From contig JAAVFI010000076.1 of assembly GCA_014800815.1 (NCBI GenBank), positions 1-40,682 on the forward strand: 40,682 nucleotides of DNA, given 5' to 3'. Made by a program: the position numbers and the translations under genes. The stretch comes from Bacteroidales bacterium. GTDB taxonomy: Bacteria > Bacteroidota > Bacteroidia > Bacteroidales > Muribaculaceae. The notes under the pieces were generated by a model. That model searched no databases, was not told where the DNA came from, and saw only the letters and a list, made by a program, of their open reading frames with translations. Numbering within the stretch: position 1 is the stretch's first letter; each line of letters opens with the position of its first letter. This document shows positions 1 to 40,682 of the stretch, in pieces.

Positions 1-4
1 CTTG

Positions 5-78
5 CGCTTCAAGATGGACTCGAACCAACGACCCTCTGATTAACAGTCAGATGCTCTAACCGACTGAGCTATTGAAGC
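5..78 (-). tRNA. tRNA-Asn (anticodon GTT), downstream copy
   Basis: Read on the minus strand, the 7-bp acceptor stem pairs GCTTCAA (78-72) with TTGAAGC (12-6). The discriminator base is G (complement of position 5), as expected for bacterial tRNA-Asn. The anticodon arm has stem TCTGA/TCAGA and loop CTGTTAA, giving anticodon GTT. The T arm contains the GGTTCGAGTCC core. CCA is not encoded. It is the second of two tandem copies and would be read from the promoter at 231-262. Confidence 0.95.
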
Positions 79-113
79 TTGCAAGAAGTGTAATGTGTGA
101 TAATGATAATGAG

Positions 114-187
114 CGCTTCAAGATGGACTCGAACCAACGACCCTCTGATTAACAGTCAGATGCTCTAACCGACTGAGCTATTGAAGC
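114..187 (-). tRNA. tRNA-Asn (anticodon GTT), promoter-proximal copy
   Basis: This gene is identical to the copy at 5-78 over the whole 74 nt and offset by 109 bp: same acceptor stem, GTT anticodon, G discriminator and no encoded CCA. The 35-nt spacer between the copies (79-113) is AT-rich and has no strong terminator, so the two are probably cut from one transcript starting near position 225. Confidence 0.95.
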
Positions 188-230
188 GGTTGTAGTGCAA
201 ATTTGGCAGCCCCTCCGGGCTTTTGCGCTG

Positions 231-262
231 CAAATTTAGCACTAATTTCTCAGTTGTGCAAA
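231..262 (-). promoter_or_regulatory. Bacteroidales primary-sigma promoter for the tRNA-Asn pair
   Basis: On the minus strand the -7 element TAAATTTG (238-231) matches TAnnTTTG exactly. The -33 element TTTG (262-259) lies 20 nt upstream of it. Predicted transcription start is near 225, about 38 nt before the first tRNA. Seen in sequence; the consensus is established for Bacteroides primary sigma factor (SigABfr). Confidence 0.75.
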
Positions 263-290
263 TTTTTTTTGAGTTTTTGCAAAAAAAATT
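261..290 (-). terminator. Possible A/T-only terminator after yggS
   Basis: An inverted repeat AATTTTTTTT (261-270) / AAAAAAAATT (281-290) with a 10-nt loop sits directly at the yggS stop codon. The stem has no G-C pairs, so folding would be weak. It is the only terminator-like element at the end of the 16-gene minus-strand run. It overlaps the -33 box of the tRNA promoter. Confidence 0.3.
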
Positions 291-957
291 ACTGTCTCTC
301 TCCAAAAATCGCAGTTCCGACCCTTACGAGTGTTGCTCCGCGGGCTATCGCTATAGGATAATCTCCGCTCATACCCATTGAAAGAGTCTCGAATCCTCGC
401 AGGTCGGGGCACATGGTGCGTATCTCTCGGGCGAGGTCGGCAATGGCGGCGAAGTCGGCGTCGATGCGGGCCTCGTCGTCGGTATTGGAAGCCATGCCCA
501 TAAGTCCGCAGAGGTGTGTGGCCTTGAGGGCTTCGAATCTGCGCTCGCGGAAATACTCGCGGAGCTCGTCGGGGCTGAAGCCTGTCTTGGTTTCTTCCTG
601 AGCTACGTGCACCTGCAGGAGCACGCGCGATACTATCCCTGCACGCTCCGACTCTGCATCAATAAGGTCGAGCACACGCTGCGAGTCGACACTCTCGATG
701 AGTGAAATGTGGCGGGTGCCTACGAGAGTCTTTACCTTGTTGGTCTGCAAGTGGCCTATGAAATGCCAGTTGATGTCGTCGGGGAGAGCGGCGATTTTAG
801 AAGTGATTTCCTGCACGCGGCTTTCGCCGAAGGTGCGCTGACCTGCGGCATAGGCCTCGGCTACTGCTTCGGCAGGATGAAATTTGCTTACAGCAACAAG
901 CTCCACGCCCTCGGGGAGCGTGGAGCGTATGCTGCGTATTGCTTCGGCTATCGACAT
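289..957 (-). CDS. yggS: YggS-family pyridoxal phosphate homeostasis protein
   Basis: 222-residue member of the YggS/PROSC family, a fold-type III PLP-binding protein that buffers free PLP in the cytoplasm and has no known catalytic reaction. The PLP lysine is K25 in the motif VAVSKFHP. Other family marks are FGESRVQE, WHFIGHLQTNK (around residues 64-74) and the C-terminal phosphate-binding segment LSMGMSGDYPIAIARGAT. Length is normal for the family. The ATG at 957 overlaps the stop of the upstream DUF4494 gene by one base (TAATG), suggesting coupled translation. It is the last gene of the minus-strand run that begins with rsmH. yggS is near division genes in many other bacteria too, so its position here is not surprising. 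Assignment is secure. Confidence 0.95.
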   Translation of the reverse strand: MSIAEAIRSIRSTLPEGVELVAVSKFHPAEAVAEAYAAGQRTFGESRVQEITSKIAALPDDINWHFIGHLQTNKVKTLVGTRHISLIESVDSQRVLDLIDAESERAGIVSRVLLQVHVAQEETKTGFSPDELREYFRERRFEALKATHLCGLMGMASNTDDEARIDADFAAIADLAREIRTMCPDLRGFETLSMGMSGDYPIAIARGATLVRVGTAIFGERQ

Positions 958-1391
958 TACTCGACTACCTTCATTTTGTACACGTCCATAATGGGCGTTT
1001 CGTTGATCTGTACGATTTCGTAGTCGGCCATAGTGCCTTTCATGCCTTCCTCGAATGTTTCGAGGGCGTGCTTGAAGTTGGCGGCCTGCACGAGAATCTG
1101 CGAGATAGAGCGCTTCTCGGCGGCGGTCTTTTCGTCGATAGTGATGAACGCTACCTTGACGAGATACCAGCGGTCTCCGGCTTCGTTCCAGAAGATTTCG
1201 GCGATTTTTGTGGGCTTGATAGCTGCCACAGTGAATTCGCCTGATATGAAGGGGCGCTGCTCTTCGGTGATGCGTGCTTCAGCTTCGGTGAAAGAGAGAG
1301 CGTCCACGAGATAGGGCTCGCTTACTTTCTTCACGTTGCCCTTTTCCTGCAATTTTTCGTATTTTACCTTACATTCAAACCAATTGGCCAT
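957..1391 (-). CDS. DUF4494 domain protein
   Basis: 144-residue protein matching DUF4494, a family I know from Bacteroidota with no assigned function. It begins MANWFECKVKYEK and contains the run EAEARI followed by FTVAAIKPTKIAEIF, then DRWYLVKVAFI. There is no signal peptide or membrane segment, so it is probably cytoplasmic. It is short, mixed alpha/beta in character and rich in Lys and Glu. It lies 24 nt after the SGNH hydrolase and shares one base with yggS, so it is almost certainly co-transcribed with both. No catalytic motif is visible and I do not infer a function. Confidence 0.85.
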   Translation of the reverse strand: MANWFECKVKYEKLQEKGNVKKVSEPYLVDALSFTEAEARITEEQRPFISGEFTVAAIKPTKIAEIFWNEAGDRWYLVKVAFITIDEKTAAEKRSISQILVQAANFKHALETFEEGMKGTMADYEIVQINETPIMDVYKMKVVE

Positions 1392-1415
1392 TGTAGTATA
1401 TCTTTTAAAGTTGGG

Positions 1416-2543
1416 TTATCGTTTGTTTTCGGAGAGAGCTTTTTCGAGCACGGGTCTCAGTTTGTCGGCATAGTGCCTGAATCCGAGGTCGGTGAGGTGT
1501 ATGCCGTCGACAGTACCGTCGTCTTCGGGTCCGTCGAGCTCCACGGAGTCCACGTAGTAGAGTCCTTCGGGCTTCTCTGCCTTGAGAATCTCGTAGTTGC
1601 GGTGGTACTGCTCGTTCTTCTTGGGCAGGTAGTCGCCGTAGAAGCTGTCGTAGCGGGCGTATGGATAGACAGGTCCTTCAACCATTATTACGGGAACGTC
1701 GGGGAGGGCGTCGCGTATTATCTTCACGAAGCCGTAGGTGAGGCTGTCGCACATGTTGAGCGTGCAGTTGGGCACGGGGTCGAGCACTATGGCGTCGATG
1801 TCGGGGATGCGTGTAATTGCGCGGGCCACGCACGAGTCCATCTGTCCCTGGCCGCTGAATCCGAGGTTGATTACCTCGGCATTGAGTTCGCGTGAGAGGA
1901 TGTTGGTCGATGCCATGCCCGAGCGCGAGGCGCATCCGCCCTGCATAATGCTTGTGCCGTAGCATACGATGCGGCGCTTGCTGTCGATGATTTCGGGCGA
2001 GCCGGCATTTATCTTCGCTTCGGGGCTGACTTTAATCTCGAGCTTCTCAATGCCATCGTACAGAGGGAAGTAGACCATGTACTCGGTCATGCGGGTAGTA
2101 TCGAGATTGCTCATGTACACGGCCTCGCACATCTTGGTGTCTTTGTCGGCGAGAGTGGGGCGGTTGGTGTTGGCGTGGCGCCATACCGAGTCGCCTTCGA
2201 AGACGTACAGGTCGGTGCCCTTGATGCCCGTGTCGGCCATGTGGGGCATGTGTGCGTCGCGGAGGAGATTGTATCTCACGCCGATACGCGGTGAGTTGGT
2301 GGCGAAACGCACTGCATAGCCCGCAGACTCTTTCTGCCGCTCCCAGAGGGGGATACGGACGCTGTCTTCAAGGTTGGCGGGGAGACGCCAGTATAGCTGC
2401 TTGGTGTCGTCGAAGGGTTTATTGATTATGCGGAGCTCCTGAGCGTCGACGTATTTCCATTCGGGCTTGTCTGCGGCGCTTTCAGCTGCCGACGAGCCGA
2501 GAGCCGCACAGAGCATGAGGGCTGCAAATGCTGTGTGTTTCAT
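1416..2543 (-). CDS. Exported SGNH/GDSL-family hydrolase
   Basis: 375-residue predicted esterase or lipase-like hydrolase. The ATG at 2543 gives a clear signal peptide (residues about 1-20, MKHTAFAALMLCAALGSSAA). A TTG at 2555, directly after the sirtuin stop, is a less likely start. An N-terminal beta-rich domain (about 30-185, SGNH_N-like) precedes the catalytic domain. All four SGNH blocks are present: YGTSIMQGG with nucleophile S198, GFSGQGQMD (about 228-236), DPVPN with N259, and DGIHLTDLGF with D346 and H349. It is likely periplasmic. The substrate is not readable from sequence; its place in a cell-wall operon makes removal of O-acetyl groups from peptidoglycan or glycans a reasonable but untested idea. 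It is 12 nt from the sirtuin gene. Confidence 0.85.
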   Translation of the reverse strand: MKHTAFAALMLCAALGSSAAESAADKPEWKYVDAQELRIINKPFDDTKQLYWRLPANLEDSVRIPLWERQKESAGYAVRFATNSPRIGVRYNLLRDAHMPHMADTGIKGTDLYVFEGDSVWRHANTNRPTLADKDTKMCEAVYMSNLDTTRMTEYMVYFPLYDGIEKLEIKVSPEAKINAGSPEIIDSKRRIVCYGTSIMQGGCASRSGMASTNILSRELNAEVINLGFSGQGQMDSCVARAITRIPDIDAIVLDPVPNCTLNMCDSLTYGFVKIIRDALPDVPVIMVEGPVYPYARYDSFYGDYLPKKNEQYHRNYEILKAEKPEGLYYVDSVELDGPEDDGTVDGIHLTDLGFRHYADKLRPVLEKALSENKR

Positions 2544-2555
2544 TATGTTAGTCAA

Positions 2556-3251
2556 TTATCGGTCGGTGAGTTCTTTGGCGAGCTTTTCGAGGCCCTTTGA
2601 CGCGGTCTCGGCTATTACGGTCACGCCCTGGGGCACTGCCGAGGGGTGAGGGTCTATGTAGTAGACGGGCACACCGGGGCGCACGTAGTTGAGGAGCGAT
2701 GCGGCGGGATATACTGCCAGGCTCGTGCCTATTATCACGAAGATGTCGGCACGAGAGGCTATCTCGGCTGCGGTCTCGAACATGGGCACTGCCTCCTGAA
2801 AGAACACTATATGCGGGCGCATATGGTGGCCTTCGACTACGGTGTCGGGAGTGGTGGCGTCGGTGTAGTGCGCGAGCGGGCGGATGAATCCGGGGTCGTC
2901 GACGGCACGAATCTTCATGAGTTCGCCGTGGAGATGCACTATATTCGAGCTTCCGGCGCGCTCGTGGAGGTTGTCGACGTTCTGGGTTATCACCACCACG
3001 TCGAAGTCTTTCTCGAGCTCGTGCAGAATCTCGTGGGCACGGTTGGGCTTGACGCCGGCGAGGGCGGCACGGCGTTCGTTGTAGAAGCGGTGTACGAGGG
3101 CCGGATTGCGTGCGAAGCCGTCGGCACTCGCCACATCCATTACCGGGTACTGCTCCCAGAGACCTCCCGCATCGCGGAAGGTGGAGATACCGCTCTCGGC
3201 GCTTATGCCTGCGCCCGACGATACTACGAGAAGAGGCTTCTTACTTGTCAT
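2556..3251 (-). CDS. Sir2-family NAD-dependent protein deacylase (CobB-like)
   Basis: 231-residue cytoplasmic sirtuin that uses NAD+ to remove acyl groups from lysines. Motifs in order: SSGAGISAESGISTFRD (NAD binding, about 11-27), FYNERR with Y57 and R60, TQNVDNLH (89-96), catalytic H108 in HLHGE, RPHIVFF (145-151) and GTSLAVYPA near the C-terminus. The Y-x-x-R pair is the known mark of class III sirtuins preferring succinyl or malonyl lysine. The four zinc-binding cysteines of most sirtuins are missing; the protein has no cysteine at all. The start at 3251 is chosen because MTSKKPLLVV begins the conserved Rossmann strand; the frame stays open further upstream inside ftsZ but makes no sensible protein there. 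It overlaps the ftsZ 3' end by 11 bp, so translation is probably coupled to ftsZ. Confidence 0.9.
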   Translation of the reverse strand: MTSKKPLLVVSSGAGISAESGISTFRDAGGLWEQYPVMDVASADGFARNPALVHRFYNERRAALAGVKPNRAHEILHELEKDFDVVVITQNVDNLHERAGSSNIVHLHGELMKIRAVDDPGFIRPLAHYTDATTPDTVVEGHHMRPHIVFFQEAVPMFETAAEIASRADIFVIIGTSLAVYPAASLLNYVRPGVPVYYIDPHPSAVPQGVTVIAETASKGLEKLAKELTDR

Positions 3252-4608
3252 CAGCTGAGAAATATATCTGGTTTGCCGGATTCTGCTGCGGAGCCTGCTC
3301 TTTGGGGCGGGCGCTTGTCTCGGGGGCTGCGGTTGCCGCAGGGCGTGCCGCTGCCGTAACCTTGCGCTTGTCGCGACGGAATGCGGGCGAACTTTCCACC
3401 ATTTCGATAGCGGCATCGTCGTCGAGCTCCTCGGGAGTGAGCACGAAGTAGTTCTGTGTCTCCTGACGACGGGTGAAGTCTTCCACCTTTTCCTTGCCGT
3501 AGGCCTTGGCAATGCGCTGGTCCATAGGCGAGTCGGGAGAATTATCCTCGTGCTCGCGACCGCGGATCACATCGCGGCGCTGGCCTCCGGTCTCGACGGA
3601 AACGTCGAAGCCCGATGCAAGTATGGTAAACTTGATTTTGTTGCCGAGAGTATCGTCGTAGCCCCAGCCGAACTTGATGTGCACCTTCTTGTTAATTTCT
3701 TCGACAAGGCGGTTGGCTTCCTGAGCTTCCTGCACAGTCAGCGGCGGGTTGAGGTCGTGCGAGATGTAGAATGCGAAGAGCAGCTCCTTGGCCGACATGA
3801 TATCGGTGTCGCAGAGGAGGGGTGAGTGGAGGGCATTGCGGATTGCCGACGACATACGCTGTCCTTTCTCGCCTTCGCCGTAGCCCACGGAGATGAGGGC
3901 TGTGCGGCCGTCGCGGAGACAGGTGTCGACGTCGCGCATATCTATGTTGATGTTGGCCAGTGTGGTGACCATGTCGGAGATAGTGCGGGCGGCGGTGGTG
4001 AGGATATCATCGGCCTTGGTAAATGCCTGGCTCCATTCGTAGTCGGGGTAAATGGTGCCGAGACGGTCGTTGTTGATAACGAGCATGGCATCTACATTCT
4101 CCTGCAGACGTGCTGCACCGTCGATAGCGCTCGATATACGCTCCATGCCTTCGAAGAAGAAGGGGATGGTGACGATACCCACGGTGAGTATGCCTTTCTT
4201 CTTGGCGACGCCGGCTACGACGGGAGCGCCGCCGGTGCCTGTACCGCCACCCATGCCTGCGGTGACGAATACCATCTTGACATTGGGGGTGAGAATCTTC
4301 TCTATCTCGGGGATGCTTTCCTCGGCGGCGGCCTGGCCTACTTCGGCTTTACCGCCGGCACCGAGACCTCCGCAGAGCTTGGGGCCGAGAAGAATCTTGG
4401 TGTCTACGGGGAGCGGACGCAGCGCCTGCAAGTCGGTGTTGAGGACTACGAAATCTACGCCTTTCACATCCTGTGAGTGCATGTATGCCACGGCGTTGCA
4501 ACCGCCGCCGCCCACACCCATTGCTATGATGTTGGCCGCGTCGGGCACGGTGGTCTCACCGGCGTTGTAAAAGCGGTTTATGAGGTTAGGATCTTCAGCT
4601 TCTTCCAT
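3241..4608 (-). CDS. ftsZ: Cell division GTPase FtsZ
   Basis: 455-residue bacterial tubulin homologue that forms the cytokinetic ring. The nucleotide-binding GVGGGGCNAV (31-40), the tubulin signature GGGTGTGGAPV (120-130) and the synergy-loop region with NIDMRD are all visible. The core ends around residue 330 and is followed by a linker rich in charged residues, a segment NYFVLTPEELDDD then VESSPAFRR, and an Ala/Pro-rich tail ending QIYFSADDK. The C-terminal part should carry the peptide that binds FtsA. It follows ftsA by 21 nt, the standard order. Its last 11 bp overlap the sirtuin gene. Confidence 0.98.
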   Translation of the reverse strand: MEEAEDPNLINRFYNAGETTVPDAANIIAMGVGGGGCNAVAYMHSQDVKGVDFVVLNTDLQALRPLPVDTKILLGPKLCGGLGAGGKAEVGQAAAEESIPEIEKILTPNVKMVFVTAGMGGGTGTGGAPVVAGVAKKKGILTVGIVTIPFFFEGMERISSAIDGAARLQENVDAMLVINNDRLGTIYPDYEWSQAFTKADDILTTAARTISDMVTTLANINIDMRDVDTCLRDGRTALISVGYGEGEKGQRMSSAIRNALHSPLLCDTDIMSAKELLFAFYISHDLNPPLTVQEAQEANRLVEEINKKVHIKFGWGYDDTLGNKIKFTILASGFDVSVETGGQRRDVIRGREHEDNSPDSPMDQRIAKAYGKEKVEDFTRRQETQNYFVLTPEELDDDAAIEMVESSPAFRRDKRKVTAAARPAATAAPETSARPKEQAPQQNPANQIYFSADDK

Positions 4609-4629
4609 GATTAGCGGGTGCTTGCGTGA

Positions 4630-6219
4630 TTATTCATAATTCTCGTCTCCTTCGAATATCTTTATCATTCGGTCGCGGAGCTTATTGAGGCCGGAGGTGA
4701 TTTTCTTGTAGTTGTCAGGGTCGTCGTCCTGCGGTTCCTCGGGTTCGTCCTCGGGTTCGTCGTCGTAAACGTCGTAGGTGTCATCGTCGTCGACGGGTTC
4801 GGCCTCTTCTTTGCGGCCGCGCTTGAGGAATCCGAATATTCCGCCGCGCTTACCGCCGTTCGACGAAGGTCTTTCGTACTGTTCTTCTTCCTCCTCTTCT
4901 TCGGGGTCGTCGTCGAGGAGAGCGTCGTCGTCTTCAGCGGGGAGGCGCCTGCCATAGGCAGCTGTAGTCTGCGGCGCGGGAGCCGGTGCGGTAGCTGCGG
5001 GGGCTGCGGGTGCTTCTACCTCTTCTTCCTCCTCTTCTTCGGGAAGGATGTCGGCGACTACACGGGGTGCAGCCTCGGGACGGACGGGATAGGTGATGAA
5101 GGTGCGGGCCGATGTGCGGGCTTTGGAGAGGAGCGACACGATGTCGATATTCTCGGGACGGTTGCCTCCGGCAACACGGAATACGATGTTGTGGGGCATT
5201 CCGGCGGTCTCCACGGGAGTCTTGCACTGGGCCGAAATCTGAGTTGCGAACTCGGCAAGACGTGCTCCGCCGCCTACGAGAACGATTTTTGCCAGCGAGG
5301 CTGCGGTGAGGCCGGAGCGCTCTATCTGGTTGAGGATATTGGCTGCAATCTCACCGGCACGGGCGCGGACGTAAGAGTTAACCTCTTCGGCGTCGGGGTC
5401 GCCGGGACGCATGTTCGAGGCAGCGTCGGCAGCGGTTAGGGTTGTCTTGTATGTCTCGGCTTCGCCTTCGGTCACTCCGAGGCCGGCCATGAGGTCGAGG
5501 GTGATGAGGCGCGAACCCATGGGTATGGTCGAGAGGAAGGCGAGAGTGCCGTCTTTGTAGACTGACACTGTCGAGGTCTCGGCGCCTATGTCGACGAGTG
5601 CGCAACCGAGTTCGCGGTCGGCGTCGGTGAGGACGAGGTCGGCGATTGCCAGGGGGCGTACGATATAGTAAACCGAGTCGGGTGTTACGGTGTCGAGCTT
5701 GAGGCGGTCGAGGTTCTGGCGTGTCTCCTTGCCGCAGGTGAGCATCATGAACTCGCCGCGGAGAGTTTCGCCGAAAGTACCTACGGCCTTGTGCACCGAG
5801 GTGTTGTTGACAAAGAAGTTGCGCGGCACCATGGCCTCGATGTTCTTCTCGCCCATAAAGTCGCGCGAGGCCTCGTAGATGAGACGCTGCACGTGGCTTT
5901 CGGTGATTTCGCACTCGTTGGGGAACTGGAGCGCGGCTTTGGTGGGCGATGCTGCCAGCGAACGTCCGCCGATGCTTATGGCGAGCGACGATATGCGTCC
6001 GGGGGCGACGGCGGGTGAGGCCTCGAGGCGGCGTACAATCTCGTTGACGGCGCCGGAGACTTCGCGTATATTCTGTACGCGGCCGTAGCGTACATTGTTG
6101 GTTGCCGGTATCTCTTCGAGAGCGAGCACGGTAAGTTTACCGTCGGGTCCGATCTGACCCACGGCTCCCTTGATCTTGGAGGAGGCAATTTCGATAGCGG
6201 CTATATTTTTGGATTCCAT
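4630..6219 (-). CDS. ftsA: Cell division protein FtsA with long acidic C-terminal region
   Basis: 529-residue actin-like protein that tethers FtsZ to the inner membrane. The N-terminus (NIAAIEIASSKIKGAVGQI) is the first phosphate-binding segment, and VDIGAETSTVSVY and VLVGGGARL are the second phosphate and adenosine motifs of the ASKHA fold. Canonical FtsA is about 420 residues; the extra length is a disordered insert at about 395-500 of Pro/Ala and then runs of Glu and Asp. The end, KITSGLNKLRDRMIKIF (about 506-522), looks like the amphipathic helix that binds membrane, so the acidic insert acts as a linker between the actin fold and the anchor. It lies 27 nt after ftsQ. Confidence 0.96.
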   Translation of the reverse strand: MESKNIAAIEIASSKIKGAVGQIGPDGKLTVLALEEIPATNNVRYGRVQNIREVSGAVNEIVRRLEASPAVAPGRISSLAISIGGRSLAASPTKAALQFPNECEITESHVQRLIYEASRDFMGEKNIEAMVPRNFFVNNTSVHKAVGTFGETLRGEFMMLTCGKETRQNLDRLKLDTVTPDSVYYIVRPLAIADLVLTDADRELGCALVDIGAETSTVSVYKDGTLAFLSTIPMGSRLITLDLMAGLGVTEGEAETYKTTLTAADAASNMRPGDPDAEEVNSYVRARAGEIAANILNQIERSGLTAASLAKIVLVGGGARLAEFATQISAQCKTPVETAGMPHNIVFRVAGGNRPENIDIVSLLSKARTSARTFITYPVRPEAAPRVVADILPEEEEEEEVEAPAAPAATAPAPAPQTTAAYGRRLPAEDDDALLDDDPEEEEEEEQYERPSSNGGKRGGIFGFLKRGRKEEAEPVDDDDTYDVYDDEPEDEPEEPQDDDPDNYKKITSGLNKLRDRMIKIFEGDENYE

Positions 6220-6246
6220 AGAGAGGGATATGTTTTTTAGAGGGTA

Positions 6247-7089
6247 TCAGGCATTTTCTTCGTCGGTGGACTTTGCCACGGTAGCGTTGTCGTTGATATC
6301 GAGTTCGCCGGTCTGCTCCTCGACGGTGGGTAGAGCCACGGGCGCCACCACTTTCTCGCGACGAGTGGCCACTACCTGGCCGCTCCACTTCACGGCTACG
6401 GTGTCGTAAGTGAGCCAGCCTTTGGCGGGGAGTACGTTGCGGTAGAAGGCGCGGAGATTGGCAAACTTCTCTTCGACGCGCGATGTGTCGCCGAAATTCA
6501 CCACATGGCCCACGATGTTGGGCACGATGATGATGTTGCCGTCCGACTCCTGTGTGACTGTGGCTACCATTGCGCTCACCGTGGGGTGCGACGATATGTA
6601 GTCGAGCAGAGGCAGCAGACGGCTTGCGGGATGCACGCTGTCGAAGCTGCCGACGAGGACGGGGACGTCGATATGGTAGCGCAGTTCTGCGGAGATGCGC
6701 TTGCCCGAGGCATTGATGTAGTACGAAGGCTTGCCTTTGTCGAATACGCGCGCTACGGGCACCATAGGAGTGACGTCGACGGCCAGACAGCCGTTGGAGA
6801 GGAGTGTGACGTTGGCATCCTGGAGCTTGTCGGAGGCGAGCAAGCGATGCTCGAGCTTGCGCAGGTCGAAGTCTTTGCGCAGGCAGCGTGTGAGCGTGTC
6901 GGGGTCGATACCGCACTCTACTATGACGTCGGCCACATTCACAAACCGTGAGTTGGGGTCGGAGAGTGTCACCTTCATGCCGGTAAGGGTATCAGCCGAG
7001 GCCATACGGGCGGTTACCGTCAGGGCGAAGCCGAACCAGGCAACCATGACGATACACAGCACACACATTATGACTGATTTTCTGCTCAT
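6247..7089 (-). CDS. ftsQ: Cell division protein FtsQ/DivIB
   Basis: 280-residue bitopic protein of the divisome that links FtsL and its partners to the early ring. There is one transmembrane helix at about residues 5-27 (VIMCVLCIVMVAWFGFALTV) after a short cytoplasmic N-terminus. A POTRA-like region follows at about 28-100 (LTGMKVTLSDP through LRKLEHRLLAS), then the beta domain. The start at 7089 gives a short basic N-terminus before the helix; an in-frame upstream start would extend into murC without homology. Spacing is 13 nt from murC. Sequence conservation of FtsQ is low, so identity rests on topology plus position between murC and ftsA. Confidence 0.9.
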   Translation of the reverse strand: MSRKSVIMCVLCIVMVAWFGFALTVTARMASADTLTGMKVTLSDPNSRFVNVADVIVECGIDPDTLTRCLRKDFDLRKLEHRLLASDKLQDANVTLLSNGCLAVDVTPMVPVARVFDKGKPSYYINASGKRISAELRYHIDVPVLVGSFDSVHPASRLLPLLDYISSHPTVSAMVATVTQESDGNIIIVPNIVGHVVNFGDTSRVEEKFANLRAFYRNVLPAKGWLTYDTVAVKWSGQVVATRREKVVAPVALPTVEEQTGELDINDNATVAKSTDEENA

Positions 7090-7102
7090 CTGCTTATAGG
7101 TC

Positions 7103-8497
7103 TTACCGCTGTGAGGCGGCAGCAATGTCGGCGGCAAGGCGTGGCACGCTGAGGCTGAGGTCGCCGGCGCCTGCCGTCAAAAGGATTTCAAAGTTACGAT
7201 TTTTCATTGTCTCGACAAAATCTTCTTTCGCAATCATCGACTTATTTTGATTTTTTATAAGGTCGAAGATTGTTTTGGAGCTGATTCCGGGAATAGGCTC
7301 CTCTCTTGCGGGGTAGAGATCGGTGAGAATCACTTCGTCGGCAAGGTCGAGAGCGGCGGCGAATTCTGCCGCAAAATCGCGTGTGCGTGAGTAGAGATGC
7401 GGCTGGAAGGCCACTGTGAGACGACGGCCGGGGTAGAGGGCGCGCACCGATTCGATGCTGCGGCGCAGCTCGTCGGGGTGGTGTGCGTAGTCGTCGATTA
7501 TGGCGCGTCCGTGCGGTCCTTTTTCCTTGAGGTGGAACTCGAAGCGGCGCTCTACGCCGGGGTACGACGCCATGGCCGAGCGGGCGAGCTCGGGGGTGAG
7601 GGTGCCGGTGAGCCATACGGCGGCGAGGGCTGCCACGGCGTTGTCGACATTTACATCGACGGGTACGCCGAGTTCGATATTGTCGATACGACCGCCGGGA
7701 TATACGAAGTCGAAGAACATCGAGCCGTCGGCGGTGCGCACGTTGTCGGCATGGAAGTCGCCGTCGGTGCGTCCGAAGTAGTGTACCTTGACGCCTTCGG
7801 CAGGACGCGGCACAAGCTTGAGGCCTGTGCGGAGAAGCAGGTGGCCGTCGGGGCGGATGAGCTCGGTGAAGTGCGCGAAGCTCTCAAGATATGCCTCCTC
7901 GGTACCGTAGATGTCGAGGTGGTCGGGATCGGTGGCGTTCACCACAGCGATGTAGGGCGTGAGCTGGTGGAAAGAGCGGTCGTATTCGTCGGCCTCGAGC
8001 ACGCTCCAGGGGGAGTCGGCGCTGAGTATGAGGTTGCTGTCGTAGCCCTTGAGGATGCCTCCGAGGAAGGCGTTGCAGCCCACGGCACCGCTGTGCATGA
8101 TGTGCGCGGCCATCGACGATGTGGTGGTCTTGCCGTGAGTGCCCGAGAAGCAGAGGCTCTTGGAGTCGCGGGTGATCTGACCGAGGACGTAGGCGCGTTT
8201 GCGCACTTCGAAGCCATTGTCGCGGAAGAAGGAGAGGGGGATGTTGGTGGCGGGTACGGCGGGAGTGTACACCACGAGGGTATCGGCGGGGTCGCGGAAG
8301 TCGGCGGGGACGGCATCCATGGAGTCGTCGAAGCTGATTACAGCTCCTTCGGCCGCGAGTTCGTCGGTGAGATGCGAGGATGTGCGGTCGTAGCCTGCTA
8401 CGGCGAGGCCGCGGGAGAGGTAGTAGCGGGCGAGGGCGGCCATACCTATGCCGCCTATGCCTGCGAAATATACTTTACGGAAGTTTGCTTTTTCCAT
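7103..8497 (-). CDS. murC: UDP-N-acetylmuramate--L-alanine ligase MurC
   Basis: 464-residue cytoplasmic Mur ligase adding L-Ala to UDP-MurNAc, the first step of stem-peptide synthesis. The N-terminal UDP-binding Rossmann segment is VYFAGIGGIGMAALA (9-23). The ATP P-loop is SGTHGKTTTSS (118-128). The middle domain has VLEADEYDRSF, and the C-terminal domain has VERRFEFH and DDYAHHPDE, the latter characteristic of MurC. Length is normal. It sits 21 nt after murG and 13 nt before ftsQ, the usual dcw order. Confidence 0.97.
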   Translation of the reverse strand: MEKANFRKVYFAGIGGIGMAALARYYLSRGLAVAGYDRTSSHLTDELAAEGAVISFDDSMDAVPADFRDPADTLVVYTPAVPATNIPLSFFRDNGFEVRKRAYVLGQITRDSKSLCFSGTHGKTTTSSMAAHIMHSGAVGCNAFLGGILKGYDSNLILSADSPWSVLEADEYDRSFHQLTPYIAVVNATDPDHLDIYGTEEAYLESFAHFTELIRPDGHLLLRTGLKLVPRPAEGVKVHYFGRTDGDFHADNVRTADGSMFFDFVYPGGRIDNIELGVPVDVNVDNAVAALAAVWLTGTLTPELARSAMASYPGVERRFEFHLKEKGPHGRAIIDDYAHHPDELRRSIESVRALYPGRRLTVAFQPHLYSRTRDFAAEFAAALDLADEVILTDLYPAREEPIPGISSKTIFDLIKNQNKSMIAKEDFVETMKNRNFEILLTAGAGDLSLSVPRLAADIAAASQR

Positions 8498-8518
8498 TGC
8501 TTGTCGGTTGGTTGGATA

Positions 8519-9679
8519 TTAAGCTTCTGCGTGGGCGGCGTTGACAGTCAGCGCTATCTGGCGTACTATGGCGGCGTCGCTGTCGCGCAGGGCGAGGCTT
8601 GAGATATTCTCGCTCAGGAGGCGGAGAGTCTCAGTATTCTCTATTATAGTGCAGATGTCGACCCAGAGTCTGCTGCCGGCATCGGCGTCGAGCACCATGT
8701 CGGCGGCGCCGCGCGAGGCGAGGGCTTCGGCATTGTGGCGCTGGTGGTCTTCGGCGACGTTGGGCGACGGCACGAGTATTGCGGGCTTGCCGAGGAGCTC
8801 GAGCTCGCTGATAGTGCCTGCACCGGCACGGGCTACCACGAGGTCGGCGGCGCAGTAGGCCGTTGCCATGTCGGAGATGAAGTCGGTGAGGATGATGTTG
8901 GAGGGGAGAATGCCCTCTACAGCTTCCTGACAGCGCTTGTGGTCGGCACCGCCGCATTGCCAGAGCAGGTCGAATTTCACTTTTCCGGCGTCGCCGCTGC
9001 GGATTACCTGTATCATGGCTTCATTGAGCGAGCGGGCTCCGAGACTGCCGCCTACGATAAGCACCATAGGCCGCTTGCCGCTGAAACCGAGGCGCTTGCG
9101 GGCCTCAGTGCTGTCGCAGTCGGGCTCGAGGAGGGCCTTACGCACGGGGTTGCCGGTCATCACTATCTTGTCGGCGGGGAAGAAACGCTCCATGCCGGGG
9201 TAAGCCACGCATATCTTGGAGGCATGGCCGGCGAGGAGTTTGTTTGTGACGCCCGCGAATGAGTTCTGCTCCTGCAGGAGGGTGGGTATGCCGAGCTTCT
9301 GAGCGGCCTTGAGGGTGGGGCCGGAGGCGTAGCCGCCGACACCTACGGCGATGTCGGGCTTGAAGTCGCGCACTATGCGTCGGGCCATTCGTACACTCTT
9401 GAAGAGTTTTATCAGCACGCCGAAATTACGCCATAGCCTGCGGCGGTCGAAGCCGGCCACGGGCAAGCCGAGGATGTCGTAGCCCGCTTCGGGCACGCGA
9501 CGCATCTCCATGCGGTTTTCGGCACCGACGAAGAGTATCTCGGTGCCGGGGTAGGTGCGCTTCAGAGCGTCGGCTATCGACAGTGCGGGGAATATGTGGC
9601 CTCCCGTGCCGCCTCCGCTGATTATCACGCGAAGGGGGCGGTTGAGTTTGAGGGGGATTATGGTGCTGTTTTCGGACAT
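8519..9679 (-). CDS. murG: UDP-GlcNAc:undecaprenyl-PP-MurNAc-pentapeptide GlcNAc transferase MurG
   Basis: 386-residue GT28-family glycosyltransferase that turns lipid I into lipid II at the inner face of the cytoplasmic membrane. The donor/acceptor loop SGGGTGGHIFPALSIA (about 21-36) is exact, and GVGGYASGPTLKAA and LQEQNSFAGVTNKLL are typical of the N domain. The C domain has VGGSLGARSLNE and VARAGAGTISELELLGKPAILVP. About 15 residues at the N-terminus precede the fold; a slightly later start is possible but no better ATG is visible. It is 18 nt from ftsW. Confidence 0.97.
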   Translation of the reverse strand: MSENSTIIPLKLNRPLRVIISGGGTGGHIFPALSIADALKRTYPGTEILFVGAENRMEMRRVPEAGYDILGLPVAGFDRRRLWRNFGVLIKLFKSVRMARRIVRDFKPDIAVGVGGYASGPTLKAAQKLGIPTLLQEQNSFAGVTNKLLAGHASKICVAYPGMERFFPADKIVMTGNPVRKALLEPDCDSTEARKRLGFSGKRPMVLIVGGSLGARSLNEAMIQVIRSGDAGKVKFDLLWQCGGADHKRCQEAVEGILPSNIILTDFISDMATAYCAADLVVARAGAGTISELELLGKPAILVPSPNVAEDHQRHNAEALASRGAADMVLDADAGSRLWVDICTIIENTETLRLLSENISSLALRDSDAAIVRQIALTVNAAHAEA

Positions 9680-9697
9680 GGCTGTAAGTGTTTGTTT

Positions 9698-11008
9698 TTA
9701 TGCTTCAACAACTTCGGCTATCGACGGGTTTACGCTTCGGGTCTCTTCGGGCAAACTATTATGCTCGAGTTTCTGCTCGGCGGGGGTGTCGGTGACGCGT
9801 ACGGCGTGCCTTGCCACGCTGAGCATGACACCGAAAGCCATAGATGTGGCTATCACCGATATACCGCCTTTGGAGATGAGCGGGAGCGGCTGACCCGACA
9901 CGGGAAATACGCCCGATACGATAGCCATATGGTAGAGTGCCTGGAAGACTATGACGAAGGCACAGCCCATGACGAGGATGCCCGGCATCGTCTGCCGGAA
10001 GCGCATGGTGAGTTTGGCACTTCGCCCGAGTATCCACATATACACCACAAGGATGCCGAGGCCGACAAAGAGGCCGAGCTCCTCGATGATGATAGCGAAG
10101 ATGTAGTCGGAGAAAGCGAGGGGCAGACGGGCGTTCTCGCGTGAGCGGCCTACGCCTACGCCGAAGAGACCGCCGTGAGCCTGCGCTATGTAGCTTAGCT
10201 GCTCCTGCTGGTGCTCGGTGGAGAATTTGTCGAGGTGCTTGTCGCCGCGGAAATGCTGCTTTACGCGCTCGCGCCACACATTGCCTCGGCCGTCGGCGCG
10301 GGCTGTCTCGCCTTCGCCGTTGAGAGCTATCACGCGTTCCTGCTGAGGGGTGAGTTTCACGTCGCTCTTGAGCTGAGTCTTGAGGCCGATAGCTATGCCT
10401 CCGCAGAGTACGCCTATGGCTACGGCGATGCCGAATTTCTTAAGCCCCATGCCGCCGATGAGCATCATCGAGTAGCAGATGCACACCACTACAATGGTGT
10501 TTGAGAGGCCTTGAGAGAAAAGCAGCAGGGCGCAGATGCCCATAAATCCCATGCACATCCAGAGGCCGCGCTCGGTCACGTCGCGCCGTCCTTTCACCTG
10601 ATTTCGGGTGAGAATCCAGGCCATGCCAAGAGCGGCACCGAGCTTCATGAACTCGGCTGGGAGCACCGGCACACCCATGATGCGGATGGCGCGCATGGCA
10701 CCGTTGACTTCCGTGCCGACTATTCGCACGGCAAACATCAGGCCTATGCAGAAGAATACGAATACGGGTATCATCCTGTAGATATGCCTGTAGTGTATGT
10801 GCTGGAGTATGAGCATGATGAGCAGACCTGCGGCTATGAAGTAGCCGTGGCGGATTACGGGCGTGAATATAGAGCCTACCGTCACTTCCTGTATCGAGGC
10901 CGAGAAGAGCTCGATGACAGCTACGATTACGAGCAGGATATAAGTACCCCAGAGGTGGTGGTCGGTGCGCTTTTTGCGCACGGGAGTGGCAGAGAGAGCG
11001 GAGTCCAT
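9698..11008 (-). CDS. ftsW: SEDS-family peptidoglycan glycosyltransferase FtsW
   Basis: 436-residue polytopic membrane protein. SEDS proteins polymerise lipid II into glycan strands together with a class B PBP, here the ftsI product. About ten hydrophobic helices are visible. Family motifs are PVLPAEFMKLG (cytoplasmic/periplasmic loop region), the long periplasmic loop ending SYIAQAHGGLFGVGVGRS, the FSDYIFAIIIEELG segment with the conserved acidic residues, and LPLISKGGISVIA. The last has SKGG where proteobacterial FtsW often has S(Y/S)GG. It lies between murD (15 nt) and murG (18 nt). Confidence 0.96.
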   Translation of the reverse strand: MDSALSATPVRKKRTDHHLWGTYILLVIVAVIELFSASIQEVTVGSIFTPVIRHGYFIAAGLLIMLILQHIHYRHIYRMIPVFVFFCIGLMFAVRIVGTEVNGAMRAIRIMGVPVLPAEFMKLGAALGMAWILTRNQVKGRRDVTERGLWMCMGFMGICALLLFSQGLSNTIVVVCICYSMMLIGGMGLKKFGIAVAIGVLCGGIAIGLKTQLKSDVKLTPQQERVIALNGEGETARADGRGNVWRERVKQHFRGDKHLDKFSTEHQQEQLSYIAQAHGGLFGVGVGRSRENARLPLAFSDYIFAIIIEELGLFVGLGILVVYMWILGRSAKLTMRFRQTMPGILVMGCAFVIVFQALYHMAIVSGVFPVSGQPLPLISKGGISVIATSMAFGVMLSVARHAVRVTDTPAEQKLEHNSLPEETRSVNPSIAEVVEA

Positions 11009-11023
11009 TAGAGGTGAGTGTTG

Positions 11024-12430
11024 TTAAGAGTTGAGAGTTTCTTTTTCTTCAGAATCCTTCAGGGCGAGTACGGCGGCTTTGAATTGGCGGCCGCGGTCTT
11101 CGTAGCTCTTGAAGAGGTCGAAGCTGGCGCAGCAGGGCGAGAGAAGCACGGTGTCGCCGTCGGTGGCGAAGCTGCGGCAGGCCTCGATTGCATCGGCAAG
11201 GCTGTGGCAGTCGGCCATGAGGGGGACGTGGGGGCCGAAAAATTCCATGATTTTGGCGTTGTCCTTACCCATAGCCACGATAGCCTTCACCTTCTCCTGC
11301 ACCAGAGGCAGAATTTCGGAGTAGTCGTTGCCCTTGTCCTTGCCGCCGAGGATGAGGACGGTAGGAGTCGTCATGGCTTCGAGGGCATAGTAGCAGGAGT
11401 TTACGTTGGTAGCCTTGGAGTCGTTTATCCAGCGCACGCCGTCGATGTCAGCAGTGAATTCGAGTCGGTGCTCCACGCCGCAGAAGTCGGAGAGGGCCTC
11501 ACGGATATCGTCCTTGCTCACATCGCAGAGGCAGGCCGAAAGGCCGGCGGCCATGGAGTTGAATACGTTGTGAAGACCGTTGAGAGCGAGGTCGGCGCGG
11601 GGCATGCTCATAGAGGTGCCCGGAGTATTGAAAATAAGCTGATTTTCGGCGTCGATATAGGCAGCCGAACCTTCCTCATAGTACTCTGAGAAGGGCAGCA
11701 TGCGTGCCGCGGTGCCCACCTTGGCGAGCTGTGCCGAGATTATGGGGTCGTCTTTCCAGAAAATGAAAGAGTCGCTCGCCTCCATATTGCGGAGAATGCG
11801 GAATTTAGCCTTCACATAGTTCTCCATTTTATGGTCGTAGCGGTCGAGGTGGTCGGGGGTGATGTTGAGGAGTACGGCGATGTCGGCCTTGAACTCGTAC
11901 ATGTTGTCGAGCTGGAAACTGCTGAGCTCCACTACATATACAGCGTGAGGTTCGCGCGCCACCTGGTAGGCGAGACTCATACCTATATTGCCTGCCAGCG
12001 AGGCGTCGATGCCCGCATGGCGCAGAATGTGGTGGGTGAGCATGGTCGTGGTCGTCTTGCCGTTCGAACCGGTGATACACACCATTTTAGAGTCGGTGTA
12101 CCGGCCTGCGAACTCTATCTCGCTGATGATAGGAATATTCTTGGAGCGGACAGCTTCCACTACGGGTGCGTCGAGGGGGATGCCGGGGCTTTTCACCACT
12201 TCGTCGGCATCGAGAATACGCTCCATGGTGTGGCCGCCGTCTTCGAAGGCTATACCTTCTTCTATAAGGCGGTCGCGGTATTTGGGGGCTATAGAGCCTG
12301 AGTCGCTGAGGAATACGTCGAATCCTTTGTCTTTGGCGAGCACAGCGGCGCCGAAGCCGCTTTCGCCCGCACCGAGTACCACAAGGCGTTTAGTGTTTTC
12401 TTTCATATCTTGACGGGTACGGATTGTCAT
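11024..12430 (-). CDS. murD: UDP-N-acetylmuramoyl-L-alanine--D-glutamate ligase MurD
   Basis: 468-residue Mur ligase that adds D-Glu to UDP-MurNAc-L-Ala. The N-terminal dinucleotide-type fold begins RLVVLGAGESGFGAAVLA (15-32), the P-loop is TGSNGKTTTT (120-129), and ITPDHLDRYDH and WINDSKATNVNS are family motifs. The ATG at 12430 overlaps the mraY stop as ATGA, favouring translational coupling. A second ATG at 12406 (MKENTKRLVVLG) would give a start nearer to that of relatives, so the true N-terminus could be eight residues shorter. Order mraY-murD-ftsW is standard. Confidence 0.96.
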   Translation of the reverse strand: MTIRTRQDMKENTKRLVVLGAGESGFGAAVLAKDKGFDVFLSDSGSIAPKYRDRLIEEGIAFEDGGHTMERILDADEVVKSPGIPLDAPVVEAVRSKNIPIISEIEFAGRYTDSKMVCITGSNGKTTTTMLTHHILRHAGIDASLAGNIGMSLAYQVAREPHAVYVVELSSFQLDNMYEFKADIAVLLNITPDHLDRYDHKMENYVKAKFRILRNMEASDSFIFWKDDPIISAQLAKVGTAARMLPFSEYYEEGSAAYIDAENQLIFNTPGTSMSMPRADLALNGLHNVFNSMAAGLSACLCDVSKDDIREALSDFCGVEHRLEFTADIDGVRWINDSKATNVNSCYYALEAMTTPTVLILGGKDKGNDYSEILPLVQEKVKAIVAMGKDNAKIMEFFGPHVPLMADCHSLADAIEACRSFATDGDTVLLSPCCASFDLFKSYEDRGRQFKAAVLALKDSEEKETLNS

Positions 12431-13674
12431 CTGATTTTCAATGTAACGAAGGTAATGGCGGCAAGAATTATGCCGATAATCCAGAAGCGTGTCACGATTT
12501 TCTGTTCGGGGATAGCTCTGCCCGGACTCTGGATGAGAGCGTCGACCACACCGGCATCTTTCTGGAAGTGGTGGTGGAGAGGCGTCATCTTGAATATGCG
12601 TTTGCCGCCGGTGCGCTTGAAGTAGGCCACCTGGATTATTACCGAGAGGTCTTCAATATAGAAGAGACCGCAGAGGATAGGCAGCAGCAGCTCCTTGCGA
12701 ATGAGTATGGCGAATACGGCTATCACACCGCCGAGCATAAGGCTGCCCGTGTCGCCCATGAATACCTGGGCGGGCGAAGCGTTGTACCACAGGAAGCCGA
12801 CGAGCGCCCCTACGAACGCCGCCATATACACCACCAGCTCCTCGCTGCCCGGCACATACATTATATTAAGGTAGGAGGAGTAGATGATGTTGCCTCCGAG
12901 ATAAGCCATGACGGCGAGCGCCGTGCCCGCTATAGCCGAGAGTCCGGCAGTCATGCCGTCGAGACCGTCGTTGAGGTTGGCACCGTTGCTCGTGGCCGAT
13001 ACGAGGAAGATAGTGATGAAGAAGAATACTATCCAGCCCCCGGTCTCGGCATGGTCGCCGAGCCAGCCCGTAATCCACGAATAGTTGAAGTTGTTGTCCT
13101 TGACAAACGGTATGGTGGTCTGGGGCGACTTCACGGGGGTGTCTTCATAGATTACCTCTTCCACGCGGTGAGTCTCGGTGCTTATCACCTCGCTGTTTTC
13201 CACAATGGTCATCGAAGGGCTGAGGTACATGGTCATGGCCACGACTACGGCGATGCCTACCTGACCTATGATTTTGTATTTGCCCTTCATGCCGTCCTTA
13301 TTGTGCTTGCGCAGCTTCAGATAGTCGTCGAGGAAGCCGATAGTGCCGAGCCAGAGAGTGCTCACAAGCATCAGTATCATGTATATGTTGCCGAGGTTGC
13401 CCACGAGGAGGCAGGGTATGAGGATAGCCGCCATGATGATGAGGCCGCCCATGGTCGGGGTGCCCGTTTTCTTGAGCTGACCTTCGAGCGAGAGGTCGCG
13501 GACAATTTCGCCGATCTGCATCTTCTGCAGACGGCCTATGATGCTCTTACCGGCGAAAATCGCCACAAGGAGGGCGAGTACGAAAGCCGCACCCGAGCGA
13601 AATGTTATGTAAGTCATCAGGCGGGCTCCGGGGAAGTCGCCGCTCTGAAGCAGGGTGAACAGTGAATAAAGCAT
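12427..13674 (-). CDS. mraY: Phospho-N-acetylmuramoyl-pentapeptide transferase MraY
   Basis: 415-residue polytopic enzyme that moves phospho-MurNAc-pentapeptide from UDP to undecaprenyl phosphate, forming lipid I. Catalytic motifs: the first aspartate pair region GFLDDYLKLRKHN, LNDGLDGMTAG, MGDTGSLMLGG, and the histidine cluster PLHHHFQKDAG. Well-studied MraY proteins are about 325-360 residues. The extra length is a loop of about 45 residues at roughly 155-205 with little similarity to those enzymes, as in other Bacteroidota. It is 32 nt downstream of murE and overlaps murD by 4 bp. Confidence 0.96.
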   Translation of the reverse strand: MLYSLFTLLQSGDFPGARLMTYITFRSGAAFVLALLVAIFAGKSIIGRLQKMQIGEIVRDLSLEGQLKKTGTPTMGGLIIMAAILIPCLLVGNLGNIYMILMLVSTLWLGTIGFLDDYLKLRKHNKDGMKGKYKIIGQVGIAVVVAMTMYLSPSMTIVENSEVISTETHRVEEVIYEDTPVKSPQTTIPFVKDNNFNYSWITGWLGDHAETGGWIVFFFITIFLVSATSNGANLNDGLDGMTAGLSAIAGTALAVMAYLGGNIIYSSYLNIMYVPGSEELVVYMAAFVGALVGFLWYNASPAQVFMGDTGSLMLGGVIAVFAILIRKELLLPILCGLFYIEDLSVIIQVAYFKRTGGKRIFKMTPLHHHFQKDAGVVDALIQSPGRAIPEQKIVTRFWIIGIILAAITFVTLKIR

Positions 13675-13706
13675 CTCTATGATTCTTTTTTCGGAAATTC
13701 TACAGA

Positions 13707-15197
13707 TTAGAGACCGGCTTCGGCAAAGGCCTTGCGCACTTCCTCGCGGTCGTCAAAATGGAATTCGGTGTTGCCGATTACCTGAGTGGTCTCATGGCCC
13801 TTGCCGGCAAGAAGGATGATATCGCCCGGCTTTGCCAGCGCCACGGCACGACGGATAGCGGTGCCGCGGTCGGCGATGCGCTCCACACGGTCAGCGTAGG
13901 CGGGATGAATACCGGCATACATCTCCTCGATGATAGCGTCGGGGTCTTCGCTGCGGGGGTTGTCGCTGGTGAGAATCACCACCGAACTGCGTTCGGCAGC
14001 AGCGGCACCCATGAGGGGCCGCTTGCCGCGGTCGCGTTCGCCGCCCGCACCGCAAACGGTGATTACGCGGGAGTCGCCGGAAACATTCGATATAGTGTCG
14101 AGGACGTTGATGAGGGCGTCGGGAGTGTGGGCGTAGTCGACAATGGCGGTGATGCCGTTGGACGAGCGTATAGGTTCGAAGCGTCCGGCCACGGGCACGA
14201 GGCGGCTCATGAGCGGGAGCACTTCCTCGCGGGGGATGCCGAGCAGGAGGGCCGCACCGTAGACTGCCGCGAGATTGGATGCGTTGAAGTTGCCGGCAAA
14301 CATTGTCTCCACTTCATCGCCGTCGAACTCAAGGAGCATGCCGTCGATGCGGTCGTGGATCAGACGCACGCGGTAGTCGGCAAGGTCGCGCAGACTGTAG
14401 GTGGCGCGGCGAGCGGCAGTGTTCTGGAGCATTACGGCACCGTTGCGGTCGTCGGCGTTGACCAGTGCGAAGGCATCGGCAGGGAGGCCGTCGAAGAACG
14501 ATTTCTTGGCCTTGAGGTAGGCGTCGAAAGTTTTGTGATAGTCGAGGTGGTCGCGTGTGAGGTTGGTGAAGATACCTCCGGCGAAAGTAAGACCTGCTAT
14601 GCGCTTCTGGTCGGCGGCATGGCTGCTCACCTCCATAGAAGCGAAAGTGCAGCCGGCATCTACCATGCGGCGGAGAAGTCGGTTGAGCAGCACGGGGTCG
14701 GGCGTGGTGTGGTCGGCAGGGATGCACTCCGAGTCTATGCAGTTGCACACAGTGGAGAGCAGACCCGCTTTGTGTCCGCGCATACGTGCCATTTCATAGA
14801 GCAGAGTGGCGATAGTGGTCTTGCCGTTGGTACCGGTGACGCCCACGAGAGTGAGTTCGTCGGAGGGGTCGCCGTAGAATCGTGAGGCGAGCAGGCCCAG
14901 AGCCTCGCGGGTGTCGGCAACCTTGTAGAAGGTCACACCGGCGGGCATGTCGGCAGGAAGTTCTTCGCATACAATCACCGAAGCACCGGCTGCGATAGCC
15001 TTGTCGATGAAGCGGTGGCCGTCGACGGCCACACCGCGAACGGCTACGAAGAGTGCCCCGGGACTTACTTCGCGTGAGTCGGCAGTGACGAGAGTCACCG
15101 CTGAAGATAAGTCGGGGGTGCCGACTGTTTCCAGTGGTTTTATAGCGTCTGCGAGGGCTTCGAGGGCGCACTCGCGCTTGTCATTGTCGGTAGTCAT
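13707..15197 (-). CDS. murE: UDP-MurNAc-tripeptide ligase MurE (meso-DAP type)
   Basis: 496-residue Mur ligase adding the third stem-peptide residue. The P-loop is GVTGTNGKTTIAT (119-131). The substrate-selecting motif is D412-N-P-R-S-E-D-P; DNPR is the established signature for meso-diaminopimelate, against forms ending in other residues for L-lysine. The peptidoglycan of this organism is therefore expected to be the DAP type. The N-terminal domain has TADSREVSPGALFVAVRG. It starts 5 nt after the ftsI stop. Confidence 0.97.
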   Translation of the reverse strand: MTTDNDKRECALEALADAIKPLETVGTPDLSSAVTLVTADSREVSPGALFVAVRGVAVDGHRFIDKAIAAGASVIVCEELPADMPAGVTFYKVADTREALGLLASRFYGDPSDELTLVGVTGTNGKTTIATLLYEMARMRGHKAGLLSTVCNCIDSECIPADHTTPDPVLLNRLLRRMVDAGCTFASMEVSSHAADQKRIAGLTFAGGIFTNLTRDHLDYHKTFDAYLKAKKSFFDGLPADAFALVNADDRNGAVMLQNTAARRATYSLRDLADYRVRLIHDRIDGMLLEFDGDEVETMFAGNFNASNLAAVYGAALLLGIPREEVLPLMSRLVPVAGRFEPIRSSNGITAIVDYAHTPDALINVLDTISNVSGDSRVITVCGAGGERDRGKRPLMGAAAAERSSVVILTSDNPRSEDPDAIIEEMYAGIHPAYADRVERIADRGTAIRRAVALAKPGDIILLAGKGHETTQVIGNTEFHFDDREEVRKAFAEAGL

Positions 15198-15202
15198 TAT
15201 TG

Positions 15203-17392
15203 TCAGTTATGTCTTAGAGTCAGTTTGATTTTAGTTCCCGGCGAAGCCTTGGTACCGGCTTCGGGTGTCTGTTCGGCCACATATCCCACGCCGTTGAAGT
15301 CTACGGCATATCCCGCGCCTTCGAGAGTAGAGAGAGCCTCGCGCAGTCCCACACCCTTCACGTCGGGTACGGTGCCGTATTGCTTGTGCTCGGCCGGACG
15401 GCGTATAGCGTGAGTCTTGCCCAGCCCGAGGTCGGAGTGCAGAGTGGCGTTGCGCTCCGAGTTGAACGACGAGTACACCGTCGGGGTAGATACACCCTCA
15501 CGCTTGGCTTCGGCGAAGTATGGGTCGTCGGAGAGCATGCCGCGGGCATAGAGCTTGAGGGCGACGTTTTTGAGCACCATGCCCGAACTTACCGCCGGTC
15601 CGCGATAGGGCACCTTGGGGTCGCTGATGAGCACTATGCAGGTATATTTGGGATTCTCGTAGGGGAAGAAGCCGCAGAAAGTCACGCGGTAGTGTCCCTC
15701 GAGATAGCCGCCCTTGAAGGGAGGCAGGTCTAATTTCTTGCCGTTCTTGTCGAAGCGCGGACGGCGGTCTTCGAGCGCAATCTTGCATGTACCCGTCTTG
15801 CCGGCAATCTCCACGACGTCGTTCTTGAGCACCTTGGCCGTGCCGCCCTGCTCCCATACCACGCCGCGCATCATCTTGCGGAGTATCGCGGCGTTTTCGG
15901 GGCTCATCATCTGCTCGCGCACATAGCTTACGGGGATTACGGAGTCGACGCCATCGGGGGTGCGCAGACCCTTGACGAGTCGCGGGCGGACAAACTTTCC
16001 GTCGTTTGCCACGGCGTTGTAGAACGCGCAGGTGTAGAGCGGCGGAATCATAGTGCAGTAGCCGAATACCATACGCGAGAGGTCGAGCTTGCCGCCGACA
16101 TTATTCTTCACCTTGGGGAAGTAGGGTATGCGCTCGCGTGCTATGCCGGTATTGAAGCGGTCGAAGAATCCGAGTTCGGCAAGGTCGCTGCGGAAGCGGT
16201 TGAGGTCGCCGTCGTAGTGAGGCATGGTCATCTTCACCATACCGATGTTCGACGAATACTCTATGAAGCGGCTGATCGGGAGAGACGCCGGCGAGTGAGT
16301 GTCGGAGATGCTTCGCTTACCCAGGTAGGGGAAGCTGTGGCCGATAGGGAACTCGCGGGTGACTGGTTTGCCGAAACCTTTCTCGAGCGCCACCGCCATG
16401 GTCATCACCTTCATCACCGAACCGGGTTCGTAAGCCTCGACGGCGCGGTTGAGAGCCTCGATGTAGCGGGGTGTGCGCGACGTTGAATCGCGCTCGAGAT
16501 TCGATATGGCCTTGATGTCGCCCGTGGCCACTTCCATGATAATGGCCGTGCCCCAGTCGGCATGCGAGGCTATGAGCATCTCGCCGAGTTCGGCCTCGAG
16601 GATATCCTGGATAGTGATGTCGATAGTCGTGGTCACGTCGTAGCCGTTGATTGCCGGAGTCTCCGTGGCAAGACGTGTGCCGCGGGTCGACACCACCTTA
16701 CGGCTCACACCGGGTACGCCGAAGAGCAGCGTGTCGAGGGCGCGTTCGAGACCGCTGCGGCCGTGTACCTCAGGGTCGGTCTCGGTCTGGCCCACACGGC
16801 CGATACTCAGTCGGGCCATGCGACCGAAGGGATATGAGCGCTTCATCACGCGGTCGCCCTTGAGGCCCGTGCAGTTGCTGTTGTTGTATCCGCGGAAGAA
16901 GGGGAAAGTCTTTTTCACTTTCAGGAATATCTCGTCGGGTACCGCCTTGGCGATGACGAAATTTCGTGTACGCTTCGACTTGGGCGGGTCTACGGCGGCG
17001 CGCAGACGCTTCTCCCACTTGTCGCGGCTGTAGCGGGGGAAGTACTTGGCGAGAGAGTCGGAAAGCTGGGGTATCGAATCCACGAACTCTGCAATCTTGA
17101 ATCGCGAAGCTCTGAAATCGACGAAGATGTCTACGTAGTAGAGATTCGTGGCGAGAATCGAACCGTCCGACGCCAGAATCTCGCCGCGCTCCGGGTAGGT
17201 AATCGCCGAGTCAGCGAGGGTTGAGGCCGCCATGCGGTTCCAGTCGGAGGCATGTATCACCGTGGTGCGCACGAGCATCACGGCAATGGCAATAGCGAGA
17301 ACGGCGGTAATCATGAAGATGATACCGAAGCGTCCTACAAGGAATGCGTGATTTGGACTTACTCGTTCGTCCGGTCGTTTGGGTGTGCTCAT
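15203..17392 (-). CDS. ftsI: Septal class B penicillin-binding protein (FtsI) with C-terminal PASTA domain
   Basis: 729-residue transpeptidase that crosslinks septal peptidoglycan. A short cytoplasmic part is followed by one membrane helix (about 21-42), then the dimerisation/pedestal domain. The transpeptidase active site is S325-V-M-K328, S380-S-N382 and K532-T-G534. The last about 57 residues (673-729), starting GTVPDVKGVGLREAL, form one PASTA domain, as in Spo-VD and Gram-positive PBP2x relatives and in other Bacteroidota FtsI. The Mg-independent mechanism and its SEDS partner FtsW are known for the family. It is placed 27 nt after ftsL and 5 nt before murE. Confidence 0.96.
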   Translation of the reverse strand: MSTPKRPDERVSPNHAFLVGRFGIIFMITAVLAIAIAVMLVRTTVIHASDWNRMAASTLADSAITYPERGEILASDGSILATNLYYVDIFVDFRASRFKIAEFVDSIPQLSDSLAKYFPRYSRDKWEKRLRAAVDPPKSKRTRNFVIAKAVPDEIFLKVKKTFPFFRGYNNSNCTGLKGDRVMKRSYPFGRMARLSIGRVGQTETDPEVHGRSGLERALDTLLFGVPGVSRKVVSTRGTRLATETPAINGYDVTTTIDITIQDILEAELGEMLIASHADWGTAIIMEVATGDIKAISNLERDSTSRTPRYIEALNRAVEAYEPGSVMKVMTMAVALEKGFGKPVTREFPIGHSFPYLGKRSISDTHSPASLPISRFIEYSSNIGMVKMTMPHYDGDLNRFRSDLAELGFFDRFNTGIARERIPYFPKVKNNVGGKLDLSRMVFGYCTMIPPLYTCAFYNAVANDGKFVRPRLVKGLRTPDGVDSVIPVSYVREQMMSPENAAILRKMMRGVVWEQGGTAKVLKNDVVEIAGKTGTCKIALEDRRPRFDKNGKKLDLPPFKGGYLEGHYRVTFCGFFPYENPKYTCIVLISDPKVPYRGPAVSSGMVLKNVALKLYARGMLSDDPYFAEAKREGVSTPTVYSSFNSERNATLHSDLGLGKTHAIRRPAEHKQYGTVPDVKGVGLREALSTLEGAGYAVDFNGVGYVAEQTPEAGTKASPGTKIKLTLRHN

Positions 17393-17419
17393 CAGTATGC
17401 TGAGGGGAGATAAGACATG

Positions 17420-17758
17420 TTATTTTGCAACTACTATCTGCGGTCGTCGGTCGGGAATCGCCAGACCGAGGTGGAGCGAATCCACAAGATGAATCATGGC
17501 CGACTCGCGGGTGAGGGTCATGTAGAGCGAACGTTCCTTCTGTTTCTCGGTGCTCATCACGTTTATCTGGTGCGTGAGGCGGTCTACGGTATTCTGGCTT
17601 GTGGCGCACTCGAAGCGGAGGGCAATCATGGCTATGCATCCCATTACCACAAAGGCAGTGGCGAAGAAGTGCTCCATGAAGAACTTGCTCGATACGGCGT
17701 CTCCCTGAATGATGGCGCGTATGCTTCCTCCGATTTTAGGCAATAAGTTTTTGAACAT
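17420..17758 (-). CDS. ftsL: FtsL-like divisome protein
   Basis: 112-residue bitopic protein. A basic N-terminus of about 30 residues is followed by one membrane helix (about 31-47, FFATAFVVMGCIAMIAL) and a periplasmic segment with heptad-like character (TVDRLTHQINVMSTEKQKERSLYMTL), then SAMIHLVDSLHLGLA. This is the FtsL layout: short, one helix, then a coiled coil that pairs with FtsB/DivIC and FtsQ. The family is too divergent for motif proof; the assignment comes from topology plus the position between rsmH (21 nt) and ftsI (27 nt). Confidence 0.85.
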   Translation of the reverse strand: MFKNLLPKIGGSIRAIIQGDAVSSKFFMEHFFATAFVVMGCIAMIALRFECATSQNTVDRLTHQINVMSTEKQKERSLYMTLTRESAMIHLVDSLHLGLAIPDRRPQIVVAK

Positions 17759-17779
17759 ATCGGGTAGGAGAGTAGAGTG

Positions 17780-18691
17780 TTAGAGTTTTTCGGCAGCACG
17801 GAGTTTAGCGCTTCGGCTGCGCGGGTTTGCTTCAGTCTCGGCCTCGTCGGGCACCACAGGTTTCGAGCCGAGGGGCTTGAGGGGTGCGTCGGAGCGGCCG
17901 AAGATATCTTTTTCGGCCTCGCCGTCGATACGACCGCTGCGCATGAAGTTTTTCACCATGCGGTCTTCGAGCGAGTGGTAGGTGATAATGGCGAGACGGC
18001 CTCCGGGCTTGAGCACGGTCACGGCCTGACGGAGAAAGGCCTCGAGAGCCTCCATTTCGCCGTTGACCACTATGCGCAGCGCCTGGAAAATCTGGGCGAG
18101 CTCCTTCTTCTGCTTCGCCGGACTCACGAAGCGCGACACCACCTCGACAAATCGGCCCGTAGTGTCGATAGGGCTCTTTGCCCTTTCGGCCACGATAGCC
18201 TGCGCGAGTTTGCGTGCCTGCTTGAATTCACCGTAGATTTTGAAGATGCGGGTGAGCTCGTCGGCGTCGGCCTCCGCCACGATGTCGGCTGCCGAGCGCG
18301 ATGCCGAGGCATTCATGCGCATGTCGAGCGGGCCGTCGGCGCGGAACGAGAACCCGCGCGAGGCATCGTCGAAGTGGTGCGACGATACGCCGAGGTCGGC
18401 GAGGATGCCGTCCACCTTGCCCGTGATGCCGAAGTAGTCGGTATAGTTCTCCAGATAGCGGAAGTTTCCGTGCACCGGAGTGAAGCCTTCCGAGGCCTCG
18501 GCCCGGGCTATCGCGTCGCTGTCCTGGTCAAGAGAATACAGGTGCCCGTCGGCACCGGCAATTTCGGCAATGGCGCGGCTGTGGCCGCCTCCGCCGAGGG
18601 TGGCGTCGATGTAGATGCCCCCGGGATGTACGTCGAGGGCCGCAATACTTTGCGGCAGAAGTGCCGGTGTGTGATAAAACTCTTGGTCCAT
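17780..18691 (-). CDS. rsmH: 16S rRNA (cytosine(1402)-N(4))-methyltransferase RsmH (MraW)
   Basis: 303-residue SAM-dependent enzyme that methylates N4 of C1402 in the ribosomal P site. The N-terminus EFYHTPALLPQSIAAL is typical, the SAM-binding motif is YIDATLGGGGHSRAI (27-41), and DGILADLGVSSHHFDDASRGFSFR carries the family core. The C-terminus LAIITYHSLEDRMVKNFM is also diagnostic. It is the first gene of the division/wall cluster here; the usual upstream mraZ is not present. RsmI, which adds the 2'-O-methyl group on the same nucleotide, is coded at 28595-29350 in this window. Confidence 0.97.
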   Translation of the reverse strand: MDQEFYHTPALLPQSIAALDVHPGGIYIDATLGGGGHSRAIAEIAGADGHLYSLDQDSDAIARAEASEGFTPVHGNFRYLENYTDYFGITGKVDGILADLGVSSHHFDDASRGFSFRADGPLDMRMNASASRSAADIVAEADADELTRIFKIYGEFKQARKLAQAIVAERAKSPIDTTGRFVEVVSRFVSPAKQKKELAQIFQALRIVVNGEMEALEAFLRQAVTVLKPGGRLAIITYHSLEDRMVKNFMRSGRIDGEAEKDIFGRSDAPLKPLGSKPVVPDEAETEANPRSRSAKLRAAEKL

Positions 18692-18744
18692 AGCTGGTTA
18701 GCGATACATTCGCGATTGAGGTATGCGGGTCGGTTTTCGGAGTT

Positions 18745-18777
18745 CAAAATTACTATTTTTCCGCCGTAATTTACATA
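18745..18777 (-). promoter_or_regulatory. Candidate promoter of the rsmH-to-yggS gene run
   Basis: Minus-strand -7 element TAATTTTG (18752-18745) matches TAnnTTTG exactly. A three-of-four -33 match, TATG (18777-18774), lies 21 nt upstream. The predicted transcript starts near 18739, leaving a leader of about 48 nt before rsmH. It is the only plausible promoter I found for the 16 minus-strand genes, since all later gaps are 32 nt or less. Confidence 0.5.
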
Positions 18778-18930
18778 TCGAAACCATAAAACTTTTGTCT
18801 TTTTAAGAAAAAGTTATCAACATTATTATAAAAAGAGCCGCGGGCGCCATTCCCGAGTGTTTACAATTGCAAACTTTTCCGCCCTTCGCAGCCTCCCTCA
18901 ACTCCAATTCAAGCCCGGCCGAAATATTTT

Positions 18931-18962
18931 TTTGCGTTTTTCGGCGATATGCAGTAAATTTG
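18931..18962 (+). promoter_or_regulatory. Bacteroidales promoter for the rel gene
   Basis: TTTG (18931-18934) and TAAATTTG (18955-18962) are separated by 20 nt, an exact match to the Bacteroidales -33/-7 consensus. The predicted start near 18968 gives a leader of about 26 nt before rel. The intergenic stretch 18692-18993 otherwise contains only the divergent rsmH promoter and no gene. Confidence 0.75.
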
Positions 18963-18993
18963 TGCCTAATTGCCATTTTAAACCTCTTTCGCT

Positions 18994-21255
18994 ATGGAAA
19001 ATGATGCACGTGCCACTGCCGAACGCGATGAACAGATGATTCAGGAAGCCTATCAGGACCTCCTCGACGGTTATCTTCGCAGCAACCACCGCAAAAAGGT
19101 GGAGATTATCGAACGCGCTTTCCAATTTGCAAAGAAAGCTCACGCCGGAGTGCGACGTCGCTCGGGCGAGCCATACATCATGCACCCTATAGCGGTCGCC
19201 AAAATCGCCAGTCAGGAGATCGGTCTTGGTTCTACCTCGATATGCGCCGCACTGCTCCACGACGTGGTGGAAGACACCGACTACACCGTCGAAGACATCG
19301 AGCAGCACTTCGGCCCCAAGATAGCGCAGCTCGTGGCCGGCCTCACCAAAATTTCGGGAGGTATCTTCGGCGACAAGGCATCGCTCCAGGCTGAGAATTT
19401 CCGCAAACTCCTCCTCACCATGAGCGAGGATATACGGGTGGTACTCATCAAGATGGCCGACCGCCTGCACAACATGCGCACCCTCGGGTCAATGGCTCCC
19501 AACAAGCGCTACAAGATTGCCGGCGAAACTCTCTATATCTACGCCCCGCTCGCCCACCGTCTTGGCCTTTTCGCTATCAAGACAGAGCTTGAAGACCTCA
19601 GTTTCAAGCACGAGCACCCCGACATCTACCGCGAGATTTCGCGCAAGATAGAGCAGAGCGAGGAGCACCGCAACAAGGTATTCTCCGACTTTGCCCAACC
19701 TATCATGGCGAAGCTCGACGAACTCGGCATAAAATACGAGGCCAAAGCACGCCTCAAATCGGTGTACTCCATTTACAATAAAATGGAAACCAAGCACTTG
19801 CCCTTCGAGGAAATCTACGACCTCTACGCCATGCGCATCGTATTCGAGTGCGACGACCAGAGCAAGGAGAAGAGCATCTGCTGGGCTATCTACTCGGCTA
19901 TCACCGACCTCTATCAGCTTCACCCCACCCGTACGCGCGACTGGATTGTGACGCCGAAAGCCAATGGTTATCAGGCGCTTCACCTCACCGTAATGGGTCC
20001 CGACGGCAATTGGGTGGAGGTGCAGATACGTTCGCGCCGAATGGACGAGATTGCCGAAAAAGGGTTTGCCGCTCACTGGAAATACAAAATCGGCGAGGGC
20101 GACGAGGAGTCGGAACTCAACGCTTGGCTCAAGACTATCAAGGACATACTCGACAATCCTGAGCCAAGTGCTATTGACTTCCTCAATACGCTGAAACTCA
20201 ATCTTTTCTCCTCAGAGATAGTGGTCTTCACCCCCGAAGGCGACCTTGTGACACTCCCCGCCGGCGCCACAGTGCTCGACCTCGCATTCAGCCTCCACTC
20301 CCAGATAGGTATGCACTGCATCGCGGCCAAGGTCAACCATAAACTCGTGCCGCTGCAGACTGAACTCAAGAGCGGCGACCAGGTGGAGGTGCTTACGTCG
20401 AAAAATCAGATGCCGCTTCCCGAGTGGGCCGATTTCATGGTTACAGCCAAGGCCCGCACCCGTTTGCGCAAAGGCCTGCGTACTCTCCGCCAGCCTATTG
20501 TACAGAAGGGCAACGAAATGCTCACATCCTGGCTCGCCGAAAACAATATCGAAGACTCCAACTTCGTCATTACCAAGCTGCAAGGTATATTCCATGTAGC
20601 CAACCGCGACGATCTATGTTATCAGCTTGGTGCCGAAGAAATAGCCCTCGGCGACTTCCTCATCAAGCCCCTCCGCAAGGCTATGCAGAGCTCCCGTCGC
20701 AGCAACGGCATCTTCTCCAAAATCCCTCTGATTGGAAAAATGGTGAGCGGAGCCTCCGCCGAGGAAGAAACTCCCGCGGCTCCCGAACACCGTGAAATCA
20801 ACACCAAGCAGGTGTACCACCTCCGCACCGACGGCGGCGTACCCAACTATACACTGGACACATGCTGCAGCCCTATCCCCGGCGACGACGTAATGGGCTA
20901 CATCAACGACGCCGGCGAAGTGGAAATCCACAGTCTCGACTGCCCGCAGGCGCAGGTGCTGAAGGCCGCCTACGGTTCGCGCATCGTGGCCACCGAGTGG
21001 GACAACGACGCCACCGAACGATTCCTGGCTCATATACGCATGGAGGGCATCGACCGCATGGGTATACTCCAGGAAATAATCCATCTGATATCCACAACCA
21101 TGGGTATCGACATGCGCAAACTCGATATCGAGGCAAGCGGCGAGGTGTTCCACGCCGACCTCTGGATAAGGGTGAGCGATGTCGATATCGTCAATAATCT
21201 GTGCAGCGGCATCCTCGGCATCGACGGCGTGACGCGATGCACACGTATTCACTGA
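18994..21255 (+). CDS. rel: Bifunctional (p)ppGpp synthetase/hydrolase, Rel/SpoT family
   Basis: 753-residue long Rel/SpoT protein that makes and degrades (p)ppGpp, the stringent-response alarmone. The hydrolase domain is intact: H64 in YIMHP, H89-D90 with E93-D94 in LLHDVVEDTD. The synthetase domain spans about 245-365 with R253-x-K255 (the basic form found in bifunctional enzymes, not the acidic RelA form), EIYDLYAMRIVFE and the ATP-binding PKANGYQALH. A TGS domain follows at about 405-470 (VVFTPEGDLVTLPAGATVLDLAF), then an alpha-helical/zinc-finger-like region with CCSPIPGDD and a C-terminal ACT domain (about 675-753). It is transcribed divergently from the division cluster from its own strong promoter. 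No second Rel/SpoT enzyme is in the window. Confidence 0.97.
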   Translation: MENDARATAERDEQMIQEAYQDLLDGYLRSNHRKKVEIIERAFQFAKKAHAGVRRRSGEPYIMHPIAVAKIASQEIGLGSTSICAALLHDVVEDTDYTVEDIEQHFGPKIAQLVAGLTKISGGIFGDKASLQAENFRKLLLTMSEDIRVVLIKMADRLHNMRTLGSMAPNKRYKIAGETLYIYAPLAHRLGLFAIKTELEDLSFKHEHPDIYREISRKIEQSEEHRNKVFSDFAQPIMAKLDELGIKYEAKARLKSVYSIYNKMETKHLPFEEIYDLYAMRIVFECDDQSKEKSICWAIYSAITDLYQLHPTRTRDWIVTPKANGYQALHLTVMGPDGNWVEVQIRSRRMDEIAEKGFAAHWKYKIGEGDEESELNAWLKTIKDILDNPEPSAIDFLNTLKLNLFSSEIVVFTPEGDLVTLPAGATVLDLAFSLHSQIGMHCIAAKVNHKLVPLQTELKSGDQVEVLTSKNQMPLPEWADFMVTAKARTRLRKGLRTLRQPIVQKGNEMLTSWLAENNIEDSNFVITKLQGIFHVANRDDLCYQLGAEEIALGDFLIKPLRKAMQSSRRSNGIFSKIPLIGKMVSGASAEEETPAAPEHREINTKQVYHLRTDGGVPNYTLDTCCSPIPGDDVMGYINDAGEVEIHSLDCPQAQVLKAAYGSRIVATEWDNDATERFLAHIRMEGIDRMGILQEIIHLISTTMGIDMRKLDIEASGEVFHADLWIRVSDVDIVNNLCSGILGIDGVTRCTRIH

Positions 21256-21269
21256 CAGAATTCTGCAAT

Positions 21270-23309
21270 ATGCGCAACGGACTTCTCAATAAAATTCTCA
21301 TTGCACTGGCGGCGACTTTAGTCATCGTCTACTTCTATCCGCATCCCGAAGCAAACAGATACAACTACGAGCAGGGACGCCCCTGGAACTACTCCAAGCT
21401 CATTGCTCCCTTCGATATCCCCGTGCATCCCGACTCGGCGACTCTCCTCGCCGCCCGCGATTCGCTCGATGCGCGATTTGTGCCTATCTTCGAACTCAAC
21501 CAGTTGATTATAGATACTATAGCGTCGCGCCTGCCCGATAGTCCCGGTAATAACTACAAGGCGCGCCTCGCCGCCGAGCTGCGCCCGATATATGCATCCG
21601 GAGTGGTGGATATGCGCACCCGCGACGAAATCAGCGCCGGCCGCCTCCCCAAAGTGAGGATTCTCGATAAAAACATACTCAGCGAGATGTCGACCTCGGG
21701 CTTCACATCGCCGCGCGACGTATATCTCTACCTCGACTCGGTGATTACCGACCCCGACCTGCACCAGTATTTCACCCGTGCCAACCTACACAATCTCCTG
21801 CTGCCCAACTATACACGCAACGAGGAGGAATGCCGCCGTCACTACGAATACGACTACCTCACACTCACCGCCGACCGCGGCGTGATACTTCAGGGACAGA
21901 CCATTATCGACAAGGGCGCTATCATCACATCGCAGGATTTCACCAACCTCCGCACCTACGAGACCATGATGGCACAGCTCAACACCAACCGCAACCGTTC
22001 GCACTGGCTGATGATTGCCGGGCAGTTCGGCTACGTGGCTCTGCTCATCGCCTCCCTCATACTCTACCTGCACTTCTTCTGTCCGGCGATTTACGACAAC
22101 CTCAGGGCTTTCACCTTCATAATGAGCCTGATGGTCATCTTCTTCCTTGCGGTAGTGGGCCTCAACTACTTCGTGGCACAGGGCATATACATAACGCCGC
22201 TGATGATTGTGCCCATACTTGTACTCGTCTTCTTCGACGGACGTACAGCACTGTTTGTCACCGCCGTACTCTCCATGATATGCGCCGGCGTCACGGCTTT
22301 CGCCCTCGAATTCCTCCTGCTTCAGTTCCTCGCATCGGGAGGCGTGGTGTATTCGCTGCGCGAGCTCTCGCGTCGCTCACAGCTCTTGCGCACCTCGGCA
22401 ATAGTTGCCGTGACCTATATCGCCGGCTACGTCACGCTCGACCTGCTCATGAACGGTTCGTTCGAGGGCTTCACCTGGCGCATGACTATCTTCCTTGCCG
22501 TAAACGCCGTACTCACCTCGCTTGCCTACATCTTCATGTTCCTCGTTGAGAGAGTCTTCGGTTTCATGTCGATAGTGACGCTCGTCGAACTCGCCGACAT
22601 CAACAACCCCGTGCTAATGCGTCTCAGCAACGAGTGCCCCGGCACATTCCAGCACTCAATCGCCGTGAGCAACCTCGCCAGCGACGCCGCCCAACGTATC
22701 GGCGCCGGCGTGCAGCTCGTGCGAGCAGGTGCCCTCTACCACGATATCGGCAAACTCAACAACCCTGCGTTCTTTACTGAAAATCAGCATGGTGTAAATC
22801 CTCACGACGCCCTGCCGCCCGCACGCAGCGCCGCTATCGTCATCAACCACGTGCGCGACGGTCTGCAGATAGCCGACAAGGCCGGACTCCCCGAGACTAT
22901 ACGTAAGTTCATCCGCGAACACCACGGCCGAGGCATGGCCAAATACTTCTATATCACCGACTGCAAGGCGCACCCCGATGAGGTTATCGACAAGGAGCCA
23001 TACACCTATCCCGGCCCCAACCCTCAGTCGCGCGAGACTTCCGTACTCATGATGGCCGATGCCGTCGAGGCTGCTTCCCGTTCGCTACAGACACATACCA
23101 AAGAGGCTATCACCGATCTTGTCAACAGGATTATCGACGGACAGATTGCCGACGGTCTGCACAACGAATCCACGCTGTCGTTCCGCGACGTGCCCGTCAT
23201 CAAGGAGGCTTTCATCAAGCGTCTTATGACTATCTACCACTCACGTATAGCCTACCCGACGGCTGCCAAACCCGCCGAACCCGACAAGCCCGCTCAGCCT
23301 GCACAATAA
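21270..23309 (+). CDS. 7TM-HD family phosphodiesterase (PgpH-like)
   Basis: 679-residue membrane protein with the layout of PgpH, the c-di-AMP phosphodiesterase of Firmicutes. An N-terminal membrane helix (about 5-22) is followed by a large extracytoplasmic 7TMR-HDED-type domain to about 245, a block of about seven helices (about 248-450) and a C-terminal HD domain. The metal-binding residues include H491-D492 in LYHDIGKLNNPAFF, later REHHG and a conserved ADAVEAASR. The start ATG at 21270 (MRNGLLNKILIALAA) is chosen because it places the first helix at the N-terminus; the longer frame reads through the rel 3' end. The gap to rel is 14 nt, so co-transcription is likely. c-di-AMP cleavage is inferred from the family. 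Confidence 0.88.
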   Translation: MRNGLLNKILIALAATLVIVYFYPHPEANRYNYEQGRPWNYSKLIAPFDIPVHPDSATLLAARDSLDARFVPIFELNQLIIDTIASRLPDSPGNNYKARLAAELRPIYASGVVDMRTRDEISAGRLPKVRILDKNILSEMSTSGFTSPRDVYLYLDSVITDPDLHQYFTRANLHNLLLPNYTRNEEECRRHYEYDYLTLTADRGVILQGQTIIDKGAIITSQDFTNLRTYETMMAQLNTNRNRSHWLMIAGQFGYVALLIASLILYLHFFCPAIYDNLRAFTFIMSLMVIFFLAVVGLNYFVAQGIYITPLMIVPILVLVFFDGRTALFVTAVLSMICAGVTAFALEFLLLQFLASGGVVYSLRELSRRSQLLRTSAIVAVTYIAGYVTLDLLMNGSFEGFTWRMTIFLAVNAVLTSLAYIFMFLVERVFGFMSIVTLVELADINNPVLMRLSNECPGTFQHSIAVSNLASDAAQRIGAGVQLVRAGALYHDIGKLNNPAFFTENQHGVNPHDALPPARSAAIVINHVRDGLQIADKAGLPETIRKFIREHHGRGMAKYFYITDCKAHPDEVIDKEPYTYPGPNPQSRETSVLMMADAVEAASRSLQTHTKEAITDLVNRIIDGQIADGLHNESTLSFRDVPVIKEAFIKRLMTIYHSRIAYPTAAKPAEPDKPAQPAQ

Positions 23310-23337
23310 GAGGCCTTGTAGCAGCGTTATATACCTG

Positions 23338-26300
23338 ATGTTCGGCTCTCGTAAAAATTATGCGGTGCTCGCTGTCGTCACCATTCTGGCGGCAGTGGTT
23401 CTTGCTGCGTGTTCTCCAAAGAAAAACACTGCGGCAAGCCGTAAGTATCAGGAATTCATCACCCGCTACAATATATACTACAACGGCGACACCCACCTCA
23501 AGGAGACTCTCGCCGACATGGAATCGAAGTACGAGGACGACTACTCTCGCCCCCTCTTCATGCACCCCGTCGAGGCCAAGACCGACCCTTCGGCTCTACA
23601 GCCCTCGGGCGACTTCAACCGCTCGATAGAGAAGGCGCAGAAGGCCATACAGTTGCGCTCCATTAAGAAGAAACCGGCGAAGAAAGCCGGCAAAAACAGC
23701 GACCCTAAATATAAGGAGTGGATGAAGCGCGACGAGTACAATCCCTTCCTCCACAACGCATGGATGATGCTCGCCGACGGCCAGTACTACAACGGCGACT
23801 TCCTCGGCGCCGCATCCACCTACTTCTATATCAGCAAGCACTTTACATGGCTGCCCGCTACCGTCACCGAGGCCAAACTCATGCAGGCTCTATGCTACAT
23901 AGCACTCGACTGGGGCTTTGAGGCCGAGATGATTCTTGCACGCATCAAGAAAGACGATCTTACTTCGGCCGAACTGCGCCGCCTCTATAATTTCGCCTAC
24001 GCCGATTTCTATCTCGGTTCGGAGAAGTACTCCGAGGCGCTGCCATTCCTCGTCGAAGCTGCGAAGAAGGCCAAAGGCGCGCAGAAAATCCGTCTGAACT
24101 TCCTCTTGGGGCAGGTGTACCAGCGCCTCGGCGACAAGCAGAAGGCCTACAAGGCTTTCGAAGCCGCAGGCAAAGCCTCCAATGCTACATACCGCACAAA
24201 GTTCAACGCCCGCATCAAGCAGAGTGAGGTCTACACCGGCGCCGACATCGAGCAGGAGGTGAAGGCTCTGCGACGCTTGACCCGCTACGACCGCAACAAG
24301 GACTATCTCGACCAGGTGTACTATGCAATAGGCAATATATACCTCTCTCACGGAGATACCCTCAAGGCTATCGAGAACTACGAGATTGCCAACGAGAAGT
24401 CGACGCGAAACGGCATCGACAAGGCTCTCAATCAGTTGCAGCTTGGTGAATTATACTTCCTCCTGCGCAACTACGAGAAGGCTCAGCCCGCCTACTCCGA
24501 AGCAGTCCCCCTGCTCCCCGAGTCGCACCCCGGCTACGACCTAATCAAGCGTCGCTCCGACGTGCTCGACGAGCTCGCCATTTACTCTCAGAACGTCAAT
24601 CTTCAGGATTCGCTCCTCCGTCTGGCCGACATGGACCCCGACGAGCGCATGAAGATTATCAACAAGATTATCGCCGACCTCAAGAAGAAGGAAGAGGAGG
24701 AAGCCCGCGAGGCTGCCCGCGAGGAATATCTTGCAAACCAGGCCGCTATGGGCGGAGGTCTGCAGGACAATAACACACCCTCGTTCAGTATCAACTCCGA
24801 CAACTCCTGGTATTTCTACAATACCGCCACCAAGGCGGCAGGAAAGACCGAATTCCAGAAGCGCTGGGGTTCGCGAAAACTTGAAGATGACTGGCGTCGC
24901 CGCAATAAGGCTACATTCAATATGGGAGATTTCGACGCTCCCGAAGACTCCGACAGCTCCGACGAAGCAGAAGATACCGAGGGCGCCGAGAGCACCGAGG
25001 AAGAAAATACCCTCCCTGCCGCCGACGACCCCCACGAGCCCGACTACTATCTTGCTCAGATTCCGCAGACTCCCGAAGACCGTCAGCTTGCGCACGACGT
25101 GATACAGGAGGGCCTCTTCAATATGGGCGTAATCCTCAAGGACAAACTCGAAGACTTCGGCGCCGCCGATGCCGAATTCGACCGTCTGCTCAAAGACTAT
25201 CCCGACAATGTCTACCGCCTCGACACATATTATAATCTGTATCTGATGAATATGCGTCAGGGCAATCTCGCCGCCGCCGAGCAGTGGCGCCGCCTCATCA
25301 TATCCGATTTCCCCGATTCTCAGCTCGGTATAGCCCTCAAAGACCCTGCGTACATCGACAATCTCCGTCAGATGGATGCCCGTCAACAGGGGCTCTACGA
25401 CCGTGCCTACGAGGCTTATCTCGACAACCGCAACTCCGACGTGCACCGCATATATGCCGAGATGAAAGACCTCTACCCGATGAGCACGCTCATACCCAAA
25501 TTCATGTTCATCGACGCTCTCGCCTACGTCACCGAGAAAGATTCCGAGAGCTTCAACGCCACTCTGCGCGAGCTCCTCGAGCGTTACCCCGATACAGACA
25601 TCACCCCGGTAGCCTCGGCATGGCTCAAGGGTATGGCGCAGGGCCGTCAGCTGCAGGCCGGCGACAGCAATATGCGCGGTATGATATGGGACCTCCGACT
25701 CTCCAACGACTCTATCGACGTCGGCGGCGACAACGGGCCTGCCGAGTTCGAACTCAACCCCGACTCGCGCCAGTTGCTCGTATTTACATTCCCCACCGAC
25801 AAGGTGTCGACCAACGAACTCCTTTTCGACATCGCGCGCCACAACTTCCGAGCATTCGTAGTGCGTGACTTCGACCTCGAACCGATGAACTTCGGCCGCC
25901 TCGGCATGATAGTTGTACGCGGATTTGCAAATCAGGCCGAGCTCAACCACTATCGCTCCGTAATGGCCTCATCGCCCGATATCAAGCTGCCCGCAGGCGT
26001 ACGCCCCATTGCTATCAGCGAGGCCAACTTCGACCTGCTTCTCGAGCAGGGCCGTTCGTTCGACGAGTACTTCCGCTACCTTGAGGAGCAGAACTACATC
26101 GACGCCCAGGAGGGGCTGCTCATGCCCGAGGATATCGAGGAACTGCCCGAAGAACCCGAAGAGATTATTGAGGAGATTGAGTATGTAGAGCCAACTCCGG
26201 CTCTCGAGCCCGGCAAGGACGAAGAACCCGTGCAGCCCGAACCCGTGGATAACAAGCCTGCGGAGACAGAACCCGGGCAAGCCGGGTCCGAGCCCGTGAT

Positions 26301-26502
26301 GCTCCCCGCTCAGGCACCTATTCAGACGCCCGTACCCGCTCCGAAGCCCGCAGCGCCCGCGCCAGCACCGACTTCCGCTCCCGCACCTGCGCCTGCCCCC
26401 AAGCCTGCGCCCGCTCCCGCGCCGACACCCGCTCCGGCTCCGACAACACCTCCCGTCCTGCCCGGCTCCGAGGGTGACGACCCTCTTTTCGACGACGATT
26501 GA
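23338..26502 (+). CDS. PorW/SprE-like TPR lipoprotein
   Basis: 1054-residue exported lipoprotein. The signal peptide ends in lipobox L22-A-A-C25. The segment SRKYQEFITRYNIYYNGDTHLKE just after it, and the later YNPFLHNAWMMLADGQYYNGDFLGA, are what I recognise from PorW/SprE proteins of the type IX secretion system. Helical repeats with TPR periodicity cover about 120-480, a Glu/Asp-rich segment lies at about 535-570, and a second repeat region follows to about 770. The last about 110 residues are acidic and then a Pro/Ala/Lys run of PAPAPKP type, probably an extended spacer. No other type IX secretion genes are in the window, and gut Bacteroidales often lack the system, so the function may differ from secretion. 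It lies 28 nt after the HD-domain gene. Confidence 0.8.
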   Translation: MFGSRKNYAVLAVVTILAAVVLAACSPKKNTAASRKYQEFITRYNIYYNGDTHLKETLADMESKYEDDYSRPLFMHPVEAKTDPSALQPSGDFNRSIEKAQKAIQLRSIKKKPAKKAGKNSDPKYKEWMKRDEYNPFLHNAWMMLADGQYYNGDFLGAASTYFYISKHFTWLPATVTEAKLMQALCYIALDWGFEAEMILARIKKDDLTSAELRRLYNFAYADFYLGSEKYSEALPFLVEAAKKAKGAQKIRLNFLLGQVYQRLGDKQKAYKAFEAAGKASNATYRTKFNARIKQSEVYTGADIEQEVKALRRLTRYDRNKDYLDQVYYAIGNIYLSHGDTLKAIENYEIANEKSTRNGIDKALNQLQLGELYFLLRNYEKAQPAYSEAVPLLPESHPGYDLIKRRSDVLDELAIYSQNVNLQDSLLRLADMDPDERMKIINKIIADLKKKEEEEAREAAREEYLANQAAMGGGLQDNNTPSFSINSDNSWYFYNTATKAAGKTEFQKRWGSRKLEDDWRRRNKATFNMGDFDAPEDSDSSDEAEDTEGAESTEEENTLPAADDPHEPDYYLAQIPQTPEDRQLAHDVIQEGLFNMGVILKDKLEDFGAADAEFDRLLKDYPDNVYRLDTYYNLYLMNMRQGNLAAAEQWRRLIISDFPDSQLGIALKDPAYIDNLRQMDARQQGLYDRAYEAYLDNRNSDVHRIYAEMKDLYPMSTLIPKFMFIDALAYVTEKDSESFNATLRELLERYPDTDITPVASAWLKGMAQGRQLQAGDSNMRGMIWDLRLSNDSIDVGGDNGPAEFELNPDSRQLLVFTFPTDKVSTNELLFDIARHNFRAFVVRDFDLEPMNFGRLGMIVVRGFANQAELNHYRSVMASSPDIKLPAGVRPIAISEANFDLLLEQGRSFDEYFRYLEEQNYIDAQEGLLMPEDIEELPEEPEEIIEEIEYVEPTPALEPGKDEEPVQPEPVDNKPAETEPGQAGSEPVMLPAQAPIQTPVPAPKPAAPAPAPTSAPAPAPAPKPAPAPAPTPAPAPTTPPVLPGSEGDDPLFDDD

Positions 26503-26556
26503 CCTGTTTTTACGAAAAAAATAGCTAAATTCGCGTCTGAAATTATTTTTTCCTTC

Positions 26557-27906
26557 ATGAAGATCAAAGCTATACTCACCGCCCTGGCTCTCGTAGTCGC
26601 GGCTCCATTTGCCATTGCCGACGGTATTCTCGGCATCGACGGCGAGGAATCCACTTCTGTGGGCATATATATCAAAGACCTTGCCACCGGCGAGGCTGTC
26701 ATCGACCACAACTCCCAGCTGGCACTCACCCCTGCTTCGGTAATGAAAGCCGTGACGACGGCTACAGCCCTGTCGGTCAACGGTGCCGACGGCCGTTTCT
26801 CTACCAAAGTGGCGCTTCGAGGTACTAAAGAAGGTTCGACTTTCCGTGGCGATATCGTGGTGCACTCGGTTGCCGACCCCACTCTCGAAAGCGAGAATTT
26901 CAAGGCCAACCGCGGTTTCTGCGATTCTATTGCCGCAGCCCTGCGCCGCAAGGGTATCAAGACCGTGACGGGCGCTATTGTCGTGCGCCAGTCGCTCAAA
27001 GACCCCGGGCCCCTCCTGCAGTGGGAGGTTGAGGATATCGCCTGGCCCTACGGCGCCGGTCTCTATGGCTTCAACTACCGCGACAATACCGTAACAGTTT
27101 ATCCCAATACGGGCAAAATCACTCCCGCCGCCCCCGGCCTCGAGATATGTGTGAATAAGATTGCCGAAGGCGGCAACAATATCGTGCGCGGTATCGACAG
27201 CAACCGACTCATGGTGTACACCCGCAATACCGCTGATACCAAGTGGGGCCTCAGCGTGTCGGTGCCCGACCCCGCGGCAGTCTTCACTGCCGAACTCTCC
27301 TCCAAACTTTCGGCAGCAGGTATCTCCGTTGGCAAGAAAGCTGTGGCTCCCTCGGCTGCCGAGACTGCTCTCTACACCCACCGCTCGCCACGCTACGCCG
27401 AGATTATGAAGAGCCTCATGGTGCGCTCCGACAATCTCTTTGCCGAGGGTATGCTCCGCAGCGTCGAGCCCGCAGCCACCCGCAAGTCCGCCATAAAGAG
27501 AGAGTGCGAGCTCTGGGCTTCGCGCGGCATCAACACCCGCTATACCATTATCAACGACGGCAGCGGCCTTACCCGTGCCAACCGCCTTTCGGCTCACTTC
27601 ATAGGCGATGTGCTCTCATGGATGGCCTCGTCGCCTCTGGCCGATACCTACACCACATTCTTCCCGAAAGTGGGCAAGGAGGGCACCGTGCGCGGATTCC
27701 TCGCCAAGACTTCCCTCACCGGCAAGATAGCTCTCAAGACCGGTAGTGTAAGCTCTGTGCAGTGCTACGCAGGTTATAAATTCGACGACGCGGGAAAACC
27801 TACCCACGTAATTGTTATACTTGTAAACGGATTTTTCTGTCCGCGCAAGAAAGTGCGTGAGGCCGCCGAGAATTTACTCCTCGATGTATTCGCCCCCGCC
27901 GATTAA
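26557..27906 (+). CDS. dacB: D-alanyl-D-alanine carboxypeptidase/endopeptidase, PBP4 (DacB) family
   Basis: 449-residue class C penicillin-binding protein of peptidase family S13. It trims or cuts peptidoglycan crosslinks in the periplasm. The signal peptide is residues about 1-21 (KIKAILTALALVVAAPFAIA). The three active-site motifs are S61-V-M-K64, S291-D-N293 and K394-T-G396. The long insertion between the first two motifs is normal for the family and carries the extra domains. The end of the protein has NGFFCPRKKVREAAENLLLDVF. There is no convincing promoter in the 54 nt before it, so it may be read with the upstream genes. Confidence 0.95.
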   Translation: MKIKAILTALALVVAAPFAIADGILGIDGEESTSVGIYIKDLATGEAVIDHNSQLALTPASVMKAVTTATALSVNGADGRFSTKVALRGTKEGSTFRGDIVVHSVADPTLESENFKANRGFCDSIAAALRRKGIKTVTGAIVVRQSLKDPGPLLQWEVEDIAWPYGAGLYGFNYRDNTVTVYPNTGKITPAAPGLEICVNKIAEGGNNIVRGIDSNRLMVYTRNTADTKWGLSVSVPDPAAVFTAELSSKLSAAGISVGKKAVAPSAAETALYTHRSPRYAEIMKSLMVRSDNLFAEGMLRSVEPAATRKSAIKRECELWASRGINTRYTIINDGSGLTRANRLSAHFIGDVLSWMASSPLADTYTTFFPKVGKEGTVRGFLAKTSLTGKIALKTGSVSSVQCYAGYKFDDAGKPTHVIVILVNGFFCPRKKVREAAENLLLDVFAPAD

Positions 27907-27928
27907 ATCTTCTCTAAAAACACATTAT

Positions 27929-28591
27929 ATGGCTGACATAAAAGAACTCATACGACGCAATGTCGAAATAGAAGGCCTTCTGAAGGTCCTTCTCGAGCGC
28001 GGTAGTCTCGATGCCCGCTCGCTCCTCGCCGAGAAATTTACCGAGTATCAGGCGATGTTCAACGAACTCCTCGCCGAACCCACACCCGAGGCTGCCCGCG
28101 AGGTGGCACACGAAGGCGCTGCTCTCGAAGCCGAGGCACAGCAGACCGAGGTGAAAGACCAGGAAGCCGTAAGTGTTGAGGAGGAAGATGAAACCGACGC
28201 CGCCACTGCTGCTATCGAGCGCGGTGAAGAAGAGGAGAAAGAAGAGAGAGAGGAGAGAGAGGTGAGAGAACCTGAGAAAGAAGCTCAGGAGGAACCCAAG
28301 CGCGAGGAACCTGAGGTGAAAGAAGAGCCCGTGGCCCCCGCGGCTCCCGCCAAACCCCGCAAGGCAAACACCGCTCTCCTCAAGGCCTTTACGCTGAACG
28401 ATAAATTCCGCTTTATCCGCGATATTTTCAACGGCAGTGAGGGGGAGTTCACCGATACACTCAACGTCCTCGCCGATATGGAGAATGCTGCCGAAGCCAC
28501 CGACTATCTTCTCAACGATATGATGCTCGACGGCGAAAACCCCGACGTGGCCGACTTTCTCGCTATTGTTTGTCGAGCAATGCCCCAATAA
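27929..28591 (+). CDS. Conserved hypothetical protein with Glu-rich centre
   Basis: 220-residue cytoplasmic protein without signal peptide or membrane segment. The start at 27929 (MADIKELIRRNVEIEGLLKVLLERG) gives a leading helical part to about residue 50. The centre (about 55-145) is dominated by Glu, Lys and Arg, including a run with alternating EE and R that may form a single long helix. The C-terminal part TLNDKFRFIRDIFNGSEGEF followed by TDTLNVLADMENAAEATDYL resembles a conserved segment I associate with uncharacterised Bacteroidales proteins. It lies 22 nt after dacB and 3 nt before rsmI, so it is in that transcription unit. No function is inferred. Confidence 0.85.
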   Translation: MADIKELIRRNVEIEGLLKVLLERGSLDARSLLAEKFTEYQAMFNELLAEPTPEAAREVAHEGAALEAEAQQTEVKDQEAVSVEEEDETDAATAAIERGEEEEKEEREEREVREPEKEAQEEPKREEPEVKEEPVAPAAPAKPRKANTALLKAFTLNDKFRFIRDIFNGSEGEFTDTLNVLADMENAAEATDYLLNDMMLDGENPDVADFLAIVCRAMPQ

Positions 28592-28594
28592 GCA

Positions 28595-29350
28595 ATGGCA
28601 GGTAAACTATACATCGTACCCACCCCGGTAGGCAATCTCGCCGATATGTCGCCCAGAGCGGTGGAAGTTCTCGCCGAGGCCTCGCTGATTCTCGCCGAGG
28701 ATACCCGTACGTCGGCCGTGCTCATGCGCCATTTCGGCATCAACACGCCCATGGCGAGCCACCACAAGTTCAACGAGCACAACGACCTCTCGCCCATCCT
28801 CGACCGCATTGAGGCCGGCGAAACGATTGCCCTGGTGTCCGATGCCGGCACCCCCGGTATCTCCGACCCCGGCTTCATGCTTTCGCGCGAGTGCCGTCGC
28901 CGCGGACTCAAAGTCGAGACCCTCCCCGGCCCAACGGCTTTCGTGCCCGCGCTGGTAAGTTCGGGGCTCCCCTGCGACAGATTCTTCTTCGAAGGCTTCC
29001 TCCCGCAGAAGAAAGGGCGTGCCACCCGTCTTGCATATCTCGCCGAACTTCCCGTCACGTTCATCATCTACGAATCGCCCCTGCGTCTTGCCAAAACGCT
29101 CGGCGCTCTCGCCGAAGTGTGCGGCCCCGACCGACAGGCCTCGGTGAGCCGCGAAATCAGCAAATTGTACGAAACTACCGAGCGAGGAACACTTTACGAG
29201 CTCCAACAATTCTTTACCGCGAACCAACCGAAAGGTGAGATTGTTATAGTGGTAAGCGGTAAAGAGCGTCCGGATGCCGACGAACGCCGCCATAAAAATA
29301 AATATCGCCCCGACCGATGCAGTGACACTGCCGAGAGCGAGGAGAATTAA
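28595..29350 (+). CDS. rsmI: 16S rRNA (cytidine(1402)-2'-O)-methyltransferase RsmI
   Basis: 251-residue SAM-dependent methyltransferase of the tetrapyrrole-methylase fold that adds the 2'-O-methyl group to C1402 of 16S rRNA. Diagnostic segments: KLYIVPTPVGNLADMSPRA (4-22), EDTRTSAVLMRHF, SDAGTPGISDPGF and FFFEGFLPQKKGRA. The C-terminus after VIVVSGKE is a charged tail of about 28 residues (to SEEN) without family similarity. Its 16S target is the same nucleotide as that of RsmH at the head of the division cluster. Gap to the upstream gene is 3 nt. Confidence 0.96.
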   Translation: MAGKLYIVPTPVGNLADMSPRAVEVLAEASLILAEDTRTSAVLMRHFGINTPMASHHKFNEHNDLSPILDRIEAGETIALVSDAGTPGISDPGFMLSRECRRRGLKVETLPGPTAFVPALVSSGLPCDRFFFEGFLPQKKGRATRLAYLAELPVTFIIYESPLRLAKTLGALAEVCGPDRQASVSREISKLYETTERGTLYELQQFFTANQPKGEIVIVVSGKERPDADERRHKNKYRPDRCSDTAESEEN

Positions 29351-29379
29351 CGCTTTATTCACCTTCAACACAAAGTCTA

Positions 29380-30237
29380 ATGAGAAAATTAATCATCCCG
29401 CTTCTCTCGGTTGCTCTCCTCTTCGGAAGCTGTACCGACAAAGAAAAAGAACAGCAGGAACGCGAGCAGGCCGAAGCTTCAAAGGCTGAACTCATCGCCG
29501 CTGTGGCTGACCGCGACCAGCTTCTTACACTCGTCAACGAAATTTCGTCAGGAATGGAGCAGATCAAGCAGCTCGAGAACATCCTCACCGTTTCGGGCGG
29601 AAACGAAACTCCCGGACAGAAAGCTCAGATTCAGGCCGACATCGCTGCTATCCAGAAGACTCTTCAGGAGCGTCGCGAAAAACTCGAGGAACTCGAGAAA
29701 AAGCTCGCTTCGTCGTCAAAGCAGAACTCAGCCCTCCAGCAGACCATTACCTCGCTCCGCTCCCAGATTGACTCTCAATCGCAGGAGATAGCATCTCTCC
29801 GAGGCAACCTCTCCGACGCTACAGCTCGTATCGGTTCGCTCGACGCTGAGGTAGACTCTCTCAACACTGCCGTAACTCAGGTGACCGCCGAGCGCGATTC
29901 TGTAGATATGCAGAAGACTCAGCTCGCCAACGAACTCAACCTCTGCTACTATGCAATCGGCACGAAGGCTGAACTCAAAGACAACAAAATCATAGAGACC
30001 GGCTTCCTCCGCAAGACCAAGCTCATGAAGGGCGACTTCGACCGCACATTCTTCACCGTAGCCGACAAGCGCACCCTCACCACTATCGACCTCAACTCCA
30101 ACAAGGCCGAGGTGCTTACAAACCAGCCCGCCGGCTCTTACGTGATTTCCGAAGGCAACGGCCACAAGGTGCTCCGCATCACCAACCCCGCAGCATTCTG
30201 GAGCCTCAGCAACTACCTCGTTATCAAAATCGACTGA
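29380..30237 (+). CDS. Coiled-coil lipoprotein, Cbp1-like
   Basis: 285-residue predicted lipoprotein with signal peptide ending LFGSC (lipid-modified C18). Residues about 20-180 form a long coiled coil with strong heptads (IQKTLQERREKLEELEKKL, and later QIDSQSQEIASLRGNLSDA). The C-terminal globular part begins at about 187 with LNLCYYAIGTKAELKDNKII and includes ETGFLRKTKLMKGDF and VISEGNGHKVLRITNPAAFWSLSNYL. This end resembles proteins that databases call Cbp1-family collagen-binding adhesins of Bacteroides; the adhesin role is not shown by sequence alone, and a plain envelope spacer or structural protein is as likely. It is the last normal-composition gene before the AT-rich insert. Confidence 0.8.
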   Translation: MRKLIIPLLSVALLFGSCTDKEKEQQEREQAEASKAELIAAVADRDQLLTLVNEISSGMEQIKQLENILTVSGGNETPGQKAQIQADIAAIQKTLQERREKLEELEKKLASSSKQNSALQQTITSLRSQIDSQSQEIASLRGNLSDATARIGSLDAEVDSLNTAVTQVTAERDSVDMQKTQLANELNLCYYAIGTKAELKDNKIIETGFLRKTKLMKGDFDRTFFTVADKRTLTTIDLNSNKAEVLTNQPAGSYVISEGNGHKVLRITNPAAFWSLSNYLVIKID

Positions 30238-30263
30238 TAGCATCAGTCCGACAAAAATACTTT

Positions 30264-30303
30264 TATAGCGAAAACTTGCCGATATCGGCAAGTTTTCGCT
30301 ATA
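30264..30303. repeat. Perfect 40-bp palindrome
   Basis: Positions 30264-30283 (TATAGCGAAAACTTGCCGAT) are the exact reverse complement of 30284-30303, with no unpaired centre. As RNA it would form a long hairpin that could end transcription of the lipoprotein gene, but no T-run follows on the plus strand. As DNA it is a candidate dimeric operator. The 10-mer CTTGCCGATA in the left arm (30275-30284) occurs a third time at 30328-30337, 5 nt before the next start codon. Confidence 0.9.
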
Positions 30304-30307
30304 TTTG
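30275..30307 (+). promoter_or_regulatory. Promoter of the caspase-like gene, overlapping the palindrome
   Basis: The -7 element TATATTTG (30300-30307) matches TAnnTTTG exactly and shares its first four bases with the palindrome end. The -33 element CTTG (30275-30278, three of four) is 21 nt upstream, inside the left arm. Transcription should start near 30313, giving a leader of about 30 nt. A protein bound to the palindrome would cover the promoter. Confidence 0.6.
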
Positions 30308-30327
30308 CACTATATTCACCAATAATT

Positions 30328-30337
30328 CTTGCCGATA
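30328..30337 (+). repeat. Third copy of the palindrome half-site next to the start codon
   Basis: CTTGCCGATA at 30328-30337 repeats 30275-30284 and the inverted copy at 30283-30292. It lies downstream of the predicted transcription start and 5 nt before the ATG at 30343, where bound protein or RNA pairing could affect expression. Confidence 0.7.
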
Positions 30338-30342
30338 ATACT

Positions 30343-30912
30343 ATGAGAAAAGGAATAATCTGCCTTGAGACAGGCGAATTTGAAAAATATCGAACCGAAG
30401 ATCAATTTAAAGCTCAGCCTCTTCTTGAATTTATGAAGCAGGCAAAGATAATAGATGATTATATTTATAGGCAAATAGCTACTCGACAAGAGCTTGAATA
30501 TTATCTAAAGAAGATAGGGGATAAGCATTATCTTAATAAATATGGCGTAGTTTATTTCAGTTTCCATGGTGAACCTGAAAATATCTGCCTCTCACAGAAT
30601 GGGAAAAACAATGTTTCCTTTGAGGATATTGCCGAAATGGTAGCTCCATACGATTCTTTTAAAGATCGCCATATTCATTTTAGTTCTTGCGAAACATTAA
30701 ATTGCGAAGACGCTGTAATCAAACAATTCAAGAGAAATACGGGCGCTAAATCTGTGTCCGGGTATACTGAAGAGGTTGATGTTGTTGGGGCGTTTATAAA
30801 TGAACTCGCCTACTTTCATCAGATCTTCTCTGATTGGACAATGTATACTGTGAAAAAGCACATGTCAGACTATCAGAAGCAACTCTGTAAACTCGGATTC
30901 ACAATACTGTAA
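30343..30912 (+). CDS. Small caspase/CHAT-fold-like protein (DUF6642-like), AT-rich
   Basis: 189-residue soluble protein, no signal peptide or membrane helix. Two segments suggest a clan CD (caspase/CHAT) cysteine peptidase: VVYFSFHGEPENICLS with H75-G76 at the end of a beta strand, and HIHFSSCETLNC with C116, also at the end of a strand. The spacing and strand-His-Gly...strand-Ser-Cys layout, plus the following GAKSVSGYTEEVD, match my memory of DUF6642 proteins. Peptidase activity is inferred. Hand-counted G+C over 30361-30900 is about 37% (199 of 540), against 57-60% in sampled lines of the genes on both sides, and its codons end in A/T far more often, so recent acquisition is likely. It stands alone, with its own promoter and a terminator-like repeat at its end. 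What it cuts or senses is unknown. Confidence 0.75.
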   Translation: MRKGIICLETGEFEKYRTEDQFKAQPLLEFMKQAKIIDDYIYRQIATRQELEYYLKKIGDKHYLNKYGVVYFSFHGEPENICLSQNGKNNVSFEDIAEMVAPYDSFKDRHIHFSSCETLNCEDAVIKQFKRNTGAKSVSGYTEEVDVVGAFINELAYFHQIFSDWTMYTVKKHMSDYQKQLCKLGFTIL

Positions 30913-30915
30913 AGA

Positions 30916-30936
30916 ACAGAATAAGGCTTATTCTGT
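30916..30936. terminator. Short bidirectional hairpin between convergent genes
   Basis: ACAGAATAAG (30916-30925) and CTTATTCTGT (30927-30936) are a perfect inverted repeat around one base. It starts 4 nt after the stop of the caspase-like gene and spans the stop codon of the minus-strand thioesterase gene. No T-run follows in either direction, so termination would be modest. Confidence 0.45.
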
Positions 30937-31680
30937 GGCCTGCCAGAAAATGCGGGCGGCGACAGCCCTCACGCCGTCGGGCTTGACAATCTCGCATATT
31001 GAGCCCGGGCAGGCTTCGGGCCCTTCGGCCACACGGAGCGTCACGGTCTCATCGTAGTGGCACTCGCGGTGGAATACAATGTCGAAGCGCGACGGCACAT
31101 AGTGGTCGTAGTGCTCCAGCGACCAGTGGTTGAGGATGAGCACAAGATACCGCACCGTGTTTACGTGGCGGTTGAAGTCGAGGTCCTTGTATCTGAAGCG
31201 GTAGGTCTCGCTGTCGGCATCCTCAGGCAGCTTGGGGAAGCGCGGAGTCTTGGCGATAGGGCACGGTGAGTCCGCTATGGGGAAAGCCACATTTTCGAGC
31301 GTAGTGAGGTCGGCCACCGTGCGCGATGCAAAGTCCATGGCCGTCCACACCGTGCGCGCGTGTCCGAGAATATTCCCCGCGCAGTCGGTGATAGCGAAAT
31401 TGCGTTCGCTGAAGTGGCGGTTGTAGCTCTCTATCCACGTAGTGAGCGTATATCTCTCGTTGATGCGCGGGTAGCGCAGCATTTCTATTGAAAGCCGGCT
31501 CAGTACCCAGCCTATATTCTTTTTGATCAACGCATCGTAGCCTATACCCAAAGAATTGGCATGTTCGGTGGCAACCTGGATGATTCTCTCGGTAAGAAGG
31601 GTGATAGGCATGCGACCTTCGGCGTCGCTTTCGCCGGCAGTGAGCTGGTAGCTGTGGCTGAATTCGGGCTGGATACACAT
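30928..31680 (-). CDS. Acyl-ACP thioesterase (FatA/FatB-like, double hotdog)
   Basis: 250-residue cytoplasmic enzyme predicted to release free fatty acids from acyl-ACP. The N-terminal hotdog has the family start FSHSYQLTAGESDAEGRM and GWVLSRLSIEMLRYP. The linker leads to the second hotdog with KDLDFNRHVNTVRYL, which holds the catalytic N170 and H172 with D168 nearby. FDIVFHRECHYDETV follows, with the conserved acidic residue. Length is normal for bacterial members. It is a single-gene minus-strand unit between the AT-rich insert and the rimP operon. A -7-like box exists at 31784-31791 but lacks a -33 partner. Confidence 0.93.
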   Translation of the reverse strand: MCIQPEFSHSYQLTAGESDAEGRMPITLLTERIIQVATEHANSLGIGYDALIKKNIGWVLSRLSIEMLRYPRINERYTLTTWIESYNRHFSERNFAITDCAGNILGHARTVWTAMDFASRTVADLTTLENVAFPIADSPCPIAKTPRFPKLPEDADSETYRFRYKDLDFNRHVNTVRYLVLILNHWSLEHYDHYVPSRFDIVFHRECHYDETVTLRVAEGPEACPGSICEIVKPDGVRAVAARIFWQATE

Positions 31681-31828
31681 AGGCGGTAGGTGTTTTAGCC
31701 TCCGTGCGGAGGTGGGTGTTTTATGTCGAGTGTTACCAATAATAACGCGCTTACGCCGATTTGCAATGTTAAATAACTCTAAACAAAGTTAACAACTTCG
31801 TTAAACTCTCGTCCCGCCCTCGGTAGCA

Positions 31829-31860
31829 CTTGTATATCTACACATTATTTATTAATTTTG
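31829..31860 (+). promoter_or_regulatory. Promoter of the rimP-nusA-infB operon
   Basis: CTTG (31829-31832, three of four for the -33 box) and TAATTTTG (31853-31860, exact for TAnnTTTG) are 20 nt apart. Predicted start is near 31866, giving a leader of about 60 nt that contains the hairpin at 31876-31903. Confidence 0.65.
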
Positions 31861-31875
31861 CAACACATCTTCAAG

Positions 31876-31903
31876 AGAGGAGGGGGCTGCGGCTTCCTCC
31901 TCT
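31876..31903 (+). other. Leader hairpin upstream of rimP
   Basis: AGAGGAGG (31876-31883) pairs perfectly with CCTCCTCT (31896-31903) around a 12-nt GC-rich loop. The purine arm is Shine-Dalgarno-like yet hidden in the stem. It sits about 23 nt before the rimP ATG inside the predicted leader. No T-run follows, so it is not a standard terminator. Function unknown. Confidence 0.5.
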
Positions 31904-31926
31904 TCATTTGAGAGAATCAGCAAAAT

Positions 31927-32412
31927 ATGATAGATAAGGAATTATTAAAGAAGACAGTTGCCGAAGCTCTCGGCGACACCGATCTTTTTGTGGTCGATAT
32001 CACGGTAAGCCCCGCCAACGATATCGTGGTGGAGCTCGACTCACCCACAAGTGTCGATATCGACGAATGTGCCGCTATCACACGCCGCATCGAAGAAGTC
32101 TTCGACCGCGATGTTGAGGACTACAGCCTCGAAGTAGGCTCGGCAGGCATCACAGCCGACTTCAAAGTACGCGCACAGTACACCAAGAACCTCGGCAAAG
32201 ACGTCGAGCTTCTCACCCGCGACGGTCGCAAGCTCCGCGGCGTCCTCACCGAAGTGGCCGAAGGCGACCCCGCCGACACTCAGGTGGCATTCACCGTCGA
32301 AGTACCCGTCAAAGTCAAAGAGCCCGGAGCCAAGCGCCCCGTGACACGTCAGGAGGCTCTCGCCCTCACTTCCGACGAGTGCAAATACGTAAGATACGAC
32401 CTGAAATTCTGA
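31927..32412 (+). CDS. rimP: Ribosome maturation factor RimP
   Basis: 161-residue protein that helps mature the 30S subunit. The N-terminal domain contains LFVVDITVSPANDIVVELDSP, the link VDIDECAAITRRIEEVFDRD follows, and the hallmark segment YSLEVGSAGITADFK (about 66-80) leads into the C-terminal SH3-like domain with LGKDVELLTRDGRKLRGVL. The end EALALTSDECKYVRYDLKF is usual in Bacteroidales. It is first in the rimP-nusA-infB order, which is conserved across bacteria and couples ribosome assembly, transcription elongation and initiation factors. Confidence 0.95.
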   Translation: MIDKELLKKTVAEALGDTDLFVVDITVSPANDIVVELDSPTSVDIDECAAITRRIEEVFDRDVEDYSLEVGSAGITADFKVRAQYTKNLGKDVELLTRDGRKLRGVLTEVAEGDPADTQVAFTVEVPVKVKEPGAKRPVTRQEALALTSDECKYVRYDLKF

Positions 32413-32431
32413 TTGTAAAAAAAATAAATGT

Positions 32432-32451
32432 GCAGCTGCCCCGGCAGCTGC
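32432..32451 (+). other. Hairpin between rimP and nusA
   Basis: GCAGCTGCC (32432-32440) and GGCAGCTGC (32443-32451) form a perfect 9-bp GC-rich stem with a 2-nt centre; in RNA the loop would open to four or more bases. No U-run follows, so transcription should continue into nusA. It could be an RNA processing site or a NusA-sensitive pause. Confidence 0.6.
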
Positions 32452-32475
32452 CCGTTAAACCATACTTTATACCCC

Positions 32476-33798
32476 ATGGCAAAGAAAGAGGAAACTCCAA
32501 ATATGGTCGAGCAGTTCTCTGAGTTTAAAGAACTTAAGAACATCGACAAAACCACTATGATAAGCGTGCTCGAGGAATCTTTCCGCAACGTGCTCGCCAA
32601 AATGTTCGGTACCGACGAAAACCTCGACGTAATCCTCAACCCCGACAAGGGCGACGTCCAGATTTTCCAGAACCTTACCGTAGTTCCCGACGGCGAGGTC
32701 GAGAATCCCAATCTCCAGATTTCTCTCTCCGACGCTCGTGCCGACGACGACCCCGAAGCAGAGGTAGGCGAAGAGCACTCTCGCGAAATCATCTTCGAGA
32801 ACTTCGGCCGCCGCGCTATCCTCAACCTCCGTCAGACTCTCCAGAGCCGTATCCTCGACCTCCAGAAAGAAGCCGTTTACGCTAAATTCAAAGAGCTCGA
32901 AGGCGAACTCGTCACCGGCGAAGTTTACCAGATATGGTCGCGTGAAACCCTCCTCCTCGACGACGACAAGAACGAGCTCCTCCTCCCCAAGAGCGAGACT
33001 ATCCCCGGCGACTTCTTCCGCAAAGGCGAGACCGTACGTGCCGTAATCGCAAACGTCGACAATAAGAACAACAACCCCAAAATCACCGTTTCGCGTACCA
33101 ACGAGCAGTTCCTCCGCCGACTCTTCGAACTCGAAGTTCCCGAAATCCACGACGGCCTCATCAACATCCGCGCCGTTGCCCGCATCCCGGGCGAACGCGC
33201 CAAGATTGCCGTTGAAAGCTACGACGACCGCATCGACCCCGTAGGCGCTTGCGTAGGTGTCAAGGGTTCGCGTATCCACGGCATCGTCCGCGAGCTCCGC
33301 AACGAGAATATCGACGTGATATGCTACACCTCGAATCCCGCCCTCTTCATCCAGCGTGCACTCTCGCCCGCGCGTATCTCAAATATACGTCTCGACGAAG
33401 AAGCCCGCAAGGCCGAGGTATTCCTCCGTCCCGAAGAAGTGTCGCTCGCTATTGGTAAGAACGGTCTCAACATCAAGCTCGCCACAATGCTCACCGGCTA
33501 CGAAATCGACGTTTACCGCGATACCGAAATGGTTTACGAAGACGATATCTACCTCGACGACTTCCGCGACGAAATCGACGCATGGGTTATCGACGCACTC
33601 AAGAACATCGGTTGCGTAACAGCCAAGAGCGTCCTCAACACTCCCCGCAACGTCCTCATCGAGAAGTCTGACCTCGAAGAAAACACTATCGACGACGTGC
33701 TCGACATCCTCCGCCGCGAATACGACGAAGAAGAAACTCCCGCCGAAGAGCAGGCCCCCGAAGAAGAAGCTCAAGAGGCTTCCGACGCTCAGAGTTGA
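32476..33798 (+). CDS. nusA: Transcription termination/antitermination factor NusA
   Basis: 440-residue RNA polymerase-binding protein. The N-terminal domain (about 10-125) contacts polymerase; it is followed by an S1 domain (around GEVYQIWSRETLLLDDDKNELLLPKSETIP), then KH1 and KH2. KH-type segments are VGACVGVKGSRIHGIVREL and VSLAIGKNGLNIKLATMLTGYEIDVY. The C-terminus ends in an acidic tail of about 25 residues and lacks the two AR repeats of E. coli NusA, as is common outside Proteobacteria. The ATG at 32476 (MAKKEETPNMVEQF) is chosen; an in-frame start at 32428 would run through the intergenic hairpin and give an unlikely Cys/Pro-rich leader. Confidence 0.96.
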   Translation: MAKKEETPNMVEQFSEFKELKNIDKTTMISVLEESFRNVLAKMFGTDENLDVILNPDKGDVQIFQNLTVVPDGEVENPNLQISLSDARADDDPEAEVGEEHSREIIFENFGRRAILNLRQTLQSRILDLQKEAVYAKFKELEGELVTGEVYQIWSRETLLLDDDKNELLLPKSETIPGDFFRKGETVRAVIANVDNKNNNPKITVSRTNEQFLRRLFELEVPEIHDGLINIRAVARIPGERAKIAVESYDDRIDPVGACVGVKGSRIHGIVRELRNENIDVICYTSNPALFIQRALSPARISNIRLDEEARKAEVFLRPEEVSLAIGKNGLNIKLATMLTGYEIDVYRDTEMVYEDDIYLDDFRDEIDAWVIDALKNIGCVTAKSVLNTPRNVLIEKSDLEENTIDDVLDILRREYDEEETPAEEQAPEEEAQEASDAQS

Positions 33799-33854
33799 AA
33801 GTATGCCCCTCCCCGCGGATTCGCGGACGAGGCTGACCCGATAATGCATACTTT
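33798..33854 (+). other. Structured RNA segment between nusA and infB
   Basis: AAAGTATGC (33798-33806) pairs with GCATACTTT (33846-33854), enclosing a nested stem CCTC/GAGG (33808-33811, 33829-33832) with CCGCG/CGCGG (33813-33817, 33822-33826) closed by a GATT loop. It starts on the last base of nusA. The 104-nt gap to infB is the longest in this operon. No T-run follows, so it looks like a processing or regulatory element more than a terminator. Confidence 0.5.
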
Positions 33855-33902
33855 CCTACTCTAACCCGAAGCCAAGCGCTTCTAAATACAGAAATCTCCA
33901 TA

Positions 33903-36900
33903 ATGGCCAAGACGAAAATAAGCAAAATAGCAAAAGACCTGAACGTCTCGCTCCCGACTGTCATCGAATTCCTCAGCAAAAAGGGAATAAGCATCGATGA
34001 GAATCCGAATACACGCGTGGAAGACGACATTGTCGACCTTCTCATGGGTGCATTCAAGAGCGATAAGGACCTCAAGACCCGTTCAGCTCAGATTACAACC
34101 GAACGGAAAGAGAACCGCGCCCGCCCCGCCGCTCCCGCAGAGCCCGAACGACCCACTGTAGCCCAGAAGCCCCGCATTCTCGGCAAACTCGAATTGGATT
34201 CGAAGGGCAACCCCATTGTTCGCAAACCCGAAGAAGCTGCTCCTGCCGCACCCAAGGCCGATGCTCCCAAGGCTCCCGAAGCACCCAAGGCTGAGGCGCC
34301 TAAGGCCGAGTCTCCCAAAGCTCCCGAGGCTCCCAAGGCACAGGAAGCTCCCAAGGTAGAGGCACCCAAGGCTCCCGAGGCACCCAAAGCACCGGAAGCT
34401 CCCAAAGCGGCTCCCGCTCCCAAGCCCGCAGCTCCCAAGCCCGAGGCTCCTAAAGCGGAGGCTCCCAAAGCTCCCGAAGCGCCTAAGGCTCAGGAAGCTC
34501 CCAAGGCACAACCCGGATCCGAAATCAAAACTACTACAGCTATAGAAACCGAGAAAAAAGCTGCACCCGCTCCTCAGCCTGCAGCACAGAATGCTCCCAA
34601 AGAGGAGCAGAAGGCCGAGCCTGAAATTTTCACTATCGGGCGTTCGACTCCCACTCCCTCGCTCAACATCGTGGGTAAGATCGACCTCGACGCTATCAAT
34701 CAGACCACAAGGCCCAAAAAGAAAGGCAAAGACGACCGCAAGCGTCCCGGCGACGCTGCCGGTGATGCCGACCGTAAGAAACGTCGCCGTATTTCCGGCA
34801 AAGAAAAAGTCGACATCGAGAAGGCTGGCCGTTCGGTCACCGCTTCCGATGCGCGTCCCAATGCCGACGGTCGCCGCGACGGTAATCGTTCCGACAACAA
34901 CAACCGCGGCAACGGCGGCGGTGGCAACGGTCGTAACGGTGGCGGCAATGGCCGCGGTCGCAACGGCGGTGGCAATCCCCAGCGCAAACCGGCTCCCCAG
35001 CCCGAAGTAAACGAAGAAGACGTACAGAAGCAGGTAAAGGAAACCCTCGCTCGCCTCACAGCCAAAGACAAGGGCCTCAAGAAAGGCGCTAAGTGGCGTA
35101 AGGAAAAGCGCGAGGCCATAGCTTCTCGCGAGCGTCAGGCACACCAGGCCGAAGAAGCCGAAAGCAAGGTGCTCAAGCTCACCGAGTTCGTTACCGCAAA
35201 CGACCTCGCCGTCATGATGGACGTGCCCGTCAACAGCGTCATCGCCACATGTATGAACCTCGGCGTTATGGTGTCTATCAACCAGCGTCTTGATGCCGAG
35301 ACTATCAATATCGTTGCCGACGAATTCGGCTTCACCACCGAATACGTTTCTGCCGAAGTGGCCGATGCCATTGCGCAGGAAGAAGACAGCGAAGAAGATC
35401 TCGTAAGCCGTCCGCCCGTTGTCACCGTCATGGGTCACGTCGACCACGGTAAGACATCGCTCCTCGACTACATCCGTAAGGCTAATGTAATCGCAGGCGA
35501 GGCCGGCGGTATCACACAGCACATCGGCTCTTACAGCGTTACACTCCAGGACGGTCGTCACATCACCTTCCTCGATACCCCCGGTCACGAAGCGTTCACC
35601 GCTATGCGTGCTCGTGGTGCCAAGGTCACCGACCTTGTTATCATCATCGTGGCTGCCGACGACAACGTCATGCCGCAGACCGTCGAGGCTATCAACCACG
35701 CATCTGCCGCAGGCGTGCCTATCGTGTTCGCTATCAACAAGATTGATAAGCCCCACGCAAACCCCGACAAGATCAAGGAAGAACTCGCCGCCATGAACTA
35801 CCTCGTAGAAGAGTGGGGCGGTAAGTACCAGAGCCAGGATATCTCTGCCAAGAAAGGTATCGGCGTGGAAGAACTCATGGAAAAGGTACTCCTCGAAGCC
35901 GAGCTCCTCGACCTCAAGGCAAACCCCAAACGTCGCGCCGTAGGTACAATCATCGAATCCTCGCTCGACAAGGGCCGCGGCTACGTGGCAAACGTACTCG
36001 TCCAGAACGGTACACTCCGCGTAGGCGACGTAGTCCTCGCCGGCAACCACTACGGCAAGGTCAAGGCTATGTTCAACGAGCGTAACCAGCGCATCAAAGA
36101 AGCAGGTCCCGCTACACCCGCACTCGTGCTCGGCCTCAACGGCGCTCCTACCGCAGGCGATACCTTCAACGTGCTCGAAACCGAACAGGAAGCGCGCGAC
36201 ATCGCCGCCAAGCGTGAACAGCTCGCCCGCGAGCAGGGTCTCCGCACCACCAAGATGCTCACCCTCGAAGATATCGGTCGCCGTCGTGCTATCGGCAACT
36301 TCCAGGAGCTCAACATCATCGTCAAAGGCGACGTCGACGGCTCTATCGAAGCACTCTCCGACTCTCTCATCAAACTCTCTACCGAAGAAGTACAGGTCAA
36401 CGTACTCCACAAGGCCGTCGGCGAAATCTCCGAGAGCGACGTTACACTCGCTGCAGCTTCCGATGCTATCATCATCGGCTTCCAGGTGCGTCCCAGCGTA
36501 GCAGCACGCCGTGCTGCAGAGCGCGACGGCGTACAGATACGTCTCTACTCTGTCATCTACCAGGCTATCGAAGAAGTCAAGGACGCTATGGTCGGACTTC
36601 TCGCCCCCGAAATCAAGGAAGAAATCACCGGTACCGCCGAAGTACTCGAGACATTCAAGGTTTCGAAAGTCGGCACTATCGCAGGTGCTATCGTCCGCGA
36701 GGGCAAGATCAAGCGTGGCTCGAAAGTTCGCCTCATCCGCGACGGTATCGTACGCTACACCGGCGAGCTCGGCAGCCTCAAGCGCTTCAAAGACGATGCC
36801 AAAGAAGTCCTCTCGGGCTTCGACTGCGGTATCTCGATTGCCGGATACAACGATATCCAGGTGGGCGACCTCATCGAAGGCTTCGAAGAGAAAGAAGTAT

Positions 36901-36914
36901 CACGTACTCTCTGA
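33903..36914 (+). CDS. infB: Translation initiation factor IF-2
   Basis: 1003-residue GTPase that brings initiator tRNA to the 30S subunit. The N-terminal IF2N-type helix-turn segment [20 protein letters not shown] (5-24) is followed by a very long low-complexity region. It contains a Pro/Ala/Lys/Glu tract of KAPEAPKA type (about 115-205), then a Gly/Asn/Arg-rich tract (about 325-360). A second IF2N-like domain lies near 430-480. The G domain begins with G511-H-V-D-H-G-K-T518 (G1), followed by DTPGHEAF (G3) and NKIDKP (G4). Domains II, III and C2 follow to the end ([14 protein letters not shown]). About 500 residues before the G domain is long even for this family. Third gene of the rimP operon. 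Confidence 0.97.
34250..34510 (+). repeat. Degenerate repeat tract coding the KAPEAPKA region of IF-2
   Basis: In-frame, imperfect repeats of CCCAAGGCTCCCGAGGC-like units code for runs of PKAPEAPKA and PKAEAPKA in IF-2. The unit is not fixed in length (mostly 9-18 nt) and third positions vary, so protein-level selection for composition is likely. Such tracts often vary in length between strains. Confidence 0.75.
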
Positions 36915-36938
36915 TAAGTACTTATCCCTCCACTGAGG

Positions 36939-37421
36939 ATGACTACTACGGTGCACCTCAACATCGGAACTAACATAGGCGACCGCCGGGCTGCTTTGGC
37001 CCGCGCGGTCGCCTCTTTATCTTCCCGCGAGCCCTTTGCCGGCGCAAGCATGCGCCTCTCCAAAGTCGTCGAGAGCCCTCCATGGGGCTACGAGTCGCCC
37101 AATCCCTACCTCAATCAGGCTGTCGCCTTCACCCTCGTGCGCACCGCTCCGTGGGACGCCGACTCACTCCACAGCCTCCTCGACGCCGTACAGCAGGCCG
37201 AGCGCGACGCCGGAGCCACAGCGCACCGCAACCCCGACGGCACCTACCGCGACCGCACCGTCGATATCGACATCATAGCCGTCGACGAGCTCATCTTCAC
37301 CTCCCCGCGTCTCACGCTCCCGCACCCGCGCATGCACCTGCGCCCCTTCGTCGCAGGCCCACTGCTTGAGCTCGCTCCCGGCTGGCGACATCCCGCCGGC
37401 CAAAACCTTGAGATGCTTTAA
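36939..37421 (+). CDS. folK: 2-amino-4-hydroxy-6-hydroxymethyldihydropteridine diphosphokinase FolK
   Basis: 160-residue folate-pathway enzyme that transfers pyrophosphate from ATP to 6-hydroxymethyl-7,8-dihydropterin. Family motifs: HLNIGTNIGDRRAALARAV (6-24), SPPWGYESPNPYLNQAVAF, the metal-binding DRTVDIDIIA and LPHPRMHLRPFVAGPL. Length is typical. It starts 24 nt after infB with no promoter or terminator seen between, so it probably shares the rimP operon transcript. Neither folP nor folB is nearby. Confidence 0.95.
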   Translation: MTTTVHLNIGTNIGDRRAALARAVASLSSREPFAGASMRLSKVVESPPWGYESPNPYLNQAVAFTLVRTAPWDADSLHSLLDAVQQAERDAGATAHRNPDGTYRDRTVDIDIIAVDELIFTSPRLTLPHPRMHLRPFVAGPLLELAPGWRHPAGQNLEML

Positions 37422-37432
37422 TTTGTTAATCC

Positions 37433-37464
37433 GTTGGGAAGACGGGTAAAAATACCTATCTTTG
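37433..37464 (+). promoter_or_regulatory. Promoter of the FKBP gene cluster
   Basis: GTTG (37433-37436, three of four for the -33 box) and TATCTTTG (37457-37464, exact for TAnnTTTG) are 20 nt apart. The predicted start near 37470 leaves a leader of about 16 nt before the first FKBP gene. Confidence 0.65.
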
Positions 37465-37485
37465 CCACTAAATACATAACTGACT

Positions 37486-38115
37486 ATGGAAACAAAAGAA
37501 TTTGACCGCCTGAGCTACGCGCTCGGCCTCAGCATGGGACACAACTTCCGTGCCTCAGGTATAAATGAAATCAATGTTGAAGACTTCGCCGACGGCGTAG
37601 CTGCCGTTTTCTACGGAAATCAGCCCAAGATGACTATCGACGAGGCTAAAGAAGTAATCAACGCATTCTTCTCGAAACTTCAGGAAAAACAGCAGGCCGA
37701 AGCCGCAGCTATGGCCGAACTCAACGAGAAATCCGGCAAGGAATTCCTCGAGAAAAACGGTCAGCGTGCCGAAGTAAAGACCACACCCTCGGGCCTCCAG
37801 TACGAAGTACTCACCGAAGGCAACGGTCCCAAGCCCTCAGTAGGCGATCAGGTGACCGTACACTACACCGGCAAGCTCATCGACGGCACCGTATTCGACT
37901 CAAGCGTCGACCGCGGCGAACCCGCCACTTTCGGTGTCACCCAGGTTATTCCCGGTTGGGTTGAAGCACTTCAGCTAATGTCCGCCGGCTCAAAGTGGCG
38001 TCTCTTCATCCCCTCGGCACTCGCATACGGTCCTCAGGGTGCAGGCGGCATCATCGGCCCCAACCAGACACTTATTTTCGACGTCGAACTCCTCGAAGTT
38101 GTAGGTAAGAAATGA
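37486..38115 (+). CDS. FKBP-type peptidyl-prolyl isomerase, cytoplasmic (FklB-like)
   Basis: 209-residue isomerase without a signal peptide. An N-terminal helical FKBP_N-type domain (about 1-100: FDRLSYALGLSMGHNF through FLEKNGQRAEV) would provide dimerisation. The C-terminal FKBP domain keeps the active-site residues: Y in VHYTGKL, FD in TVFDSS, VIPGW, the AYGPQGAGG loop and the FDVELLEV end strand. It is therefore expected to be catalytically active on prolyl bonds or to act as a chaperone. It has its own promoter and overlaps the next FKBP gene by 4 bp (ATGA). Confidence 0.93.
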   Translation: METKEFDRLSYALGLSMGHNFRASGINEINVEDFADGVAAVFYGNQPKMTIDEAKEVINAFFSKLQEKQQAEAAAMAELNEKSGKEFLEKNGQRAEVKTTPSGLQYEVLTEGNGPKPSVGDQVTVHYTGKLIDGTVFDSSVDRGEPATFGVTQVIPGWVEALQLMSAGSKWRLFIPSALAYGPQGAGGIIGPNQTLIFDVELLEVVGKK

Positions 38116-38774
38116 TGAAACGAACCATTGCGGCTCTCATGGCTGCTGCGGCACTCTCCGCGGCAGCTCAGAGCACCGCTGCCGACTCGCTCAACCGCGC
38201 GGTGGCTACATTCATGGCATCCAACTTCAAGATTGCCGTGGAAAATGCCCTCGCCGACCTGCGGGTTACAGGTCTTGAAATCGACACCGCGCAGGTCAAG
38301 ACCCTCCTCCTCGACGAGCTCGTCACACCCTATAGCGCCGAAGCCCACTCAGCCGCAAGCGACTACATAGAGCGTGCCATAGAGCTCAAAGCACGCGCCG
38401 AAAGCGACGCCCTCCTCGAGCGTGCAGCCAAGGCCCCCGGTGCCCGGATTCTCCCCGGCGGACTCGTCCTCGAGACCATTACACCGGGTACAGGTGCAAA
38501 CCCCACCGAAAGCTCCGTAGTGGCCATCCGCTACGCTGTTTCACTCCCCGACGGCAACGTATTCGATTCGATCGGACCCGAAGAGCCGCCAATGGTCACC
38601 CCCCTTGCCCAGCTTACCAAAGGCATGGCCGAAGGCCTCACACACATGCAGGCCGGGGGCAACTACCGCCTCACCGTACCCTCCGACCTCGCCTACGGCT
38701 CCCAGGGAGTTCCCGGTGTCATTCCGCCCGACTGCGCACTCCAGTTTGTAGTCGAGCTTGTAGAGATCAAATAA
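38112..38774 (+). CDS. Exported FKBP-like protein with degenerate active site
   Basis: 220-residue protein with a signal peptide (about 1-19, KRTIAALMAAAALSAAAQ), so periplasmic. An N-terminal helical part precedes an FKBP domain from about 115. The domain keeps the Y of IRYAVSL, FD in NVFDS and AYGSQGVPG. The VIPGW segment that lines the pocket is replaced by LTKGM, so prolyl isomerase activity may be weak and a chaperone role is possible. The start codon overlaps the upstream stop as ATGATG, and the second ATG three bases later is an equally good start. Translation is probably coupled to the cytoplasmic FKBP gene. Confidence 0.88.
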   Translation: MMKRTIAALMAAAALSAAAQSTAADSLNRAVATFMASNFKIAVENALADLRVTGLEIDTAQVKTLLLDELVTPYSAEAHSAASDYIERAIELKARAESDALLERAAKAPGARILPGGLVLETITPGTGANPTESSVVAIRYAVSLPDGNVFDSIGPEEPPMVTPLAQLTKGMAEGLTHMQAGGNYRLTVPSDLAYGSQGVPGVIPPDCALQFVVELVEIK

Positions 38775-38805
38775 TCAATAATTAAAAAATAACGTTACAG
38801 CTATT

Positions 38806-39678
38806 ATGAAGAAATTAATGTTAGGCGCCTGTGCTCTCCTCGCACTCGCCGCTGCAAGCTGCGGAAAGTGCGGTGAAGGCAACTGCAAGACCGCCGCAAA
38901 CGACTCCCTCGCAAACGCATACGGCGAATACGTCGGAACTATGCTCTACGGCGAATACTCCCAGTTCGACGGCGACAAAACCCAGAAGCAGGACTTCCTC
39001 CGCGGCATGCAGCTCGTATTCTCTGCCGACGGCTCTCGCGACACCCGCATGGGCATGCAGGTAGCACTCCAGATGATGAACGAACTCAGCCAGCTCGAAG
39101 AGCAGGGCGTGCCCGTAAACAAAGCTGCCGTAATGCAGGCTTTCAAGAAGTCATTCCTCGCCGACTCTATCGGCTACATGGACATCCAGCAGAAAGCTGG
39201 CGAATTCCAGGACCTCTACCGCAAGGCTATGGACAAAGCCGCTGCCGAAAAAGAAGCTGAAGCCGCCGCCGCTCCCGACGCCACTGAAAACGGTCTCGCT
39301 GCTGCCGAATACATCGCAAACCTCAAAGAGCAGGGTACCGACGTACAGACAACCGAAAACGGTCTCTCTTACGTTATCGAAAACCCCGGCGTAGCCCCCA
39401 AACCCACCGAAACAGCTACCGTAGTAGTTAACTACACCGGCAAGCACCTCGACGGCAAAATCTTCGACACAACCGAAGGCCGCGGCCCCGCCACATTCAA
39501 CCTCCAGGGCGTAGTACCCGGATTCCGCGAAGGCCTCATGCTCATCGGTAAGGGTGGCAAAGCAACACTCTACATCCCCGGCAACCTCGCTTACGGCAAC
39601 AACGGCCAGCCCGCTGCCGGCATCGGCCCCAACGAGATGCTCGTATTCGATGTAGAACTTCTCGACATTGCAGAATAA
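38806..39678 (+). CDS. FKBP-type peptidyl-prolyl isomerase lipoprotein
   Basis: 290-residue predicted lipoprotein; the signal peptide ends LAAASC with lipid-modified C19. Three further cysteines lie close behind (KCGEGNCK). The FKBP_N-like helical domain spans about 30-150 and includes SLANAYGEYVGTMLYGEY. The FKBP domain starts near 180 and keeps the active-site set: Y in VVNYTGKHL, FD in KIFDTT, VVPGF (Trp replaced by Phe), AYGNNGQPAAGIG and FDVELLDI. It should act on proteins in the periplasm or at the outer membrane. It is the third FKBP gene in a row, 31 nt after the second. Confidence 0.93.
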   Translation: MKKLMLGACALLALAAASCGKCGEGNCKTAANDSLANAYGEYVGTMLYGEYSQFDGDKTQKQDFLRGMQLVFSADGSRDTRMGMQVALQMMNELSQLEEQGVPVNKAAVMQAFKKSFLADSIGYMDIQQKAGEFQDLYRKAMDKAAAEKEAEAAAAPDATENGLAAAEYIANLKEQGTDVQTTENGLSYVIENPGVAPKPTETATVVVNYTGKHLDGKIFDTTEGRGPATFNLQGVVPGFREGLMLIGKGGKATLYIPGNLAYGNNGQPAAGIGPNEMLVFDVELLDIAE

Positions 39679-39697
39679 TCCTGAACAGGAACATACC

Positions 39698-39736
39698 AAA
39701 AAAATGGAATCGGCGCACTACCGATTCCATTTTTTT
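39698..39736. terminator. Strong bidirectional terminator
   Basis: A perfect 16-bp stem (39698-39713 with 39721-39736) around a 7-nt loop. The GC-containing part is ATGGAATCGG/CCGATTCCAT, flanked by seven A on one side and seven T on the other. It ends the FKBP cluster on the plus strand and the convergent GNAT gene on the minus strand. Confidence 0.92.
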
Positions 39737-39745
39737 GTATGTTTA

Positions 39746-40330
39746 TCACTTCTTGCTCAACAGCTGCAGATGCTCCATTTCCTTGCCGGCAAACGGACGC
39801 GTACCCACGCTCACAAAACCGACACCCGTATAGAGCCTCTTCGCATTCGGATTGTCGAAATCCACAAGCAGACCGAGAGGTTTGCCCGCCTCCGCAGCCT
39901 TCTTCCCGGCCTCCGCTATAAGCATAGCCCCGAGACCCCGACGGCGGTATTCAGGCACCACCATTAGAGAATCCAGATACACCTCATCGGCCGACGTCTC
40001 ATCCGTAAACTCCGCCTGAGTAGTATTCCACCCGAGCAGTCGGTTAGCCTCATTTACAAAAGCCTCGCGCAGCTCATAGAGCCTTGCCCCGTCGTAGCAT
40101 ACCACAGCTCCCGCCGCATTACCGTCAGGCCCCTCCGCAATCAGAGTATTGCGATAGCTGTATTGCGACACATCCATAGCAGCCAGATTCGTAAAAACTT
40201 CCCTGACCAAAGGCACACGGTCGGCACCTCCCGCCATGTGCACCGTCAATTCATCGCCTATAGCAGTGAGCACCGCCCGTGCTATAAACGCCGCATCTTC
40301 GCGTCTTGCTTGTCTGATAGTAAATTCCAT
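39746..40330 (-). CDS. GNAT-family N-acetyltransferase
   Basis: 194-residue soluble acetyltransferase using acetyl-CoA. The N-terminal strand MEFTIRQARREDAAFIARAV is a typical GNAT start. Motif A, with the pyrophosphate-binding loop, is SLMVVPEYRRRGLGAMLIAEAG (R131-G-L-G134), and motif B is NPNAKRLYTGVGF. The middle has an insertion rich in acidic residues (about 78-118) that could shape the acceptor site. The acceptor (amine, peptide or small molecule) is not readable. It is a single-gene unit ending at the strong bidirectional terminator. Its -7 promoter box lies only 4 nt before the ATG. Confidence 0.9.
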   Translation of the reverse strand: MEFTIRQARREDAAFIARAVLTAIGDELTVHMAGGADRVPLVREVFTNLAAMDVSQYSYRNTLIAEGPDGNAAGAVVCYDGARLYELREAFVNEANRLLGWNTTQAEFTDETSADEVYLDSLMVVPEYRRRGLGAMLIAEAGKKAAEAGKPLGLLVDFDNPNAKRLYTGVGFVSVGTRPFAGKEMEHLQLLSKK

Positions 40331-40334
40331 ACTG

Positions 40335-40342
40335 CAAATATA
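40335..40342 (-). promoter_or_regulatory. -7 element of the GNAT gene, possibly leaderless
   Basis: Minus-strand TATATTTG (40342-40335) matches TAnnTTTG exactly, but no -33 TTTG is seen 19-21 nt upstream. Only 4 nt separate it from the start codon, so transcription would begin at or next to the A of the ATG. Confidence 0.4.
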
Positions 40343-40443
40343 CCAAAAAACACCGAACCACTACCCCCTAAGAGATGTTATAAACACAGAATAAACACAC
40401 GTACCTCAGATTCTGATACGCATATTCTATCAACAACTATCTT

Positions 40444-40488
40444 AAAACTCCCGAGGGAGCCGCACACGCAGCCCCCTCGGGAATTTTA
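40444..40488. terminator. Bidirectional terminator-like hairpin
   Basis: TCCCGAGGG (40449-40457) pairs with CCCTCGGGA (40474-40482), and outer AAAA/TTTT extend it past one mismatch. The loop is 16 nt. Both flanks carry short T-runs for their strand. It would stop a minus-strand gene entering from the right or isolate the GNAT promoter from readthrough. The stretch 40331-40594 has no gene. Confidence 0.65.
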
Positions 40489-40582
40489 TTTGTAGACGCC
40501 GATTCATGGCTGAGTCTACGCCTCCCACGCCCATTTCCCCGCCCCGCGACATCTACCCGCACACATCCCACCCTCCGCCTCC

Positions 40583-40590
40583 TACCTTTG
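40583..40590 (+). promoter_or_regulatory. -7 element before the partial gene at the right edge
   Basis: TACCTTTG (40583-40590) fits TAnnTTTG exactly and ends 4 nt before an ATG at 40595. No -33 box is seen 20 nt upstream. The spacing repeats that of the GNAT gene and would give a leaderless or nearly leaderless message. Confidence 0.35.
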
Positions 40591-40594
40591 CGGC

Positions 40595-40682
40595 ATGTCA
40601 CGCCGCTTCCTCGACATAACCGCAGAATTCGCTCGGTGGTTTGGCCGTTCCCTCCGTTGGTGGGAACGCAACATCATTTTCA
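40595..40682 (+). CDS. Possible start of a gene leaving the window (partial)
   Basis: An open frame of 29 codons from the ATG at 40595 to the window end, beginning MSRRFLDITAEFARWFGRSL and continuing RWWERNIIF. It is basic and Trp/Phe-rich, as at the N-terminus of a membrane protein, but too short to identify. A -7 box directly before it supports a real start. It has normal G+C. It may instead be a chance frame. Confidence 0.4.
   Translation, partial: MSRRFLDITAEFARWFGRSLRWWERNIIF

Follow-up and report, generated by a model that had tools for sequence, protein, structure and literature searches.

An AT-rich DUF6642 gene in a Bacteroidales genome codes for a predicted caspase/CHAT-like cysteine peptidase

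The gene and its immediate surroundings

We analysed a stretch of 40,682 nucleotides from a Muribaculaceae genome (contig JAAVFI010000076.1; hereafter the window), in which a short gene of unusual composition lies between two unrelated neighbours. The features of this locus, numbered by window position, are as follows.

30264..30303, no strand: perfect palindrome of 40 nt in the gap that separates the DUF6642 gene from its upstream neighbour; RNA fold z -7.99
30300..30308, + strand: TATATTTGC, candidate Bacteroidetes-type -7 promoter element, read directly in the sequence
30343..30912, + strand: DUF6642 gene, an open reading frame with an ATG start coding for 189 aa; PF20347 E 4.7e-21; pLDDT 90.1; fold matches
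30565..30567, + strand: codon CAT of H75, putative catalytic His, just after strand E67-73; 67/67 outside Flavobacteriaceae, 0/28 within
30688..30690, + strand: codon TGC of C116, putative catalytic Cys, after strand E110-113; 68/68 outside Flavobacteriaceae, 0/28 within
30916..30936, no strand: short inverted repeat of 21 nt 3' of the stop codon, a weak end signal; z -1.05

A preliminary description of this DNA had called the gene AT-rich and compositionally foreign, and the computed values agree: its G+C content is 36.3% against 57.1% for the remaining window, and its third codon positions stand at 34%, compared with 64-73% in the seven further genes for which the value was calculated. Within the branch of 17 rows that holds the window gene, gene G+C was lower than locus G+C in every row (17/17), by a margin of about 2 points or less for loci L164 and L165. 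Across 53 loci from GTDB genomes, the gene fell below its own locus in 40; AT-richness was rejected as a strong trait of the family, since the mean deficit over these loci was only 2.7 points.

The gene had also been described as solitary, which its flanks bear out. On the 5' side, positions 29380-30237 code for a coiled-coil protein for which none of the best 25 of 117 Pfam families was above cut-off, and on the 3' side a Pfam search identified an acyl-ACP thioesterase. The coiled-coil protein is lipoprotein-like and was found in 43 of the 48 genus-sample genomes, its own included, with second copies in several. The strong hairpin near the gene is the upstream palindrome, which folds well beyond its shuffles (z about -8.0). 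Its inner 34 nt occur at a single place in the genome, its decamer CTTGCCGATA recurs at 30328-30337, and by eye, the closest relative shows no such palindrome 3' of its copy of the upstream gene; it is perhaps the terminator of that gene or an operator. The element TATATTTGC we take to be a Bacteroidetes-like promoter motif, as a candidate only. As for the end signal proposed after the stop codon, the 21-nt inverted repeat is present, but its folding hardly rises above that of shuffled sequences.

Family, predicted fold and the His-Cys pair

Resemblance to DUF6642 had been suggested beforehand and was confirmed by profile search: the window protein scored 75.7 bits with the Pfam model (PF20347), whose cut-off is 27, over profile positions 3-179 of 182. 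The proposed caspase/CHAT fold was likewise recovered. The predicted structure has a pLDDT of 90.1 and, judged by its structure-library matches, a caspase-type alpha/beta fold, and all 189 residues align to one protease-like domain. The H75-G76 and S-S-C116 segments lie at the positions first given for them and in the arrangement of clan CD, with H75-G76 after strand E67-73 and C116 after strand E110-113.

Searches by sequence returned little. The window protein matched neither PF12770 (CHAT) nor PF00656 (Peptidase_C14) at E-values up to 10. Among 54 DUF6642 members, the CHAT model gave weak matches in three (best E 0.0022) and the p20 model of Peptidase_C14 matched one (E 5.6e-4); unrelated Pfam families scored about as well as CHAT (Herpes_glycop_H, 0.0026, two members; Pox_VLTF3, 0.0058; BA_2335-like, 0.0071, five members), and matches to C13 (0.1) and C25 (0.073) were weaker than all of these. 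In the PDB sequence search, the family profile had no match at E up to 10 and the window protein had only three chance-level matches, with E 0.79 and above. NCBIfam held no meaningful match for the window protein, and no PADLOC model matched any of the 54 members below E 0.002. Kinship with caspases and CHAT proteases is thus argued from fold, motif and weak family matches rather than from strong sequence similarity. The best viral fold match was A0A8S5MXG5, an uncharacterised protein of 320 aa from a myovirus (E 1.9e-8, TMq 0.75), whose E-value is better than that of any PDB structure match, the two libraries being different. The term DUF6642 was absent from the literature searched, which excludes most subscription papers; the matches listed for CHAT and caspase-like proteases include work on orthocaspases, on CHAT proteases tied to CRISPR and a table with an entry on Borvo, and none of their titles or opening abstract lines names the family.

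Residue conservation was assessed in a set outside the Flavobacteriaceae that comprised the 53 GTDB loci, six same-family and eight same-order copies and the window gene. The GTDB loci were found with a pattern ending in the histidine and come mostly from Bacteroidota, but also from Acidobacteriota, Cloacimonadota, Thermodesulfobacteriota, Fibrobacterota and one Brevibacterium. C116 is present in 68/68 rows and H75 in all 67 rows that reach its position. Since the search pattern ends in the histidine, conservation of H75 is circular in the GTDB loci; the cysteine lies outside the pattern. All 14 loci fetched via the Pfam model, one of them identical to L116, carry both residues. E9 is invariant (66/66 rows); it was rejected as a diagnostic specificity residue, since all 28 dead Flavobacteriaceae copies in the alignment also keep it. 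Position 13 is W in 63 of 66 rows (window included) and F in the window protein, which retains H75, C116, G76, S115 and T118. We are highly confident that the window protein has a caspase/CHAT fold with a conserved dyad, and the label "caspase/CHAT-like peptidase" is well supported.

Conservation of H75 and C116, which had been named as a point to check, holds everywhere except in one branch. In the phylum sample, 28 of 30 Pfam matches to DUF6642 belonged to a single family-level group, which we take to be the Flavobacteriaceae. Both residues are absent from all 28 copies, with six different letters at each position. Thirteen further full-length Flavobacteriaceae copies (22 matches less six already in the set and less L183-L185, namely a fragment, one with stops and one below cut-off) have neither residue either, giving 0/41 in total. 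In the other rows, 23 positions reach a conservation of at least 80%. Seven of them (13, 73, 74, 75, 115, 116 and 118) are kept in at most 4 of the 28 Flavobacteriaceae, and these seven correspond to both active-site motifs plus one residue after the first strand; of the remaining 16, eleven are kept in 28/28 and five in 18 to 27. A quick tree with a midpoint root was built from 78 of 96 rows, leaving out L119, L137, L138, near-duplicates and the active-site columns, and in it the Flavobacteriaceae form one side of a single branch with an SH-aLRT of 100. This branch looks like a pseudo-enzyme from its sequence, and the available text of PMC6426788 offers a published parallel in the pseudo-orthocaspases. 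Only 20 of 199 Flavobacteriaceae genomes exceeded the DUF6642 cut-off, about one per genus, and no neighbour cluster was common to more than 8 of the 28 loci; long vertical descent of the dyad-less branch therefore lacks support. As judged from these alignments, DUF6642 divides cleanly into a branch that is mobile and likely active and another that lacks the dyad, an unexpected division of which we found no earlier description.

Distribution, mobility and neighbourhoods

The DUF6642 gene was found in none of 48 other same-genus genomes, in 7 of 397 genomes of the family and in 11 of 393 of the order, its own genome being included in the latter two counts. The same-family copies are scattered over several separate tree positions. 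The window gene itself is not firmly placed in the tree, and the 17-row branch to which it belongs has an SH-aLRT of 93, below the star line; the window protein is divergent, with an end branch of 1.01. Vertical inheritance with AT-rich codons had been raised as an alternative, and the patchy distribution speaks against it. We consider the gene very likely to be a mobile accessory gene.

Relatives of the gene pass from one family to another, either singly or within small cassettes. Two loci from different families (L149 and L168) have in common a 2.8-kb block of 93% identity that consists of DUF6642, a 212-aa gene and a PAD_porph deiminase-like gene. A third, L106, has only the DUF6642 gene in common with these two (82-83%), and the DNA that it shares with L168 (9991-10574 in L106) ends at the borders of that gene (9995-10567). 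At six loci from Dysgonomonas or Prevotella (L120, L123, L124, L125, L128 and L132), a tyrosine recombinase of the phage integrase family lies directly upstream and overlaps the DUF6642 start by 4 nt; the L120 recombinase is broken into two frames. The immediate flanks of these loci mostly differ, and the block common to them around the pair measures about 1.3-1.7 kb, extending to 6.5 kb between L120 and L124 and to 2.7 kb between L125 and L128, while L162 has DUF6642 and part of the leader region without the recombinase. The recombinase-DUF6642 pair may be a very small mobile element. The window copy adjoins neither the recombinase nor the deiminase-like gene. The latter stands in a tight, operon-like arrangement with two DUF6642 branches (L148 1350-3384; L149 8555-10607 together with L168 8981-11009); AbiH adjoins it at L148, and a remnant of the same deiminase lies beside DUF6642 at L147.

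At the window locus itself, the two flanking genes are separated in relatives. The thioesterase was not within 1.5 kb of the upstream gene in 29 other genus loci, several of which are cut by contig ends, with 23 further matches outside the set; both genes have matches in 36 other genomes, and in every one of these the best matches lay on separate contigs, by a hand count in which contigs are fragments. This separation places the DUF6642 gene at a rearrangement junction, which insertion or rearrangement would fit equally. In the closest relative, G041, the blocks flanking 30238-30927 are on different contigs, and the gene that follows the upstream gene there had no match in the window genome in a search whose empty result proves nothing. 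Phage origin was rejected: no sequence relative was found in 50,697 phage records or in IMG/VR pattern scans, which distant relatives could escape. Plasmids held one distant relative, from Brevibacterium (25% identity), about 1.3 kb from an "abortive infection family protein" gene.

No constant sensor partner was found across the 53 loci, and this candidate was rejected; recurrent neighbours are common mainly to close relatives. In certain relatives, genes for restriction, abortive infection or toxins do adjoin DUF6642: HsdM and GmrSD at L091, AAA_15 with DUF3226 at L106, a YhcG nuclease at L087, a zeta toxin at L089 and AbiH at L148. These are examples rather than a rate, as the 20 scanned neighbours were picked by eye, and elsewhere, as in the window, the genes on either side are unrelated. 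At L091 (Algoriphagus, 7581-18873), DUF6642 stands directly upstream of an HsdM/GmrSD/HsdM-like run, and the gene upstream of it is, by eye, presumably a WYL-type regulator. A rough comparison by PADLOC (E up to 1e-15; families counted rather than proteins; best 25 families per set listed) gave 89 families in 144 near-neighbour proteins against 80 in 148 proteins coded at a distance of over 5 kb on those contigs, with no clear enrichment, and a wholly defence-rich contig would not show in it. The near set of 45 loci and 162 proteins was reduced by 18 proteins (L088, L092, L094, L098 and L126) to 40 loci and 144 proteins; the far set was a seeded random 148 of 174 proteins, some from loci absent on the near side. 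The survey of homologues in defence islands yielded no clear excess near the gene. Together with the lack of a PADLOC match and of a constant partner in 53 loci, it leaves the original suggestion of an immune or stress protease, or of an effector for a sensor coded elsewhere, as a plausible hypothesis.

Possible role and comparison with known systems

On balance we favour a stand-alone stress or anti-phage effector of caspase/CHAT type, accessory and with horizontally moved relatives, as the best explanation overall. The product would be a small, single-domain cysteine peptidase of clan CD, probably cytoplasmic, in which H75 would polarise C116 and C116 would attack a peptide bond of a protein from the cell or from a phage. 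No sensor is fused to the DUF6642 protein, so control of its activity presumably comes from dimerisation, expression or a protein coded elsewhere. Horizontal transfer carries relatives of this accessory gene between Bacteroidales, and the gene's most likely role would be that of a stand-alone effector like other CHAT or caspase-like proteases. That the window protein is an active peptidase we regard as probable; an immune or stress role is plausible but unproven, and could as readily prove wrong.

The same active peptidase might serve a housekeeping or regulatory purpose instead, with a substrate such as one anti-sigma factor or antitoxin and with the patchiness of a mobile trait. The window gene and several relatives do lie between unrelated, core-looking genes; at L086 we take the neighbours to be folP, cdaA and tolQ/exbD by the look of the gene starts, and at L166 what is by eye presumably a valyl-tRNA synthetase gene. 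Defence genes are not clearly enriched beside DUF6642, and cleavage of an antitoxin by a prokaryotic homologue of caspase has been reported (PMC7935541). However, absence from nearly all close relatives would be unusual for regulation of a core process, and some relatives stand beside the defence or toxin genes AbiH, HsdM with GmrSD, YhcG and zeta toxin, so that we consider this reading unlikely, if worth keeping in mind.

Rather than the host, the gene might serve small mobile elements as cargo, through addiction, competition or exclusion of rivals. The six recombinase loci with their short common block, the three-gene cassette held by two families and the shared DNA of L106 that stops at the gene borders are all consistent with this, whereas the window copy has no adjoining recombinase, the palindrome upstream of it occurs just once in the genome, and no constant antitoxin-like partner accompanies the family; we judge it improbable. 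The window protein might also be a scaffold of caspase fold without catalytic activity, in the manner of the Flavobacteriaceae branch, which we hold to be very improbable: a dead branch does exist within DUF6642, and the window protein is divergent and carries F13 instead of W, but it keeps both residues of the dyad along with G76, S115 and T118.

Beyond the preferred reading of the window gene as an effector, DUF6642 could be a new family of caspase-like executioners that are mobile, act alone and lack a sensor (about 185 aa, in several phyla). The Flavobacteriaceae branch would then be a pseudo-caspase whose dyad disappeared a single time and which has persisted as binding partner, decoy or inhibitor of such proteases. 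We offer this wider view as speculation that is rather doubtful as a whole. A Pfam family without a function becomes a testable protease family. Pfam matches in the phylum sample were mostly of the dyad-less branch, which hides the likely active one, and a bacterial pair of likely active and inactive branches bears on how caspase-fold proteases work without a fused sensor.

Among known systems, the SAVED-CHAT protease of type III CRISPR joins its protease to SAVED, a cyclic-nucleotide sensor domain. Compared with it (PDB 8tl0, 14% identity), DUF6642 is the protease-like domain alone; SAVED-CHAT is CRISPR-linked, whereas the window protein has no sensor domain beside its protease-like domain. 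Unlike TPR-CHAT (Csx29) of the type III-E Craspase, the window protein is a single domain of 189 aa without a TPR region, and neither of its gene's two direct neighbours is a CRISPR gene. Metazoan caspases (caspase-3, -4, -6, -7, -8 and -11) match in fold, at 8-14% identity in the rows shown. Tce1, a cysteine protease of type VI secretion (PDB 9qpe), is similar in size (178 aa) and fold (TMt 0.58), but neither of the genes directly beside the window gene is a secretion or immunity gene. Borvo is a single gene. The accessible text of PMC10952713 lists it as a defence system with a PF12770 CHAT protease, whereas none of the 54 DUF6642 members matches a PADLOC model, which would set the family apart if PADLOC includes Borvo. 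Orthocaspases and pseudo-orthocaspases, as presented in the available part of PMC6426788, are likewise bacterial caspase-fold His-Cys proteases with an inactive branch. They belong to another sequence family, PF00656 being unmatched by the window protein, and the published pseudo-orthocaspases have Tyr/Ser, whereas the dead branch of DUF6642 has many different letters at both positions.
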